From positions 2,790,001 to 2,854,000 of the forward strand of contig NZ_CP049786.1 of the NCBI RefSeq assembly GCF_011290365.1: a DNA stretch of 64,000 nucleotides. Direction: 5' to 3'. A program made the position numbers and the translations under genes. This DNA is from Leclercia sp. 29361 (GTDB taxonomy: Bacteria > Pseudomonadota > Gammaproteobacteria > Enterobacterales > Enterobacteriaceae). The notes under the pieces were generated by a model that searched no databases, was not told the origin of the DNA, and saw nothing but the letters and a program-made list of their open reading frames with translations. Below, piece after piece: positions 1 through 64,000 of the stretch; within the stretch, counting starts at the first letter, position 1; each line of letters opens with the position of its first letter.

Positions 1-623
1 ACCAGACGAGATGGCCGCAGGTCTTCATTGACCCGAACTGAAACTGAAGTAATAGCGATATTTTTTTGGCCTGCCTGAATAATGGTTTCCAGGGTATAGG
101 TGTAATCATTAAAAACCATCAGTTTTTGTGCTGTTGCTCTCGACATAGCCCTGAATCCACTTGGTGCATCGGGAATATTGGTATTACTGGCCACACGGAC
201 AACCCAACTTCCTAGTTTTTGCAGATATTTTTTAACAGGAGAAAAATGGTCAATGGTAGAAATAGGTCTTTCACCGATTACCATCTCTGCGCGGTGTTCA
301 AGTATAGGGGCAACTAATAATGGGATATCTTCAGCAGAATATTGATTATCTGCATCAGTGTTTACGATAACACCAGCATCTAAGCTCAGACATGCATCGA
401 GTCCGGTCATAAAGGCTTTAGCTAGCCCTTTATTAGCTGCATGTTTCACGACATGGTCAACACCATTTTGTCTGGCTACGTTGACAGTATCATCAGTACT
501 GCCATCATCAATAATCAGCCATTCCACCGTATCAAAACCGGCGACCTGTCTGGGTAGTGCATTCAAAGTGATTGCAAGTGTATCAGCTTCATTAAAGCAG
601 GGAATTTGTATGATTAATTTCAT
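1..623 (-). CDS. Family 2 glycosyltransferase, C-terminal part outside the window
   Basis: The gene reads leftwards off the window edge; about 207 N-terminal residues are present. It is a cytoplasmic GT-A fold transferase that would move a sugar from an activated donor to a lipid or glycan acceptor. Visible marks are the N-terminal start MKLIIQIPCFNEADTL, the nucleotide-binding IIDDGSTDDT (about residues 37-46) and the metal-binding DAD (about 90-92) followed by NQY. The region after it (GERPIS, then a GFRAMSR stretch) resembles DPM1/GtrB-type polyprenyl-phosphate glycosyltransferases, but acceptor and donor cannot be read from the sequence. A purine-rich AGGTAAAGGG precedes the ATG. The missing C-terminus would show whether membrane helices follow. 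Confidence 0.85.
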   Translation of the reverse strand, partial: MKLIIQIPCFNEADTLAITLNALPRQVAGFDTVEWLIIDDGSTDDTVNVARQNGVDHVVKHAANKGLAKAFMTGLDACLSLDAGVIVNTDADNQYSAEDIPLLVAPILEHRAEMVIGERPISTIDHFSPVKKYLQKLGSWVVRVASNTNIPDAPSGFRAMSRATAQKLMVFNDYTYTLETIIQAGQKNIAITSVSVRVNEDLRPSRL

Positions 624-712
624 TTACCCTTTACCTGACATATTATTGGATTGCTCTTTAACATCTCCTTATCACATTTAACACTTTATATACAAAAAGA
701 TAGCTTTTCAAA

Positions 713-1702
713 TTATACGGGCTTAAATCTCTCCCCTCGTAATGCCGCTGGCTCTGCAAACCCTCTCCTGTACGCCGCAGGCGTTGTCCCCAGCTGATTT
801 CTGAAATGATGGCGCATCGTCCCTACGCTGCCAAACCCCACCTGCTCCGCAATCCGTTCTATCGACAGCTGGCTGTTTTCCAGCAGATCCTGGCTGCGGC
901 TCAGGCGAGCATGCAATAACCATTGGGCAGGCGTCTTGCCAGTAGTCGCCGCAAAACGGCGCAGAAAAGTGCGCGGGCTCATGCCGACAAATTTTGCCAG
1001 GGAATCGACGCTGTGTGGGGCGGCAAGGTTTTCAAGCAGATAATCAAACAGCGCGCCCAGCCGATGACCTTCATAGGCGACCGGCACCGCCTGCTGGATA
1101 AACTGCGCCTGGCCGCCATCACGATGCGGGGACACCACCAGCCGACGCGCCACCTGGTTGGCCGCCACGCTGCCATAATCCCGGCGCACCAGGTGCAGAC
1201 AGAGGTCGATGCCCGCCGCGCTACCGGCGGAGGTCAGGACATCACCACTATCGATATACAACACGTCAGGGGTGACCTGAATGGCGGGATAACGCTGTTG
1301 CAGCAGGTCTGTGTAGCGCCAGTGGGTGGTGGCCTGGCGCTTATCAAGTAACCCTGCGGCAGCCAGCACAAAGACGCCGGAGCAAATGGATAAAATTCTC
1401 GCCCCACGCTGATGGGCGGCGACCAGCTGCTCGCACAGCGCGGCGGGTACCGGGACATCGGCGCCCCGCCAGCCGGGAACGATAATGGTCCCGGCCTCCG
1501 CCAGCAATTCCAGCCCGCCGTCGACCATCAGCCGGATGCCGCCAGTGGCGCGCAGCTCTCCCGGCTCGACACCCGCTACCGCAAAGTGATACCAGTCATC
1601 CCCCATTTCAGGGCGGGCAAGGCCGAAAATTTCCACGGCAATGCCGAATTCAAACGTACATAAGCCGTCATAGGCCAGCGCAACCACCAGAGGATTATTC
1701 AT
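713..1702 (-). CDS. ftrA: FtrA/GlxA-type transcriptional regulator (DJ-1/PfpI domain plus AraC HTH)
   Basis: A 329-residue cytoplasmic regulator. The N-terminal half (about residues 5-170) is a DJ-1/PfpI amidotransferase-like sensor domain with the typical ILSICSGVFVLAAAGLLD nucleophile-elbow region. The C-terminal hundred residues form an AraC double helix-turn-helix (SLAKFVGMSPRTFLRRF and IAEQVGFGSVGTMRHHF). A longer reading from a TTG at 1765 exists, but that TTG is the first part of a likely -35 box, so I start at the ATG at 1702 (MNNPLVVALAYDG). It is divergent from a rhodanese gene that it probably controls. The arrangement matches ftrA of Klebsiella and Enterobacter; the inducer is unknown. 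Confidence 0.85.
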   Translation of the reverse strand: MNNPLVVALAYDGLCTFEFGIAVEIFGLARPEMGDDWYHFAVAGVEPGELRATGGIRLMVDGGLELLAEAGTIIVPGWRGADVPVPAALCEQLVAAHQRGARILSICSGVFVLAAAGLLDKRQATTHWRYTDLLQQRYPAIQVTPDVLYIDSGDVLTSAGSAAGIDLCLHLVRRDYGSVAANQVARRLVVSPHRDGGQAQFIQQAVPVAYEGHRLGALFDYLLENLAAPHSVDSLAKFVGMSPRTFLRRFAATTGKTPAQWLLHARLSRSQDLLENSQLSIERIAEQVGFGSVGTMRHHFRNQLGTTPAAYRRGFAEPAALRGERFKPV

Positions 1703-1737
1703 CACCGCACTCAGGGTATTTTTGTCATGATCCTGAT

Positions 1738-1765
1738 GGTATATGGCATTTCTGCCAGCTGTCAA
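1738..1765 (-). promoter_or_regulatory. Probable sigma-70 promoter of ftrA
   Basis: On the minus strand a perfect TTGACA (1765-1760) is followed after 16 nt by TATACC (1743-1738), 4 of 6 to the -10 consensus. It lies about 35 nt before the chosen ftrA start. Confidence 0.5.
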
Positions 1766-1811
1766 AACTGCGCTACCGCCGTAGAGTAAAGCCTCAAACC
1801 TGGAGGAAACG

Positions 1812-2207
1812 ATGAGCTATGTGACTGATTATCCTGCTGCGACAGCAAAAAACGCGGCGAACCATTTTTTACAACGGCTGAGTGTGGAAACGGATTGCGA
1901 CGACGTCCATACCGCATTCAAAGAGGGCGATATCGATTTTGTGTTGCTGCATGTGGTGGGCAGCCCGGAGGCGTTTGCTCGCCGTCATATTCCGGGGGCG
2001 GTGCATCTGCGCCATCGCGATATTACAGCCCACAGAATGGCGGAGTGGCCACCCGAGACCCTGTTCGTTGTCTATTGCGCCGGACCGCACTGCAACGGTG
2101 CCGATCGCGCAGCGCTGAAGCTGGCGCAACTGGGTCGTCCGGTGAAAATTATGATTGGTGGCATGACCGGTTGGGCCGACGAAGGTTTTGCCTTTAACGC
2201 CGGATAA
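1812..2207 (+). CDS. Rhodanese-like sulfurtransferase next to ftrA
   Basis: A 131-residue single-domain rhodanese with no signal peptide. The active-site loop YCAGPHCNGA places the persulfide-forming cysteine at about residue 89, and the upstream RRHIPGAVHLRH is the usual substrate-loop signature. A strong ribosome site (GGAGGAAAC) precedes the ATG. Rhodaneses carry sulfane sulfur to acceptors such as thiols or cyanide; the true acceptor is not evident. It is divergent from ftrA and most likely under its control. Confidence 0.85.
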   Translation: MSYVTDYPAATAKNAANHFLQRLSVETDCDDVHTAFKEGDIDFVLLHVVGSPEAFARRHIPGAVHLRHRDITAHRMAEWPPETLFVVYCAGPHCNGADRAALKLAQLGRPVKIMIGGMTGWADEGFAFNAG

Positions 2208-2248
2208 TACCGACGCCGACCCTGCATTCAGGGTCGGCATCTCTCCCC

Positions 2249-3685
2249 TTACCTGCCCGATGCCGGGTAGATAGTCTGCTCCGGCAATACCCGGCGATCA
2301 AAACGTCGTAAGGCATAGTACAGCCCCGCCGTACAGAACCAGCCGATGATCCACGACACATCATTCCCGGCAAAAATCCAGGTCAGCGAACCGTGGTAGA
2401 GCGGGTTCTCAATGAACGGCAGCTGGATCAGCACGCCAACGGCATAGACGCTGATACCGAACAAATTCCAGTAGCCGTAGCGTTTACGCGGATCGAACAG
2501 CGCCGGAATATCGACGGCTTTATGGGAAATAATAAAGTAGTCGGTCAGACTAATGGCGCTCCACGGCACGAAGAACGCCAGCAGGAACAGCAGGAAATGG
2601 GTGAAGTGTTTCAGGAATGCGGGCTCACTGAGCAACGCAATCACGCAGGAGATGGCCACCATCAGCACCACAAAGATCACCCGACTTCTCTGGCTCAGCG
2701 TGGTCTGGTTGCGGAACCCCGACACGATAGTGGTCAGCGACATAAAGCTGCCGTAGGCGTTGAGGGTGGTAAAGGTAATTTTGCCGAAGCAGATCGCAAA
2801 GTAGATCACCATCGCCATCGCTTCGCTTTTGCCCAGCCCGACGATATAGCTCACCTCATGCCCCTTGAAAGCGCTACCAGCAATCGCCGCGGTGATCACC
2901 CCGAGGGTCATCGACGCCTGAGTGCCCAGTACCGTGCCACTGAAGACTGAGAAGAAGGTTTTCACCCCGGAGACGTCGCGCGGCAGATAACGTGAGTAGT
3001 CCGACACGTAGGGGCAAAACGCGATCTGCCATGAAGAGGAGAGCGACACCGCCAGCAGGAACATCGGCATCGAGAAGTGGTTGTTCTGCGCAATCGCCCC
3101 CAGATCGCTGGACATTAGCAGGGCGATAAACAGATACACAAATGCCAGTACGCCCACCACGCTCGCCACTTTGCCGAGCTTGTGGATCACGCGATAACCC
3201 AGCACTGCAATCACGATAATGATCGCGCTGAACAGGATCATGCCCGCCACGTTCGACACCGACAGCAGTTTCGCCATCGCCTGTCCGGCCAGCACTGTGC
3301 CGCTGGCAGAGAAACCGACGTACATCACGCAGACCAGCACCAGCGGGATCACCGCACCCAGCACGCCAAACTGGGCGCGGCTGATGATCATCTGTGGCAG
3401 ACCCAGACGCGGCCCCTGTAGGGCATGGAACGACATCACCGTCGCCCCAAGCACCTGCCCCACCAGCAGGCCCACGATCGACCACACCACATCGCCGCCC
3501 AGCACCACCGCCAGCGCGCCGGTCACAATAGCGGTGATCTGCAGGTTGCCACCAAACCACAGCGTAAACTGACTGAAGGGGTGGCCGTGGCGTTCATCAT
3601 CCGGGATGTAATCGATGGATCGCGTTTCCGACAACCGCGTCCCGTTTTTGTTTGACTGCTCTTCTGAAGACGATAAAGACGACAT
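2249..3685 (-). CDS. NCS1-family nucleobase/hydantoin-type permease
   Basis: A 478-residue inner-membrane transporter of the cytosine/purine/uracil/allantoin (NCS1) family with about twelve hydrophobic segments. The N-terminus carries SIDYIPDDERHGHPFSQF and then the family-typical WFGGNLQITA. The reading frame extends further upstream, but the ATG at 3685 has AGAGGAAATT in front and gives the expected length. Substrate cannot be assigned beyond a nucleobase-like compound moved with a cation. It is divergent from the molybdopterin oxidoreductase gene, with 271 nt between them. Confidence 0.85.
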   Translation of the reverse strand: MSSLSSSEEQSNKNGTRLSETRSIDYIPDDERHGHPFSQFTLWFGGNLQITAIVTGALAVVLGGDVVWSIVGLLVGQVLGATVMSFHALQGPRLGLPQMIISRAQFGVLGAVIPLVLVCVMYVGFSASGTVLAGQAMAKLLSVSNVAGMILFSAIIIVIAVLGYRVIHKLGKVASVVGVLAFVYLFIALLMSSDLGAIAQNNHFSMPMFLLAVSLSSSWQIAFCPYVSDYSRYLPRDVSGVKTFFSVFSGTVLGTQASMTLGVITAAIAGSAFKGHEVSYIVGLGKSEAMAMVIYFAICFGKITFTTLNAYGSFMSLTTIVSGFRNQTTLSQRSRVIFVVLMVAISCVIALLSEPAFLKHFTHFLLFLLAFFVPWSAISLTDYFIISHKAVDIPALFDPRKRYGYWNLFGISVYAVGVLIQLPFIENPLYHGSLTWIFAGNDVSWIIGWFCTAGLYYALRRFDRRVLPEQTIYPASGR

Positions 3686-3956
3686 AATTTCCTCTCTGAG
3701 TGCCTGATTACTGGCAGCCAAACATCCCGCTTGCGCTGACCCGCCCGTCACATGACAGAACATGTATATACAACCAATAATCTTGCTTCACATTACCCGG
3801 AAGATATTTTTGTGAACTGAACTGTGAATAATTTGTAATTAATTTGAAAATTATCTGTAGCAGAGAAAAACCGTCAGACGCGATAATCTGGCTGATACTG
3901 AGAGAATCAGGTGCGTTATTGGGATAGCAAAACGCTGAGAACATGCAGGAGTAAAG

Positions 3957-6230
3957 ATGAATCATAAACGACGTGCCGTTCCGGGCATTCACCATTACGC
4001 CGGTCCGGCGGGCGGCTGGGGAGCCTTAAAGGCCACGGCGATTGCCGTGCGCACGCAGATGGATGCTTTTGACGCTCCTGCCACCCTGCTGCGCACCAAC
4101 CAGCCCGACGGCTTTGACTGCCCGGGCTGCGCCTGGCCAGACAAAGAACACAAATCCACCTTCCAGTTTTGCGAGAACGGTGCCAAGGCGGTGACCTGGG
4201 AGGCGACCACGAAGCGCGTCACCCCGGCGTTTTTCGCAGAGCACACCGTCAGCGCCCTGTGGGAGAAAAGTGATTTTGAGCTGGAGGGCTATGGCCGTCT
4301 GACCCATCCCATGAAATACGATCCGCAGAGCGATACCTTTCGCCCGGTAGAATGGGACGAGGCCTTCGCCCGTATCGGGGAGGTGCTGCGCGCCCTGGCA
4401 CCTAATCAGGTTGAATTTTACACCTCCGGGCGCGCCTCGAACGAAGCCGCGTTCCTGTATCAGCTGTTTGCCCGCGAACTGGGCACCAATAATTTCCCGG
4501 ACTGCTCCAACATGTGCCATCAGGCCACCAGCGTCGGCCTGCCCCGCTCCATCGGGATTGGTAAAGGCACCGTCTCGCTGGAGGATTTTGACCACACCGA
4601 ACTGGTGATCTCCATCGGCCACAACCCAGGCACCAACCACCCGCGGATGATGGGCACCCTGCACGAGCTTGCCCGCCGGGGGGTGCCGATTATCGTTTTT
4701 AACCCGCTGCGCGAAACCGCGTTAGAGCGTTTTGCCGATCCGCAAAGCGTCAGGGAGATGGCGACGTACAGCGCCACCGATATCGCCTCGACCTACTATC
4801 AGGTGAAAGCCGGGGGCGACGCCGCCGCGTTAAAAGGGATTGCAAAACATCTGCTGGTGCTGGATGCGCTGGATCACGACTTTATCGCTACCCAGACTCA
4901 AGGGTTCGCAGAATTTGCCGCCGACATCGCCGCGACATCGTGGGAGGCCATTGAACGGGAGTCCGGGCTCCGCCGCGCCGATCTGGAGAACGTGGCGCAG
5001 ATCTACGCCAAATCCCGCGCCACTATCATCACCTACGGCATGGGGATCACCCAGCATAACAAGGGCACCGCCAACGTGCGCCTGATTGCCGACCTGCTGT
5101 TGCTGCGCGGCAATATCGGCAAGCCCGGGGCGGGCATCTGCCCGTTGCGCGGCCACTCCAACGTGCAGGGCAACCGCACGGTGGGGATCACCGAAAAACC
5201 GACCGCCGCCTTCCTCGACCGGCTGGGCACGGTGTTTGGCTTTACGCCACCCACCGCCCACGGCCACGACGCGGTGCAGGCCGCTCAGGCGATGATCGAC
5301 GGCGAGGCCAAAGCGCTGCTGTGCCTCGGGGGTAATTTTGCCGTAGCGATGCCCGATCACGACAAAGCCTTCCCGGCGCTGAAAGCGCTGGATCTCAGCG
5401 TGCATGTCGCCACCAAGCTGAACCGCACCCACCTGCTGGTTGGTAAAGAGACCTGGCTCCTGCCCTGTCTCGGGCGCACCGAGCTGGACATGCAGCGCAG
5501 CGGCCAGCAGTCGATTACCGTGGAAGATTCAATGTCGATGGTGCATGCCTCCAGCGGTAAGCTGAAACCTGCCTCGCCGTTGCTGCGCTCGGAGCCAGCC
5601 ATTGTCGCCGGGATCGCCCACGCCACTCTGACGAACAGCAACACCGACTGGCTGGAGCTGGTGGCCGACTACGACCGTATCCGCGACCGGATCGAACAGA
5701 CCCTGCCCGGCTTTGAGAACTTCAACGCGCGCATCCGAATTGCTGGCGGATTCCGCATGCCGCTGCCACCCACCGAGCGCATCTGGCCGACGCCCACCGG
5801 CAAAGCGATGTTCTCCCTGTTTGACGGCGTTGAGGAGAATCTCCCCGGTGAAGGTGAGAATGTGCTGCGTCTGGTCACCCTGCGCAGTCACGACCAGTAC
5901 AACACCACCATCTACGCCCTCGATGACCGCTATCGCGGGGTGTTTGGCCGCCGCGACGTGCTGTTTATGAACGAAGCCGATATGCATCAGCTCGGGCTGG
6001 AGCATGGCGATCGGGTGGATATCACCACCGCCCTGCCCGACAGCCAGCAGCGCCTCAACGACATTACCCTGGTGGCCTACAGCATCGCCCCCGGCACGGT
6101 GGCCGCTTACTACCCCGAGGCTAACGTGCTGGTGCCGCTACATTATCTCGATAAAGAGAGCGGCACGCCGTCGTATAAATCGGTGCCGGTGCATATCACC
6201 CTGCGCTCTAAGGAGATCCGGGCGTTATAA
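3957..6230 (+). CDS. YdeP/FdhF-type molybdopterin-dependent oxidoreductase
   Basis: A 757-residue cytoplasmic oxidoreductase of the FdhF/YdeP family, similar along its whole length to E. coli YdeP. The N-terminus holds a reduced cysteine set (C55-PG-C58 and C72), fewer than the four seen in most 4Fe-4S-carrying relatives. TSGRASNEAAFLYQLFARE and the NMCHQATS motif follow; C187 aligns with the selenocysteine that ligates Mo in FdhF. Further marks are GHNPGTNHPRM, CPLRGHSNVQGNRTVG and the C-terminal molybdopterin dinucleotide-binding part with SHDQYNTT. There is no Tat signal. YdeP of E. coli is linked to acid resistance; the substrate is unknown. RBS CAGGAG precedes the ATG. Confidence 0.88.
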   Translation: MNHKRRAVPGIHHYAGPAGGWGALKATAIAVRTQMDAFDAPATLLRTNQPDGFDCPGCAWPDKEHKSTFQFCENGAKAVTWEATTKRVTPAFFAEHTVSALWEKSDFELEGYGRLTHPMKYDPQSDTFRPVEWDEAFARIGEVLRALAPNQVEFYTSGRASNEAAFLYQLFARELGTNNFPDCSNMCHQATSVGLPRSIGIGKGTVSLEDFDHTELVISIGHNPGTNHPRMMGTLHELARRGVPIIVFNPLRETALERFADPQSVREMATYSATDIASTYYQVKAGGDAAALKGIAKHLLVLDALDHDFIATQTQGFAEFAADIAATSWEAIERESGLRRADLENVAQIYAKSRATIITYGMGITQHNKGTANVRLIADLLLLRGNIGKPGAGICPLRGHSNVQGNRTVGITEKPTAAFLDRLGTVFGFTPPTAHGHDAVQAAQAMIDGEAKALLCLGGNFAVAMPDHDKAFPALKALDLSVHVATKLNRTHLLVGKETWLLPCLGRTELDMQRSGQQSITVEDSMSMVHASSGKLKPASPLLRSEPAIVAGIAHATLTNSNTDWLELVADYDRIRDRIEQTLPGFENFNARIRIAGGFRMPLPPTERIWPTPTGKAMFSLFDGVEENLPGEGENVLRLVTLRSHDQYNTTIYALDDRYRGVFGRRDVLFMNEADMHQLGLEHGDRVDITTALPDSQQRLNDITLVAYSIAPGTVAAYYPEANVLVPLHYLDKESGTPSYKSVPVHITLRSKEIRAL

Positions 6231-6334
6231 AGCAGAGTGACCAGGAATCAGGTAAAGGTGTCTTCACGTAGACAGATTGCTATATTTAGTTCATGCTAAG
6301 ACTACATTAATCAATCTGAGCTGAGGGGCATCCT

Positions 6335-6742
6335 ATGACGAAGCACCTGAACCCTGCCTCTGAATCCCGCGGCGATCGCGATCTGATCGCCATCAGAGCT
6401 GCGATGAACATTCTGGAAAAATGGGGCTGCACCACAGAGCAGCAGCAGAACATACTGCAACTCTCCAGAGCGGCGCTCTACAAGTACCGGCATAACGATA
6501 CGAAGACGGCCTCGTTAAGTCACGATCAGCTAACCCGGATCAGCTACCTGCTGAATATGCACTCGGCGCTGCGCATCGTGTTCAGTAACCCCGAGAACGT
6601 CTACGGGTTTATGACCATGGAGAACCACAATGCTTACTTTAATGGGGCAACGCCGTTATCCCTGATTGAGGATGGCGAGTTCGGCAATCTGCATGAAGTC
6701 GCCCGGCGTGTTGATGTCCTGCGCGGAGGCCTGGCCGGATGA
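6335..6742 (+). CDS. Antitoxin of a RES-type system (Xre/MbcA/ParS family)
   Basis: A 135-residue protein with an N-terminal helix-turn-helix region (TTEQQQNILQLSRAALYKYR) and a C-terminal antitoxin/toxin-binding part ending in a weakly conserved DUF2384-like block (TPLSLIEDGEFGNLHEVARRVD). It overlaps the following RES toxin gene by 4 nt (ATGA), the usual coupling for this type II module. It should neutralise the toxin by direct binding and repress its own promoter, which must lie in the 104 nt upstream. RBS GAGGGGCATCCT precedes the ATG. Confidence 0.85.
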   Translation: MTKHLNPASESRGDRDLIAIRAAMNILEKWGCTTEQQQNILQLSRAALYKYRHNDTKTASLSHDQLTRISYLLNMHSALRIVFSNPENVYGFMTMENHNAYFNGATPLSLIEDGEFGNLHEVARRVDVLRGGLAG

Positions 6743-7428
6743 TCCATCCTGAGATCCCCAGAACAGCGCTAATCCCCTTCAAAGGCTATCGCCTGCTGCA
6801 TACCAAGTACCCGGCCATTTACGTGTTTGAGGACGTTGCCACCCCGGAGGAGTTTGACGTTCTCTACGACATCCAGAAACTAACCAACCCGCGCCTGTCG
6901 CAGGAGGTGGGGAATCTGGATCTGCTGCCGCGTGAAGAGTGGGTGCTAGGGATCCGAGGCGCACATTATGCAATGGCGGCCTTTACCCATATCAACCCCG
7001 ACGGCAGCCGCTTTTCGAATGGCGATTTTGGTGTGTATTACCTCGGGGACAGCCAGGAAACGGCGCTGGCCGAAGTTGTTTACCACTGTCAGCGCTACTG
7101 GCGGAACGTGCCTGAACTGAAGTTCGAGCGCTTCGAATATCGCTGCCTGGAAACAGAGCTGAGCAGTTCGTCATTTGTCGATATCACCGGCCTGCCGGAT
7201 ACCCATCCCTGGTATCACCCTACTGACTACCACGAACCGCAACAGCTGGGCGCCAGCCTGCGTGTGGCGGGTGAAACCGGCGTAACGTACCGCTCGGTTC
7301 GTCACCGGGACGGTATCTGCTGGGCGCTGTTAACGCCGAAAACTATCACCAGCATCATTCAGACCTCCCTGCATCAGATTATCTGGAATAAAGGCATGGT
7401 CAGCATCGGGCTGGTCACCCCCACCTGA
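6739..7428 (+). CDS. RES-domain toxin (NAD+-degrading family)
   Basis: A 229-residue RES-family protein. The family arginine, glutamate and serine can be placed: GSRFSNGDFGVYYLGDSQETALAEV (given here in two parts: GSRFSNGDFGVYYLGD then SQETALAEV) at about residues 90-114, and YRSVRHRDGICWALLTPK near residue 180. Known RES toxins cleave NAD+ by phosphorolysis or hydrolysis and stop growth until the antitoxin is restored. It is translated with the antitoxin through the ATGA overlap. At 229 residues it is longer than the compact mycobacterial MbcT type and closer to the proteobacterial branch. Confidence 0.85.
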   Translation: MIHPEIPRTALIPFKGYRLLHTKYPAIYVFEDVATPEEFDVLYDIQKLTNPRLSQEVGNLDLLPREEWVLGIRGAHYAMAAFTHINPDGSRFSNGDFGVYYLGDSQETALAEVVYHCQRYWRNVPELKFERFEYRCLETELSSSSFVDITGLPDTHPWYHPTDYHEPQQLGASLRVAGETGVTYRSVRHRDGICWALLTPKTITSIIQTSLHQIIWNKGMVSIGLVTPT

Positions 7429-7437
7429 TCACAACTT

Positions 7438-7839
7438 TCAGGCATTCTCGCCATCTAACAGCGAAGTGCCGTAAGAGTTGTCGATGGTGCAGAGCCAGCG
7501 GTCGTTTTCCAGGCGGAAGACATAGGTTGCGCGACGTGTTATCTCAGCGGTTCCCCCCAGTTCATCGGGGTAAAAAAGCTGTGTTTCCATGATCACCAGC
7601 GCATCGCCGCCGCCTTCGATAATCTCCATTTCGCCCTGTTTGACGATGAGCTGATCCTGAAAATAGTCCGAGATAGAAATAAACGCGCTGCGGATATTGT
7701 TTTTGCCTCTGACGATCGTCCCGGGCTTCACCACCAGCACGGCGTCTTCAGCGTAGTACTCCATCAGCGAATCGAAATCTTTGGCTGAGATCGCCCTGTC
7801 ACACGCCTTAATGATCTGGCGAAGCGGGTGTTCGTTCAT
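7438..7839 (-). CDS. SnoaL/NTF2-like protein (DUF4440 type)
   Basis: A 133-residue cone-fold protein of the nuclear transport factor 2-like superfamily. It shows the usual pattern: an initial helix (IIKACDRAISAKDFDSLMEYYAEDAVLVVKP in two parts, IIKACDRAISAKDF and DSLMEYYAEDAVLVVKP) and strands ending in RWLCTIDNSYG. Such proteins may be small isomerases, hydrolases or ligand binders, and the activity cannot be read from sequence. The ATG at 7839 is preceded by AGGAGAAAAG; longer readings lack a start signal. It converges with the RES toxin gene with 9 nt between the stops. Confidence 0.75.
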   Translation of the reverse strand: MNEHPLRQIIKACDRAISAKDFDSLMEYYAEDAVLVVKPGTIVRGKNNIRSAFISISDYFQDQLIVKQGEMEIIEGGGDALVIMETQLFYPDELGGTAEITRRATYVFRLENDRWLCTIDNSYGTSLLDGENA

Positions 7840-8046
7840 ATGCTTTTCTCCTGGTGCGTGGTTGCCTGTATTCACTGTATCACTGGATCGCCAACTTTGT
7901 AGGCCAGGCAAACGAAGCGCCCCGGCATTGCCGTTTCTGGAAAGCTCCTCGCAAAGCCTCAAGCAAGGTTATGTAATTCGGGATTACCTCTTTTTTTCAG
8001 AGGATCGGCGTCGTAGAGTGACGGCGTTGCGGCACATCCGCAATCG

Positions 8047-8063
8047 GGCGTAGGAACCCGTAC
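8047..8063 (+). promoter_or_regulatory. seqA-like target site of the C4/CI antisense RNA
   Basis: GTAGGAACCCGTAC in this stretch is complementary, apart from a one-base bulge, to the loop sequence TACGGCATTCCTAC (8165-8178) of the structured RNA downstream. A further ACGAC match follows in both. In phage P4 the leader segment upstream of the CI RNA (seqA) pairs with the RNA (seqB) and forces early transcription termination. Confidence 0.55.
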
Positions 8064-8118
8064 TTTCACGACACGACAATATTTTTTGTCGCGACAGCGC
8101 TCATCCCGTTAAAATCAC

Positions 8119-8194
8119 GGTGGCGCTGGCGGAGCAGCCGCAAGGCTGGCCGTTTTTGTCGTGTACGGCATTCCTACCTCCGTCAGCGCTACCA
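8119..8194 (+). ncRNA. C4-type (P4 CI-like) antisense RNA
   Basis: A 76-nt segment closed by a 16-bp stem. GGTGGCGCTGGCGGAG (8119-8134) pairs with CTCCGTCAGCGCTACC (8179-8194), with only two G-U pairs. Inside are a CAGCC-GCAA-GGCTG hairpin (8135-8148) and an exposed single-stranded segment complementary to a site upstream (8047-8063) and, over seven bases (GTAGGAA), to one downstream (8204-8210). This is the layout of the P1/P7 C4 RNA and the 69-nt CI RNA of satellite phage P4, which act as immunity factors by antisense pairing with their own leader. No other P4 genes were recognised, so it looks like a retained module. Confidence 0.72.
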
Positions 8195-8200
8195 CTCATG

Positions 8201-8217
8201 AGCGTAGGAACTCATGG
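8201..8217 (+). promoter_or_regulatory. seqC-like target site overlapping a ribosome-binding site
   Basis: AGCGTAGGAACTCATGG repeats the GTAGGAA core of the upstream site and can pair with the antisense RNA loop over seven bases. The AGGA inside it sits 8 nt before an in-frame ATG at 8218 and 4 nt before the ATG of a seven-codon reading frame (8214-8237). Pairing would therefore hide a translation start, as described for C4 control in P1. Confidence 0.45.
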
Positions 8218-8250
8218 ATGGTGAGGAGATTTTTTAAAAAGGAACACGAC

Positions 8251-8706
8251 ATGACAACTCTCTTTAATCTGTCTTATACCCCATCTGACGAAAGCGTTAT
8301 TCAACAACTGATTGCCTTGCCCCTTCCGGCTGATGCGGATCTGTTTGAGGCCGCCGAACACTGCGCCGCGCTGGTGAGCGTGCTGGTTGAAACTGATGAC
8401 GCAGCTGCATTCACTGCGCTCTGTGAGCGTCTGCTGCATGGCCTGCGCCAGCTGAGAGAACTCTGCGATGCCGATCTGCCACCGTACCTGGTCGCACAGC
8501 TGATCGTTGGGGAAAAGTTCACCTCCTGCGTACCGGAGTGCTGGCAGGAAACGGCGTTACAGGTTGACTATGCGCTGGCGTTAACGCAGGCGCTGCTGGC
8601 AGGCACGCTGCCGCCGAGCGTGGCGAAGGAATTGACGGGTTTGCTGCATGATATGGTGTGGCTGTTGGCGGAGTTCGTGAAGGAGCCGTATATTACGGCG
8701 CACTAA
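8251..8706 (+). CDS. Orphan protein behind a C4-type antisense leader (P4-like satellite remnant)
   Basis: A 151-residue acidic protein without recognised domains, signal peptide or membrane segment; it is Leu/Ala-rich and probably all-helical (residues 20-145). I chose the ATG at 8251 because AAAAAGGAACACGAC gives a good ribosome site. An in-frame ATG at 8218 would add eleven residues (MVRRFFKKEHD) and uses the AGGA within the antisense target site. In P4-like elements the genes after the CI region encode small toxic or regulatory proteins, but I do not recognise this one. It is followed by a strong terminator. Confidence 0.7.
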   Translation: MTTLFNLSYTPSDESVIQQLIALPLPADADLFEAAEHCAALVSVLVETDDAAAFTALCERLLHGLRQLRELCDADLPPYLVAQLIVGEKFTSCVPECWQETALQVDYALALTQALLAGTLPPSVAKELTGLLHDMVWLLAEFVKEPYITAH

Positions 8707-8745
8707 GTGTTGCTGACAGTTGATTAACGCTTTTACATAAGAGAT

Positions 8746-8772
8746 AACCCGGTCAAAAAAGACCGGGTTTTT
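8746..8772 (+). terminator. Rho-independent terminator after the antisense-controlled gene
   Basis: The stem AACCCGGTC / GACCGGGTT (9 bp) with an AAAAAA loop is followed by TTT. It closes the C4-leader transcription unit. Confidence 0.85.
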
Positions 8773-8955
8773 AGTTATTATACGGTTCAATTAACGCCAT
8801 GCCCCCGTATTTACAAGTTAAGAACAAATGGATGTCTGTTAAGAGCGAGGAGCACACATTGACCATTCTGTTCAACGTCTTCAGACTCAGCCCTTAACTC
8901 TCAGTTCTTCGCGCGTTGGACCTTGAAAGTAGATGCTACCTTTATGGTAAAGATC

Positions 8956-8981
8956 AACTGACTCATGGTGATGAGTCAGTT
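8956..8981. repeat. Perfect 11-bp inverted repeat between two accessory genes
   Basis: AACTGACTCAT and ATGAGTCAGTT are separated by GGTG. It lies 18 nt beyond the stop of the GIY-YIG gene, whose transcript would read into it, but no T-run follows on either strand. It may be a factor-dependent terminator or a protein site. Confidence 0.5.
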
Positions 8982-8999
8982 AAAATCTGTAAAAAAATC

Positions 9000-9740
9000 T
9001 TAGACAATCCCAACTTTTACAAATGGACTTCCGTGACTGCGTGTTTTTTTGATTAATTTACCCACATACAAGTCTCTAACTTCTTTAGCTGCAATTCGGC
9101 CAACAAACTCGGAGCGATTGGTATCCATAGTAATGTTTAAATCACGCGTAAAGTATTGTTGAGAGCCAGCCTTCACCCAGCACTGTATTTCATAGACCTC
9201 CATGACAAGCCCGCCATAAGTTGCGTAAGCAAATTTAAGTCTCTCGTCTTTAGGGATATTTGCCCAAATGCCGCGAGTGGACTCATATAGCTCCAATGCG
9301 CTCATACCAGACTTGTATGTACTGTTTAAAAGAAAGGCGAGCCCGGCATGTTCACATGCGATTTCGGTTTCTTCTTTGAGTAGCAAGTGCTGGAGTTCAT
9401 CAAGCGTGATGCGTCCCATAAGAGAGCTACTTCCTCGAACTTTATTAGTAAGTTCTCCCACACCTAAGAGATCGATACATGTTGCCTCAACAAGTTTGGC
9501 CGTTGATTCATCCATTCCATGGCGAAGAATATCGATACCCAAGTTTTTTCTTTCTAAAAGCTCTTTGATCCGCTCAGATTTCGGAGATTCATCAGGACGT
9601 TTGATATGGTCAAGACAGCGATCGGACTTCCCCTTTCCAATGTAAAAAGGCTTCTTGAACTCATCCTCCTTGTCATAAAAGGCATATACATAGTACTTAG
9701 CCAAATCCAAAGATTTTGTATATTTTGATAAATCCCTCAA
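9000..9740 (-). CDS. GIY-YIG nuclease-domain protein (LEM-3-like)
   Basis: A 246-residue protein. Residues 16-100 form a GIY-YIG domain: YYVYAFYD (16-23), PFYIGKGKSDR (31-41, YIG equivalent and conserved Arg), a likely catalytic Glu85 in KLVEATCIDLL, and LTNKVRG (97-103), as in the LEM-3/ANKLE1-like branch. The C-terminal 145 residues match no family I know and could supply DNA binding. The start is a TTG preceded by AAGGAAATAAACA; no ATG lies close by. Base composition and codons are clearly A+T-richer than the neighbours, which suggests recent transfer. Function may be DNA cleavage in defence or mobility; this is inference. Confidence 0.75.
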   Translation of the reverse strand: MRDLSKYTKSLDLAKYYVYAFYDKEDEFKKPFYIGKGKSDRCLDHIKRPDESPKSERIKELLERKNLGIDILRHGMDESTAKLVEATCIDLLGVGELTNKVRGSSSLMGRITLDELQHLLLKEETEIACEHAGLAFLLNSTYKSGMSALELYESTRGIWANIPKDERLKFAYATYGGLVMEVYEIQCWVKAGSQQYFTRDLNITMDTNRSEFVGRIAAKEVRDLYVGKLIKKTRSHGSPFVKVGIV

Positions 9741-9765
9741 TGTTTATTTCCTTAGCTACCGATGT

Positions 9766-9779
9766 TGAAATTAATTTCA
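9766..9779. promoter_or_regulatory. Palindrome upstream of the GIY-YIG gene
   Basis: TGAAATTAATTTCA is a perfect 14-bp palindrome 25 nt before the TTG start, between a weak GATAAT-like -10 element and the ribosome site. It may be a repressor operator or part of a leader hairpin. Confidence 0.3.
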
Positions 9780-9935
9780 TTATCGGCATGACGTAATAGA
9801 ACTTAAGTCCTGGTTGAGAAAGTGAACTCCTTACAATTTATTCTTGTGCCACGATGTTAGTCACGTCCGCTCCTGGCACTTTACAGTCATTCAAGCGAGG
9901 CCTCTCTATACCCAGCCTTAAACGTGATCCCTCCA

Positions 9936-9970
9936 TAAAACAAAACACCAGGGCCACATTCCGGCCCCGG
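9936..9970 (-). terminator. Terminator of the iac-pca-cat operon
   Basis: On the minus strand CCGGGGCC (9970-9963) pairs with GGCCCTGG (9955-9948) around a 7-nt loop and is followed by TGTTTTGTTTTAT. It stands 17 nt after the catA stop. Confidence 0.8.
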
Positions 9971-9987
9971 CCCTCAAACCTTAGAAA

Positions 9988-10914
9988 TCACTCCATCACC
10001 CGTGCCCGCTTCCCTCTCTGCTCTTCCCCGCCTTCATTCGCCTCCACCAGCGTAAAACTAAAGTTCACCTCTGTATGCTCCCCCTCAAGATCCCGCTGTT
10101 TAGCTACGGCACTGTCCGTAATCTTCACCGGATCCGCAATCAGTTCCGCCCTTGTCGCAAACGCAAAGTCATCCCACAGATACTCATCCCCGTTCAGGTT
10201 GATCTGAGTGGTCAGGTGTTTGTACCCCGGGGCCGACACAAAAAAGTGCACGTGCGCCGGACGATTACCATGACGCCCCAACGCGGTCAGCAGCTTCTGA
10301 GTCGGGCCATCCGGCGGGCAGCCGTAGCCGCACGGCACGATGCTGCGCACGGCATAGCGACCATCGTCACCAGTACGGACGCGGCGGCGCAGGTTGTATT
10401 CGCTCTGGGACTGGTCGAAGAAGGAGTAGCCGCCGAGGGTGTTAGCGTGCCAGATATCCACGATCGCGCCGGCCACCGGCTTACCTTGCAGATCCGTTAC
10501 CTGGCCCTGCAGCCACATGGTTTCAGCCTGCTCCTGACCATCGTCCATGCGGGCGAAACCCTCGCTCAACGGCGCGTTGGCCACGTACAGCGGCCCTTCG
10601 ATGGTGCGCGGGGTGCCCAAGTCGTTGCCGGATGCGGCTTCTTTCTCATCGGCACGCATATCCAGATAGTGCTCCAGCCCCAGCCCGGCGGCCAGCAGCG
10701 CCGCTTCCTGGCGGCCGCCCAGTTCGTTGAGATAGTTCACCGCCACCCAGAACTCTTCGTCAGTCACGTCGAACTGCTTAATGGTCTTGCACAGGTCGCT
10801 CAGCAGCTGGTGCATGATGTTTTTCAGTCGATCGTTGCCGCCAGTGGCATTTAAGCCGCTGCTGATCGCCAGTAAGGATTCCAGTTCAGTTTGATGTACA
10901 GGATTCACGGTCAT
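9988..10914 (-). CDS. catA: Catechol 1,2-dioxygenase
   Basis: A 308-residue intradiol dioxygenase that opens catechol between the two hydroxyls to cis,cis-muconate using O2. All four Fe(III) ligands can be placed: Tyr163 (HANTLGGY), Tyr197 (CGYGCP), His221 and His223 (RPAHVHFF). The N-terminal helical lipid-binding/dimer region and the EGPLYV motif (106-111) are present. The C-terminal tail (after SFTLVEA) is unusually charged. It is the last gene of the minus-strand operon, 36 nt after catC and directly before a terminator. Here it would use catechol produced by the Iac enzymes. Confidence 0.96.
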   Translation of the reverse strand: MTVNPVHQTELESLLAISSGLNATGGNDRLKNIMHQLLSDLCKTIKQFDVTDEEFWVAVNYLNELGGRQEAALLAAGLGLEHYLDMRADEKEAASGNDLGTPRTIEGPLYVANAPLSEGFARMDDGQEQAETMWLQGQVTDLQGKPVAGAIVDIWHANTLGGYSFFDQSQSEYNLRRRVRTGDDGRYAVRSIVPCGYGCPPDGPTQKLLTALGRHGNRPAHVHFFVSAPGYKHLTTQINLNGDEYLWDDFAFATRAELIADPVKITDSAVAKQRDLEGEHTEVNFSFTLVEANEGGEEQRGKRARVME

Positions 10915-10950
10915 TGCTTCTTCCTCATTGTAGAGTATGGATTGTTGTTG

Positions 10951-11241
10951 TTATTTCTGTTCGTGATGAATAGAGGACGGATGCATGCACAGGGGCTGCA
11001 CGCTGATCTCCATCCACGGGTAGAGCGGCAGCGCGGTCAGGATGTCGTGCAGCTCCTGGTTGTCCGCCACGTCAAAAATGCTGACGTTGGCGTACTGTCC
11101 GACCACGCGCCAGATGTGCGGCCACTTGCCTTCGCGCTGTAAACGCTGGGAGTAGGCTTTCTCTTTCGCTTTGATCGCGTCAACCTCTGCCGACGGCAGC
11201 GAGGAAGGGATGTTGACCGTCATTTCCACTTTAAAAAGCAT
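10951..11241 (-). CDS. catC: Muconolactone delta-isomerase
   Basis: A 96-residue ferredoxin-like fold enzyme that shifts the double bond of muconolactone to give beta-ketoadipate enol-lactone. The sequence begins MLFKVEMTVNIP and includes REGKWPHIWRVVGQYANVSIFDV, the conserved block of the family, written here as REGKWPHIWRVVG plus QYANVSIFDV. The length equals typical CatC (about 96 residues), and it acts as a homodecamer in known cases. It lies between catB (15 nt) and catA (36 nt). Confidence 0.95.
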   Translation of the reverse strand: MLFKVEMTVNIPSSLPSAEVDAIKAKEKAYSQRLQREGKWPHIWRVVGQYANVSIFDVADNQELHDILTALPLYPWMEISVQPLCMHPSSIHHEQK

Positions 11242-11256
11242 CGCGTTTTCCTTTTC

Positions 11257-12369
11257 TTAACGTGCGTAATGACGCAGCTTGTCTTCGTCGATGTCGACGC
11301 CCAGTCCTGGCCCCGGCGGTAACGTCACCTCGCCCTGGCTGAAGTCCAGCGGACGGACCACGATGTCATCCTTCAGCAGCAGCGGGCCGAACATCTCGGT
11401 GCCCCACTGCATTTTTACCGTCGACCAGGCGTGCAGCGAGGCCACGGTGCCGAGCGTGCCTTCCAGCATGGTGCCGCCATACAGCGCCACGCCTGCCGCC
11501 TGCGCCACGTGCGCCAGCTTCAGGGCCTGCGCCGGGCCGCCCGCTTTGGCGATCTTCAGGGCGTACACGCCGGTAAAGCCGCCGCTCGCGAGGGCGTAGC
11601 CGTCATGGCTGGTGGCCACCGCTTCGTCGGCCAGAATCGGCACCGCAAAACGCTGGCTGAGGGTGATGAGCCCTTGCCGATCCCACAGCGGGATCGGCTG
11701 TTCCACCAGGTCGATCCCGCCCTCCTGCAGCCGGGTCATTCCTTTGATGGCGGTGGTCAGATCCCATGCCTGGTTGACGTCCACGCGGATGCTGACCTCA
11801 TCCCCGAGCGCGGCTTTGAGCGCCAGGGCGTGACGAACGTCCACATCCAGCCCGCGGGCACCGATTTTCAGTTTGAAGGTGTTGTGCCGCCCTTCCGCCA
11901 GCAGGCGTTTGCCCTCTTCGATGTCTTTTTGCGTGTCGCCGCTCGCCAGAGTCCACAGCACCGGCAGGCGCGTGGTAAGCGCCCCGCCCAGCAGCGAGCT
12001 GACCGGCAGCCCCAGTGCTTTGCCCTGGGCATCGAGAAACGCGGTTTCGAGGGCGGATTTAGCGAAGGTGTTGCCCTTCACGCTGGCGTTCATCTTCTCC
12101 GCCAGGTCGGCCACACCGTGGAATGACTGGCCGCACAGCAGCGGGGCCAGATAGGTTTCAATGGCGGATTGGATCCCCTCCGGACTTTCGGCACCGTAGC
12201 TCAGGCCGCCGATGGTGGTGGCTTCGCCCCATCCGGTGATGCCGTTGGCACATTCCATGCGGACGATGGTCAGCGTCTGGCAGCCCATGGTTGCCATCGA
12301 CAGCTTGTGCGGGCGAATAGTCGGGATATCCACCAGCCAGCAGGCCAGGGATTCAATGGTGATACTCAT
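11257..12369 (-). CDS. catB: Muconate cycloisomerase
   Basis: A 370-residue enolase-superfamily enzyme that converts cis,cis-muconate to muconolactone with Mn2+. Residues of the active barrel are visible: Lys166 and Lys168 in KLKIG, metal ligands Asp197 (RVDVNQAW), Glu223 (VEQP) and Asp248 (ADEA), the second lysine motif LKIAKAGG at about 271-278, and a conserved glutamate in TEMFGP. The start ATG overlaps the pcaD stop by 4 nt (ATGA), implying translational coupling. Gene order pcaD-catB-catC-catA follows pathway logic but not reaction order. Confidence 0.95.
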   Translation of the reverse strand: MSITIESLACWLVDIPTIRPHKLSMATMGCQTLTIVRMECANGITGWGEATTIGGLSYGAESPEGIQSAIETYLAPLLCGQSFHGVADLAEKMNASVKGNTFAKSALETAFLDAQGKALGLPVSSLLGGALTTRLPVLWTLASGDTQKDIEEGKRLLAEGRHNTFKLKIGARGLDVDVRHALALKAALGDEVSIRVDVNQAWDLTTAIKGMTRLQEGGIDLVEQPIPLWDRQGLITLSQRFAVPILADEAVATSHDGYALASGGFTGVYALKIAKAGGPAQALKLAHVAQAAGVALYGGTMLEGTLGTVASLHAWSTVKMQWGTEMFGPLLLKDDIVVRPLDFSQGEVTLPPGPGLGVDIDEDKLRHYAR

Positions 12370-13133
12370 GTCGCAGCTCCTGCGGTTAAAAAGGTGATCA
12401 CGTGCTGGTTAAACCCGGATGGGCAGGCGACGTTCGACAGGTGTGAGGCAGGTAAGGCGACGTATTCGGTCTGCTTCGCCTGGGCGGCGAGCCATTCCGC
12501 CTCCTGCAGGTTGGTGATCGGATCTTCTTCCCCGGCAATCACCCGCATCGGGCGCAGCATGGCGGCCACCTCAGCGCGCAGATCCGCCGCGGCCAGCGCT
12601 TCGCAGCAGGCGGCATAGCCTTCAGTCGGGGTGTCGGCGAGATCGTCGATCAGCAGCTGGACCATGCCAGGGTTCTGCTTGCGGAAGGCCGGGGTAAACC
12701 AGCGATCCGCCGCGGTGCTGGCCACCGGGGCCATCCCCTGCTGGCGCACGGTGGCGGCGCGCTGCAACCAGCCTCTGGCCTCGCCGATCTTCGCTGCGGT
12801 GTTGGCCACCACGAGGCGCGGAAAGCGCGACGGGGCGTGGCGGTTGAGCCACATCCCGGTCATCCCGCCGAGGGAGATGCCGCAGAAGTAGGCGCGCTCA
12901 ATATCCAGATGATCCAGCAGAGCGATCACGTCCTGCCCCAGCGAATCGAGAGTGATACCCCCTTCCGACACCGGAGAGCGACCGTGGCCGCGGGTGTTGT
13001 AGCGCAGCACGCGGAAGTGTTGAGTGAAGTCAGCCATCTGCGGCTGCCACATCTGCCAGGTGGTGCCCAGCGAGTTCGAGAGCACCAGCACCGGGGCCTC
13101 TTCCGGGCCATCGAGGCGATATTCGAGATCCAT
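12366..13133 (-). CDS. pcaD: 3-oxoadipate enol-lactonase
   Basis: A 255-residue alpha/beta hydrolase that opens beta-ketoadipate enol-lactone to beta-ketoadipate. The nucleophile motif CGISLGGM places Ser87 in GxSxG. The oxyanion-side SNSLGTTWQMW (19-29) and the late histidine in PASHLSNVACP complete the usual pattern. The gene begins immediately after the pcaJ stop and ends inside the catB start, so it is part of the same transcript. A chloroperoxidase-type esterase is the only alternative, and context speaks against it. Confidence 0.93.
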   Translation of the reverse strand: MDLEYRLDGPEEAPVLVLSNSLGTTWQMWQPQMADFTQHFRVLRYNTRGHGRSPVSEGGITLDSLGQDVIALLDHLDIERAYFCGISLGGMTGMWLNRHAPSRFPRLVVANTAAKIGEARGWLQRAATVRQQGMAPVASTAADRWFTPAFRKQNPGMVQLLIDDLADTPTEGYAACCEALAAADLRAEVAAMLRPMRVIAGEEDPITNLQEAEWLAAQAKQTEYVALPASHLSNVACPSGFNQHVITFLTAGAAT

Positions 13134-13796
13134 TCACGCCTCCTCGGTTTCGGCGTTGAGGGCAAAGGTCAGCGCCACCGGGGTGACGGACTGGAGATAT
13201 TCCGCCGTCACGTCGCCAAACAGTTCGCGCACCACGATGCCCTGCGCAGTGATATCCATCACCGCCATGTCGGTGTAGATCCGGTCGATGCAGGCCATCC
13301 CGGTCAGCGGGTAGGTGCAGGTTTTGACGATCTTGCACTCCCCCTGACGGGTCAGATGTTCGGTCATCACATAGACGCGCTTCGCGCCAATCGCCAGGTC
13401 CATCGCCCCGCCGACCGCCGGAATGGAAGAGGGTTCGCCGGTGCTCCAGTTCGCGAGATCGCCGCGCTCGGAGACCTGATAAGCCCCCAGCACGCAGATA
13501 TCGAGGTGGCCGCCGCGCATCATGGTGAAGGAGTCGCCGTGATGGAAATAGCAGCCGCCGTCGAGCAGCGTCACCGGCTGCTTGCCGGCGTTAATCAGCT
13601 CCGGATCTTCACAGCCGGGCGCAGGCGCAGGCCCCATACCGAGAATGCCGTTTTCGCTGTGGAGGAAGATCTCGCGATCCGCCGGGAGGTAGTTGGCAAT
13701 CCGGGTCGGCAGGCCGATGCCGAGGTTCATGTAGGCCCCTTCCGGGATGTCCCGGGCGATGCGTTCGGCCAGCTGTTGATGGGTCAGTTTATTCAC
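13134..13796 (-). CDS. pcaJ: 3-oxoadipate CoA-transferase subunit B
   Basis: A 220-residue subunit of the succinyl-CoA:3-oxoadipate CoA-transferase, which activates beta-ketoadipate. The SENG motif (47-50) gives the catalytic Glu48 that forms the glutamyl-CoA thioester. GIGLPTRIANYLP (26-38) and GGAMDLAIGAKRVYV are family blocks. The gene follows pcaI by 9 nt, and the two products form the enzyme together. Related acetoacetate CoA-transferases (AtoA/ScoB) are similar in sequence; the cat/pca neighbours decide the assignment. Confidence 0.93.
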   Translation of the reverse strand: MNKLTHQQLAERIARDIPEGAYMNLGIGLPTRIANYLPADREIFLHSENGILGMGPAPAPGCEDPELINAGKQPVTLLDGGCYFHHGDSFTMMRGGHLDICVLGAYQVSERGDLANWSTGEPSSIPAVGGAMDLAIGAKRVYVMTEHLTRQGECKIVKTCTYPLTGMACIDRIYTDMAVMDITAQGIVVRELFGDVTAEYLQSVTPVALTFALNAETEEA

Positions 13797-13805
13797 GGGA
13801 TCTCC

Positions 13806-14492
13806 TTATGCCGTCTGCGGCAGCTGAGCGGGCGCAACCGTCACCACGCGTTGCACAAAAATGCCCGGGGTGACCACCGCTTCCGGATCCAGCTCGCCGA
13901 GGGCGACGATTTCGCTCACCTGGGCAATGGTGCAGCTGGCGGCGGCGGCCATGATCGGCCCGAAGTTGCGCCCGGTTTTGTCATACACCAGGTTGCCCCA
14001 GCGGTCGGCCTTCAGGGCTTTGATCAGGGCGAAATCGGCTTTCAGCGGGTACTCCAGGACGTAATCTTTGCCGTCGATGTGGCGGGTCTCTTTCCCCGCC
14101 GCCAGCTCGGTGCCGAACCCGGTGGGGGTGAAGATCGCCCCCAGCCCGGAGCCGCCCGCCTGAATACGTGCCGCGAGGTTGCCCTGCGGAACCAGCTCCA
14201 GCTCGACTTCGCCGCGGCGATAGAGGTCGTCAAACACCCACGAGTCGGTCTGGCGCGGGAAGGAGCAGATCACTTTTTTCACGCAACCGGCTTTCAGCAG
14301 CGCCGCCAGACCATAGTCACCGTTCCCGGCGTTGTTGCTGATCAGGGTCAGATCCCGCGGCTGGCGGCGGATCAGGGCATCCAGCAGCTCGGCGGGCTGT
14401 CCGGCCGCGCCAAATCCGCCCACCATCACCACCGCGCCGTCGAAAATGTCCGCCACGGCACCATCGGTAGCGGCAATCCGTTTATCAATCAT
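13806..14492 (-). CDS. pcaI: 3-oxoadipate CoA-transferase subunit A
   Basis: A 228-residue alpha subunit partner of PcaJ. The N-terminal glycine-rich loop MVGGFGAAGQPAELLDAL (about 22-39) and the later SNNAGNGDYGLA and TPTGFGTELAAGKE blocks are typical of the CoA-transferase family I alpha chain. The start overlaps the transporter stop by 4 nt (ATGA). Together with PcaJ it transfers CoA from succinyl-CoA to beta-ketoadipate. The thiolase that would split the product is not found in this window. Confidence 0.93.
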   Translation of the reverse strand: MIDKRIAATDGAVADIFDGAVVMVGGFGAAGQPAELLDALIRRQPRDLTLISNNAGNGDYGLAALLKAGCVKKVICSFPRQTDSWVFDDLYRRGEVELELVPQGNLAARIQAGGSGLGAIFTPTGFGTELAAGKETRHIDGKDYVLEYPLKADFALIKALKADRWGNLVYDKTGRNFGPIMAAAASCTIAQVSEIVALGELDPEAVVTPGIFVQRVVTVAPAQLPQTA

Positions 14493-15814
14493 TTGCTTAC
14501 CTCGTTATTTTTCGTTGTCGACGGCAGGCTGCGCAGGGCGATCCACGCCAGCAGCGCATAAGCCATCAGCAGCAGGGAGACCGGCCAGGAGGCGTCGAAG
14601 TACATCAGCAGAGCCACCGCCAGCATCGGTCCCAGACCGCCGGAGAAGATCGAGCCCACCTCATGCCCCAGCGCCAGGCCGGAGTAGCGCACGCGCACCG
14701 GGAACAGGTCGCTCATGATGCAGGGCTGAGTGCCGATCATCGCCCCGTGGCAGAACGGCAGACCCAGCAGCATCGCCAGCATGATCCAGCCGTAGTCCCC
14801 GGTGGAGAGCAGCCAGAAAAACGGGAAGGCCATCACCAGCAGGCCGATGACGCCGATGTAGTAGACCGGCTTCAGGCCGATGCGATCCGAGAGCGCGCCC
14901 CAGAACAGGATCGAGAAGAACTCCACCAGCATCGCCAGGGTCACGGCGCTGATGATCTCCCCGGTGCCGATACCGATGTGTCTGGCGTAGACCACCGAGA
15001 AGGTGAAGAAGATATAGGAGGCCCCGTTCTCCGGCAGGCGCAGGGCGATGGCCTGCAGCAGCGCCTTCGGGTGTTCGCGGATCAGCACCATTAGCGGGAT
15101 CTTCTCGTGCTTCGCCTCGGGTTTTGCCTGAGTGAAGGCCTTGCTCTCGCGGATGTTTTTGCGGATATAGACCCCGACCAGGAAGATCAGGATGCTGAGC
15201 AGGAAGGGCACGCGCCAGCCCCAGCTCATCAGCTCCTCTTCCGGCAGCTTCTGCACCAGGTAAAAGGCGAAGGCCGACAGCACAAACCCACCGGAGACCC
15301 CCATCTGGCTCCAGGCGGTAAAGTAGCCCCGTCGCGATGCCGGGGCGTTTTCGCTCAGCATCAGCACCCCACCGCCCCACTCCCCACCGGAGGCCACCCC
15401 CTGTAAAAAGCGCAGGGTGATGAGGGAGATCGGCGCCCAGATGCCAATCTGCGCATAAGTCGGCAGCAAGCCGATAATAAAGGTGGTGGCCCCCATCAGG
15501 GTCAGGGTCATGATCAGGGTCATCTTGCGGCTGTAGCGATCCCCGATATGGCCGAAGACGATCCCGCCCAGCGGACGGGCGAGGAAGCCTACCGCAAAGC
15601 CGGAGAAGGCCAGCAGCGTGCCCTGCATCGGGTCGCCGCCCACCGGGAAGAACAGCGGGCCGAAGACCAGCGCCGCGGCGGTGCCGTAGAGGAAGAAGTC
15701 ATACCATTCCAGGGCATTGCCCAGCACCGAGGCGATCACCAGCTTGCGCAGCTGTCCGGCATCCTGCGTCACCGCAGCCGGAGCGGCGGTGGTTTGAGTC
15801 ACGACATTGCTCAT
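14489..15814 (-). CDS. MHS-family aromatic/organic acid:H+ symporter of the iac-cat operon
   Basis: A 441-residue inner-membrane MFS protein of the metabolite:H+ symporter family (relatives ShiA, KgtP, ProP), with twelve predicted helices. Family signatures are ASVLGNALEWYDFFLYG (about 29-45) and the loop 2-3 motif GHIGDRYSRKMTL. PLGG and GxLSDRIGLK-like repeats follow. It sits between iacG and pcaI with a 24-nt gap and a 4-nt overlap, so it most likely imports a substrate of the pathway, indole-3-acetate or a related aromatic acid. Which one is inference. Confidence 0.88.
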   Translation of the reverse strand: MSNVVTQTTAAPAAVTQDAGQLRKLVIASVLGNALEWYDFFLYGTAAALVFGPLFFPVGGDPMQGTLLAFSGFAVGFLARPLGGIVFGHIGDRYSRKMTLIMTLTLMGATTFIIGLLPTYAQIGIWAPISLITLRFLQGVASGGEWGGGVLMLSENAPASRRGYFTAWSQMGVSGGFVLSAFAFYLVQKLPEEELMSWGWRVPFLLSILIFLVGVYIRKNIRESKAFTQAKPEAKHEKIPLMVLIREHPKALLQAIALRLPENGASYIFFTFSVVYARHIGIGTGEIISAVTLAMLVEFFSILFWGALSDRIGLKPVYYIGVIGLLVMAFPFFWLLSTGDYGWIMLAMLLGLPFCHGAMIGTQPCIMSDLFPVRVRYSGLALGHEVGSIFSGGLGPMLAVALLMYFDASWPVSLLLMAYALLAWIALRSLPSTTKNNEVSK

Positions 15815-15838
15815 CCGCGTTACCTTTTATTGTGGGTG

Positions 15839-16333
15839 TTACGCTTCCAGGTCATGCCCGACGGCATGGTAGCGACGGTTGAAGTAAACCAGCCCGCGCG
15901 GCGCTTCGCTGATGCGGATCGCCTGCACCTGGCAGTAGAAGACGGTGTGGCTACCCACTTCATGACAGGTGTCGATCAGGCAGTCGAAGCTGGCGACAGC
16001 CGAGCTGAGCACCGGCGCACCGCTGGCCAGCACCTGCCAGAAGTCATAGCCAAAGCGTTCCTCGGAGCGCAGGCTGGCGTTGGCGAAGATCCCGGAGAGA
16101 TGCTGGTGGTCGCTGGAGAGCACGTTGACGCACAGGGCGCCGTTCCGCTTGAAGTGCTCGTTGGCGAAGGAGTTGCGGTTCATGCAGACCAGCAGCGTCG
16201 GCGGCGTGTCCGTGACGCTGCACACGGCGGAGGCGGTAAAGCCAAACTTGCCCGCCGGGCCGTCGGTGGTGATCACAGAGACCGCACTCCCCAGCTGCGC
16301 CATGGCATTACGAAATTCGGTTTGCAGTGTCAT
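15839..16333 (-). CDS. iacG: Flavin reductase of the Iac system
   Basis: A 164-residue flavin reductase-like (HpaC/HsaB-type) protein that would supply reduced FMN/FAD from NAD(P)H to the monooxygenase IacA. Typical features are an N-terminal FRNAMAQLGSAVSVITTDG, TASAVCSVTDTPPTLLVCMNRNS (as TASAVCSVTDTPP and TLLVCMNRNS) and the late RISEAPRGLVYFNRRYH. Gene position between iacF and the transporter agrees with the published iac order. The alternative, a stand-alone HpaC-like reductase, is unlikely given the cluster. Confidence 0.9.
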   Translation of the reverse strand: MTLQTEFRNAMAQLGSAVSVITTDGPAGKFGFTASAVCSVTDTPPTLLVCMNRNSFANEHFKRNGALCVNVLSSDHQHLSGIFANASLRSEERFGYDFWQVLASGAPVLSSAVASFDCLIDTCHEVGSHTVFYCQVQAIRISEAPRGLVYFNRRYHAVGHDLEA

Positions 16334-16342
16334 AAAGTTTCC

Positions 16343-17275
16343 TCACAGATCGATGACTAAACGGGCGCTTTTCGCCCGGGAACAACACAACAAAATCTGG
16401 TCGCCGTCGGCTTTCTCTTCGTCGGTCAGGTAGCTGTCGCGATGGTCCGGCTCGCCCTCCAGCACGTCGGTCAGGCAGCTGCCGCAGATCCCCTGTTTGC
16501 AGGAGACGCACACCTTCAGCCCGGCAAGCGCCAGCGCCTCGACGATGGTCTGGTTCTCCAGCACCTGCACGGTGATGCCGCTGGAGGCGGCAAACACTTC
16601 AAAGGCCGCGCCGCCGGTTTCGACTTCGGCGCTGAAACACTCCAGATGCACCTGCTCCGGGCGGTACCCCAGGGCCGCGGCCTGTTCAGTAACGGCATCC
16701 ATCAGCCGAACCGGACCGCAGGTGTAGACGTGGGTGTTGGCCGGAACGTCGGTCAGCACCGCCGCCAGGTTCAGGCGCTGGGTGTCGCTGAAGTGCAGCT
16801 GAACCCGGTCGGCATAAGGCGCCTGCTCCAGCTGGGAAATAAAGGCCGCCCCGTCGCGCGAGCGGGTGCAGTAGTGCAGGCTGAAAGATCGCCCGGCAGC
16901 GTGAAGCTCGGCAGCCATCGCCAGCATCGGGGTGATGCCAATCCCGCCGCCAATCAGCAGGCTGTGACCGGCTGATGCATCCAGTGCAAACAGGTTGCGC
17001 GGGTCGCTGACCTGGATCCGATCTCCAACGTTGAGGGCATGGGCGGCCAGGGAGCCCCCCTGCGACTTTTGGTCTTTCAGAATGCCGAGCTGGTAGTGCT
17101 GGCGATTTTTAGGGTCGCCGCACAGGGAGTACGGTCGCACCAGGTCCTCTGCCAGATGCAGATCGATATGCGCCCCGGCGCTGAAGGGTGGGAGGTCGAT
17201 CCCGTCAGCATGCGCCAGGGTCAGCAGGACCACCTCGCCCTGCAACTCCCGCCCGATCACCTGTAATGTCAGCAT
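16343..17275 (-). CDS. iacF: Ferredoxin-type reductase of the IacCD dioxygenase
   Basis: A 310-residue phthalate dioxygenase reductase-type protein. The N-terminal FMN-binding domain has RPYSLCGDP (about 48-56), the NAD-binding domain starts at LLIGGGIGITPML (about 106-118) and includes YTCGP, and the C-terminal 2Fe-2S ferredoxin domain has CVSCKQGICGSC with a final cysteine in ILLCC. It delivers electrons from NAD(P)H to the Rieske oxygenase IacC/IacD. The 9-nt gaps on both sides show one operon. Confidence 0.92.
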   Translation of the reverse strand: MLTLQVIGRELQGEVVLLTLAHADGIDLPPFSAGAHIDLHLAEDLVRPYSLCGDPKNRQHYQLGILKDQKSQGGSLAAHALNVGDRIQVSDPRNLFALDASAGHSLLIGGGIGITPMLAMAAELHAAGRSFSLHYCTRSRDGAAFISQLEQAPYADRVQLHFSDTQRLNLAAVLTDVPANTHVYTCGPVRLMDAVTEQAAALGYRPEQVHLECFSAEVETGGAAFEVFAASSGITVQVLENQTIVEALALAGLKVCVSCKQGICGSCLTDVLEGEPDHRDSYLTDEEKADGDQILLCCSRAKSARLVIDL

Positions 17276-17284
17276 GTTGACTCC

Positions 17285-18025
17285 TTAACGCATAAACAGG
17301 CCGCCGTTGATGTCCCAGGTCGCCCCGGTGACAAACGACGCTTGCTCGGATGCCAGCAGGGCCACGGCCTGGGCGACAAACTCAGCTTCACCTAGCTGAC
17401 CCACCGGGATCATCTGCAGCAGGCCGGGCATCTTCTCTTCCGGCACCAGGGCGTGAACCATCGGCAGATCCAGCGGCCCCGGGGCGATGGCGTTGACCGT
17501 CACGCCGGATTTGCTCAGCTCCCGGGCAAAGATTTTGGTCAGGGTTAAAATGCCGCCCTTCGAGGCCGCGTAGTGCGCCCCGGAGGCGGTGCCGCCGTTC
17601 TGCCCGGCCAGCGAGGCGAGGTTGATGATGCGACCGTAGCCGCGGGTGGCGAAGTAGCGCCCCAGGGTCTGGCAGCCGACAAAGGTGCCGCGCAGGTTGG
17701 TGGCGATCACCCGGTCGAACTCCTCGACGGCAATCTCCATCACCGGCGTGGCGAGGGTCAGCGCGGCGTTGTTGACCAACACCTGCAGGCTGCCGAAGCG
17801 CTCAAGAGTGGCATCCAGCGCCTTGGCGAAATCCTGCGGCTGGCAGATATCCAGCCCCAGCGCCAGCACCCGGCCCTGACCGTCATCGAGACGATCCGCG
17901 GCCTCCCGGGCGCGAGCCAGATCGACATCGGTCAGCACCACCTGGTAACCCTGCTTCAGCAGATGAGCGGCAATCGCGTTGCCCAGACCGGCGGCCGCGC
18001 CGGTCACTAATACGGTTTGCGTCAT
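17285..18025 (-). CDS. iacE: SDR-family dehydrogenase of indole-3-acetate catabolism
   Basis: A 246-residue short-chain dehydrogenase/reductase with the cofactor motif TGAAAGLGNAI (7-17), NNAA, an active-site serine in INLASLAGQNGG and the YAASK pair Tyr/Lys. The reading frame extends upstream, but the ATG at 18025 is preceded by GAGGAGCC and gives the standard SDR N-terminus. In characterised iac systems IacE acts with IacA early, on hydroxylated indole-3-acetate leading to dioxindole-3-acetate. It lies between the dioxygenase small subunit (10 nt) and iacF (9 nt). Confidence 0.9.
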   Translation of the reverse strand: MTQTVLVTGAAAGLGNAIAAHLLKQGYQVVLTDVDLARAREAADRLDDGQGRVLALGLDICQPQDFAKALDATLERFGSLQVLVNNAALTLATPVMEIAVEEFDRVIATNLRGTFVGCQTLGRYFATRGYGRIINLASLAGQNGGTASGAHYAASKGGILTLTKIFARELSKSGVTVNAIAPGPLDLPMVHALVPEEKMPGLLQMIPVGQLGEAEFVAQAVALLASEQASFVTGATWDINGGLFMR

Positions 18026-18035
18026 GGACGGCTCC

Positions 18036-18518
18036 TCAGAGGATGTAGCCGATGCTGTGCAGCACATCGTCGCTGTTGACCAGGCGGATCACCTTCTGGG
18101 TAATCAGCAACCTGCCGTCCTGGGGCTTAAGGTGCCAGGTGATGTCCGCCGCGTAGTGACGACTGTGGCCTTTGCGGTGCTCCCACAGGGATTGCGCCCC
18201 GCGCACCACGATCAGCTCCTCGCTGGACGCCAGCAGGCGGAAGCGCGACAGGGTGCGCAGCGTTCTGGCCCGCGGGGTGGTGGAGATCGACTCCCCGCTG
18301 TAGAGACGCTTCACCCGGCGCTCGCGCATGTGGTGATCGTCGCAGGCGTAGTTGAGGGTGTTTTTAAAATCCTTCTCGTTCGGGTCAATGGGCACCACGT
18401 ACAGGCCGTCGTGCTGCCACAGATCCAGCCAGGCGTTGAACTCGCCCTGGTCCAGCAGATCGCCCTCGAGGTTGATTACGGACATCGCCGCAAACAGCAC
18501 AGAATCCGGGGTCATCAT
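18036..18518 (-). CDS. iacD: Aromatic-ring-hydroxylating dioxygenase small (beta) subunit
   Basis: A 160-residue NTF2-fold beta subunit of a Rieske dioxygenase. Family blocks are EFNAWLDLWQHDGLYVVPID, RRVKRLYSGESISTTPRARTLR (split as RRVKRLYSGES and ISTTPRARTLR) and late HYAADITWHLKP. The ATG at 18518 overlaps the iacC stop (ATGATGA), so the two subunits are translationally coupled. An ATG one codon later is equally possible. It has no catalytic metal and supports assembly of the alpha subunit. Confidence 0.9.
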   Translation of the reverse strand: MMTPDSVLFAAMSVINLEGDLLDQGEFNAWLDLWQHDGLYVVPIDPNEKDFKNTLNYACDDHHMRERRVKRLYSGESISTTPRARTLRTLSRFRLLASSEELIVVRGAQSLWEHRKGHSRHYAADITWHLKPQDGRLLITQKVIRLVNSDDVLHSIGYIL

Positions 18519-19825
18519 TTTTCGCTCTCCGTCATCAATTTTTTCCACTGCTGGTAGGCCGCACGCATCCCGGTTTCGGCGCTGACGTCGCTGCGCAGGC
18601 CGTCATCGGTGCGATACTCCCCGGCCAGGCCGCGGTTGAGCATGATCCACAGGTCATCCCCCGCGGTAGCCCCGCGCTGGACGCGCTCCCAGGCTTCGGA
18701 GTCATCCGGGGTGCCAAAGCCCATCGGGCCCTGGAAGTGTTCGTGCAGACGCAGACGCGCCTGGTTGGCTATCTCCGGCCCGCCGTCCATGGTGATCACC
18801 GCGTGGTGGATTTCGGTTTCCATCACCGAGATGGGCTGCAGGACGCGGAAGAAGGCCATCGAGCAGGCGATATTCGGGAACAGGTTGAGGTTGAAGCCGG
18901 AGCCGCCCACCGCACGGACGATGCGGCGCACCTGCTCTTCGTCATGCTCTTTGCGCAGTTCGTCCGCCAGCTCGACAAAGCGTTCCGGGATGGGCGCATC
19001 AAGGTTGGCCTCCAGATCCACCAGCTCGGGGATCATCACCATCACGCTGTGGCCGTTGCCGAGATCTTCGACATAGCCGCTGCCGTCGACGAAGTTCAGC
19101 ATCTCTTCGGTCTGCTTATCGACCGAGCTCAGGAAGGAGCGGTGGACCACCGGGAAGTGGTAGCCGTCGGTGGTGTTCTCCAGCTGGATTTTCCAGTTGC
19201 CGGGGAAGCGGAAGCGGTGTGCAGGCCCAGTCTTGATCGGGTAGCCCGCCCCCTGCTTCATAAACAGATCCATCCACTTCTTCGCCGCGCCGAGGAAATC
19301 CTCCAGGGGTTCGATCTGCTCGTTAAAGGTGGCGAAAACCATGCCGGCATACTGCTCGGTACGCAGGGAGACTAGCCCCAGCTCGTTTTTCTCCAGCTGA
19401 TCGGCATAGCTTTCCGGGTGCGGCACGCCGCGCAGGCTACCGTCGAGGGCGTAACCCCAGCCGTGATACGGGCAGACGAAGCTGTTGGTTTTGCCGGTGC
19501 GGTGTTCGCAGACGGTGGCCGCGCGGTGGCGGCAGCGGTTCAGCAGGGTGTGAATGGTGCCTTTGCGGTCGCGGACCACGATCACCGGCTGGGTGCCGAT
19601 CTCGGTGGTTTTGAAGCTGCCGGTCTCGGGGATCTCGCTGACGTGGGCCACCCAGACCCAGGTCCTGGTGAAAATACGGTCCAGTTCCAGCTGGAATAGC
19701 TCGTCTGAGGTATAGAGCGAGGTGTGGACGCGGTCATGTTTGACCAGGGCCGCAATCTCTTCCCGGCCTGGGACTGTCGCGTTGGTATCGATATTTTTGA
19801 CATTGATGATGTGGTCACACTGCAT
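18515..19825 (-). CDS. iacC: Rieske dioxygenase large (alpha) subunit of the Iac system
   Basis: A 436-residue ring-hydroxylating oxygenase alpha subunit. The Rieske 2Fe-2S motif is CRH (98-100) and CPYH (118-121), spaced 17. The mononuclear iron site is NTTDGYHFPVVH with bridging Asp220 and ligands His223 and His228. I use the ATG at 19825 (MQCDHIINVKN), preceded by CAGGAGAGAG, not the longer frame. With IacD and the reductase IacF it would dioxygenate an intermediate of indole-3-acetate degradation on the way to catechol. Gene order and neighbours match characterised iac clusters. Confidence 0.93.
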   Translation of the reverse strand: MQCDHIINVKNIDTNATVPGREEIAALVKHDRVHTSLYTSDELFQLELDRIFTRTWVWVAHVSEIPETGSFKTTEIGTQPVIVVRDRKGTIHTLLNRCRHRAATVCEHRTGKTNSFVCPYHGWGYALDGSLRGVPHPESYADQLEKNELGLVSLRTEQYAGMVFATFNEQIEPLEDFLGAAKKWMDLFMKQGAGYPIKTGPAHRFRFPGNWKIQLENTTDGYHFPVVHRSFLSSVDKQTEEMLNFVDGSGYVEDLGNGHSVMVMIPELVDLEANLDAPIPERFVELADELRKEHDEEQVRRIVRAVGGSGFNLNLFPNIACSMAFFRVLQPISVMETEIHHAVITMDGGPEIANQARLRLHEHFQGPMGFGTPDDSEAWERVQRGATAGDDLWIMLNRGLAGEYRTDDGLRSDVSAETGMRAAYQQWKKLMTESEK

Positions 19826-19853
19826 AATCTCTCTCCTGCTCGTCGTCGGGGTT

Positions 19854-20366
19854 CTACTTGTTGTCAGGTACCGGGAGCGCATCCGCCGCCTGCCAGTGGC
19901 TTACCGGCCTGCTGAACAGGTTGCGGGTGGCGAAATGGTGGATGGTCATCTCCCCCGCCTCGCGACGGAAAATAATCTGCAGCTCAGCCGCGTTCAGGTG
20001 CGCGCCGCCCGCAGTAAAGGCGGAGGTTTGCAGCATCAGCCAGCGGCCGTGCAGCTCCCCGTCGGCATCCTGATACAGCGCTTCGGAACAGAGAAAATGG
20101 GCGTTCAGGGCAAAGTGCGCCGGGTGGCGGACGTAGCCCGCCATCATCGCCTCAATCGCCGCACGTCCCTGATGTCTGCCCAGCCGGGTGGCGTAGGGCT
20201 CACCCACTCCTTCCCAGCAGGCGTCTGCGCTGAACAGCGCCCCGATGGCCTGCACCGTCTCCATGCTCTCCAGCCGATCGCACAGCCGCATGTAGTTGCT
20301 GATACAGACCCGGGCTGCCTGCTGATCTTCCAGCTGCTGTAAACGCAGCGCATCCTGTGGGCTCAT
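19854..20366 (-). CDS. iacI: SnoaL/NTF2-like protein IacI
   Basis: A 170-residue cone-fold protein related to SnoaL-type cyclases and isomerases and to dioxygenase beta subunits. It starts at the ATG at 20366, after CGGAGCCC, and contains QQAARVCISNYMRLCDRLE, CWEGVGEPYATRLGRHQGRAA (as CWEGVGEPYATRL and GRHQGRAA) and C-terminal HHFATRNLF. In iac clusters a protein of this kind is named IacI and has no firmly assigned reaction. It is placed between iacB and iacC with gaps of 11 and 28 nt. Confidence 0.82.
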   Translation of the reverse strand: MSPQDALRLQQLEDQQAARVCISNYMRLCDRLESMETVQAIGALFSADACWEGVGEPYATRLGRHQGRAAIEAMMAGYVRHPAHFALNAHFLCSEALYQDADGELHGRWLMLQTSAFTAGGAHLNAAELQIIFRREAGEMTIHHFATRNLFSRPVSHWQAADALPVPDNK

Positions 20367-20377
20367 GATGGGCTCCG

Positions 20378-20734
20378 TTACTGAATAATCAGTTCGCGCC
20401 CGACGCGGGCTTCGATCTTGCAGTACTTCCACAGCTTGCTCTCCCCGTCGCCCACCGGGGTGGTGCGGAACAGGTTGCAGGCGGCCACCACGCTGTCGAG
20501 GTTGTCGGCATCCGCCAGCACGTAGGTGGTCCACGGCGAGGCGGTGGACGGGCCGACCATCAGACGGTCGTCATCCATGTTGCCGATCACCCGGATGCCC
20601 TGGGTTTCGTCGATGCCTTTCATCATCACGCCGAACGCGCCCCACACCTGTTTGGCTTCTGCCGGGCTGGCATCAAAGAAGTTCTGGTTTACGCCGATGC
20701 AAAACAGCACGCGTAAGGTTGTTGTCTGGTTCAT
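20378..20734 (-). CDS. iacB: IacB-like small protein of indole-3-acetate catabolism
   Basis: A 118-residue cytoplasmic protein without a domain I can name with confidence. The pattern of alternating strands and helices (TLRVLFCIGVN, VWGAFGVMMKGI, TTYVLADADNLDSVVAACNLF) suggests a ferredoxin-like alpha/beta barrel as in EthD or DABB proteins. It sits 21 nt after iacA and 11 nt before iacI, which is the position of iacB in known clusters. Its reaction is not evident from sequence. Confidence 0.8.
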   Translation of the reverse strand: MNQTTTLRVLFCIGVNQNFFDASPAEAKQVWGAFGVMMKGIDETQGIRVIGNMDDDRLMVGPSTASPWTTYVLADADNLDSVVAACNLFRTTPVGDGESKLWKYCKIEARVGRELIIQ

Positions 20735-20755
20735 CTGTTGCTCCTTTGGTCAAAA

Positions 20756-21883
20756 TTACAAATAACCCGGCAGAGGCTGGCCACCGAAATAGACCGTACC
20801 GGCGTTGAGATAAGAGAGGTCGCCCATAAAGGCGTGCTGGGTGATCACCATGGTGTCGCGCACGTAGCGTTGCAGCGGGCTTTTCATGGTGATGCCGCCC
20901 ATGCCGTTCAGCGCCAGCGCCTGACGGGTGACCTCGGCGGCCACGCGGGTGACGTGGGTGGACGACAGCCGCAGGGCGTTGATCTGCTCACAGTCAGGCT
21001 CGTTCCCGGCAAGAATGTCCTGCCAGACATCGTCGATGGCGTCGTAGAACCAGGCCCGGGCGGAGCGCAGATCCGCTTCACAGCGGGCAATCTGCATCTG
21101 CGCCTGGGGACGATCCGCCAGCCGCGGGGCGCCGGTCACCGACTGCTGACGATGGGCAATGGCATAGATTTCATTCAGGGCGGCGCGGGCCACGCCGAGG
21201 GCCACCACCGACAGCACCTGGGTGGCAAGGGAGAGCACCGGATAGCGATAGAGCGCCCCGTCGAGGTTCAGGGCGCCGCCGCGCACGAAGGTCCACTCCC
21301 GGGGCACAAAGGCATCGTTAACCACCAGATCGTGGCTGCCGGTTCCGGCCAGCCCGACGGTGTTCCACACCGGGTCAATCTGCACGCTGTCGCGCGGCAG
21401 GACCGCCATCCGCGGCAGAGCTTCGCCGCTCTCCGGCAGGATGCCGACGCCAAATACCGACGCGCCCATGCTGCCGCTGGCAAAACCCCAGCGGCCGGTG
21501 ACGCGGTAGCCGCCGTCGGCCAGCACCGCTTTCTGCGGCGGGAAGATGCCCCCGGCGAAGACCACATCCGGGCCGTCGCGGTAGAGCGCTTTCAGGGTGT
21601 CCGGCGGCAGCGCGCCGAGATAAAACGGGCTCATGCCGAAGCTGGCAACCCAGCCCGCGGAGCCATCGGCGGTGGCGATCTGCTCGATCAGCTCGCAGAA
21701 CTGCGCCGGGGAGCACTCCTCGCCGCCGTAGATTTTGGGGACCAGCGCGCGGTAGACGCCGACCTGCTTAAACCGGGCGATGATGTCGTCAGAGATATGA
21801 CGCTGTTGCTCAAAATCGGCGCTGCGGGCCGCAACGTCATTCAGCAGTGGAACGAGCTCCTCACGAACATGAACGGCTGACAT
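20756..21883 (-). CDS. iacA: Indole-3-acetate monooxygenase, acyl-CoA dehydrogenase fold
   Basis: A 375-residue flavin-dependent two-component monooxygenase with an acyl-CoA dehydrogenase-like fold (relatives HsaA, DszC, p-hydroxyphenylacetate hydroxylase C2). Visible blocks are FKQVGVYRALVPKIYGGEE, TADGSAGWVASFGMSPFYL, the flavin-region RVTGRWGFASGSMGAS and C-terminal NGMGGITMKSPLQRYVRD. It needs reduced flavin, here expected from IacG. It carries out the first attack on indole-3-acetate in studied iac systems. The start ATG has GGGAGGAAGCT before it. A 160-nt gap separates it from iacH, enough for a second promoter. Confidence 0.92.
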   Translation of the reverse strand: MSAVHVREELVPLLNDVAARSADFEQQRHISDDIIARFKQVGVYRALVPKIYGGEECSPAQFCELIEQIATADGSAGWVASFGMSPFYLGALPPDTLKALYRDGPDVVFAGGIFPPQKAVLADGGYRVTGRWGFASGSMGASVFGVGILPESGEALPRMAVLPRDSVQIDPVWNTVGLAGTGSHDLVVNDAFVPREWTFVRGGALNLDGALYRYPVLSLATQVLSVVALGVARAALNEIYAIAHRQQSVTGAPRLADRPQAQMQIARCEADLRSARAWFYDAIDDVWQDILAGNEPDCEQINALRLSSTHVTRVAAEVTRQALALNGMGGITMKSPLQRYVRDTMVITQHAFMGDLSYLNAGTVYFGGQPLPGYL

Positions 21884-21936
21884 AGCTTCCTCCCGAAAAG
21901 AGTGTGCGGCCCGCAGAGAGACGAGCGCTGCCGCAA

Positions 21937-21955
21937 TGAGTGGTACTCACTGAGT
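21937..21955. promoter_or_regulatory. Alternating inverted repeat before iacA (possible operator)
   Basis: TGAGT-GGT-ACTCA-C-TGAGT forms two overlapping palindromes 54-72 nt before the iacA start. CTGAGTT recurs on the minus strand in the palindrome before iacH, so both may bind the MarR-type regulator IacR. This is inference. Confidence 0.3.
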
Positions 21956-22043
21956 TATTGTTGGAACGGTGTTCGGTAAAACGGGATGGTTAGCGGCGTC
22001 GTCGTTCAGCCAGCCATTCGGCGGCCTGCACCAGCAGGCCCTC

Positions 22044-23117
22044 CTAGCCTTTGGCGGCGATCAGCTGCAGGGCTACCGGACGGCCATCAAGTTCACCCAT
22101 CGGCAGGGTCAGCGCCGGGTGGCCGCTGAGATTGAACGGACGTACCAGGCGGGTCAGGTTGACCACGCTCAGCGGATCTTTCGCCTCTTCCAGGGTCGGG
22201 GGCAGTTCCGGCAGGGTTGCCAGCGCCAGCAATGGGGTCGTCTTCATTTGAGCATCGACCTGGGCGGTAAACGTCTGGCGGATGTGCTCTGCGGTATTCA
22301 GGGCCTCGGCATCAATGCTTTCCCCGGCGCGGATGCGGATTGCCACGTCGGCGGAGACCCGGTCATCGCTCAGTAACGGGCTAAAGGCCTGCCAGTTTTC
22401 GTGGCTGATGAGGGTCAGCCCGGCACGATGAGCATCGCCCAGCAGGGAGAGATCAACCTGCTGTGGGCGCAGGCCCCACTGCGCCAGACCATTCAGCAGC
22501 AGCGCGTCAATGTCGCGGGTGGCGGTCGGGATAAAGCCGATGGCAGGCAGGGTTGTCAGCGGTGCGCCGACCGGAATAGCCAGCCGGGTCAGCACCTGGC
22601 GCAGGACATCGGCATCGCGGGCGAAGATGCCCACGCAGTCCAGCGAGCTGTGAGCGGGCATCACCCCTACCCGGCTAAGGCGGCCGTAAGTCGGTTTTAA
22701 GCCGAGGATGCCGCAGCAGGCGGCGGGCATTCGCACCGAACCACCGGTGTCGGTGCCGAGGGCGAAATCCACCTCACCGGAGGCGACCACCGCAGCAGAG
22801 CCGCTGGAGGAGCCGCCGGGGATCAGGTCAGGAAATTCGGGGTTAACCGGCGTGCCGCTCCAGGGGTTAATCCCGGTGACGCCAAACGCCAGTTCGTGCA
22901 GGGTCGTTTTTCCGGTCAGGACGCAGCCCTGTCCGAGCAGGGTTTTCACCACCTCCGCATGCTGCTTTGCCGCCGGGCTGGTCGCCAGCGCCGGGCAGCC
23001 GGCACGGGTCGGGAAACCGGCGATGTCGAGGGTGTCTTTCACCGCGAAGCAGAGATCGCCTTCGCCGAGGGTAAACCGTTCTACGTAACCATTGCTCTCA
23101 GTAACGGGCTGCATCAT
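22044..23117 (-). CDS. iacH: Amidase-signature hydrolase IacH, ended early by an in-frame TAG
   Basis: A 357-residue amidase-signature protein. The Ser-Ser-Lys triad regions are present: the lysine in CFAVKDTLDIAG (about 28-39), the Gly/Ser-rich IPGGSSSGSAAVVASG and the nucleophile region LGTDTGGSVRMPA. The frame stops at TAG (22046-22044) after LIAAKG. The next 17 codons stay open and read EGLLVQAAEWLAERRRR up to a TAA at 21990. That is the normal end of amidases of this type, so the stop looks like a late nonsense change or a sequencing error. First gene of the long operon; ribosome site GAGGTGTGA. Confidence 0.88.
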   Translation of the reverse strand: MMQPVTESNGYVERFTLGEGDLCFAVKDTLDIAGFPTRAGCPALATSPAAKQHAEVVKTLLGQGCVLTGKTTLHELAFGVTGINPWSGTPVNPEFPDLIPGGSSSGSAAVVASGEVDFALGTDTGGSVRMPAACCGILGLKPTYGRLSRVGVMPAHSSLDCVGIFARDADVLRQVLTRLAIPVGAPLTTLPAIGFIPTATRDIDALLLNGLAQWGLRPQQVDLSLLGDAHRAGLTLISHENWQAFSPLLSDDRVSADVAIRIRAGESIDAEALNTAEHIRQTFTAQVDAQMKTTPLLALATLPELPPTLEEAKDPLSVVNLTRLVRPFNLSGHPALTLPMGELDGRPVALQLIAAKG

Positions 23118-23180
23118 TCACACCTCAACCAGAAAAAACGAATCATATTCGGCCGGGCAGTCTTCGCTGCGATTCGACCT

Positions 23181-23194
23181 ACCTGAACTCAGGT
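23181..23194. promoter_or_regulatory. Palindromic operator candidate before iacH
   Basis: ACCTGA-AC-TCAGGT is a 14-bp inverted repeat 64 nt before iacH. On the minus strand it lies just after a possible promoter (TTGAAT, 16-nt spacing, CATGAT), where binding would block transcription. The likely binder is IacR. Confidence 0.35.
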
Positions 23195-23335
23195 CAATCA
23201 TGGAAGATTTAGATGAATATTCAAGTAATTTTTCACGTTAATTTTACGCAAAAATAACATGGAAACATTTTTATAACACTTGCGAGAGGGAGGGTTATGA
23301 CGATGATAAATAACAATAAAAACTGCGCGGAAATG

Positions 23336-23370
23336 AAAAAAGAGCCGCACCAGGACGTAGCGCGACTCTT
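23336..23370 (-). terminator. Terminator after iacR
   Basis: On the minus strand AAGAGTCGCGC pairs with GTGCGGCTCTT (11 bp, two G-T pairs) around a 9-nt loop, followed by TTTT. It separates iacR from the iacH promoter. Confidence 0.85.
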
Positions 23371-23448
23371 ATTTAAGTCATTGTTTTAATATGGGTTATC
23401 TGGAATTTTTAAGGCTGTCACAAAACCGCAATTCTCTCTGCGGCGACT

Positions 23449-23913
23449 TCAAAGCTCGTTCAGGTTATCGAGCACCTTCGACAGTGAAAGGTTCATTTTT
23501 TCCATCTGGGCGGCGGTCATGCCCTTAAAACCCTTCTCAAAAACCTTGCTGGCCAGGCGGTGGGCTTCAGCCACTTTTTCACGTCCGGTCTCGGTGAGCA
23601 TTACCTCGGTGACTCTGGCATCCTGCACACTGCTGGCGGTAGTCACCAGGCCGTCATCACGCAGGCGACCGACAATTTTGGTGACGGTAGGCATTTTGGT
23701 CATCGCATATTCGGAGATCTGCGAGATGCTGGCTTTACCGTACTGTTCGGTAATCATCAGCACCCGAAAGCGGGAAACATCGAGCTGCACCTTTTTTAAC
23801 GTGATTTCCATAACTTGCGTGTAGCGCGCATAGACATTAACGATCCAGTAGAACGGGAACTCTTCGCGATGAAAAGCGGCCCCGGTGTCTGACGATGTGT
23901 TGGTTTGACTCAT
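23449..23913 (-). CDS. iacR: MarR-family regulator of the iac operon
   Basis: A 154-residue winged-helix MarR-type protein. The recognition region ISQISEYAMTKMPTVTKIVGRL and wing DDGLVTTASSVQDARVTEVMLTETGREKV are typical (split here as ISQISEYAMTKMPTVTK-IVGRL and DGLVTTASSVQD-ARVTEVMLTETG). In characterised iac clusters IacR represses the operon and releases DNA when indole-3-acetate or a derivative binds. It has its own terminator downstream, and 331 nt separate it from iacH. Upstream it is divergent from an ACS-family transporter gene that it may also control. Confidence 0.88.
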   Translation of the reverse strand: MSQTNTSSDTGAAFHREEFPFYWIVNVYARYTQVMEITLKKVQLDVSRFRVLMITEQYGKASISQISEYAMTKMPTVTKIVGRLRDDGLVTTASSVQDARVTEVMLTETGREKVAEAHRLASKVFEKGFKGMTAAQMEKMNLSLSKVLDNLNEL

Positions 23914-24099
23914 GCAATGAGGTTCCGGCAGTGATGCAATGGCGGCAATTATACCCGCTATTGTCCGCCCGCTATAGCCTCTTCACGCCCGGCAATGCCT
24001 TCTGTTATTACCTGCGCGCCACGAAAGCCGATCGATATCGCAATATGATTCGAAAACGCTACGAGATTAACAATTGCGTATCATTTTTCAAACATAACA

Positions 24100-24129
24100 T
24101 TGACGTTTATATGTGCGATTTCCTATACG
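24100..24129 (+). promoter_or_regulatory. Probable promoter of the ACS-family transporter gene
   Basis: TTGACG (24100-24105) and TATACG (24124-24129) are spaced by 18 nt, about 60 nt before the chosen start. The 277-nt gap also has to hold the iacR promoter. Confidence 0.4.
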
Positions 24130-24190
24130 TTAGCGACGTGTTCAGGTTGCACGACACAACAATACCAATAACCGCCATGTGGAGCTTTTC

Positions 24191-25573
24191 ATGAATGAGA
24201 GTCCATCGCTGGAACAGACACGCACTGACGTGCTGGCTCCACCTTCCCCTGCTGACGCCACGCTCGATCCGCGTCAACAGCGGGTGATTAAAAAGTTATT
24301 CCGCAGACTCATCACTTTTTTGTTCATTCTGTTCGTCTTTTCGTATCTGGATCGCATCAACATCGGCTTTGCCGGGCTGACGATGGGCAACGATCTGGGG
24401 CTAACCAGCACCATGTTCGGCCTGGCGACAACCCTGTTTTACGTGATGTACGTCATCTGCGGGATCCCCAGCAACGTGATGCTGAGTATCGTGGGTGCCC
24501 GACGCTGGATCGCCATTCTGATGGTGGTCTGGGGGATTGCGTCCACCGCCACCATGTTCGCCACCGGCCCTGGTAGCCTGTATGTGCTGCGTATGCTGGT
24601 GGGGATCGCCGAAGCTGGCTTCCTGCCGGGCCTGCTGCTCTATTTAACCTTCTGGTTCCCGGCGCACTACCGCGCCCGCGCCAATGCCCTGTTTATGATT
24701 GCCATGCCGGTGACGATGGCGCTGGGCTCGGTGGCCTCCGGGTATATTCTCAACCTCGATGGAGTGATGAACCTGAAAGGCTGGCAGTGGCTGTTCCTGC
24801 TGGAAGGCTTCCCGTCGGTGATCCTGGGCTTTGTGGTCTGGTTCTGGCTGGACGACAGCCCGGATAAAGCCCGCTGGCTCACCAGCGATGACAAGGCCTG
24901 CCTGAAAGAGATGCTGGAGGCGGATCGCGTCAATGCGCTGAGCGCCCAGCAGCGGGAAAAGGCCGCGCTGGTGCCAACGCAACGCAGCATGTTCCGGGAG
25001 CTGTTCACCCCAACGATCATGCTTTATACCCTCGCCTACTTCTGCCTGACCAACACCCTGAGCGCCCTCAGCGTCTGGACACCGCTGATCCTGCGCAGCA
25101 TCAGCCAGGAGAGCAGCAACGTGACCATCGGGATCCTGAGTGCCATCCCGCAGGTCTGCACTATCGTGGCGATGGTCTGGTGGAGTAAGCGTTCCGACAA
25201 GCACAACGAGCGTAAAGTCCACACCCTGCTGCCGTATCTGTTTGCCGCCGCAGGCTGGATCCTGACCGCCACCAGCAGCGATCCGATGCTGCAGTTCACC
25301 GGGATTGTAATGGCCTCGTCGGGTGCCTTTGCCGCGATGGTGATCTTCTGGACGACGCCGGACCGCGCTATTTCACTCCGCGCACGGGCGTTGGGGATCG
25401 CGGTGATCAACGCCACCGGGATGACCGGCGCCGCGCTGGGGCCGCTGCTGATGGGCTGGATGAAGGATGTCACCGGCAACTTCAACGCCGGGATCTTTAT
25501 GGTGGCCGGGTTCCTGGTGCTGGGTGCGTTGGTGATTTCGTTGATTCCAATGAAGAAAGTAGCGCAACAATAG
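24191..25573 (+). CDS. ACS-family MFS transporter next to iacR
   Basis: A 460-residue inner-membrane anion:cation symporter-type MFS protein with twelve predicted helices. Marks are SYLDRINIGFAGLTMGNDLGL (as SYLDRINIGFAGL and TMGNDLGL) after helix 1, GIPSNVML, GIAEAGFLPGLLLYLTFWFP (GIAEAGFLPG and LLLYLTFWFP) and W-rich helix 5. These are shared with tartrate, phthalate and hexuronate carriers. The ATG at 24191 (MNESPSLEQ) has TGGAGC in front. Its place opposite iacR suggests uptake of indole-3-acetate or a related acid; two carriers in one locus would be redundant or serve different substrates. Confidence 0.85.
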   Translation: MNESPSLEQTRTDVLAPPSPADATLDPRQQRVIKKLFRRLITFLFILFVFSYLDRINIGFAGLTMGNDLGLTSTMFGLATTLFYVMYVICGIPSNVMLSIVGARRWIAILMVVWGIASTATMFATGPGSLYVLRMLVGIAEAGFLPGLLLYLTFWFPAHYRARANALFMIAMPVTMALGSVASGYILNLDGVMNLKGWQWLFLLEGFPSVILGFVVWFWLDDSPDKARWLTSDDKACLKEMLEADRVNALSAQQREKAALVPTQRSMFRELFTPTIMLYTLAYFCLTNTLSALSVWTPLILRSISQESSNVTIGILSAIPQVCTIVAMVWWSKRSDKHNERKVHTLLPYLFAAAGWILTATSSDPMLQFTGIVMASSGAFAAMVIFWTTPDRAISLRARALGIAVINATGMTGAALGPLLMGWMKDVTGNFNAGIFMVAGFLVLGALVISLIPMKKVAQQ

Positions 25574-25580
25574 TGACACT

Positions 25581-25650
25581 GCCGGGTGGCGGCTACGCCT
25601 TACCCGGCCTACGGTTTTTGTAGGCCCGGCAAGCGCAGCACCGCCGGGCA
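25581..25650. repeat. REP pair (BIME)
   Basis: Two inverted REP units, GCCGGGTGGCGGCTACGCC-type and its mirror ending GCCGCCGGGCA-like, lie between the converging transporter genes. Confidence 0.8.
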
Positions 25651-25657
25651 TGCAAAC

Positions 25658-26854
25658 TTACTCCGCTGCCACCGGTTTCACCCTTACCCCGGCAAACACC
25701 ATTACCATCGCCGCTACCAGCAGCACGCCGCTGGCAGTAAATACGCCGCTCGCCCCGTTGAGATCGAATACCGCCCCGCCGCCTGCCGCACCGGCGCTGA
25801 TCGCCAGCTGAATCGAGGCGACCATCAGGCCACCTGCGCTCTCGGCCTCGTCGGTAACGGTAGTTGCCAGCCAGGTTGACCAGCCCACCGGCACCAGGCC
25901 GAAGGCGAAGCCCCACAGGCTCACCAGCAGACCGTCCACCAGCGCCAGATGTCCAAACGCCACCATCAGCCAGGCCAGGATCCCCATCGCGAACGGCACC
26001 AGCGCCAGGGTCAGGCGCAGGTTGCGCGCCAGCAGATGTCCGGCAATCGAAGTACCGACAAAGTTCGCCACGCCAAAGCCGAGCAGGATCAGCGAAATCG
26101 TTTCAACGCTCGCCTGCCCTACCGTCTCGAGGAACGGTCGCAGGTAGGTAAAGAAGGCGAAATGGCCGCTGAAGATCAGGATGGTCGCCAGCAGGCCGCC
26201 CATCATCCCCGGACGACGCAGGACCCGCATCAAAGTGCTCAGGCTGGCGCTATTCTCCGGACGCATGGAGGGCAACACCCACAGCTGCCACAGCAGCGCC
26301 AGCAGGCTTGGCACCACGCAGAGGAGAAACACGTTGCGCCAGCCGATCAGACTTCCGAGATAGCTGCCCAGTGGCGCGGCTACCACGGTAGCGATCGACA
26401 CCCCGGAGAAGATAATGGCCAGCGCTTTCGGCACGTCGCTGGCAGGCACCAGGCGCATCGCGGTGGCGGTGGACATCGCCCAGAAGCCGCCGATCGCCAC
26501 CCCCAGCAGCAAGCGTCCCATCAGCAGGACATGCAGCGAGGGCGCGAAGGCCACCATCAGGCTGGAGATAATCTGCAGTACCGAGAAGAACATCAGCACC
26601 CAGCGGCGGTCGATGCTTTTGGTGGCGGGAGTAATCAGCAGACCGGTGACCAGCGCTACCAGCGCGGTGGCGGTAACGGATTGCCCCGCCACCCCTTCGC
26701 TGACCCCCAGACTGGCCGCCATTGGCGTCAGCAGGCTGGCAGGCAGAAACTCGGCGATGATCAGACCGAATACCCCCAGCCCCAACGACCAGACCGCGCG
26801 CCAGGCGGGTCTGGCCGGGGCACTGGCCTCGTTTGCGACGATGGATGAATGCAT
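25658..26854 (-). CDS. NepI-like DHA1 efflux transporter
   Basis: A 398-residue MFS drug:H+ antiporter-1 protein, clearly related to E. coli NepI (purine ribonucleoside efflux) but not identical enough to assume the same substrate. Shared blocks include LIIAEFLPASLLTPMAASLG, SEGVAGQSVTATA, GGFWAMSTATAMRLVP and LVPVGWSTWL. Twelve hydrophobic helices are predicted. It is divergent from an AraC-family regulator gene 115 nt away, which probably controls it. Confidence 0.82.
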   Translation of the reverse strand: MHSSIVANEASAPARPAWRAVWSLGLGVFGLIIAEFLPASLLTPMAASLGVSEGVAGQSVTATALVALVTGLLITPATKSIDRRWVLMFFSVLQIISSLMVAFAPSLHVLLMGRLLLGVAIGGFWAMSTATAMRLVPASDVPKALAIIFSGVSIATVVAAPLGSYLGSLIGWRNVFLLCVVPSLLALLWQLWVLPSMRPENSASLSTLMRVLRRPGMMGGLLATILIFSGHFAFFTYLRPFLETVGQASVETISLILLGFGVANFVGTSIAGHLLARNLRLTLALVPFAMGILAWLMVAFGHLALVDGLLVSLWGFAFGLVPVGWSTWLATTVTDEAESAGGLMVASIQLAISAGAAGGGAVFDLNGASGVFTASGVLLVAAMVMVFAGVRVKPVAAE

Positions 26855-26969
26855 CTGTTACTCTCCGGTTATAAAAATGTGATGTATGTCGCAAAGCATA
26901 GGCAGTTCACCGTGGACGATCTATGACATATAATCTCCACTTATTGATTAATCGTCCGGGAATAGAGAA

Positions 26970-27926
26970 ATGACCATCCAGTCGCCTGATTTGATCAGTG
27001 AATTGCTGCGCGGCATGCGCCTGTCAGGGGTGAAATACCGTCGGATTGAAGCCAGCACGCCCTTTGGCGTGGCCTTTGGTTATGCGCCGGGCAAAGCACA
27101 ATTTCACTTTATCAGCCGCGGCCCGGCGGTTCTGCAGATGCACAGCGGGGCGCGGTTCGCGCTGAACAGCGGCGATGCGGTGTTTATCCCCAACGGTGAT
27201 GCCCACGCCCTGCTCTCCGGGGATGACGCGACGGTGACGCCGGTGTCGGCCTTTCCCAGCGAGCCCATCTGCAACACGGTATGCGACATCCATTGCGAGC
27301 CCTGCCCGGACAGCGATAATGTAGTGATATTCAGCGGATGTATGGATTTCGATCTCGGTGGGATGCAGCCGCTGATCAAAGCGATGCCGGAAGTGATGAT
27401 GGTCAGTCGCCTGATGACTACGTGGCCGGAGATCCATCCCCTGCTGGAGGCGATGGAGCGCGAGTCGATGGCGCGCCAGGTAGGCTTTGCCGGGATCCTC
27501 GCCCGGCTGGCGGACGTGGTGGCAGCGCTGATTGTCCGCGGCTGGGTCGAATCCGGATGCGGGAAAGCCACCGGTTGGATCCAGGTGCTACGCGATCCGC
27601 GCCTCAGCCGGGCGATCTACGCCATGCACCAGCAGCCGGGGGTCAACTGGAGCGTGGCGGAACTGGCAAAACAGGCGGGAACGTCGCGGTCGGTGTTTGC
27701 CGAGCGGTTTCTCACCGCCACCGGCACTACCCCGGCGAAATACCTGACCGAGCTGCGGATGCGGCTGGCGATCCAGTATATCAGTCAGGAGAATCAGGCG
27801 ATTGAAACCGTGGCATTGCGGCTGGGCTACGGGTCGCTGGCCGCCTTTAGCCGGGCGTTTAAGCGAATTGTCGGCCAGTCGCCAGGGGCGTTACGCGAAG
27901 CCAGTCAGATCCCACAGGAGATCTGA
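26970..27926 (+). CDS. AraC-family regulator with cupin domain and a cysteine cluster (RclR-like)
   Basis: A 318-residue regulator. Residues 10-200 form the Cupin_6-type sensor (RGPAVLQMHSGARFALNSGD), and the C-terminal 100 residues form an AraC HTH (WSVAELAKQAGTSRSVFAERF and AIETVALRLGYGSLAAFSRAF). Five cysteines lie within 24 residues: 101, 105, 109, 112 and 124. RclR, of the same architecture, senses reactive chlorine through cysteines, so a redox or metal sensor is plausible, but this spacing is different. It is divergent from the NepI-like efflux gene. Confidence 0.82.
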   Translation: MTIQSPDLISELLRGMRLSGVKYRRIEASTPFGVAFGYAPGKAQFHFISRGPAVLQMHSGARFALNSGDAVFIPNGDAHALLSGDDATVTPVSAFPSEPICNTVCDIHCEPCPDSDNVVIFSGCMDFDLGGMQPLIKAMPEVMMVSRLMTTWPEIHPLLEAMERESMARQVGFAGILARLADVVAALIVRGWVESGCGKATGWIQVLRDPRLSRAIYAMHQQPGVNWSVAELAKQAGTSRSVFAERFLTATGTTPAKYLTELRMRLAIQYISQENQAIETVALRLGYGSLAAFSRAFKRIVGQSPGALREASQIPQEI

Positions 27927-27937
27927 CCGGGTAACAG

Positions 27938-28687
27938 TTAAAGCCAGCTCTGCTGGGTCATTTTCCCTTCGGTGCGATCCTCGCGCGGCAGTTCGATGGC
28001 CAGAGTGGAGAGATGTTTCGACCACAGATCCGCCACCCATTTCACCCCGCGGGCGGTAAAGCGCGCCTGGGACCAGGTATGCTGGTTCTCGCCCACGCCG
28101 CTGTGCAGGGTAAAATAACCCGCGTCGATATGGTGCTGCGGCGGAACCAGATTGCCGCCAACGCGCTGCATGATATTGCGCTCCAGCAGGAACTCGCGGA
28201 ACTGCGGCTCTTTGGCTTTGAGCATTTTACAGAGCTGACGGAACCCCATCGCCTCTTTCACCTTAACGAACTGGTCAAAAAACGCCGCCTTTGGGGCCCA
28301 GAGCGCCAGCTGCTCCTCCGCCCGATGGCATTTTTCATACTGCTCGGCCCAGGCGCGTGCTGCCGCCGCCGGGTTAGTGAAGTCCGGGATATTGGCGTTT
28401 CGTTCCCGCTCCTGCCAGCGATCCAGCATGGCAGCCGTAAAGCCCGGAGAAATACGCGAAACCGTCAGCAGGGAGTCTCGTTTATTCAGCAAAAACTCCT
28501 GCCGCGTTTCACCTTCGCGCTCGTACAGACTGGCCGTTACCGGCTGCGAAAGACGCTGCGCTGTTTCCAGACTCGTCACCATGCGTTTCACCTCGGTATG
28601 GGCGATACCGGTCATTTTGGCGATTTCGCGGCTGCTGATGGTGGCAAGCCGATCGTTGGACTGGAAATTTTCAACAGGAATTACCAT
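27938..28687 (-). CDS. Orphan phage-type antirepressor (KilAC domain) under a LexA box
   Basis: A 249-residue protein. The N-terminal part (DRLATISSREIAKMTGI, then HTEVKRMVTSL) is a Rha/HTH-like module. The C-terminal part (about 125-235) is a phage antirepressor KilAC domain: AFFDQFVKVKEAMGFRQLCKML, REFLLERNIMQRVGGNLVP and ARFTARGVKWVADLW (first one split as AFFDQFVKVKEAMG-FRQLCKML). The ATG at 28687 has GAGGGGTGAAACCT before it. No other phage genes are near. A LexA box overlaps its promoter, so it should be made after DNA damage. Antirepressors bind and inactivate prophage repressors; the target is unknown. Confidence 0.8.
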   Translation of the reverse strand: MVIPVENFQSNDRLATISSREIAKMTGIAHTEVKRMVTSLETAQRLSQPVTASLYEREGETRQEFLLNKRDSLLTVSRISPGFTAAMLDRWQERERNANIPDFTNPAAAARAWAEQYEKCHRAEEQLALWAPKAAFFDQFVKVKEAMGFRQLCKMLKAKEPQFREFLLERNIMQRVGGNLVPPQHHIDAGYFTLHSGVGENQHTWSQARFTARGVKWVADLWSKHLSTLAIELPREDRTEGKMTQQSWL

Positions 28688-28709
28688 AGGTTTCACCCCT
28701 CACTCATAC

Positions 28710-28723
28710 ATTACATGGGTAAT
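28710..28723. promoter_or_regulatory. Inverted repeat in the antirepressor leader
   Basis: ATTAC-ATGG-GTAAT lies between the -10 box and the start codon of the antirepressor gene. It could be an autoregulatory operator. Confidence 0.3.
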
Positions 28724-28733
28724 TTGCTCTAAT

Positions 28734-28764
28734 AGTATACAAATACCTGTTCAAATATCCAGTA
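28734..28764 (-). promoter_or_regulatory. LexA-controlled promoter of the antirepressor gene
   Basis: A CTG-N10-CAG box with an A+T-rich core and TA-type flanks covers 28745-28764. On the minus strand it is followed after 5 nt by a TATACT -10 element (28739-28734), so LexA would cover the -35 region. Confidence 0.6.
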
Positions 28765-28815
28765 TAATTTTTAGGCGTCTCCCCCGGAAAGCAGGCCACG
28801 CCTAAGTTCCGGTAA

Positions 28816-29652
28816 TCAGGACGGTTTTGGCTGCGTCGCCAGGCTTTCCAGTTCCCGTGCGTCATGGCTACAGAAAAAAGTGATGTCGTGGGCGTGCGAA
28901 CAGGAGAGCTCGCGCAACCGCTGCTGATTGTGCCGCCGGGTAGCGTTGTCCATCGCCATCATCCACTGGTAAAAGCGCAGCCCGGGGGTACAGTGGCGCT
29001 GCGGCTGGCGCATCTCATCCCGGTAAAACCAGGCGTCGCCACCGTGCAGCAGCCACCGCTGCGGCTGGCGGATGGCAATGCCCGCGTGGCCCGGCGTGTG
29101 CCCGGCCAGCGGCACCAGCAGGATCTCCGGCGGCAGCCCGTTCAGCGCCGTTACCGCGTCGAAGCCAAACCAGCGCTCGCCCTGCACCTGATAGCCCTCC
29201 CAGCCAGAGGTGGCGCTCCATTGCCCGGGGCGATAGCGCTCCCGCTGCAGCCAGCTGTGGCGTCGCTGGGCGGTGTCGATCTCCTGCTGCATTAAATGGA
29301 TGCGCGCGTGAGGGAAATCGGTCAGCCCACCCGCGTGGTCGAAATCCAGATGCGTCAGGATGATATGGCGGACGTCCGCCACACTGAAGCCCAGCGCCTC
29401 AACCTGGGCGCGTGCCGTGAGCGACTCCCGGCGCTGGATGTTATTCAGCGCCCGGAAAAAGCCCGACAGCCGGGAGGGCTCGCGCACGTCCCCCTGCCCG
29501 AAGCCGGTATCCACCAGTACCAGCCCGTCGCGCTCGGTTTCAATCAACAGGCAGTGGCAGACCAGATGCGCATGCAGCCCCTTGCTGAAACCATCGTAAA
29601 ACGCGCCGCCCAGCGGGCACATACACCCGCAGTTAAGGTGATGGATCTTCAT
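28816..29652 (-). CDS. MBL-fold metallohydrolase
   Basis: A 278-residue metallo-beta-lactamase-fold protein. The metal motif THLDFDHAGG (100-109) gives a one-residue variant of HxHxDH in which Asp103 replaces the second histidine. Further ligands come from LAGHTPGHAG and GGDAWFYRDE. The overall layout, with LVDTGFGQGD near residue 47, resembles N-acyl homoserine lactonase-like enzymes. Five cysteines sit in the first 35 residues, some of which may affect folding. It is 12 nt from the lipoprotein gene upstream, and the two probably form an operon. Substrate unknown. Confidence 0.78.
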   Translation of the reverse strand: MKIHHLNCGCMCPLGGAFYDGFSKGLHAHLVCHCLLIETERDGLVLVDTGFGQGDVREPSRLSGFFRALNNIQRRESLTARAQVEALGFSVADVRHIILTHLDFDHAGGLTDFPHARIHLMQQEIDTAQRRHSWLQRERYRPGQWSATSGWEGYQVQGERWFGFDAVTALNGLPPEILLVPLAGHTPGHAGIAIRQPQRWLLHGGDAWFYRDEMRQPQRHCTPGLRFYQWMMAMDNATRRHNQQRLRELSCSHAHDITFFCSHDARELESLATQPKPS

Positions 29653-29664
29653 ATCGCCTCCTCA

Positions 29665-30462
29665 TCAATGTGAATGCGTCTGCTGGCTCTGCTCGGCGGT
29701 GCCAAAATGCGCGGTGTCGCCGTGACCGTGTTCCCCGCTCCCCTGCACGCGCCGGAGCTGAATCACCTCGCCCTGCTGCCAGGCATTGGCGCCTTTCGCC
29801 ACCGGGTGGGCGACGATATCGGCGCGCTGGCGTTTAATCTCCTGGGTATCAATATCAAGACGCCGATCGCGATCCGCCAGCAGGGCCGGATCGAGCTGCC
29901 CTTCCCCGGTAAAGCCCATCATCAGGGCCGGGATGCCGAGCGGCAGGGTTTTGTCGCGATCCGTGTGCCAGGTGTGCCAGGTTTTGCCGTAGGTGTTGAC
30001 GATTTTGCTCATCAGCGCCTTGTCGGCCACCGCAGGCAGGCCGGGTGCTACCAGACTGCCCGACTTCACTTCGTACTGATGGCTGTGCCAGAGCTTTTTC
30101 TCCTCCGGCGGCAGGGTGTTAAACAGGCGCTCGCTGATGATGTATTCGACCCCCATCAGCCGGGCATCCTTCGTATTGCCGTCATAGATGACCGCCTGCA
30201 TAACCTCTTCGTTAAGCACGGTCACGTAGTGATGGGCCTCCATCTGGCCGTTTTTATCCCCGCTGTAAAAATGAAAGCCGTCAAGATAAGCGCTGATGGC
30301 CTCCACCGGCGGGCGGGACTGAATAACCTGGGCGCCCGTTTCCAGAGTGCGCATTTTGGCGGAGGTGCTTTCACCAGGGATGGGTGCCTGCGGCGGGGAG
30401 TTGTTCGCCCCACAGCCGACAAGAAGCAGGATGGCTGGCACGATCAAAGGTAACGATTTCAT
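29665..30462 (-). CDS. OBAP-family (DUF1264) lipoprotein with His-rich tail
   Basis: A 265-residue exported protein. The N-terminus MKSLPLIVPAILLLVGCG is a lipoprotein signal with lipobox LVGC, so it should be anchored in a membrane facing the periplasm. The body resembles oil body-associated/DUF1264 proteins: SAYLDGFHFYSGD, HHYVTVLNEEVMQAVIYDG, GVEYIISERLF, LWHSHQYEVKSG and WHTWHTDRDK. The last 25 residues contain six histidines (EHGHGDTAHF and THSH), which could bind metal. The ATG at 30462 follows AAGGGAGTGCC. Biochemical role is unknown. Confidence 0.75.
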   Translation of the reverse strand: MKSLPLIVPAILLLVGCGANNSPPQAPIPGESTSAKMRTLETGAQVIQSRPPVEAISAYLDGFHFYSGDKNGQMEAHHYVTVLNEEVMQAVIYDGNTKDARLMGVEYIISERLFNTLPPEEKKLWHSHQYEVKSGSLVAPGLPAVADKALMSKIVNTYGKTWHTWHTDRDKTLPLGIPALMMGFTGEGQLDPALLADRDRRLDIDTQEIKRQRADIVAHPVAKGANAWQQGEVIQLRRVQGSGEHGHGDTAHFGTAEQSQQTHSH

Positions 30463-30690
30463 TGGCACTCCCTTTTGCTTAACCTGGTTATGAAGGTAGT
30501 GCAGATGTCGGGATTGATCCGGCATATATCAGAAAAAACAGCGGCTTCGCTGTGGTTTGTCCGCAACGGTAAATTGTCTGGTTATGCGCAAAATGCGCTA
30601 TCCGACACGCTAAGTGGCTAAGATTCGTCTAAGGTTTTCAGGTGATTGATGACAGCGGTCACGCTGCCCAGCGAACTTAGGAGAACAACC

Positions 30691-32454
30691 ATGATGAGAC
30701 CTCAACGCCACCCTACACTGCGGCTGGCGATTGGCGGCATCCTGCTTGGGATCACCGCCTTCAGCTATGCGGACGACTCGTCCAGCACCCAGAAACAGCC
30801 CCCGGACATTCTGTTTGGTCCTCTGTTTAACGATGTGCAAAGCGCCAAACTCTTCCCCGACCAGAAAACCTTTGCCGATGCGGTGCCAAAAAACGATCCC
30901 CAGGCGATCCTTGCTGATTACCACATGCAGCGAAAACAGTCCGGCTTCGACCTGCGGCATTTTGTCGACATGAACTTCACCCTGCCGACTGAAAATGAAA
31001 AATACGTTCCGCCAGCCGGGCAGAGCCTGCGTGCGCATATCGACGGCCTGTGGCCGGTGCTGACCCGCACCACCTCCAGCGCCGGGAAGTGGGATTCACT
31101 GTTGCCGCTGCCGAAACCTTATGTGGTGCCAGGGGGACGTTTCCGCGAGATTTACTACTGGGACAGCTACTTCACCATGCTGGGGCTGGCCGAGAGCGGT
31201 CACTGGGACAAAGTCGCCGATATGGTGGCTAACTTCGCTTACGAACTGGATAGCTGGGGCCACATCCCCAACGGCAACCGCAGCTACTACCTGAGCCGCT
31301 CCCAGCCGCCGTTCTTCTCCCTGATGGTTGAACTGCTGGCGACCCACGACAGCGAGGCGCTGAAAAAATACCGTCCGCAGATGGAAAAAGAGTACGCCTA
31401 CTGGATGGAGGGGGTGGATGCCCTTCAGCCGGGTCAGGCCAGCCAGCGGGTGGTGAAGCTGGACGATGGTGCGGTGCTGAACCGCTACTGGGACAACCGC
31501 GATACGCCGCGCCCGGAATCCTGGCTGGATGACATCAATACCGCGAAAAAATACCCGAACCGCCCGGCGACCGAGATCTACCGCGATCTGCGTTCCGCCG
31601 CCGCCTCCGGGTGGGACTTTAGCTCGCGCTGGATGGACGATCCGCAGCAGCTGGGGACGATCCGCACCACCAGCATCGTGCCGGTGGATCTGAACGCCCT
31701 GATGTTCAAGATGGAAAAACTGCTGGCGAAAGCCAGTCAGGATGGGGGCGACAGTGCAGCCGCCAGCCGTTATGAGGGTCTGGCAGCCGATCGTCAGAAA
31801 GCGATGGAGCGCTATCTGTGGAACGACAAACAGGGCTGGTATGCGGATTACGATCTGAAAACCAAACAGGTGCGCGATCAGCTGACCGCCGCGGCGCTGT
31901 TCCCGCTGTACGTGCAGGCAGCCTCACAGGAGCGTGCGGACAAGACGGCCTCAGCCGCCGAGGCTCAGCTGCTGAAAGCCGGTGGGATTGCGACGACCAA
32001 CGTCAACAGCGGTCAGCAGTGGGATGCGCCAAACGGCTGGGCACCGTTGCAGTGGGTGGCCACCGAAGGCTTGCAGAACTACGGGCATAAAAAAGTGGCG
32101 ATGGACGTCACCTGGCGCTTCCTCACCAACGTGCAGCACACCTACGATCGCGAGCAGAAGCTGGTGGAGAAATATGATGTGTCCACTACCGGCACGGGTG
32201 GCGGTGGCGGTGAATATCCGCTGCAGGACGGCTTCGGCTGGACCAACGGCGTGACGCTGAAGATGCTGGATCTGGTTTGCCCGCAGGCCAACCCTTGCGA
32301 CAAACTGCCCGCCCAGCAGCCTGCGGCGAATGATGAACCGGTGACCACCACCCCAGCGGCCACCAGTAATCAACCGGCGGCCAGTACCCCGTCCACCTCA
32401 CAGCCAGCCGCGAATGATGAATCGACACAAACGCAGAAGAGTGTCGGGCAGTAA
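30691..32454 (+). CDS. treA: Periplasmic trehalase
   Basis: A 587-residue GH37 alpha,alpha-trehalase that hydrolyses periplasmic trehalose to glucose at high osmolarity. A Sec signal ([17 protein letters not shown]) ends near residue 27. Trehalase signatures [15 protein letters not shown] and [13 protein letters not shown] are present, and the glycine-rich [20 protein letters not shown] closes the domain. It is nearly collinear with E. coli TreA, but the tail after PCDKLP is a longer Ala/Pro/Thr/Gln-rich low-complexity stretch of about 50 residues. The ATG at 30691 has TTAGGAG before it; an overlapping ATG one codon on is also possible. Confidence 0.96.
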
Positions 32455-32464
32455 GGTGTCCCAG

Positions 32465-32491
32465 GCCGGGTAAGGCGTAGCCGCCACCCGG
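32465..32491. repeat. Single REP unit
   Basis: GCCGGGTAAGGCGTAGCCG, then CCACCCGGT, directly before a strong bidirectional terminator between treA and ymgE. Confidence 0.7.
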
Positions 32492-32494
32492 TAC

Positions 32495-32525
32495 AAAAAA
32501 ACGGCTCTTAACAAGAGCCGTTTTT
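32495..32525. terminator. Bidirectional terminator between treA and ymgE
   Basis: AAAAACGGCTCTT and AAGAGCCGTTTTT form a 13-bp stem with loop AAC. The A-run before and T-run after serve both converging genes. Confidence 0.9.
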
Positions 32526-32532
32526 ACGTGGG

Positions 32533-32787
32533 TCAGGCGCGTCGTACCATTCTGTAGATGAGAAGCACGAGAATAGCGCCAACCACGGCCACCAGAAAAC
32601 TTTGCAGGTTAAATCCGGATACATTGCCGCCGATGCCAAACATCGTTGCCAGCCAGCCGCCGACAACCGCACCTACGACCCCAAGGATACAGGTCACAAT
32701 AAAGCCACCACCATCCCGTCCAGGCATGATGAATTTTGCGATAACACCAGCAATAAGACCAAAAATAATCCAGGCGATGATACCCAT
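32533..32787 (-). CDS. ymgE: Transglycosylase-associated (GlsB/YeaQ/YmgE) small membrane protein
   Basis: An 84-residue protein of the same length as E. coli YmgE, with three glycine-rich hydrophobic helices (MGIIAWIIFGLIAGVIAKFI, then MPGRDGGGF, FIVTCILGVVGAVVGGWLAT and FLVAVVGAILVLLIYRMV). The MPGRDGGG loop is the family signature. The frame extends upstream, but the ATG at 32787 with AGAGGGC in front gives the conserved N-terminus. It probably sits in the inner membrane; its function is unknown. Confidence 0.9.
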   Translation of the reverse strand: MGIIAWIIFGLIAGVIAKFIMPGRDGGGFIVTCILGVVGAVVGGWLATMFGIGGNVSGFNLQSFLVAVVGAILVLLIYRMVRRA

Positions 32788-32928
32788 AGCGATGCCCTCT
32801 TGCAGAGTTAAGCTTACGCAGAACACCCGTCTGCGTAGGTCAATTAAGTATAGGCAATAGCCAGAAAACCATTTTGAGTACACTGACTTAATTGCGGCTC
32901 TGACGAAAAAAATAATTGCTGGTTTGTA

Positions 32929-32955
32929 TTAAGTTCCGCGCACAGATGCCGATAA
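32929..32955 (+). promoter_or_regulatory. FliA (sigma-28) promoter of ycgR
   Basis: TTAAGTTC (32929-32936), 11 nt, then a perfect GCCGATAA (32948-32955), close to the consensus TAAAGTTT-N11-GCCGATAA. It places ycgR in the class 3 flagellar regulon as in E. coli. Confidence 0.75.
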
Positions 32956-32994
32956 CGCAACCACAGACTGTCATCTATCGAGGAGCCCTCGGGC

Positions 32995-33726
32995 GTGAGT
33001 AATTACAGTGAGCAGTTCCTGAAAACTAATCCGCTGGCTGTATTAGGGGTATTACGCGATCTGCAAAAACAGGGCGTTCCCGTGCGTATCAGCTGGGGGA
33101 ACAACCAGTTCATCAGCAAAATTCTGGATGCCACGCCAGAACGGCTGGTGATGGATTTGGGTAGTCAGGAGTACGAAAACCGCTCGGTGCTGCGCGCAGA
33201 AATCATCACCGTGGCCGCCGACACCCAGGGGGCGAAGGTGGAGTTCGACCTGCCGCAACTGGAACAGGGAACCTGGCAGGGACTACCGGCCTTTATCACC
33301 TCCCTGCCGGCCTCGGTATGGTGTATCCAGCGACGGGAGTTTTTCCGTATCAATGCCCCCCTGCATCCGGCCTACTTCTGCAAAGCCAAAATGCCGGACA
33401 AGAGCGTGATCCGTTTTCGTCTGCACGATCTGTCGCTGGGCGGCATGGGGGCGCTGATGGATAGCGCAAAACCTGAGGCACTGGTGGAGGGGATGCGCTT
33501 CTCGCAAATCGAACTGGATATGGGCGGCTGGGGTCGCTTCTTCTTCGATGCGCAGCTGATCACGGTGAGTGAACGTAAGGTCGTGGACAGCAAAAACGAA
33601 ACCATCACCACGCCGCGTCTGAGCTTCCGTTTTCTCAATGTCGGGCCAGGCCCGGAGCGTGAACTGCAGCGAATTATCTACTCGCTGGAACGTGAAGCGC
33701 GGGAGCGCGCCAACAAGGTGCGTTGA
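32995..33726 (+). CDS. ycgR: Flagellar brake protein YcgR (c-di-GMP receptor)
   Basis: A 243-residue cytoplasmic protein with an N-terminal YcgR domain (1-108) and a C-terminal PilZ domain. The c-di-GMP contacts RREFFR (113-118) and DLSLGG (145-150, DxSxxG) are intact. When it binds c-di-GMP it slows the flagellar motor. It starts at GTG with a GAGGAGCC ribosome site upstream, and it follows a FliA promoter. Confidence 0.95.
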   Translation: MSNYSEQFLKTNPLAVLGVLRDLQKQGVPVRISWGNNQFISKILDATPERLVMDLGSQEYENRSVLRAEIITVAADTQGAKVEFDLPQLEQGTWQGLPAFITSLPASVWCIQRREFFRINAPLHPAYFCKAKMPDKSVIRFRLHDLSLGGMGALMDSAKPEALVEGMRFSQIELDMGGWGRFFFDAQLITVSERKVVDSKNETITTPRLSFRFLNVGPGPERELQRIIYSLEREARERANKVR

Positions 33727-33732
33727 TCGCGA

Positions 33733-33755
33733 CCGGGCAGCGCGTGGCTGCCCGG
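33733..33755. repeat. Hairpin between ycgR and emtA
   Basis: CCGGGCAGC and GCTGCCCGG form a 9-bp stem with a 5-nt loop between converging genes. No T-run follows on either strand, so termination would not be of the simple intrinsic type. Confidence 0.5.
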
Positions 33756-33762
33756 CAACGGA

Positions 33763-34374
33763 TTACATGGCGTCCATCGCCTTCTGTACTTTCCAGATAT
33801 AGCGCGGCGCCTGCGGGGCTGGGTGATTATTCACGACGTGCTCAAAGAACTCGTCTTTGTCCAGGTCGTTGATCTCGGCAATCGCCTTTTTGCGATCCGA
33901 GGAGAAGGTGCGCAGCAGCGCGCCTGCCCCGTTAACGTACGACACCACCAGCGCATACTGCATCACTTCCGGATCCTCAATTCCCTTCAGGATCCCGTGC
34001 TCCAGAATGCTCAGATAGGCGGTGCCCATCGAGATATTGCGCTCCGGGTTCTTCAGCTCGCTGGTGGAGGGCTGTCCGCTCCAGCCCATATGCCGGTAGA
34101 CCTCTCGCCCGGCAGTGGAGGCTTTCAGCTGCATCAGGCCCACCGCGTTCGATTTACTCACCAGATTTGGATTCCCGCCCGACTCCACCGCAATGATGGC
34201 GGTCACCAGACGCGGGCTGACGCCCCAGGCTTCACCGGCTTTTTCGCTGATCGGCATCCACTGCATCGCCCGTTTGACCGGCACTTCCGGGTTCCATTCG
34301 GTTTTGTTGTAATCCTGCTTTGAACTGCATCCTGCAAGCAACACAATCAAAAAAGCAAACCATCTCAATTTCAC
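33763..34374 (-). CDS. emtA: Endo-type membrane-bound lytic murein transglycosylase
   Basis: A 203-residue outer-membrane lipoprotein, the same length as E. coli EmtA (MltE). The lipobox LLAGC places the lipidated Cys at 16. The SLT domain has catalytic Glu64 in [11 protein letters not shown], followed by [12 protein letters not shown] and [15 protein letters not shown]. It cleaves peptidoglycan strands internally to anhydromuropeptides. The start is the GTG at 34374 with AAGGACAG before it; seven extra codons upstream are an open-frame artefact. Confidence 0.95.
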
Positions 34375-34487
34375 GTCATCTGTCCTTATGGTCATTCATC
34401 GCTGTTACCCTATCCTCCGCTTGATGAAGGATGCGCTCAGGCGGCATGATATATACATTTAGATTTATAAGTCAGCAAGGAAATGCC

Positions 34488-35402
34488 ATGTCTCAGTTTC
34501 ATCTCATCGCACCATCAGGTTACTGCATTAATCAGGAGGCGGCCCAACGGGGCGTTGCGCGTTTACTGGACGACGGGCATCAGGTGCAAAATCAGATAAT
34601 TATACCCCGCCGCCAGCAGCGATTTGCCGGGACCGAGGCGCAGCGGCTGAACGACATTAACGCCCTCACCCGCCTCGAGGGTGACAACCAAATAGTGCTG
34701 GCGGTGCGCGGGGGATACGGCGCCAGCCGCCTGCTGGAGCAGATCGACTGGCAGGGTCTGGCTACACGCCAGCAGCAGGATCCGCTGCTGATTTGCGGTC
34801 ACAGCGATTTCACCGTTATCCAGCTGGGCCTGCTGGCACTGCATAACATCATCACCTTTAGCGGCCCGATGCTGGCGGGCAACTTTGGCGCCCCCGAGCT
34901 GGACGCCTTTACCCTGGATCATTTCTGGCGCGCGCTGCAAAACAAAACCTACTCCGTGGAGTGGCAGGGCGAAGGTCCGGCGTGTGAACGCGCAGGCCAG
35001 CTATGGGGCGGCAATCTGGCAATGGTGGTGTCGCTGATCGGCACCCGCTGGCTGCCCGCCATTGAGAACGGCATTCTGGTGCTGGAGGATATCAACGAGC
35101 ATCCGTTCCGGGTTGAGCGCATGCTGCTCCAGCTGTACCACGCGGGGATCCTCGACCGCCAGCAGGCGATCGTCCTCGGCAGTTTTAGCGGTGCGGCCGC
35201 CAATGATTACGATGCCGGATACGATCTGGCGACCATGATCGATTACCTGCGCTCCCGGGTGTCAGTGCCGATTATCAGCGGGCTCGATTTTGGTCATGAA
35301 CAACAGACCGTCACCCTGCCGCTCGGCGCGCAGGCTTCGCTTGTTCATGCCGCAGGTAAGACCTGTTTGACCCTGAGCGGTCATCCGGTGCTGAAGGCAT
35401 AA
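34488..35402 (+). CDS. ldcA: Murein tetrapeptide carboxypeptidase (LD-carboxypeptidase A)
   Basis: A 304-residue cytoplasmic S66 peptidase that removes the terminal D-alanine from recycled murein tetrapeptides. The nucleophile Ser106 is in ICGHSDFTVIQL. The glutamate of VLEDINEHPFRVERML and the late histidine in GLDFGHEQQTVTLPLG make up the Ser-Glu-His triad. The ATG at 34488 follows CAAGGAAATGCC and gives exactly the E. coli length. It is divergent from emtA, another murein-turnover gene. Confidence 0.95.
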   Translation: MSQFHLIAPSGYCINQEAAQRGVARLLDDGHQVQNQIIIPRRQQRFAGTEAQRLNDINALTRLEGDNQIVLAVRGGYGASRLLEQIDWQGLATRQQQDPLLICGHSDFTVIQLGLLALHNIITFSGPMLAGNFGAPELDAFTLDHFWRALQNKTYSVEWQGEGPACERAGQLWGGNLAMVVSLIGTRWLPAIENGILVLEDINEHPFRVERMLLQLYHAGILDRQQAIVLGSFSGAAANDYDAGYDLATMIDYLRSRVSVPIISGLDFGHEQQTVTLPLGAQASLVHAAGKTCLTLSGHPVLKA

Positions 35403-35452
35403 AAAAAGCCCCTTAAGCGCCGGATTAGCACGCTGTAAGGGGCATTAATATG
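35403..35452 (-). other. Hairpin after ldcA with its T-run on the minus strand
   Basis: GCCCCTTA (35409-35416) and TAAGGGGC pair around about 20 nt, with inner AGCG/CGCT. Seven A before it give a T-run only for leftward transcription, although ldcA is rightward. Confidence 0.4.
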
Positions 35453-35470
35453 TTAGGGTTTTAATAATAG

Positions 35471-37234
<1,764 letters not shown>

Positions 37235-37251
37235 TTCTGTGCGGTCGGTTT

Positions 37252-37327
37252 GCCGGGTGGCGGCTACGCCTTACCCGGCCTACAAGGCACGGTTTTGTAG
37301 GCCCGGCAAGCGTAGCGCCGCCGGGCG
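37252..37327. repeat. REP pair (BIME) between cvrA and dadX
   Basis: GCCGGGTGGCGGCTACGCC and the mirror-image unit ending in GCGCCGCCGGGC face each other across about 15 nt of spacer. Confidence 0.85.
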
Positions 37328-37332
37328 TCTCT

Positions 37333-38403
37333 TCACACCGTAATCACGGGTACCCGCGGGGCCAACGCGGTTAATAACTCGTACCCGATGGTGCCCGCCG
37401 CAGCCGCGACGTCGTCCACTTTCACCTCATTGCCCCACAGCTCAACCGGCGTGCCGATCCCGGCCTGCGGACAGGGGGTAAGATCAATCGCCAGCATATC
37501 CATCGACACGGTGCCGACCGTGCCGGTGCGCACGCCGTCCACCCATACCGGGGTGCCGTTTGGGGCGATACGCGGATAACCGTCGGCATAGCCGCCTGCG
37601 ACAATCCCGATCCGCTGCTCGCCCGAGGCGCGGTAGCGGCTGCCATAGCCCACGGTATCCCCCGCTTTCAGGGTCTGAACCCCGATAATCTCACTGCGCA
37701 GGGACATAACCGGCTTGAGGCCACTGTTGGCGATATCCTGCCACTGCCCGGACGGTGACGCGCCGTAGAGCACGATCCCCGGACGCACCCAGTCGAAATG
37801 CGCTTCCGGGTGCCAGAGGGTCGCCGCCGAGTTAGAGAGCGAGCGCGGGCAGTCCAGCCCCTCCGCCGCCTGCTCTATGCGCATCATGGGCTCAGCAATG
37901 CCGTCCGGCTTTTCCGCATCGGCAAAATGGGCCATCAGCGTCATCCCGCCGATGTTCTTCAACGCCCGCAGCTGCTGCCAGACGCTGTGGACCCGATCCG
38001 GCTGGAAACCGAGGCGGTTCATGCCGCTGTTCACCTTCAGGTAGATATCGAGCGGGGCATGCAGCTTCGCATTCTGCAGCGCCTTAACCTGCCAGTTACT
38101 GTGCACGCTGGTGGTCAGGCGGTACTTATCAAACAGCGGCAGTTCATCGCTGCTGAAGAAGCCTTCGAGCATCAGGATCGGCCCTTTCCAGCCACGCTCG
38201 CGCAGCAGGATCGCCTCCTCCAGATTGAGCATTGCAAAGCCATCGGCGGCGCTTAACGCGCTCCAGACGCGATCCAGACCGTGACCATAAGCATTGGCTT
38301 TGACCACCGCCCAGACGCGTGAATCGGGCGCAGCGCGCCGGACAATTTGCAGGTTATCTTTCAGGGCCTGCAGATCCAGCTGAGCCACAACAGGACGGGA
38401 CAT
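37333..38403 (-). CDS. dadX: Catabolic alanine racemase
   Basis: A 356-residue PLP enzyme that converts L-alanine to D-alanine for DadA. The PLP lysine is Lys35 in VVKANAYGHG, and the catalytic tyrosine lies in VGYGSRYRA (about 251-259). The C-terminal beta domain follows, with VDGVRTGTVGTVSMDMLAID split as VDGVRTGTVG and TVSMDMLAID. It stands 12 nt after dadA and shares its transcript, as in E. coli. Confidence 0.96.
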   Translation of the reverse strand: MSRPVVAQLDLQALKDNLQIVRRAAPDSRVWAVVKANAYGHGLDRVWSALSAADGFAMLNLEEAILLRERGWKGPILMLEGFFSSDELPLFDKYRLTTSVHSNWQVKALQNAKLHAPLDIYLKVNSGMNRLGFQPDRVHSVWQQLRALKNIGGMTLMAHFADAEKPDGIAEPMMRIEQAAEGLDCPRSLSNSAATLWHPEAHFDWVRPGIVLYGASPSGQWQDIANSGLKPVMSLRSEIIGVQTLKAGDTVGYGSRYRASGEQRIGIVAGGYADGYPRIAPNGTPVWVDGVRTGTVGTVSMDMLAIDLTPCPQAGIGTPVELWGNEVKVDDVAAAAGTIGYELLTALAPRVPVITV

Positions 38404-38415
38404 GACGACTCCTTG

Positions 38416-39783
<1,368 letters not shown>

Positions 39784-39803
39784 TCAACATAGGCCTTTTT
39801 TAT

Positions 39804-39819
39804 GGTGACTTACCTCACA
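39804..39819. promoter_or_regulatory. CRP-binding site upstream of dadA
   Basis: GGTGACTTACCTCACA matches TGTGA-N6-TCACA at 9 of 10 conserved positions and lies about 90-105 nt before dadA. E. coli dadAX is activated by CRP. Confidence 0.6.
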
Positions 39820-39880
39820 CCTTCCCCTGTTGACGGGGGTAGCACGGTTTTGGCATCTCCTGCTGCGCGGCATTTTTAAC

Positions 39881-39895
39881 CAGAATATTATTCTG
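39881..39895. promoter_or_regulatory. Lrp-binding site in the dadA-ycgB gap
   Basis: CAGAATATTATTCTG fits the Lrp consensus YAGHAWATTWTDCTR at all fifteen positions. A weaker relative (CGAAAATATTATTCA) lies nearer dadA. E. coli dadAX is a known Lrp target. Confidence 0.55.
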
Positions 39896-39978
39896 CCGGA
39901 CACCCCCTTTTCGTCACGGAAAAAACGGGAAATCGCAAAGAAAAAAATAGCGTCCCAGCACGCTTTTGAATGGCGTGT

Positions 39979-39986
39979 TCTATGCT
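39979..39986 (+). promoter_or_regulatory. Possible RpoS-type -10 element of ycgB
   Basis: TCTATGCT, preceded by a TG three bases upstream, resembles the sigma-S preferred CTATACT and lies about 55 nt before ycgB, which is RpoS-dependent in E. coli. Confidence 0.3.
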
Positions 39987-40037
39987 TGAAAAGAGGTTCT
40001 CCAGACAGAGAGAGCTACCAACAATGAGGGCGCGCTA

Positions 40038-41570
40038 ATGGCTACTATTGATTCCATGAATAAGGACACCACACGTCTGAGCGATGGACCCGACTGGACA
40101 TTCGAGCTGTTGGATACCTATCTGGCAGAAATTGACCGGGTAGCGAAACTCTACCGTCTGGACGCCTATCCCCATCAAATCGAAGTGATCACCTCCGAGC
40201 AGATGATGGACGCTTACTCCAGCGTCGGGATGCCCATTAACTATACCCACTGGTCGTTTGGCAAAAAATTCATTGAAACCGAACGTCTGTACAAGCATGG
40301 TCAGCAGGGGCTGGCCTATGAGATCGTCATCAATTCCAACCCCTGCATTGCCTACCTGATGGAAGAGAACACCATCACCATGCAGGCCCTGGTGATGGCG
40401 CACGCCTGCTACGGACACAACTCGTTTTTCAAAAATAACTACCTGTTCCGCAGCTGGACCGATGCCAGTTCGATTGTCGACTATCTGATCTTTGCCCGTA
40501 ACTACATTACCCAGTGCGAAGAGCGCTACGGGGTGGACGAGGTAGAGAAGCTGCTCGACTCCTGCCATGCGCTGATGAACTACGGCGTGGATCGCTACAA
40601 ACGACCGCAGAAGATCTCCCTGCAGGAGGAGAAAGCCCGTCAGAAAAGCCGGGAAGAGTATCTGCAGAGCCAGGTGAATACCCTCTGGCGTACCCTGCCG
40701 AAACGCGAGGAGGAGAAAACGGTAGTGGAAGCGCGCCGCTATCCTTCCGAGCCGCAGGAGAACCTGCTCTACTTTATGGAGAAGAACGCCCCGCTGCTGG
40801 AGCCGTGGCAGCGTGAGATCCTGCGCATCGTGCGCAAGGTGAGTCAGTATTTCTATCCGCAAAAACAGACCCAGGTGATGAACGAAGGCTGGGCGACGTT
40901 CTGGCACTACACCATCCTTAACCACCTGTATGACGAAGGCAAAGTGACTGAGCGCTTTATGCTGGAGTTCCTGCACAGCCACACCAACGTGGTGTTCCAG
41001 CCGCCTTACAACAGCCCGTGGTACAGCGGTATTAACCCGTATGCGCTGGGCTTTGCCATGTTCCAGGACATCAAGCGTATCTGTCAGAACCCGACGGAAG
41101 AGGATAAATACTGGTTCCCGGATATCGCCGGGTCCGACTGGCTGGAGACGCTGCATTTCGCGATGCGTGACTTCAAGGATGAGAGCTTTATCAGCCAGTT
41201 CCTGTCGCCGAAGGTGATGCGTGACTTCCGCCTGTTTACGGTGCTGGATGACGATCACAACAACTATCTGGAGATTTCGGCGATCCACAATGAAGAGGGG
41301 TATCGTGAGATCCGCTCCCGGCTCTCGGCTCAGTACAATTTGAGCAATCTGGAGCCGAATATCCAGGTCTGGAATGTGGATCTGCGCGGGGATCGCTCCC
41401 TGACGCTGCGCTATATCCCGCATAACCGCGCCCCGCTGGACAAAGGGCGCAAGGAAGTGCTGAAGCACGTCCATCGCCTGTGGGGCTTTGACATTATGCT
41501 CGAGCAGCAGAATGAAGACGGCAGCGTGGAGCTGCTGGAACGGTGCCCGGTTAAGGGGAATATGTTGTAA
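40038..41570 (+). CDS. ycgB: SpoVR family protein YcgB
   Basis: A 510-residue cytoplasmic protein collinear with E. coli YcgB. Conserved blocks are PINYTHWSFGKKFIETE, AYLMEENTITMQALVMAHAC, YGHNSFFKNN and NEGWATFWHYTILN with its His-rich setting. The family occurs with yeaH/yeaG in the stationary-phase regulon; its activity is unknown. The ATG follows GAGGGCGCGCTA; five codons of a tiny frame (ATGAGGGCGCGCTAA) overlap the ribosome site. Confidence 0.93.
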   Translation: MATIDSMNKDTTRLSDGPDWTFELLDTYLAEIDRVAKLYRLDAYPHQIEVITSEQMMDAYSSVGMPINYTHWSFGKKFIETERLYKHGQQGLAYEIVINSNPCIAYLMEENTITMQALVMAHACYGHNSFFKNNYLFRSWTDASSIVDYLIFARNYITQCEERYGVDEVEKLLDSCHALMNYGVDRYKRPQKISLQEEKARQKSREEYLQSQVNTLWRTLPKREEEKTVVEARRYPSEPQENLLYFMEKNAPLLEPWQREILRIVRKVSQYFYPQKQTQVMNEGWATFWHYTILNHLYDEGKVTERFMLEFLHSHTNVVFQPPYNSPWYSGINPYALGFAMFQDIKRICQNPTEEDKYWFPDIAGSDWLETLHFAMRDFKDESFISQFLSPKVMRDFRLFTVLDDDHNNYLEISAIHNEEGYREIRSRLSAQYNLSNLEPNIQVWNVDLRGDRSLTLRYIPHNRAPLDKGRKEVLKHVHRLWGFDIMLEQQNEDGSVELLERCPVKGNML

Positions 41571-41588
41571 TTCGGTGCGGCTTGTTTT

Positions 41589-41666
41589 GCCGGGTGGCGC
41601 TTCGCTTACCCGGCCTACCCGTGTTGCAGATGTTGTAGGCCGGGTAAGGCGCAGCCGCCACCCGGC
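41589..41666. repeat. REP pair (BIME) between ycgB and fadR
   Basis: GCCGGGTGGCGCTTCGCTTA and the inverted GCCGGGTAAGGCGCAGCCG unit enclose a short spacer, next to a bidirectional terminator. Confidence 0.85.
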
Positions 41667-41669
41667 GAA

Positions 41670-41697
41670 AAAAAACCTCTCACGCGAGAGGTTTTTT
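41670..41697. terminator. Bidirectional terminator between ycgB and fadR
   Basis: AAAAAACCTCTC and GAGAGGTTTTTT pair around ACGC, with A- and T-runs on both sides of the stem. Confidence 0.92.
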
Positions 41698-41700
41698 GTT

Positions 41701-42420
41701 TTAGCGTCCCTGGATGACCAGGTCGCCCGGCAGGGATTTCTGCATCCGGTGCCAGATCTCGCCGCTTTCACGACCGTAGCGACGCACGGTGTCGTACACC
41801 TGGTCGTGCATCCCTTCAGAGCAGAGTTCGCTCAGCTTATGGTAGAAGCCGAGCGCCAGGCTGCGGGCTTCCGGATTGGCGAAGTAGTGACGGCCAATGC
41901 GGGTATAGAGCCCTTTCATCCCGTTGAGGATCAGGCCGTAGATCGGGTTACCGGAGGCAAAGGCCAGGCCGCGGAAAACATTGTAATCCAGCAGGGCAAA
42001 GGCATCGGCGTGATCTTCCACTGCGGTAGCGCGGTTCAGCACTTCGAGGGCCTTATCCGGGTGCTGGCGGAATGCCGTGCGGATAAAGATGGTGGCGATG
42101 TTGGTACGTACGGAGAGCAGATTATCGATCAGCTGCGGAACGCTCTCGTGATCGAGACGCGCCAGCGTTTCAAGAATATTCAGACCCGACGTTTCCCAGA
42201 AGTTATTCACTTTGGTCGGTTTGCCGTGTTGGATCGTCAGCCAGCCATCGCGGGCCAGTCGCTGCAACACTTCACGTAAGGTGGTACGTGTGACGCCAAT
42301 CAGTTCAGAGAGTTCGCGTTCTGCGGGAAGGATCGAGCCAGGGGGGAAACGGTTATTCCAGATGCTCTCGATAATGTACTCTTCCGCGAAACCCGCCGGG
42401 CTTTGCGCCTTTATGACCAT
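41701..42420 (-). CDS. fadR: Fatty acid metabolism regulator FadR
   Basis: A 239-residue GntR-family regulator, the same length as in E. coli. The winged helix spans residues 1-75 ([22 protein letters not shown], in two parts [10 protein letters not shown] and [12 protein letters not shown], then wing IQHGKPTKV), followed by the all-helical acyl-CoA-binding domain. It represses fad genes, including fadD in this window, and activates fab genes; long-chain acyl-CoA releases it from DNA. It is divergent from nhaB. Confidence 0.97.
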
Positions 42421-42617
42421 AGTGAGTTTTCCATTAACTGCTTTTTACAAAATTCACTCATCATACCAGAGGCAGACAGAGGCAGATAGCGCAGCGAGGC
42501 GAGAAAAAAGGGATCGCCGTTTTATTTTTATCATTTAAAATTTCGGCCCGCGCCCCTTGCCTGGCCCGGTTTGCGTATACTTAATCCGTAATTATGTGAT
42601 GGGCAAGGAAATCTGTT

Positions 42618-44156
42618 GTGGAAATGTCTTATAGCCGCGCCCTGTGGCGCAATTTTTTAGGCCAGTCCCCCGACTGGTATAAAGCAACCCTGGTTGTTTT
42701 TCTGGTTCTTAACCCGCTTATCTTTGTTGTCGACTCCTTCGCCGCAGGCTGGCTGCTGGTGGCAGAGTTCATATTTACCCTGGCGATGGCGCTGAAATGT
42801 TACCCCCTGCTACCGGGCGGCCTGCTGGCCTTCGAGGCGGTGGCGATCGGTATGACCAGCGCGGAACATGTGAAAGAGGAGCTGGCAAACAATCTCGAAG
42901 TGCTCCTGCTGCTGATGTTTATGGTGGCCGGGATCTACTTTATGAAGCAGCTGCTGCTGTTTATCTTTACCCGCCTGCTGCTGAGCATCCCCTCGAAAAC
43001 GCTGCTGTCGCTGGCCTTCTGCGTAGCGGCTGCGTTTCTGTCGGCCTTCCTCGATGCCCTGACCGTGGTGGCGGTGGTGATCAGCGTCGCCGTCGGCTTC
43101 TATGGGATCTATCACCGGGTGGCCTCCGCAAAGCCGGAAGATAGCCTGCACGATGACAACCATGTCGATACCCAACAGCGCGAGGTGCTGGAGCAGTTCC
43201 GCGCCTTCCTGCGCAGCCTGATGATGCACGCTGGTATAGGCACCGCGCTGGGCGGGGTGATGACCATGGTCGGCGAACCGCAGAACCTGATCATCGCCAA
43301 AGCCGTTGGCTGGAACTTTACCGAGTTTTTCCTGCGCGTGGCCCCGGTCAGCGTGCCGGTACTGGTGTGCGGTCTGCTCACCTGCTGGCTGGTAGAGAAG
43401 TTTAAATGGTTTGGTTACGGCACCCTGCTGCCGACCCAGGTTCGCGAGGTATTACAGCGTTATGACGATGAGAGCCGCAGCCAGCGTACTCGTCAGCAGA
43501 AGCTGGCGCTGATTTTTCAGAGCATCATTGGCGTCTGGCTGATTATCGCCCTGGCGTTTCATCTGGCGGAGGTGGGATTAATCGGCCTGTCGGTGATCAT
43601 CCTGGCGACCTCCTTTACCGGCGTGACGGATGAGCACGCCATCGGCAAAGCCTTTACCGAAGCGCTGCCGTTTACCGCTCTGCTGGCGGTGTTTTTCGCG
43701 GTGGTGGCGGTGATTGTCGACCAGCAGCTGTTTGCGCCGATCATTCGCTATGTGCTGCAGGCCGAGGCGGACGCCCAGCTGTCGCTGTTCTATCTGTTTA
43801 ACGGCCTGCTGTCGGCCATCTCCGACAACGTGTTTGTCGGCTCGGTCTATATCAATGAGGCCAAATCTGCACTGCAGAGCGGCGCGATAAACCAGCAACA
43901 GTTTGAACTGCTGGCGGTGGCGATTAACACCGGTACCAACCTGCCCTCCGTCGCCACGCCGAACGGCCAGGCGGCGTTCCTGTTCCTGCTCACCTCGGCG
44001 CTGGCTCCCCTGATTAGACTCTCTTATGGTCGGATGGTGTGGATGGCGCTGCCCTATACGGTGGTATTAACCGGCGTCGGTTTGTTGTGCGTCAAAATTA
44101 CCCTCATTCCTGTTACCCAATGGATGCTGCAGGCGGGTATACTGGCGACGCATTAA
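42618..44156 (+). CDS. nhaB: Na+/H+ antiporter NhaB
   Basis: A 512-residue inner-membrane antiporter collinear with E. coli NhaB, with about twelve helices. Marks are LYxR-like [15 protein letters not shown] at the N-terminus, [22 protein letters not shown] (as [11 protein letters not shown] and [11 protein letters not shown]), [18 protein letters not shown] and the conserved end [18 protein letters not shown]. It exports Na+ in exchange for protons. The start is a GTG with AAGGAAATC before it. Confidence 0.95.
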
Positions 44157-44162
44157 GTGAGT

Positions 44163-44188
44163 CAGCCGGGTAATTTATTGCCCGGCTG
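44163..44188. repeat. Hairpin after nhaB
   Basis: CAGCCGGG and CCCGGCTG pair over a 10-nt A+T-rich loop just after the nhaB stop. There is no T-run, so termination by this hairpin alone is doubtful. Confidence 0.4.
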
Positions 44189-44298
44189 CACTGACGAATG
44201 ATAAATATCCGATTACGTTATATTTTGCGCGCTGACAGTGGCGCGCGAATTGTTTTCGTTTACACTGCGCTTTCTATACCTGTTCCAGGGAAATGATT

Positions 44299-44829
44299 AT
44301 GTTGAAATTTTTAAATCAGTGCTCGCGTGGACGCGGAGCCTGGTTGCTGTTGGCCCTGACCGCCTTCGCGCTCGAAATGGTGGCATTGTGGTTCCAGCAT
44401 GTGATGTTGCTGAAGCCCTGCGTGCTGTGTATCTATGAACGTTGCGCGCTGTTTGGCGTGATGGGCGCAGGCCTGGTGGGCGCCATCGCCCCAAAAAGCC
44501 CGCTGCGCTACGGTGCGATTGCTATCTGGCTGTACAGCGCCGGAAAAGGGCTTCAGCTGGCCTGGGAGCACACCATGATCCAGCTGCACCCGTCGCCGTT
44601 TCAGACCTGTGATTTTGCCGCCAGCTTCCCGAGCTGGCTGCCGCTGGACAAGTGGCTGCCGCAGGTGTTCGTGGCCAGCGGCGACTGCTCTGTGCGTCAG
44701 TGGGAGTTCCTGACCCTCGAGATGCCGCAGTGGCTGGTGGGCATTTTTGCCGCTTATCTGGTCGTGGCGCTGCTGGTACTGATTGCCCAGCCGTTTAAAC
44801 CGAAAAAACGCGATTTGTTTGGCAGATAA
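44299..44829 (+). CDS. dsbB: Disulfide bond formation protein B
   Basis: A 176-residue four-helix inner-membrane quinone oxidoreductase, the E. coli length. Both cysteine pairs are in place: Cys41/Cys44 (PCVLC) and Cys104/Cys130, with the quinone-contact Arg48. It re-oxidises periplasmic DsbA and passes electrons to ubiquinone or menaquinone. An ATG two codons upstream is possible, but AGGGA spacing favours 44299. Confidence 0.95.
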
Positions 44830-44836
44830 AAAAACG

Positions 44837-44902
44837 TCGGGTGGCGCTGCGCTTACCCGACCTACAGGCTCGTAGGCCCGCGCAAGCGAAGCGCCGCCGG
44901 GC
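44837..44902. repeat. REP pair (BIME) between dsbB and ycgN
   Basis: GTCGGGTGGCGCTGCGCTTA and the opposite unit ending GCGCCGCCGGGC, next to a bidirectional terminator. Confidence 0.8.
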
Positions 44903-44905
44903 ATT

Positions 44906-44931
44906 AAAAAACCCGCCGCGGCGGGTTTTTT
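44906..44931. terminator. Bidirectional terminator between dsbB and ycgN
   Basis: AAAAAACCCGCC and GGCGGGTTTTTT form the stem, with flanking runs usable from both sides. Confidence 0.92.
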
Positions 44932-44932
44932 A

Positions 44933-45376
44933 TTAGCTGCGGTTGGGATGATTCATAATATGGTCTTCCCAGTCGCGCACTTCAGATTCTCGCACCGCAA
45001 TATGGCGCACAGAAATCCGCTCGCCGTGCATCGCCGCTTTCGAACCGGCCAGCAGCGGGTGCCATTTCGGCAATTCCTTCCCTTCCGCCAGCAGGCGATA
45101 GGCGCAGGTCGGCGGCAGCCATTCAAAGGTTGGCAGGTTGTCGCGGGTCAGTTTGATGCAGTCCGGCTCTAACTCGAACCGGCGCTCGTAGTTACGGCAC
45201 TGGCAGGTTTTGATGTTCAGCTGGTTGCAGGCGACGTTGGTGAAATAGATTTCATCCGAGTCTTCATCCATCAGCTTATGCAGGCAGCACTGCCCGCAGC
45301 CGTCACACAGCGATTCCCACTCGGCGTCGGTCATGTTGTCGAGAGTTTTGCTTTGCCAGAAAGGAATGTCGCTCAT
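44933..45376 (-). CDS. ycgN: UPF0260 cysteine-cluster protein YcgN
   Basis: A 147-residue cytoplasmic protein close to E. coli YcgN. The cluster CDGCGQCC (24-31) with Cys50, Cys58 and Cys60 ([14 protein letters not shown]) probably binds zinc or an iron-sulfur centre. A GTG four codons upstream gives a slightly longer reading; I chose the ATG at 45376. Function unknown. It is followed, on the same strand, by no obvious partner. Confidence 0.9.
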
Positions 45377-45469
45377 AAGGATGTCCACACGTCAAAATAA
45401 AGCGCACCTTATAACCAGTCTGGCACCTCGATGCAAGTTTTGCCGCCCAAAAGGGGCGGCAAGCGGGGG

Positions 45470-46129
45470 TTACAGCACGCGGGTTTTCAGTGACAGGCCG
45501 TTAACGGCCACTTCCAGTTCGTCGCCGCCGGAGAGCGGACCCACCCCTTCCGGGGTGCCGGTGAGGATCACATCCCCCGGTTTCAGGGTGAAATAACGGC
45601 TCATATAGGCAATCAGCGGCACAATCTTGTGGATCATGTCGGCGGTGGAGCCCTGCTGACGCACCTCGCCGTTCACCTTCAGGCTCAGGGTGGTGTTCTG
45701 CGGATCGTCCTGAAATTCCGATACCGGTACAAACCCGGAGATCGGGCAGGAGTTATCAAAGCCTTTGGCTTTTTCCCACGGCTGGCCCGCTTTCTTCATT
45801 TTGCCCTGCACGTCGCGCAGGGTCAGATCCAGCGCCACACCATAACCGGCAATCGCCTTCTGCACATGATCTTCAGAGGCCTGGCGCAGCGTAGCACCTA
45901 TCAGCACCGCCAGCTCCACTTCGTGGTGAACCGAGCCCAGCCCCTGGGGTAACGCCAGCGGCTGGCGAATATCACAGAGTGCCGTTTCCGGTTTAATGAA
46001 CAGCACCGGCTCGTCCGGAACCGCACTTCCCATTTCCTGAATATGCTTTGCGTAATTACTTCCTACGCAGACGACTTTACTTACCGGATAATCCAGTAAG
46101 GCTCCTTGCCAGTTATGATGTTGATACAT
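45470..46129 (-). CDS. ycgM: Fumarylacetoacetate hydrolase family protein YcgM
   Basis: A 219-residue FAH-family protein. Metal ligands are in HHEVELAVLIG (Glu residues) and the later LDLTLRDVQ, with KGFDNSCPISGFVP and GDVILTGTPEGVGPL as family blocks. E. coli YcgM belongs to the acylpyruvase/oxaloacetate decarboxylase-like group. Its substrate in this organism cannot be read from the sequence. It is part of the run ycgN-ycgM-ycgL on the minus strand. Confidence 0.92.
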   Translation of the reverse strand: MYQHHNWQGALLDYPVSKVVCVGSNYAKHIQEMGSAVPDEPVLFIKPETALCDIRQPLALPQGLGSVHHEVELAVLIGATLRQASEDHVQKAIAGYGVALDLTLRDVQGKMKKAGQPWEKAKGFDNSCPISGFVPVSEFQDDPQNTTLSLKVNGEVRQQGSTADMIHKIVPLIAYMSRYFTLKPGDVILTGTPEGVGPLSGGDELEVAVNGLSLKTRVL

Positions 46130-46176
46130 AGACGTCCCCTGAACGGTTAATGTGACGCTGACAGATAATTCTTAAA

Positions 46177-46452
46177 CTATTTTTTCCCCTGCGCCTCAAG
46201 ATGCTGTTTGAGTAAATTTTCTTGCGGTGGAGGGAGTTGTAAATAATAGCCCTGTTCGGCCAGCGCGGTTTTTACTTTTTCCAGATCGGCGTTGCTCAGC
46301 TGCTTGCGCCCGTCGAGGGGCATCAGCATCACCAGCTGCGGCTTACCGAAGCTCTTCATCAGGGCCTCAGGCACGCGGGAAAAATCGTCCTTTTTTTCGA
46401 CATACAGGTAGGTCTGGTCGCGCTGGGTACTTCTGTAGATCACACAAAACAT
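46177..46452 (-). CDS. ycgL: YcgL family protein
   Basis: A 91-residue protein whose body equals E. coli YcgL (MFCVIYRS, then [20 protein letters not shown] and [18 protein letters not shown]). The E. coli protein has extra residues at both ends which are absent or not in frame here. Its structure is a small alpha/beta fold; no function is known. It is divergent from minC. Confidence 0.92.
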
Positions 46453-46577
46453 ATATTTACTCTGAATTAAGCGGGAGGGTGACTTGCCTCAATATAATTG
46501 TGACTATAACATGCCTGATACTCTTCGGAATATCACGGCGCACACGTCGTGGTAAAAGCAAATTGAGTAAGGCCAGG

Positions 46578-47270
46578 ATGTCAAACACGCCCATCGAGCT
46601 TAAAGGCAGTAGCTTCACCTTATCAGTGGTTCATTTGCATGAAGCAAAACCCGAGGTTATTCGTCAGGCGTTAGAAGACAAAATCGCGCAGGCGCCCGCA
46701 TTTCTTACCCATGCGCCGGTGGTCATTAACGTAAGCGGCCTCGAAGCGCCGGTTAACTGGCACCATTTGCAACAGGCGGTCACCGCCACCGGCCTGCGGA
46801 TTGTGGGCATCAGCGGCTGCAAAGACGCTGAGCTGAAAGCCGAAATCGATCGGGCAGGTCTTCCGCTGCTGAACGAAGGCAAAGACAAAGCCCCGCGCGC
46901 AGAGCCCCCTGCCCCGCCAGAACTCCCTGTTACCCCTGTCACAAAAACGCGATTGATTGATCTTCCGGTGCGTTCCGGTCAGCGCATTTATGCGCCAAAC
47001 TGTGACCTGATTGTGACCAACCACGTCAGCGCAGGTGCGGAGCTGATTGCGGATGGCAATATCCATATTTATGGCTCAATGCGAGGCCGTGCGCTGGCGG
47101 GTGCCAGCGGCGATCGCGATGCGCAAATTTTTTGTACCCACCTGGAGGCGGAGCTGGTCTCCATCGCAGGTGTTTACTGGCTGAGTGATAACATCCCGGC
47201 CGAATTTTCTGGCAAAGCGGCACGTCTGCGGCTCGCAGACAACGCTTTGACCGTTCAACCGTTGAATTGA
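46578..47270 (+). CDS. minC: Septum site-determining protein MinC
   Basis: A 230-residue inhibitor of FtsZ polymerisation. The N-terminal domain (1-105) acts on FtsZ. A short Pro/Ala/Lys linker (about 105-125) leads to the C-terminal beta-helix ([20 protein letters not shown], then [24 protein letters not shown] split as [15 protein letters not shown] and SMRGRALAG) that binds MinD. The frame is open upstream to 46227, but the ATG at 46578 gives the E. coli N-terminus [10 protein letters not shown]. First gene of minCDE. Confidence 0.97.
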
Positions 47271-47293
47271 TCCCTTTTTAACAAGGAATTTCT

Positions 47294-48106
47294 ATGGCAC
47301 GCATTATTGTTGTTACTTCGGGTAAAGGAGGCGTTGGCAAGACCACCTCCAGCGCGGCCATCGCTACTGGTTTGGCCCAGAAGGGAAAGAAAACCGTCGT
47401 TATTGATTTCGATATCGGCCTGCGTAACCTTGACCTGATTATGGGTTGTGAACGCCGCGTGGTGTACGATTTTGTGAACGTGATTCAGGGTGACGCCACG
47501 CTGAATCAGGCGATGATTAAAGATAAACGTACCGACAATCTCTATATTCTTCCCGCTTCACAGACGCGCGACAAGGATGCGCTGACCCGTGAAGGTGTGG
47601 AAAAAGTGCTCGATGAGCTGAAAAAGATGGAGTTCGATTTCGTGGTCTGCGATTCACCGGCAGGCATCGAAACCGGCGCGCTGATGGCGCTCTACTTCGC
47701 CGATGAAGCGATCATCACCACCAACCCGGAAGTGTCGTCCGTGCGCGACTCCGACCGAATTTTAGGGATCCTCGCCTCAAAATCCCGCCGTGCGGAAAAT
47801 GGCCAGGAACCGATTAAAGAGCACCTGCTGCTGACCCGTTATAATCCGGGTCGCGTTAATAAAGGTGATATGCTGAGTATGGAAGACGTGCTCGAGATCC
47901 TGCGTATCAAACTGGTTGGCGTCATCCCGGAAGATCAATCCGTGCTGCGTGCCTCTAACCAGGGTGAACCGGTTATCCTCGACGCTAACGCAGACGCCGG
48001 TAAAGCGTATGCGGACACGGTAGATCGTCTGCTCGGAGAAGAACGTCCTTTCCGCTTCATCGAAGAAGAGAAGAAAGGTTTCCTCAAACGCCTGTTCGGA
48101 GGATAA
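47294..48106 (+). CDS. minD: Septum site-determining protein MinD (ATPase)
   Basis: A 270-residue membrane-binding ParA-type ATPase. The deviant Walker A GKGGVGKTT (10-18) has Lys11 and Lys16, and the C-terminal amphipathic helix GFLKRLFGG anchors it to the membrane. It recruits MinC and is released by MinE, creating pole-to-pole oscillation. It follows minC by 23 nt with AAGGAATTTCT as ribosome site. Confidence 0.98.
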   Translation: MARIIVVTSGKGGVGKTTSSAAIATGLAQKGKKTVVIDFDIGLRNLDLIMGCERRVVYDFVNVIQGDATLNQAMIKDKRTDNLYILPASQTRDKDALTREGVEKVLDELKKMEFDFVVCDSPAGIETGALMALYFADEAIITTNPEVSSVRDSDRILGILASKSRRAENGQEPIKEHLLLTRYNPGRVNKGDMLSMEDVLEILRIKLVGVIPEDQSVLRASNQGEPVILDANADAGKAYADTVDRLLGEERPFRFIEEEKKGFLKRLFGG

Positions 48107-48109
48107 GTT

Positions 48110-48379
48110 ATGGCATTACTGGACTTTTTTCTCTCGCGGAAAAAAAGCACCGCTAACATCGCAAAAGAGCGTCTGCAGATCATCGTGGCAGAACGCCGCC
48201 GCAGCGACGCTGAACCGCATTACCTGCCGCAGCTGCGCAAAGATATTCTGGAAGTGATCTGTAAGTACGTGCAGATTGACCCGGAAATGGTGACCGTACA
48301 GCTGGAGCAAAAGGACGGGGATATCTCGATTCTGGAGCTCAACGTGACCCTGCCGGAAGCGGAAGAGTCACGTTCATAA
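48110..48379 (+). CDS. minE: Cell division topological specificity factor MinE
   Basis: An 89-residue protein, one longer than E. coli MinE. The N-terminal anti-MinCD region (about 6-31, with [12 protein letters not shown]) and the C-terminal dimerisation domain are intact. It stimulates MinD ATPase and pushes the Min zone to the poles. Only 3 nt separate it from minD. A REP unit follows. Confidence 0.97.
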
Positions 48380-48390
48380 CCGTGCCTGAT

Positions 48391-48422
48391 GCCGGGCGGC
48401 GCTGCGCTTGCCCGGCCTACGG
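48391..48422. repeat. Single REP unit between minE and rnd
   Basis: GCCGGGCGGCGCTGCGCTTG followed by CCCGGCCTAC between converging genes, exactly at the junction that differs from E. coli gene order. Confidence 0.75.
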
Positions 48423-48439
48423 ATTCCCCACCGGGGCGA

Positions 48440-49567
48440 TTACTGCGGATACGCTTCCAGTAGCGTATTCAGGCGATCGGCCATCAGTTCCCCGCGCCAG
48501 CCTGCCATCAGTTCCGGCGTACCGTTCTGCGGCTTCAGCTTCCAGTGCGCGTTCAGCAGCTGGTTGATCTGACGACGTGAGGCCAGCAGCTCGGCGCTGA
48601 CTTTGCTCTCCGCTGCCACTTCCTGCACCAGGGCTTTAATCGCCTTAAAGGCTTTGCGATAACCCGGCATATCCATCAGGTTCAACAGCGGCTGCGGCAA
48701 TGCCTCTTCCGGCAACGCCTGCGCTTTCTCCACCAGCGCCAGCAGGGTTTTACCGTGGAAGCGGATCTCCGAACCGGAAAGGCCGATGCTGTCCAGCTCG
48801 CCCAGGCTACCCGGCATGTAACGCGCCACGGCCCACAGATGCTCTTCACGCACCACAAAGTTCACCGCCAGGTCGCGCTCGCGCGCCTTACGCAGACGCC
48901 AGTCCGCCAGCAGCTGCAGACAGGCCAGCTGGCGGGTGCGCAGCTGCCAGGCGTTGCTGATATCGCGCCACGCCTCTTTCGGATCGGTGGTCTCCTGACG
49001 ACGCAGCTGCGTCATCCGGCACTCATTGAGGGCAGCAGGCAGCCAGCCGGAAGCTTCGGCCTCTTTCATCAGCTGACCGGCAATCGGCAGCAGGTAGAAG
49101 ACATCCGCCGCCGCGTAGTCGAGCTGGCGTTCGGTCAGCGGTCGCGCCAGCCAGTCGGTGCGGGATTCGCTCTTGTCGATCGCCAGCCCGGTGTACTCTT
49201 CCACCATGGCGGCAAAACCCCATGACAGCGGGCGACCGGCAAAGGCAGCGAGGATCTGGGTGTCGATCAGCGGCTCCGGCATGATGCCGAAGGTATTGAG
49301 GAAAACTTCCAGATCTTCACTTCCGGCATGCAGATATTTAGTGATGGCGGTATTCAGCAGCAGCGCACGCATTGGCGCCCAGTCGGTGATCCCCAGCGGG
49401 TCGATAAGCGACACATTTTTTCCGTCATACATCTGGATCAGACCCAGCTGCGGGTAATAGGTGCGGGTACGGACAAATTCGGTATCCAGCGCGATGGCGG
49501 GTGCGTCACAGGTGACATCGCACAGCGAAGCCAGCTCGTCGTTGGTGGTGATCATCTGGTAATTCAA
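48440..49567 (-). CDS. rnd: Ribonuclease D
   Basis: A 375-residue 3'-5' exoribonuclease for tRNA and stable RNA maturation, exactly the E. coli length. The DEDD exonuclease motif I is ALDTEFVRT (Asp and Glu near 27-29), LHAGSEDLEVF is motif II, and the tyrosine-type motif III is YAAADVFYLLP. HRDC domains follow. The start is the TTG at 49567 (reading LNYQMITT), as E. coli rnd starts at UUG. A U-tract hairpin leader stands 25 nt upstream. Confidence 0.96.
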   Translation of the reverse strand: MNYQMITTNDELASLCDVTCDAPAIALDTEFVRTRTYYPQLGLIQMYDGKNVSLIDPLGITDWAPMRALLLNTAITKYLHAGSEDLEVFLNTFGIMPEPLIDTQILAAFAGRPLSWGFAAMVEEYTGLAIDKSESRTDWLARPLTERQLDYAAADVFYLLPIAGQLMKEAEASGWLPAALNECRMTQLRRQETTDPKEAWRDISNAWQLRTRQLACLQLLADWRLRKARERDLAVNFVVREEHLWAVARYMPGSLGELDSIGLSGSEIRFHGKTLLALVEKAQALPEEALPQPLLNLMDMPGYRKAFKAIKALVQEVAAESKVSAELLASRRQINQLLNAHWKLKPQNGTPELMAGWRGELMADRLNTLLEAYPQ

Positions 49568-49591
49568 ATCATATTCTCTTTGGTTTGCGCC

Positions 49592-49622
49592 CATAAAAAA
49601 ACGCCGGCCAGGCCAGCGTTTT
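49592..49622 (-). terminator. fadD terminator that doubles as the rnd U-tract leader
   Basis: On the minus strand AACGCTGGC pairs with GCCGGCGTT around CTG and is followed by seven T. It ends the fadD transcript. In E. coli a similar GC stem plus a run of eight U lies in the rnd 5' UTR and is needed for rnd translation. Confidence 0.75.
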
Positions 49623-49641
49623 GGGGTGACTAACACGAAGC

Positions 49642-51327
49642 TCAGGCTTTATTGTCTACTTTGGCGCGCGCTTCGTCACGTAATTCTCGTCGTAATATCT
49701 TCCCGACGTTCGATTTTGGCAGTTCGTCGCGAAACTCCACCAGTTTCGGCACTTTGTAGCCGGTCAGCTGGCGACGACAGAAGGTAATCAGCGCCTCTTC
49801 GCTGAGGTCAGGATCTTTTTTCACCACAAAGATTTTGACCGTTTCACCGCTGCTGCCTGCCGGAACGCCTACCGCGGCCACTTCCAGTACGCCGTTGTGC
49901 TGCATCACCACGTCTTCAATCTCGTTCGGATAGACGTTGAACCCGGAGACCAGGATCATGTCTTTTTTACGATCGACGATGCGCAGGAAACCTTCGTCAT
50001 CCATCACCGCGATGTCACCGGTGTGCAGCCAGCCATCTTTGATGATTTCGTCGGTGGCGTCCGGACGCTGCCAGTAGCCCAGCATCACCTGCGGCCCTCT
50101 CACGCACAGTTCGCCCGGTTCGCCATGCGGCACTTCGTTATCGTTGTCATCCACCAGTTTGGCTTCGGTTGAGGGCACCGGCAGGCCGATGCTGCCGCTG
50201 TGGTAGTCGATGTCGTGCGGGTTGACGCTCACCAGCGGAGCGCACTCGGTCAGGCCATAGCCCTCCAGCAGATACTGCCCGGTGAGTTTGACCCAGCGCT
50301 CGGCCACCGCCTGCTGTACCGGCATCCCACCGCCCGCCGACAGATGCAGGGTCGAGAAGTCGAGTTGCTGGAACTCTTTGTTGTTCAGCAGGGCGTTGAA
50401 GAGGGTATTCACCCCGGTCATGGCGGTAAACGGATATTTCGCCAGCTCTTTCACCAGGCCGGGAATATCCCGCGGGTTGGTGATGAGCACGTTCTGGCCG
50501 CCAAGCTCGATAAACAGCAGGCAGTTCATGGTCAGGGCGAAGATGTGGTAGAGCGGCAGCGCGGTGATCACCAGCTCTTTGCCGCGATGCAGCAGCGGGC
50601 CGTAGGTGGCATTGACCTGTTCGAGGTTCGCCAGCATGTTGCGGTGGGTGAGCATCGCCCCTTTCGCCACCCCGGTGGTGCCACCGGTGTACTGCAGGAA
50701 GGCCAGATCCTGCGGCACCACTTCCGGTTTAACGTACTGCATCCGGTAGCCGTTGTGCAGCGCCCGGCGGAAGGAGATGGCGTCCGGCAGGTGATATTTC
50801 GGCACCAGACGTTTGACGTATTTAACAACAAAGTTAACCAGCGTCCCTTTGGCGGTGGAGAGCTGATCGCCCATCCGCGTCAGAATGACGTGTTTGACCT
50901 GGGTCTTGTCGACCACTTTTTCCAGGGTGTGCGCGAAGTTGGAGACAATCACAATCGCCGCCGCACCGCTGTCGTTCAGCTGGTGCTCCAGCTCGCGCGG
51001 GGTATAGAGCGGGTTGACGTTAACCACGATCATCCCGGCGCGCAGGATACCAAACAGCGCCACCGGATACTGCAGCAGGTTAGGCATCATCAGCGCTACC
51101 CGGTCACCTTTCTTCAGGCCTAAACCCTGTTGCAGGTAGGCCGCAAATGCCCGGCTGCGCTCTTCCAGCTTACGGAAGGTCATCACCTCACCCATGTTCA
51201 CAAACGCAGGCTGATCGGCGTAGCGCGTCACGGAGTTTTCAAACAGTTCAACCAGGGATTGATAACGGTCAGGATTTATCTCTGCAGGCACATCCGCAGG
51301 ATAACGGTTAAGCCAAACCTTCTTCAC
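49642..51327 (-). CDS. fadD: Long-chain fatty acid-CoA ligase
   Basis: A 561-residue acyl-CoA synthetase, same length as in E. coli. It traps incoming long-chain fatty acids as CoA thioesters at the inner membrane. AMP-binding motifs are [18 protein letters not shown] (about 213-230) and [14 protein letters not shown]. The FACS motif region [25 protein letters not shown] is split here as [15 protein letters not shown] and [11 protein letters not shown] use the GTG at 51327 (reading [10 protein letters not shown]) with AGAGGTGATGTA in front. A FadR operator lies upstream. Confidence 0.97.
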
Positions 51328-51399
51328 TACATCACCTCTGAAATGCGTGTTCGTCGTCATCACAGCCCCGGTTAATAAACAAGTCGTTAACATAATATT

Positions 51400-51416
51400 A
51401 ACTCAGCGTACCAGTT
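51400..51416. promoter_or_regulatory. FadR operator of fadD
   Basis: On the minus strand AACTGGTACGCTGAGTT, close to the E. coli fadD FadR site. It lies 73-89 nt before the start codon. FadR itself is encoded 9 kb away in this window. Confidence 0.65.
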
Positions 51417-51475
51417 TATTTATTGTCCGGATTTAAGGTTGCGAAGCGCGTCACTATTTATTTTTGTTATGGATA

Positions 51476-51510
51476 TAAAAAAAACGAAACAGCGGCCAGG
51501 CCGCTGTTTC
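51476..51510 (-). terminator. Terminator of yeaY
   Basis: GAAACAGCGG and CCGCTGTTTC form a perfect 10-bp stem with loop CCAGG. On the minus strand it is followed by G and a run of eight T. Confidence 0.9.
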
Positions 51511-51531
51511 TTCTTCAGTGTTAACAGGGAG

Positions 51532-52125
51532 TTACTCTGTTACTACCGTCCGAACCTGAGCCGGTCCGGGACCGTAACCTGGCCAGCCGCCATAGCCGTA
51601 GCCATATCCATAGCGCCACGGATGCGGGCCCCAGTAGAAGGGATCGATCGGCTGCGGCGGCATTACCACCTGCTGCACTACCCGCCAGCGTTTATAGCCG
51701 TTGGCCTGCAGGGTCATAAATTTATACGGCGTGTTGCCAATTTTGCCCTGCTCCGTGCCGGTGATCGTACCGACGACGGTGATCAGCTGGCCACGGAAAT
51801 CCACCGGGTCGAGGAAACCGTTCACATCGGCATAGATGCGCCCGCGCGAGGCTTCACCCAGCACCGGTCGCGCGCCGCTGTCCAGCGGGACGGTGGCGAT
51901 TTCCAGACGGGTTTTCCCCTGCTGGTTCAACACCTCCACCACCTTGCCGCCGAAGCGTGCTTCCTGGCCGACATACAGCTCCGGCGCGTTCATCACCCGG
52001 ACCAGATCCTGCTGCGGCGTCGGGCTGCTGCCCTTGATCGCATCAGGGACAGAGACACATCCTGTTAATGCCAGGGCAAAGGCCCCGACGGTCAGCAGAC
52101 GAACAACATATTTTTGAACCGCCAT
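51532..52125 (-). CDS. yeaY: Slp-family outer-membrane lipoprotein YeaY
   Basis: A 197-residue lipoprotein. The signal [15 protein letters not shown] ends in lipobox LTGC (Cys about 23). The Slp-type beta body follows ([39 protein letters not shown]). The C-terminus is an aromatic Gly/Tyr/Pro-rich tail ([17 protein letters not shown] and PGYGPGPAQ), longer than expected from the rest of the family. Slp is stress-induced in stationary phase in E. coli. The role of YeaY is unknown. Confidence 0.9.
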
Positions 52126-52162
52126 GATGCGACTCCTTTTTCTCAGGCTCTGATACTGAGAT

Positions 52163-52858
52163 TCACTCCCGGCCCGGAAGTTTCTTCCACGCTACGGTGT
52201 TTCGCAAATAAACCGGCTCGGCCTTCTCGACCGCCACGGTGTTTCCTGCGGCCAGCAGTTGACGGGCGATAGGCAGCATATCTTCTGCGGCAGGCAGCAA
52301 CACGTTACCGTCCACCAGGGTCAGACCGCTGTCGTTGGCCATATCGGGCCATGCCGGCCAGCCGGTGCCGACGGTTGCCCACTCACCGGAAAGCTGCTTC
52401 ATACGTTCGCCTGCTGCGTCCGGGGTGAGCACCGCTTCACTCTCTTCCCCGTGCCAGACGCCCTGCTCATCGCGGGTATACTCGGCCCAGTAAACTTCGC
52501 CCATCCGGGCGTCGATGGCGGCCAGCACGCGGGTGGCACCGGTGTTGCGCCAGGCACCTTCAGCCATGGTAGCAAGGGTCGAGACGCCAATCATCGGCAG
52601 TTCGGCACCCAGTGCCAGTCCCTGGGCAATGCCAATCCCGATGCGCACGCCGGTAAAGCTGCCTGGGCCACGGCCATAGGCCAGGGCATCGAGGTTATTC
52701 AGGGAGGTGTTGCCCTCGGTGAGGATCATCTTCACCAAAGGCAGGATACGTTGGGTATGTTCCCGGGGGCACTCTTCGAAATGAGCACAGAGTTTACCGT
52801 CGTTCCACAGGGCAACAGAGCAGGCCTCTGTGGCGGTATCAATAGCCAGAATTCGCAT
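52163..52858 (-). CDS. tsaB: tRNA threonylcarbamoyladenosine biosynthesis protein TsaB
   Basis: A 231-residue ASKHA-fold protein, the E. coli length. It begins [17 protein letters not shown] and contains [23 protein letters not shown] (as [13 protein letters not shown] and [10 protein letters not shown]) and EVYWAEY. It dimerises with TsaD and, with TsaE and TsaC, makes t6A37 in ANN-reading tRNAs. Essential in E. coli. It follows yoaA by 66 nt on the same strand. Confidence 0.96.
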
Positions 52859-52924
52859 GTGTTGTCGCGCTCTCGCAAGGGGCAGTCACAAAAAGGCGCG
52901 CATTTTAACACATCCGCCAGTAAA

Positions 52925-54835
52925 TTACTCCGCCTCAGACGCCGCCAGGAAACGCACTGCGCGATCGATATCCCGGGTACGCGGCGCCGGCGGCAGGCTG
53001 GCGATAAAAGTGGCCCCGTACGGACGCATCACCAGCCGGTTATCGCAGATTACCAGCACCCCGCGATCGTCCACGTCGCGGATTAAGCGCCCCACCCCCT
53101 GCTTGAGGGTGATCACCGCGTCCGGAAGCTGCACCTCATCAAAGTGATCGCCCCCGCGCAGACGGCAATCTTCCATTCGCGCCTTCAGGAGCGGATCGTC
53201 CGGCGAGGTAAAAGGCAGTTTGTCGATGATCACCAGCGACAGGGCGTCACCGCGCACGTCCACCCCTTCCCAGAAGCTGCTGGTCGCCACCAGCAGAGCG
53301 TTGCCGGCGGTGACAAACTGCTGGAGCAGCTGGCCTTTACTGGTTTCACCCTGCAACAGCACCGGCAGGGTCATGGTGGCGCGGAACTGCTCCGCCAGAT
53401 CGCGCATCATGGCGTGGGAGGTACAGAGCATAAAGCAGCGGCCGTTATTGGCCTCGATCATCGGCTTGAGCATCGCCGCCAGATGGCGGGCGGCGCCGGG
53501 CTGATTAGGCAGCGGCAGATTACGCGGTACGCAGAGCAGCGCCTGGGTGGCGTAATCAAACGGGCTCGGCAGCAGCAGGGATTTGGCCTCTGCGATGCCG
53601 AGACGTTCGGTGAAGTGGTGCAGATCATCGTTCACCGACAGCGTAGCGGAGGTAAAGATCCAGCTGCCCGGTTTTTGCGCCATCACCTCCTGGAATTTAT
53701 CGGCCACGGTGAGCGGCGTCAGGGCGAGGGTGAAATGGCGCGAGTTGCATTCGTACCAGTAGCTGTAGCCTGGCTGGTTAAACTCTTTCAGCCGTTTCAG
53801 GCGGGTGCGGTAGAGCGTGGCGCGCTCGAAGGCGGCATCCAGCAGCGCGGAACGGCCAAGGGAGAGCTTCGCCACGTCGTAGCAGAGCTCGAGGGCGTCG
53901 TCGAGCAGCAGTAGCGCCCGCTGAATATGCTGATCGGCCAGCAGTTCGCGCAGGTTGCCGCGATAGCCCGGATCGCCGAGCTGCATACGGAAATCCTGAG
54001 TGCTTTGCGCCAGCCGGTCGGCGCACTTCTGCAACTGCTGGGTATCTTTCAGTTCGGTGCGGTAGGCGATAGTGAAATCTTTCGCCAGGTCCAGCAGCTG
54101 GCGGCTCGAGAGGGACTGGCCGAAATACTGGCTGGCGATATCCGGGAGCTGATGGGCTTCATCGAAGATCAATACGTCAGCCTCGGGGATCAGCTCACCA
54201 AAGCCGCTCTCCTTCACCACCATATCCGCGAGAAACAGGTGATGGTTGACCACCACCACGTCGGCATCCATCGCCGTTTTACGCGCTTTGACCACAAAAC
54301 AGTCTTTGTAGAGCGGGCAGTCGCTGCCGAGACAGTTGTCATTGGTGCTGGTGACCAGTGGCCAGACGGCGGAGTCTTCGGCCACGCTGGCGCAGGTGCT
54401 GATGTCCCCGTCGAGGGTCTGGTTAGCCCAGGTGCGCAGGATGATCACATCGCTGAGCGTCTGCACCGGCAGATCGCCCCCGGCCAGCGCCTGCTGGTCG
54501 AGCCGTTCGATACAGAGGTAGTTGGAGCGCCCTTTCAGCAGGGCCAGACGGCCTTTGTACTTCAGGGCTTTGGCCACGGTAGGCAGGTCGCGGCTGTAGA
54601 GCTGATCCTGCAGCGCCTTTGATCCAGTGGAGATGATCACTTTCTTTTTGGCACGCAGCGCGGGCGCGAGGTAGGCATAGGTTTTACCGGTGCCGGTGCC
54701 CGCTTCCACCACCAGCGGCCGGGCGCTGTCGATTGCCTCGGCTACCGCGTGCGCCATCTGACGCTGCGGTTCACGCGGCTTAAAGCCGGGAATTGCCTTT
54801 GCTAACTGTCCGTCTGCTGCGAAATCGTCTGCCAC
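52925..54835 (-). CDS. yoaA: DinG-like iron-sulfur DNA helicase YoaA
   Basis: A 636-residue XPD/DinG-type superfamily 2 helicase, the E. coli length. Walker A is EAGTGTGKT (44-52), and DEAH lies in IFDEAHQLPD. Four cysteines (108, 168, 173, 179) are spaced like the DinG 4Fe-4S ligands. The C-terminal helicase motifs ATSSFWEGVDVRGD and QGVGRLIRD are intact. In E. coli YoaA works with the clamp-loader chi subunit in repair of stalled forks. It is divergent from yoaB. Confidence 0.95.
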   Translation of the reverse strand: MADDFAADGQLAKAIPGFKPREPQRQMAHAVAEAIDSARPLVVEAGTGTGKTYAYLAPALRAKKKVIISTGSKALQDQLYSRDLPTVAKALKYKGRLALLKGRSNYLCIERLDQQALAGGDLPVQTLSDVIILRTWANQTLDGDISTCASVAEDSAVWPLVTSTNDNCLGSDCPLYKDCFVVKARKTAMDADVVVVNHHLFLADMVVKESGFGELIPEADVLIFDEAHQLPDIASQYFGQSLSSRQLLDLAKDFTIAYRTELKDTQQLQKCADRLAQSTQDFRMQLGDPGYRGNLRELLADQHIQRALLLLDDALELCYDVAKLSLGRSALLDAAFERATLYRTRLKRLKEFNQPGYSYWYECNSRHFTLALTPLTVADKFQEVMAQKPGSWIFTSATLSVNDDLHHFTERLGIAEAKSLLLPSPFDYATQALLCVPRNLPLPNQPGAARHLAAMLKPMIEANNGRCFMLCTSHAMMRDLAEQFRATMTLPVLLQGETSKGQLLQQFVTAGNALLVATSSFWEGVDVRGDALSLVIIDKLPFTSPDDPLLKARMEDCRLRGGDHFDEVQLPDAVITLKQGVGRLIRDVDDRGVLVICDNRLVMRPYGATFIASLPPAPRTRDIDRAVRFLAASEAE

Positions 54836-54962
54836 TCTGCCCCCTGTATTTTTGCACAGGGGATTATGTCAGGCCGCTCGCCCTGGCGCCAGTCGAGAGT
54901 GACGCAGGCAAAACAATATGGCAGTCTTGCCTGCTGAAACAGACACTCACGAGGAAACGTAA

Positions 54963-55307
54963 ATGACAATTGTGCGCATTGATGCCGAAGCCCGCTGGTC
55001 AGATGTGGTGATCCACAACCAGACCCTGTACTACACCGGCGTCCCGGCCAATCTGGATGCCGAGGCTTATGAGCAGACCGCCAATACCCTGGCGCAGATT
55101 GACGCGGTACTGGAAAAACAGGGCAGCGACAAATCGCGCATTCTGGATGCGACGATTTTCCTGGCGAACAAAGATGATTTCGCGGCGATGAACAAAGCCT
55201 GGGATGAGTGGGTGGTGGCAGGTCACGCGCCTGTACGTTGCACGGTACAGGCGACGCTGATGAAACCGCAGTATAAGGTGGAGATTAAGATTATCGCCGC
55301 AGTGTAA
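54963..55307 (+). CDS. yoaB: RidA-family protein YoaB
   Basis: A 114-residue protein of the RidA/YjgF enamine-imine deaminase family, same length as E. coli YoaB. The family arginine is present in APVRCTVQATLM near residue 90. RidA proteins remove reactive 2-aminoacrylate and related imines. This subgroup is less studied, and the in vivo substrate is uncertain. RBS GAGGAAACGTAA precedes the ATG. Confidence 0.92.
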   Translation: MTIVRIDAEARWSDVVIHNQTLYYTGVPANLDAEAYEQTANTLAQIDAVLEKQGSDKSRILDATIFLANKDDFAAMNKAWDEWVVAGHAPVRCTVQATLMKPQYKVEIKIIAAV

Positions 55308-55312
55308 GGGCG

Positions 55313-55498
55313 TTACTCTTCTTCATCCTCATCTTCAAAACGCGCCACGATCCGCTCGCCGGTATGGGTGGCGCGCAACTCGTTTGCCACCTGGGTAATG
55401 GCCTGCCCGCTGCTCATCCCCTGGGACATCAGCTCCTGAATACGCTCGACGGCCTTTTGCTGCTGGTCGTGGCTCAGTGAAGGTAAACCTGCAAACAT
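55313..55498 (-). CDS. yoaH: UPF0181 protein YoaH
   Basis: A 61-residue protein collinear with E. coli YoaH (59 residues). It begins [20 protein letters not shown] and ends in an acidic tail FEDEDEEE. The start is the ATG at 55498, with AGGAGTTGACG upstream; a TTG two codons earlier is less likely. It overlaps nothing but converges with yoaB with 5 nt between stops. Function unknown. Confidence 0.9.
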
Positions 55499-55559
55499 CG
55501 TCAACTCCTGCTAAATTATCAGCGCTAATTATTTCACGCTGCCCGGTAGTCTACCACCC

Positions 55560-56912
55560 ATGAACCCGTTATCCCCCACTGTTTTGACATTACCCTGGCG
55601 CCCGGACGCCGCAGAATTCTGGTTTGCGCCGCTAAGCTCTCTGCCGTGGGCGATGCTGCTGCATTCCGGCCATGCGGATCATCCCTACAGCCGCTTTGAC
55701 ATTCTGGTGGCCGACCCGCGTACCACCCTGGTAACTCACGGGGCGGATACGCTGATCGACGGTGTTCACTCGGACGCCTGCCCGTTGAGTTTGCTTCAGC
55801 AGGCTATGGATGAGATGGGCCTGCCCTGCTCGCCGAACCCGGACCTGCCCTTCCAGGGCGGCGCGCTGGGGTTGTTCGGCTACGACCTCGGTCGCCGCTT
55901 CGAACAGCTGCCGGAACGGGCCGGGCGTGATATTACCCTGGCGGACATGGCCGTCGGCCTGTACGACTGGGCGATCGTTGTCGATCATCGCAAACAGCAG
56001 GTGTCGCTGGTCTGTCATGGCGACGCAGAAGCCCGGCTGGCGTGGCTCGAATCACAACGCGTGCCCGCTAATGCGCCCGCGTTCCGGCTGACCTCCGGCT
56101 GGCAGGCCAATATGTCCGCGGCGGAGTACCATCAAAAATTCGATCGCGTGCAGGCCTTTTTGCACAGCGGCGACTGTTATCAGGTCAATCTGGCCCAGCG
56201 TTTTCAGGCCCGCTATGAGGGCGACGAGTGGCAGGCCTTTACCCGGCTGAATGCCAACAACCGCGCCCCGTTTAGTGCCTTTTTGCGTCTCGAAGAGGGG
56301 GCTATCCTGAGCCTCTCACCGGAGCGGTTTATCCATCTGGCGGAGGGCGTCATCCAGACCCGCCCGATCAAAGGCACCCTGCCGCGCCTCGCGGATGCGG
56401 ACGCCGATCGTCAGCAGGCGGAGAAACTCGCCGCCTCGCCGAAAGACAGAGCCGAAAACCTGATGATTGTCGATCTGATGCGCAATGACATTGGCCGGGT
56501 GGCGGAGCCGGGAAGCGTGCGCGTCCCGGAGCTGTTCGTGGTCGAGCCCTTCCCGGCCGTCCATCACCTGGTGAGCACCATTACCGCCCGGCTGCCGCCC
56601 ACGCAGACCGCGTGCGATCTGCTGCGCGCCGCCTTTCCCGGCGGGTCGATCACCGGCGCGCCTAAGGTGCGGGCGATGGAGATCATCGACGAGCTGGAGC
56701 CTCACCGCCGTAACGCCTGGTGCGGCAGCATCGGCTACCTGAGCCTGTGCGGCGGCATGGATACCAGCATTACCATTCGTACCCTGACGGCAGTGGATGG
56801 ACAAATTTACTGTTCCGCAGGCGGCGGGATCGTGGCTGACAGCCAGGCCGCAGCGGAATATCAGGAAACCTTTGATAAAGTGAATCGTATTCTGCAACAA
56901 CTGGAGCGCTAA
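55560..56912 (+). CDS. pabB: Aminodeoxychorismate synthase component 1
   Basis: A 450-residue chorismate-utilising enzyme (E. coli 453). With PabA it makes 4-amino-4-deoxychorismate for folate. Conserved parts are GGALGLFGYDLGRRFEQLP, FDRVQAFLHSGDCYQVNLAQRF (as FDRVQAFLHSGD and CYQVNLAQRF), RPIKGT with the active-site lysine, ENLMIVDLMRNDIGRV and the C-terminal FPGGSITGAPKVRAMEII. The start follows CACCC without a strong ribosome site. It overlaps functionally with nudL, 3 nt downstream. Confidence 0.96.
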   Translation: MNPLSPTVLTLPWRPDAAEFWFAPLSSLPWAMLLHSGHADHPYSRFDILVADPRTTLVTHGADTLIDGVHSDACPLSLLQQAMDEMGLPCSPNPDLPFQGGALGLFGYDLGRRFEQLPERAGRDITLADMAVGLYDWAIVVDHRKQQVSLVCHGDAEARLAWLESQRVPANAPAFRLTSGWQANMSAAEYHQKFDRVQAFLHSGDCYQVNLAQRFQARYEGDEWQAFTRLNANNRAPFSAFLRLEEGAILSLSPERFIHLAEGVIQTRPIKGTLPRLADADADRQQAEKLAASPKDRAENLMIVDLMRNDIGRVAEPGSVRVPELFVVEPFPAVHHLVSTITARLPPTQTACDLLRAAFPGGSITGAPKVRAMEIIDELEPHRRNAWCGSIGYLSLCGGMDTSITIRTLTAVDGQIYCSAGGGIVADSQAAAEYQETFDKVNRILQQLER

Positions 56913-56915
56913 CTG

Positions 56916-57494
56916 GTGAATACCCACGATCTGACTCTCGACAATTTTTTATCGCGTTTTCAGCTTTTGCGTCCGCAGGTGAACAGCACGTCGTTAAACC
57001 AGCGTCAGGCGGCGGTGCTGATCCCGGTGGTGCGTCGGGAGCAGCCGGGCCTGTTGCTGACCCGACGATCCGCGCAGATGCGCAAACATGCCGGTCAGGT
57101 GGCGTTTCCTGGCGGCGCGGTGGACAGCACCGACGCCTCGTTAATTGCCGCTGCTCTGCGTGAAGCCGAGGAAGAAGTGGCTATTCCGCCGCACAAGGTC
57201 GAGGTGATTGGCGTCCTGCCGCCGGTGGACAGCGTGACCGGTTTTCAGGTGACGCCGGTGGTGGGCATTATTCCTCCCAACCTGCCCTATCATGCCAGCG
57301 TGGATGAAGTGGAGTCGGTGTTCGAAATGCCGCTCGCCGAAGCCCTGCGTCTGAGCCGTTATCATCCCCTGGATATTCATCGTCGTGGCCACGATCATCG
57401 GGTATGGCTCTCCTGGTATCAGCATTATTTTGTCTGGGGCATGACTGCGGGAATTATTCGCGAGCTGGCGCTGCAGATCGGCCTGAAACCTTGA
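56916..57494 (+). CDS. nudL: Nudix hydrolase NudL
   Basis: A 192-residue CoA-pyrophosphatase-type Nudix protein, the E. coli length. The extended NuCoA/Nudix region reads [19 protein letters not shown] followed by [14 protein letters not shown], with catalytic glutamates in REAEEEV. It starts at GTG, only 3 nt after the pabB stop, so it is co-translated with pabB. Substrate may be CoA or another nucleotide diphosphate. Confidence 0.93.
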
Positions 57495-57677
57495 CTATAC
57501 TTTACATTCGCCTCTTTTTTGCACCTTTGCGATCCGCCTCCCGCTATTAGTTAATCCCGCGTTGGCCATTAGTTTAATTCATGTGAATAGTTGAGCTGAC
57601 GACGGGCTTCCCTCTTACACTATGCGAAGTTATTACATCGTTACTGGAAACCCGGTAACCCTGTCAGGAGTGTTAAA

Positions 57678-59042
57678 GTGATTAGTATATTCGACATGTT
57701 CAAAGTGGGGATTGGTCCCTCTTCTTCCCACACTGTAGGGCCGATGAAGGCCGGTAAACAGTTCGTCGATGACCTGGTCGAAAAAGGATTACTGGACAGC
57801 ATTACCCGCGTGGCGGTGGACGTATACGGTTCACTGTCGTTAACGGGTAAAGGCCACCACACCGATATCGCCATTATTATGGGTCTGGCCGGAAATATGC
57901 CGGACACCGTAGATATTGACGCCATTCCGGCGTTTATCCGCGACGTGGAAACGCGCGGTCGTCTGCTGCTGGCGAATGGCCGGCAGGAAGTGGATTTCCC
58001 GCAGGACGACGGCATGCGTTTTCGCAGCGACAACCTCTCGTTGCATGAGAACGGGATGCAGATCCACGCCTTCAGCGGCGACAAAGTGGTCTACAGCAAA
58101 ACCTATTACTCCATCGGCGGCGGCTTTATTGTCGACGAAGAGCATTTCGGCAAAGACACGGCGGGCGACGTGAACGTGCCTTACCCGTTCAAGTCAGCGA
58201 AAGAGATGCTGGATTACTGCCACGAGACCGGCCTGTCCCTCTCCGGCATGGTGATGCAGAACGAACTGGCGCTGCACAGCAAGAAAGAGATTGAAGACTA
58301 TTTTGCTAACGTCTGGCAGACCATGCGTGCCTGTATCGATCGCGGCATTAATACAGAAGGCGTGTTGCCGGGTCCGCTGCGCGTACCGCGTCGCGCCTCT
58401 GCCCTGCGCCGGATGCTGGTCACCACCGACAAGTATTCCAACGATCCGATGAACGTCATCGACTGGGTGAACATGTTTGCCCTGGCGGTAAACGAAGAGA
58501 ATGCCGCTGGCGGACGTGTGGTCACGGCCCCGACCAACGGTGCCTGCGGGATCGTTCCGGCGGTACTGGCCTACTACGATCACTTTATCGAATCGGTGAG
58601 CCCGGATATCTACATTCGCTACTTCCTCGCCGCCGGCGCGGTGGGTGCGCTGTATAAGATGAACGCCTCCATCTCCGGCGCCGAAGTCGGCTGTCAGGGT
58701 GAAGTCGGCGTGGCCTGCTCAATGGCGGCTGCCGGTCTGGCTGAGCTGCTGGGCGCCAGCCCGGAACAGGTGTGCGTGGCGGCAGAGATCGGCATGGAGC
58801 ACAACCTCGGTCTGACCTGCGACCCGGTTGCCGGTCAGGTGCAGGTGCCGTGTATCGAACGTAACGCCATCGCCTCGGTGAAAGCGATTAACGCCTCCCG
58901 CATGGCGATGCGCCGCACCAGCGAACCGCGCGTCTCGCTGGATAAGGTAATCGAAACCATGTACGAAACCGGCAAAGACATGAACGCCAAATACCGCGAA
59001 ACCTCTCGCGGCGGCCTGGCGATCAAGGTGCAGTGCGACTAA
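57678..59042 (+). CDS. sdaA: L-serine deaminase I
   Basis: A 454-residue 4Fe-4S L-serine dehydratase, the E. coli length, giving pyruvate and ammonia. The catalytic-site cysteines lie in [21 protein letters not shown] and [20 protein letters not shown] (first split as [21 protein letters not shown]). The N-terminal [12 protein letters not shown] and tail [19 protein letters not shown] are typical; the C-terminal cysteine is an iron ligand that is displaced by serine. It starts at GTG with CAGGAGTGTTAAA in front. Confidence 0.97.
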
Positions 59043-59084
59043 TCCTCTGACTGCCCTGCTGCAACTTTCGTCTTTCATACCCCC

Positions 59085-59114
59085 TTCGCCCATCTGATAC
59101 AGATGGGCGAATTT
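59085..59114 (+). terminator. Terminator after sdaA
   Basis: TTCGCCCATCT and AGATGGGCGAA form an 11-bp stem with a short loop, followed by TTT. Confidence 0.75.
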
Positions 59115-59206
59115 CATGCACTTTTCTCGTTACCTGAAATAATGCCCACTACACTAGCTGAGTTGCCACGGGCATTGGCGCCAGTGGCTATTCGGGTGGC
59201 CGTGGC

Positions 59207-60799
59207 ATGCAAACAGCTCACAGGATAATTAAAAATTATCGCCGCAAACGGATTATCGTCTGCCTGGTGCTGTCCTTCTCCACTCTCATCTGCTCGCTCA
59301 TCATCGGCTTTATTTCGCAGCGTAATTTAAATCAGCAGTCTACCGCCGCCTTCGTATCGCATGCGGTTGAGACCCTGGATAAGATCCTGCAGCCGCTGGA
59401 GACCGGGCGCGACGTGGTGCAGCCGCTGATAGGCCTGCCCTGCGTGGAGGTAAATTTTTTACTGCGTAAACAGGCCGCCTCCCTGCAAACCGTGCGCTCG
59501 ATTGGCCTGATCAAGGACGGTATTCTCTATTGCTCCAGCATGTTCGGAAACCGCGATATCCCCATCAGCCAGTTCCAGCCCCGGCTGCCCGCTTCTCAGC
59601 CTTTACTGCTCCTTACCACCGATCATGCTCTGCTGCAGGGCAGTCCGGTGCTTATCCAGTGGTACCCAGTGCCGGGCCAGGTCGATGATGGGGTGATAGA
59701 GATTGTGAATATCGATCTTATTGCCAGACTGCTGCTGGAGCCCCAGCTGCCCATTATCAACGACGTTAACCTCAGCGTCGGCGGTAAGCACCTGAACTAT
59801 GACCGCCAGCTCTCGGATGCGCTGGTGTTTGACAGCGACGAGACGGTGTTTCAGCAGGCCTCCAGCAATTTCCCGTTCACCATCACCGTGAACGGCCCAG
59901 GCCCGACGGATCTGGCCCTGAGAAACCTGCCCTCACAGCTGCCCCTGGCGGTGATATTCACCATGCTGGTGGGCTATATCGCCTGGCTTGCCACCGCCAG
60001 CCGCATGAGTTTCACCCGGGAGATCAATTATGGGCTGGCTGCCGGCGAGTTTGAGCTCTTCTGCCAGCCGCTGATCGATGCCAAAAAGCAGGACTGCGTG
60101 GGGGTAGAAATTCTTCTGCGCTGGAACAACCCGCGGCAGGGGTGGATCGCCCCGGATATTTTTATCCCGCTGGCGGAGGAGCATAACCTGATTGTCCCCC
60201 TGACCCGTTACGTGCTGATCGAAACCGTCAGCCATCTGGCGATGTTTCCCACCGCGTCGGGGTTTCATATTGGCATCAACGTGGCGGCCAAACATTTTCG
60301 CGACGGGGTGCTTCTTCACGATCTTAACAGCGTCTGGTTCAGCGCCGAGCCCGCGCAGCAGCTGGTGATTGAGCTTACCGAGCGCGATACCCTGCTGGAG
60401 ATGGATTACAACATTGTGGAGGCCCTGCATCAGAAAGGGGTCAAGCTGGCGATCGATGATTTCGGCACCGGCAACAGCTCGCTGTCGTGGCTGGAAAAAC
60501 TCAATCCGGAAGTGCTGAAAATAGATAAATCCTTCACCGCCGCGATTGGCACCGATGCCGTTAACTCGACGGTGACGGATATTATTATTGCCCTGGCCCA
60601 GCGTCTGAACATTGAGCTGGTGGCGGAAGGGGTGGAGACCTGCGACCAGGCTAAGCATCTACGCCTGCACGGCGTCGAAATTCTGCAGGGATTCCTGTAT
60701 GCGCGGCCAATGCCACTGCGGGATTTCCCGCAGTGGCTGGCGGAGAGTTCACCTCCGCCAGCCTCTCACAACGGGAACATGATGCCGTCGTTACCCTGA
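59207..60799 (+). CDS. pdeD: Cyclic-di-GMP phosphodiesterase with CSS sensor (PdeD/YoaD)
   Basis: A 530-residue inner-membrane protein. An N-terminal helix (15-37), a periplasmic CSS-motif domain (CSS at 109-111, with Cys79 as likely partner) and a second helix (about 245-265) precede the EAL domain. The catalytic residues look intact: VEILLRW (EAL written as EIL), NVAAKHFRD, ELTERD, DDFGTGNSS, KIDKSF and EGVET. CSS-type enzymes are regulated by DsbA/DsbB-made disulfides. It hydrolyses c-di-GMP, the ligand of YcgR in this window. Confidence 0.93.
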   Translation: MQTAHRIIKNYRRKRIIVCLVLSFSTLICSLIIGFISQRNLNQQSTAAFVSHAVETLDKILQPLETGRDVVQPLIGLPCVEVNFLLRKQAASLQTVRSIGLIKDGILYCSSMFGNRDIPISQFQPRLPASQPLLLLTTDHALLQGSPVLIQWYPVPGQVDDGVIEIVNIDLIARLLLEPQLPIINDVNLSVGGKHLNYDRQLSDALVFDSDETVFQQASSNFPFTITVNGPGPTDLALRNLPSQLPLAVIFTMLVGYIAWLATASRMSFTREINYGLAAGEFELFCQPLIDAKKQDCVGVEILLRWNNPRQGWIAPDIFIPLAEEHNLIVPLTRYVLIETVSHLAMFPTASGFHIGINVAAKHFRDGVLLHDLNSVWFSAEPAQQLVIELTERDTLLEMDYNIVEALHQKGVKLAIDDFGTGNSSLSWLEKLNPEVLKIDKSFTAAIGTDAVNSTVTDIIIALAQRLNIELVAEGVETCDQAKHLRLHGVEILQGFLYARPMPLRDFPQWLAESSPPPASHNGNMMPSLP

Positions 60800-62359
60800 T
60801 TACTCGTCTTCGTCGTGGGCAGACTGCTCTTTAACAATGCGCACCAGATCAACGCGGTAATCATTGGCGGTCACGATGGTTATCTTCAGCGGCGGCAATT
60901 CAAGCACATCACCGGCACGCGGGATCTGACCGTTAACGGCAATCACCAGACCCGCAACCGTCGCGATATCATCATCGTTGTTGGTCAGATGTTCCAGACC
61001 CAACGTATGTTGCAGCGCATGCAGGTCGGTGGTGCCTTTTACCAGCCAGCCATCATTGTCGTTGATGATTTCCGGCGTTTCGTCAGCATCCGGGAACTCA
61101 CCGGCAATCGCTTCCAGGACGTCCAGCGGCGTCACCAGACCCTGCACCACGCCAAACTCGTTGGTCACGATCACAAAGCTACCCCGGGCACGACGCAGCA
61201 CGCCCAGTAGATTGATCGGGTCGAGGGTCTCCGGCACCACGATGGCAGGCGAGGCGGCCGCAATGGCTTCAACGTTCGCCCCCTCTTCCAGCGCCACCAG
61301 CATCTCTTTAGCACGCACAATACCGATGATCTCATCCAGCTCACCGCGACACACCGGGAACAGGCTGTGCGGGGAGGAGAGCAGCTGCTGGCGGATTTCT
61401 TCCACACTCAGGCTGGCATCAACCCAGCTGATCTCACCGCGCGGGGTCATGATCCCGCGCAGGGAGCGCGAAGCCAGCGACAGCACGCCGTTGATCATAT
61501 AGCGTTCTTCTTCCACAAAGGCGCCTTCAGGCACTGGCACCGGAGCATGGTTATCGTTGTCCTGCTGCGCTTTGGCTTCACGGCGGCCGCCCATCAGACG
61601 CAGAATCGCATCAGCGGTACGGGCACGCAGCGGCTGGTTCGACTGCTGGCGAATAAAGTTGCGGCGGGCAATCTGGTTAAACATCTCTATAATGATCGAG
61701 AAACCAATTGCGGCGTACAGATAGCCTTTCGGAATATGGAAGCCGAAACCTTCTGCCACCAGGCTCAGACCAATCATCAGCAGGAAGCTCAGACAGAGCA
61801 CCACCACGGTCGGATGTTCGTTCACGAATCGTGTCAACGGCTTCGAGGCGAGCAGCATCACCGCCATCGCAATGATCACAGCAGCCATCATCACCGGCAG
61901 GTGGTTCACCATACCGACAGCGGTAATCACCGCGTCGAGGGAGAAGACGGCATCCAGCACCACGATTTGCATGACCACCACCCAGAAACTGGCGTAGCCT
62001 TTGCCGTGTCCGTCGTCATGCTGGCGGTTTTCCAGCCGTTCATGAAGCTCGGTTGTGGCTTTGAAGAGCAAGAATAGCCCCCCCACCAGCATGATCAGGT
62101 CACGCCCTGAGAAGGTGAAATCGAAGACAGTGAACAGGGGTTTGGTCAGCGTCACCATCCACGAGATGACCGACAGCAGCGCAAGACGCATGATCAGCGC
62201 TAAAGAGAGGCCGATTAAACGTGCTTTATCCCGTTGTTTAGGCGGCAGTTTATCCGCAAGGATGGCAATAAACACCAGGTTATCGATGCCGAGAACGATC
62301 TCAAGCACCACCAGCGTGAGCAATCCCACCCAGATTTGCGGGTCCATTAAGAATTCCAT
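60800..62359 (-). CDS. yoaE: TerC-family membrane protein with CBS/CorC domains (YoaE)
   Basis: A 519-residue protein, one longer than E. coli YoaE. Residues 1-240 form a TerC-type membrane domain with seven or so helices ([21 protein letters not shown] as [12 protein letters not shown] and IAILADKLP). A CBS pair spans about 300-420 ([28 protein letters not shown]), and a CorC_HlyC domain is C-terminal. TerC/Alx relatives export manganese; the substrate of YoaE is not settled. A leader of up to about 200 nt with several short hairpins precedes it. Confidence 0.93.
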
Positions 62360-62822
62360 GACAAGCTCCTGCTAAAGGAATGGCAAAACGGCGCCGCGAC
62401 AGATGCGGGCGAAACGGTAGAAGGCGTAAACAGTGAGTGGCGAGAGTCGCCGGTAAGGCTGGCCAGAATTGGCCGGATGTGTGACTGGCGTCGGTGACGG
62501 TCCATACAGTGGGCTACTGCCCAATACTCCTGACAAGTAAACGGACGCTAAACATATCAGAGACATGGGCTTTATGGCAAAGATTTACTTTCCTTTGCAA
62601 ACAGATGTTTCAGCGCTTTTTTTGATCGCAGAAATATCTCATTGGCTTAGGCTAAATTACGGATCTTCATCACATAAATTATTTTTTCACTGTCTAAAAT
62701 AAATCGCGTAAGTCTTAGTAAATTGAACTCTAACCCTTATCTGAATCGATTCGTTCTTTCGAAGATGATCTCTAATGTCCTGACTCATGATGGGCATTAA
62801 CGATAATAAAAGGAGGTAGCAA
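62360..62822. promoter_or_regulatory. Divergent control region between yoaE and manX
   Basis: This 463-nt gap holds, on the left, a G+C-rich yoaE leader with small stems (GGGC-AGTA-GCCC, and GGCCA-ATTC-TGGCC). On the right is the A+T-rich manX control region with a Mlc site, a perfect palindrome GAATCGATTC (62743-62752), and AAAAGGAGGT as ribosome site. No reading frame of note lies in it. Confidence 0.7.
62679..62702. promoter_or_regulatory. Mlc operator of manXYZ
   Basis: TTATTTTTTCAC, then TGTCTAAAATAA, fits the Mlc consensus TTATTT-N-AAATAA and corresponds to the E. coli manX Mlc site. It lies about 120-145 nt before manX. Confidence 0.65.
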
Positions 62823-63797
62823 GTGACTATTGCTATTGTTATAGGCACACATGGTTGGGCTGCAGAGCAGTTACTTAAAACCGCAGAAATGCTTTTAGGC
62901 GAACAGGAAAACGTCGGCTGGATCGATTTCGTTCCCGGTGAAAACGCCGAGACACTGATAGAGAAATACACGGCTCAACTCTCCAGACTGGATACCAGCA
63001 GCGGCGTATTGTTCCTTGTTGACACATGGGGTGGTAGCCCGTTTAACGCCGCCAGCCGCATTGTTGTCGATAAAGACCAGTATGAAGTGGTCGCCGGGGT
63101 CAATATTCCGATGCTGGTTGAGACCCTGATGGCACGCGACGACAACCCGAGCTTTGACGAGCTGGTGGCGCTGGCGGTCGAAACCGGTCGCGAAGGCGTG
63201 AAAGCGCTGAAAGCGAAACCGGTTGAGGTTGCAAAAGCTGCACCGGTTGCCGCCGCAGCTGCCCCTAAAGCCGCCGCCCCGCTGAAGCCCATGGGCCCGA
63301 ACGATTACATGCAGATAGGCCTTGCGCGTATCGACGACCGACTGATTCATGGTCAGGTTGCGACACGCTGGACCAAAGAGACCAACGTCCAGCGCATCAT
63401 CGTGGTCAGCGATGAAGTGGCCGCTGATACGGTGCGTAAAACCCTCCTCACCCAGGTGGCGCCGCCGGGCGTGACCGCCCACGTGGTGGACGTCGCCAAA
63501 ATGATCCGCGTCTATAACAACCCGAAATATGCGGGCGAGCGCATCATGCTGCTGTTTACCAATCCGACCGACGTTGAACGCGTTGTCGAAGGCGGCGTAA
63601 ACATTACGTCTGTCAACATTGGGGGTATGGCGTTCCGTCAGGGTAAAACCCAGGTGAACAACGCGATTTCAGTCGATGAGAAAGATATCGAAGCCTTTAA
63701 GAAACTCAATGCCCGCGGTATTGAACTTGAGGCCCGTAAAGTTTCCACCGATCAGAAACTGAAAATGATGGATTTGATCGGCAAAGTCGGGAAATAA
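62823..63797 (+). CDS. manX: Mannose-specific PTS enzyme IIAB
   Basis: A 324-residue PTS protein (E. coli 323). The IIA domain (1-131) has phosphoryl-accepting His10 in IGTHGWAAEQLLK. A flexible Ala/Pro/Lys linker (132-156) leads to the IIB domain with His176 in DDRLIHGQVATRW. It transfers phosphate from HPr to mannose, glucose and related sugars during uptake through ManY/ManZ. It starts at GTG after a strong AGGAGG; controlled by Mlc and, in E. coli, by CRP and the sRNA SgrS. Confidence 0.97.
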   Translation: MTIAIVIGTHGWAAEQLLKTAEMLLGEQENVGWIDFVPGENAETLIEKYTAQLSRLDTSSGVLFLVDTWGGSPFNAASRIVVDKDQYEVVAGVNIPMLVETLMARDDNPSFDELVALAVETGREGVKALKAKPVEVAKAAPVAAAAAPKAAAPLKPMGPNDYMQIGLARIDDRLIHGQVATRWTKETNVQRIIVVSDEVAADTVRKTLLTQVAPPGVTAHVVDVAKMIRVYNNPKYAGERIMLLFTNPTDVERVVEGGVNITSVNIGGMAFRQGKTQVNNAISVDEKDIEAFKKLNARGIELEARKVSTDQKLKMMDLIGKVGK

Positions 63798-63843
63798 CCC
63801 TGCGCTGATTTTCACATAAAGCTTATGTCATAGGAGAAGTACA

Positions 63844-64000
63844 ATGGAGATTACCACTCTTCAGATTGTGCTGGTGTTCATCGTCGCGTGTATAGCGGGT
63901 ATGGAATCCGTACTTGATGAATTTCAGTTTCACCGTCCGCTGGTTGCCTGTACCTTAATCGGCGCCGTTCTCGGGGATATGAAAACCGGTATCATCATCG
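63844..64000 (+). CDS. manY: Mannose PTS enzyme IIC, N-terminal part only
   Basis: The first 52 codons of manY run off the window end. The visible part reads MEITTLQIVLVFIVACIAG and then MESVLDEFQFHRPLVACTL, the usual IIC-Man N-terminal helix region. It lies 46 nt after manX with AGGAGAAGTACA as ribosome site. It forms the sugar channel with ManZ. Confidence 0.93.
   Translation, partial: MEITTLQIVLVFIVACIAGMESVLDEFQFHRPLVACTLIGAVLGDMKTGIII

Follow-up and report, generated by a model that had tools for sequence, protein, structure and literature searches.

What does an antisense RNA of the phage P4 immunity type do in a chromosomal region that lacks the genes of a P4 satellite? The question is raised by a short segment of the chromosome of Leclercia sp. 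29361 (contig NZ_CP049786.1), lying within a stretch of 64,000 nucleotides that was analysed as a whole and is referred to here as the window. The original prediction described the segment as a stand-alone C4/P4-CI module that could either give immunity to incoming P4-type satellites or silence the gene behind it. We propose that positions 7938-8774 are probably a self-contained regulated gene, with a CRP-S promoter and a C4 RNA that would repress its own open reading frame (ORF). The elements of this putative gene, in window coordinates, are as follows.

7938-7953, minus strand: CRP-S (Sxy-dependent CRP) site, TGCGAGGAGCTTTCCA on the minus strand, matching TGCGA-N6-TTCCA at 10/10 positions
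8013-8064, plus strand: c4-a1b1-like target leader (seqA-like), RF03163, 39.9 bits, E 2.4e-8 (search of the whole genome)
8014-8019, plus strand: putative -10 hexamer TAGAGT, just 5' of the leader hairpin, from comparison by eye with P4 and the paralogues
8048-8060, plus strand: target a1, GCGTAGGAACCCG, of which GTAGGAA (8050-8056) pairs exactly with a'
8071-8079, plus strand: target b1, ACACGACAA, exact 9-nt complement of b'
8086-8115, plus strand: possible second promoter TTGTCG-18-TAAAAT, a consensus match directly before the C4 RNA
8113-8199, plus strand: C4 antisense RNA, RF01695, supported by score, fold and covariation
8156-8164, plus strand: b' recognition loop, TTGTCGTGT, complementary to ACACGACAA (8071-8079) and ACACGACA (8244-8251)
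8171-8178, plus strand: a' recognition segment, TTCCTACC, of which TTCCTAC (8171-8177) is complementary to GTAGGAA
8202-8213, plus strand: target a2, GCGTAGGAACTC, of which GTAGGAA (8204-8210) pairs exactly with a'
8236-8243, plus strand: likely Shine-Dalgarno sequence, AAAAAGGA, preceding b2 and with it making up the seqC-like site
8244-8251, plus strand: target b2 (part of the seqC-like site), ACACGACA, 3' of the likely Shine-Dalgarno sequence and overlapping the ATG
8251-8706, plus strand: ORF of 151 amino acids (protein P0001), predicted to form a helical bundle and without match to a known family
8746-8774, plus strand: intrinsic terminator after the ORF, a stem of 9 pairs and a T run

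The Rfam covariance model RF01695 matches the RNA at 8113-8199 on the plus strand with 61.5 bits (E 1.8e-9), above its gathering score of 45, and the fold closes with a 16-bp stem formed by 8119-8134 and 8178-8193. Complementarity is bipartite; a' and b' each have one target copy upstream and one downstream, with b2 at the ribosome site. The identification as a C4/P4-CI type RNA with the seqA-seqB-seqC plan is thereby borne out, as is the claim that its loop is complementary both to the leader and to a downstream site of ribosome binding. The originally proposed 16-bp stem likewise stands, while the length of 76 nt has to be corrected to 75 nt, one base being lost from the 3' end: the processed RNA is predicted to span approximately 8119-8193 and to begin with GGT, which sits at the position expected for RNase P cleavage (the RF01695 product is about 77 nt). 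The original prediction had staked its case on the covariance search and on conservation of the stem in homologues; the score lies above threshold, and in 56 distinct homologues, aligned by fitting to the structure, 98.7% of stem cells are paired and 20 of 27 pairs show compensatory change. None of 500 shuffles of these 56 rows, in the same structure-fitted alignment, equalled the observed stem covariation. A C4 model built from ten C4s recovered 62 C4s in 69 loci.

Upstream of all eight C4 loci of this genome there are matches to RF03163 (c4-a1b1), each below the gathering score (at the window, 39.9 bits for a threshold of 46.7), and we therefore call the leader C4-target-like rather than a member of that family. 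The minimum-energy fold of the whole window leader contains the stem AGCGC/GCGCT (8096-8100 with 8123-8127), pairs a1 with a' and leaves the C4 closing stem open, which agrees with the earlier suggestion of an alternative, attenuator-like stem that excludes the closing stem. As to promoters, P4 has TATAGT, by eye, at a place like that of TAGAGT, and the consensus promoter scan did not pick up TAGAGT at 8014-8019. TTGTCG-18-TAAAAT is one of three consensus promoter matches in the stretch, against 0.7 in shuffles, and a -10-like hexamer directly precedes the C4 in 40 of 64 distinct loci, compared to 28% in shuffles.

The original prediction missed that the genome has seven further modules of this kind, that an ORF family is conserved along with the RNA and that a CRP-S site lies in the promoter region. 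The genome (4.94 Mb, one contig) contains eight C4 matches, all above the gathering score and separated by 66 kb or more, each followed by a member of the ORF family (seven full-length, one truncated at 95 amino acids); a ninth place holds an ORF fragment alone. C4 was detected in 36 of 60 sampled genomes, this one included, with 33 of these hits among the 36 genomes of the same genus, and in none of 14 control genomes. The ORF family is present in 59 of 60 genomes of the genus; in a sample drawn across the family Enterobacteriaceae, 52 of 198 genomes had a match, and 38 of the 154 genera were represented. Among the ORFs listed for genomes G000-G035, 65 of 84 have a C4 at 48-65 nt upstream; conversely, 50 of 115 C4s are without an ORF among those listed. 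In one small contig (L226) two C4 RNAs stand in tandem, at 7057-7144 and 7993-8077, about 0.85 kb apart. RefSeq annotates an "ash family protein" where L159 has its leader and C4 RNA (8070-8234), and this name and "Icd-like protein" recur under the E. coli matches; such annotations may represent RNA read as protein.

Each copy carries its own recognition code. The 60 distinct C4 sequences compared, including those of P4 and one E. coli phage-plasmid, contain 45 distinct b' and 38 distinct a' stretches, and in each of four tests, pairing a' or b' with the leader or downstream target, the mean longest exact complement to the RNA's own target exceeded all 2000 permutations. The own target was best or tied for b' in 34/60 (leader) and 35/60 (downstream), and for a' in 45/60 downstream and 16/60 in the leader, the last test being blurred because a' classes are shared. 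Within the Leclercia genome all eight b' loops differ and there are five a' classes, so that the copies should mostly regulate themselves. When duplex energies were calculated for these eight and P4, 7 of 9 C4 RNAs had their own leader as the best partner and 8 of 9 their own downstream site. The exceptions are L005 and L006, whose C4 RNAs bind a foreign leader slightly more strongly (for L006, -28.9 with the window leader against -28.6 with its own), and L004, whose C4 RNA favours the downstream site of another locus; insulation between copies is therefore incomplete.

The protein behind the RNA matched no Pfam, NCBIfam or PADLOC family and gave one PHROG match at E 0.17. Its structure is predicted to be a helical bundle (mean pLDDT 80.8, from 30 sequences), for which structure comparison returned no informative match. 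By eye, the first residues resemble those of the first ORF after C4 in P4, which we take to be kil and whose place the P0001 ORF occupies; beyond these residues the two do not align. The ORF is conserved as a protein: over 65 homologous pairs with dS of 0.1-0.8, drawn from 26 rows (L144, L148 and L155 were left out), the median dN/dS is 0.155 (range 0.07-0.33), and purifying selection is concluded on this ground.

What would control the transcript is suggested by an alignment of the eight upstream regions, which yielded a common motif, TTTGCGAG-NNNN-CTTCCAGAA, in either orientation. We identify it as CRP-S because its half sites are those of the E. coli CRP-S, TGCGA-N6-TTCCA, which the available text of a published study describes as not palindromic and as working in either orientation (PMC6728893). 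The window site at 7938-7953 is the only exact match in 64 kb and lies upstream of the promoter, as in E. coli-type CRP-S promoters. Five modules of this genome score 10/10, two 9/10 (L078, L080) and one 8/10 (L082). In a set of 30 named relatives (Enterobacter, Lelliottia, Leclercia, Silvania and one unassigned Enterobacteriaceae), 29 have a 10/10 site within 450 nt, these loci being close kin rather than independent cases; among 200 scrambled motifs, the average number of such loci was 0.01 and the highest was 1. Scrambled motifs reach 9/10 in 0.62 of the 30 loci on average and in 8 at most, and isolated 9/10 sites can therefore be chance. The same caution applies genome-wide, since a loose motif with up to one mismatch occurs at 37 sites against 15 for a backward control, so that single sites elsewhere may be fortuitous. 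CRP-S-like motifs were seen near a hok/sok locus (Rfam sok), near a HigB toxin pair and, with one mismatch, near a RelE-like pair whose Pfam score is below the cut-off (L208, L210 and L215 in this genome); possibly more toxin-antitoxin loci belong to the Sxy regulon, or these are chance matches. The link between CRP-S and a C4 module is new here.

How does the module relate to satellites? That it stands alone, with no P4 gene nearby, was claimed from the outset and is confirmed by a comparison of 13 P4 proteins with the window at E 0.1, in which the sole match was 24 amino acids of orf88 (E 0.086) inside a RES gene. The integrase, alpha primase-helicase and sid or psu that mark a P4-type satellite have no convincing match around the immunity region. 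Within 6 kb of the eight loci, matches at E 0.1 comprised the eta/kil region, the same orf88 segment and a sid match at L077 (E 0.061), and at E 1e-3 neither integrase nor alpha was found within 5-6 kb (less at contig ends) of 38 loci from this genome and the named relatives. At E 1e-5 the genome has a single alpha-like match, which lies about 136 kb away and shows 31% likeness across 264 residues. Satellites and stand-alone modules are distinct, as P4 genes and the ORF family never occur together in the 29 C4 loci L017-L045: 12 have at least three P4 genes (L017-L020, L022-L027, L029, L030), two are present in L028 and one in L035, and the ORF family is absent from all 14 of these loci. It is found without any P4 gene in 13 loci, and the last two lack both.

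Relatives of the module are also found in integrated islands. Sequence resembling the phage-plasmid module, in part or in full, is present in 2893 of 5426 E. coli genomes, 1048 of them with at least 80%, and of four such regions that were read, three adjoin tyrosine integrases at tRNA genes, some of these integrases being broken, and the fourth an integrase remnant at a tRNA gene. We built a tree set of 66 loci, comprising the window, six of the seven other loci of this genome (L078 was too short), 16 of the 30 named loci, 38 loci of the family sample (one from the same genus), four from E. coli and one from a Pantoea plasmid. A CRP-S site of at least 9/10 is absent from all 12 integrase-linked loci and present in 33 of the 54 others, 24 of them at 10/10 (Fisher p 1.4e-4, kinship being ignored); the E. 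coli locus with the integrase remnant was counted among the 54, and 21 of the 54 modules have neither CRP-S nor integrase. In this quick tree with long branches, CRP-S loci fall in several separate groups, requiring 10 changes against a shuffled mean of 22, and the site points one way in the group of the window and the other way in that of L079. The module is a relative of the switch that governs lysogeny in P4-like satellites and tRNA-integrated islands, in which CRP-S was not found.

A second variant lacks the RNA. No C4 is listed for 19 of the 84 listed ORFs, and 18 of these 19 run without an internal stop. Two further searches at 12 of the 19 did not find a C4; a c4-a1b1-like target is retained in nine of the 12. 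The C4-less loci L134, L135, L137, L138, L142-L144, L148-L150, L152 and L154 keep a CRP-S site and a single target copy. The distance from CRP-S to the ORF is 300-308 nt in 15 modules with C4 and 151-156 nt in 14 without, as would be expected if the C4 segment alone had been lost. In these loci TTAGCAT in the leader (TTGGCAT in L149) can pair with ATGCTAA just 5' of the start codon, and L139 has GAGCA and TGCTC at a like position. It looks as if a cis hairpin may have taken the place of C4 here; predicted folds are mixed, many lacking it.

The surroundings of the window module point to rearrangement. In relatives, beyond the flank of the window site, L188 and L190 carry partial or broken copies of the ORF, L192 has it in two frames and L193 intact, and transporter-like genes (named by eye) lie between a SnoaL gene and the module. 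Compared with window positions 7840-8706, two leader copies flank several genes in L188, L192 and L193; the window has one leader copy and those genes are absent, an arrangement that looks like a deletion by recombination between two leader copies. On the upstream side, a RES toxin and Xre/ParS-type antitoxin pair (6335-7428, plus strand) adjoins the SnoaL-like gene. On the other side a GIY-YIG protein (9000-9740, minus strand; PADLOC PD-T4-3 at E 3.8e-23, phrog_5356 at E 3e-78) adjoins the module, and two relatives have other genes there, including by eye a probable DNA methyltransferase and ATPases; this flank is perhaps a defence hotspot. An sroD sRNA (81.4 bits) lies at 49595-49683 on the minus strand of the window.

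Several other readings have to be weighed against a gene repressed by its own antisense RNA. If the C4 RNA silenced incoming P4-type satellites or islands in trans, the ORF being secondary, its plan should be that of P4, as it is, and its a' classes GTAGGAA, GTGAGAA and TTGGCGT are indeed common to satellites of the genus, some of which share a' with C4s of this genome. However, among 12 satellites (P4 and 11 of the genus; L028, L030 and L035, with some P4 genes, were left out) none is matched at both its own a and b sites by any of the eight C4s: where a' is shared, the match at the satellite's own b site is missing. A wider comparison of 75 module C4s, stand-alone and island-linked with duplicates included, against the 12 satellites gave 7 of 900 combinations with at least 7 nt for both segments, three of which involve C4s of this genome (L001, L002); in none of the seven does the b match fall on the satellite's own b site. 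What b' follows instead is the site of ribosome binding in front of its own ORF. The proposed immunity against P4-type satellites is therefore not supported, and we consider a stand-alone immunity function highly improbable. We see a limited possibility, and on balance doubt, that the pair is a type I-like toxin-antitoxin system, in which the ORF would be a growth inhibitor in place of what is presumably kil and the C4 RNA its antitoxin. The position of the ORF, its kil-like first residues and the different recognition code of each copy favour this view, whereas the intact C4-less ORFs are the wrong way round for a toxin with a single antitoxin and weaken it. Usual type I toxins are small and hydrophobic, and a predicted helical bundle of 151 amino acids is unlike them. 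A cis hairpin hiding the ribosome site in some C4-less leaders may in turn blunt the C4-less objection.

That the modules are decaying control-region remains of lost satellites or islands, devoid of present function, seems very unlikely to us. Broken or partly deleted ORFs at this site (L188, L190, L192) and the truncated and fragmentary copies of this genome are what decay would leave, but the low dN/dS, the compensatory changes in the RNA stem, the CRP-S site in 29 of 30 named loci and an ORF family carried by 59 of 60 genomes of the genus are not. A further alternative concerns the promoter, where the motif might be the operator of another regulator, or be conserved with the promoter for some other reason, and not be a working CRP-S. 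All support for CRP-S is drawn from sequence, and the motif also occurs at genes not known as competence genes, e.g. between two genes read by eye as sdaB and xni. Against this, the half sites, in either orientation, are those reported in the accessible part of the E. coli work (PMC6728893), and in this genome the same motif, as a positive control, precedes the ATG of sxy/tfoX by 136 nt and comM/yifB by 127 nt. In 16 dissimilar sites, whose search-motif positions are invariant by construction because the sites were selected by the motif, spacer conservation averages 0.76 against 0.60 in the flanks and two bases outside the motif are invariant. We therefore judge another operator to be improbable.

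Among known systems, P4 CI RNA immunity (seqA, cI/seqB, seqC, kil) shares with our module a C4-type RNA between two target copies and the order of isrK-like leader, C4, second target copy and first ORF directly behind. It differs in that the loci described here are without convincing int, alpha, sid, psu or other P4 genes within 6 kb, and have CRP-S, eight copies, varied recognition sequences and an ORF that aligns only at its first residues. The C4 RNA of phages P1 and P7 (RF01695) is alike in its score above gathering, its a'/b' recognition and the GGT at the predicted RNase P site, whereas the gene regulated here is an uncharacterised ORF. The nearest precedent that we found for many C4-like RNAs in one genome is Group 1 of Acinetobacter baumannii, for which the available text describes 21 sRNAs of one genome that resemble each other, most of them showing C4 features and variable a' loops, with expression and apparent processing seen by RNA-seq; unlike here, that text reports no common target ORF or CRP-S site (PMC5320573). 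In Haemophilus influenzae, toxTA is likewise a horizontally acquired unit under Sxy/CRP control, as far as the accessible text describes it, and differs as a pair of protein toxin and protein antitoxin that involves no antisense RNA (PMC6957337).

We thus return to the gene repressed by its own C4 RNA, and propose the following mechanism. Because its promoter carries a CRP-S site, transcription is probably switched on by cAMP-CRP together with the competence activator Sxy. The transcript would run through the C4-target-like leader (a1, b1), the C4 RNA, the second copy at the ribosome site (a2, b2) and the 151-amino-acid ORF, and from it RNase P probably releases the C4 RNA as a molecule of about 75 nt with GGT at its 5' end, in analogy to what the available text of PMC5320573 describes for P1/P7. 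Through a' and b' this RNA would pair with the leader and ribosome site of its own mRNA, blocking translation of the ORF and probably favouring early termination. Silencing of the gene behind it, the second role originally suggested, is the likely job of the RNA. Expression of the ORF would then need strong induction in a competence-like state, and we would guess that its product is a competent-state effector that acts on growth or on incoming DNA.

Our best reading is that a lysogeny switch of satellites or islands was probably taken into the competence regulon, with the C4 RNA repressing its own ORF. More tentatively, and as a scenario that we find plausible without leaning towards it, such a switch joined the Sxy/CRP regulon of the Enterobacteriaceae, probably at least twice, as separate clades carry CRP-S in opposite orientation (unless by inversion), and multiplied into antisense-gated effectors with varied codes that would be released only in the DNA-uptake state, their targets then being the cell itself or incoming DNA. 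If true, this would demonstrate the use of a satellite immunity module by the host. By sequence the modules are tied to the competence regulators, which also occur in enterics that are not known to transform. Common enteric bacteria thus offer a natural set of paralogous antisense switches whose specificity code can be read, and those members of the ORF family that belong to the Enterobacter group may be counted as candidates for the Sxy regulon.
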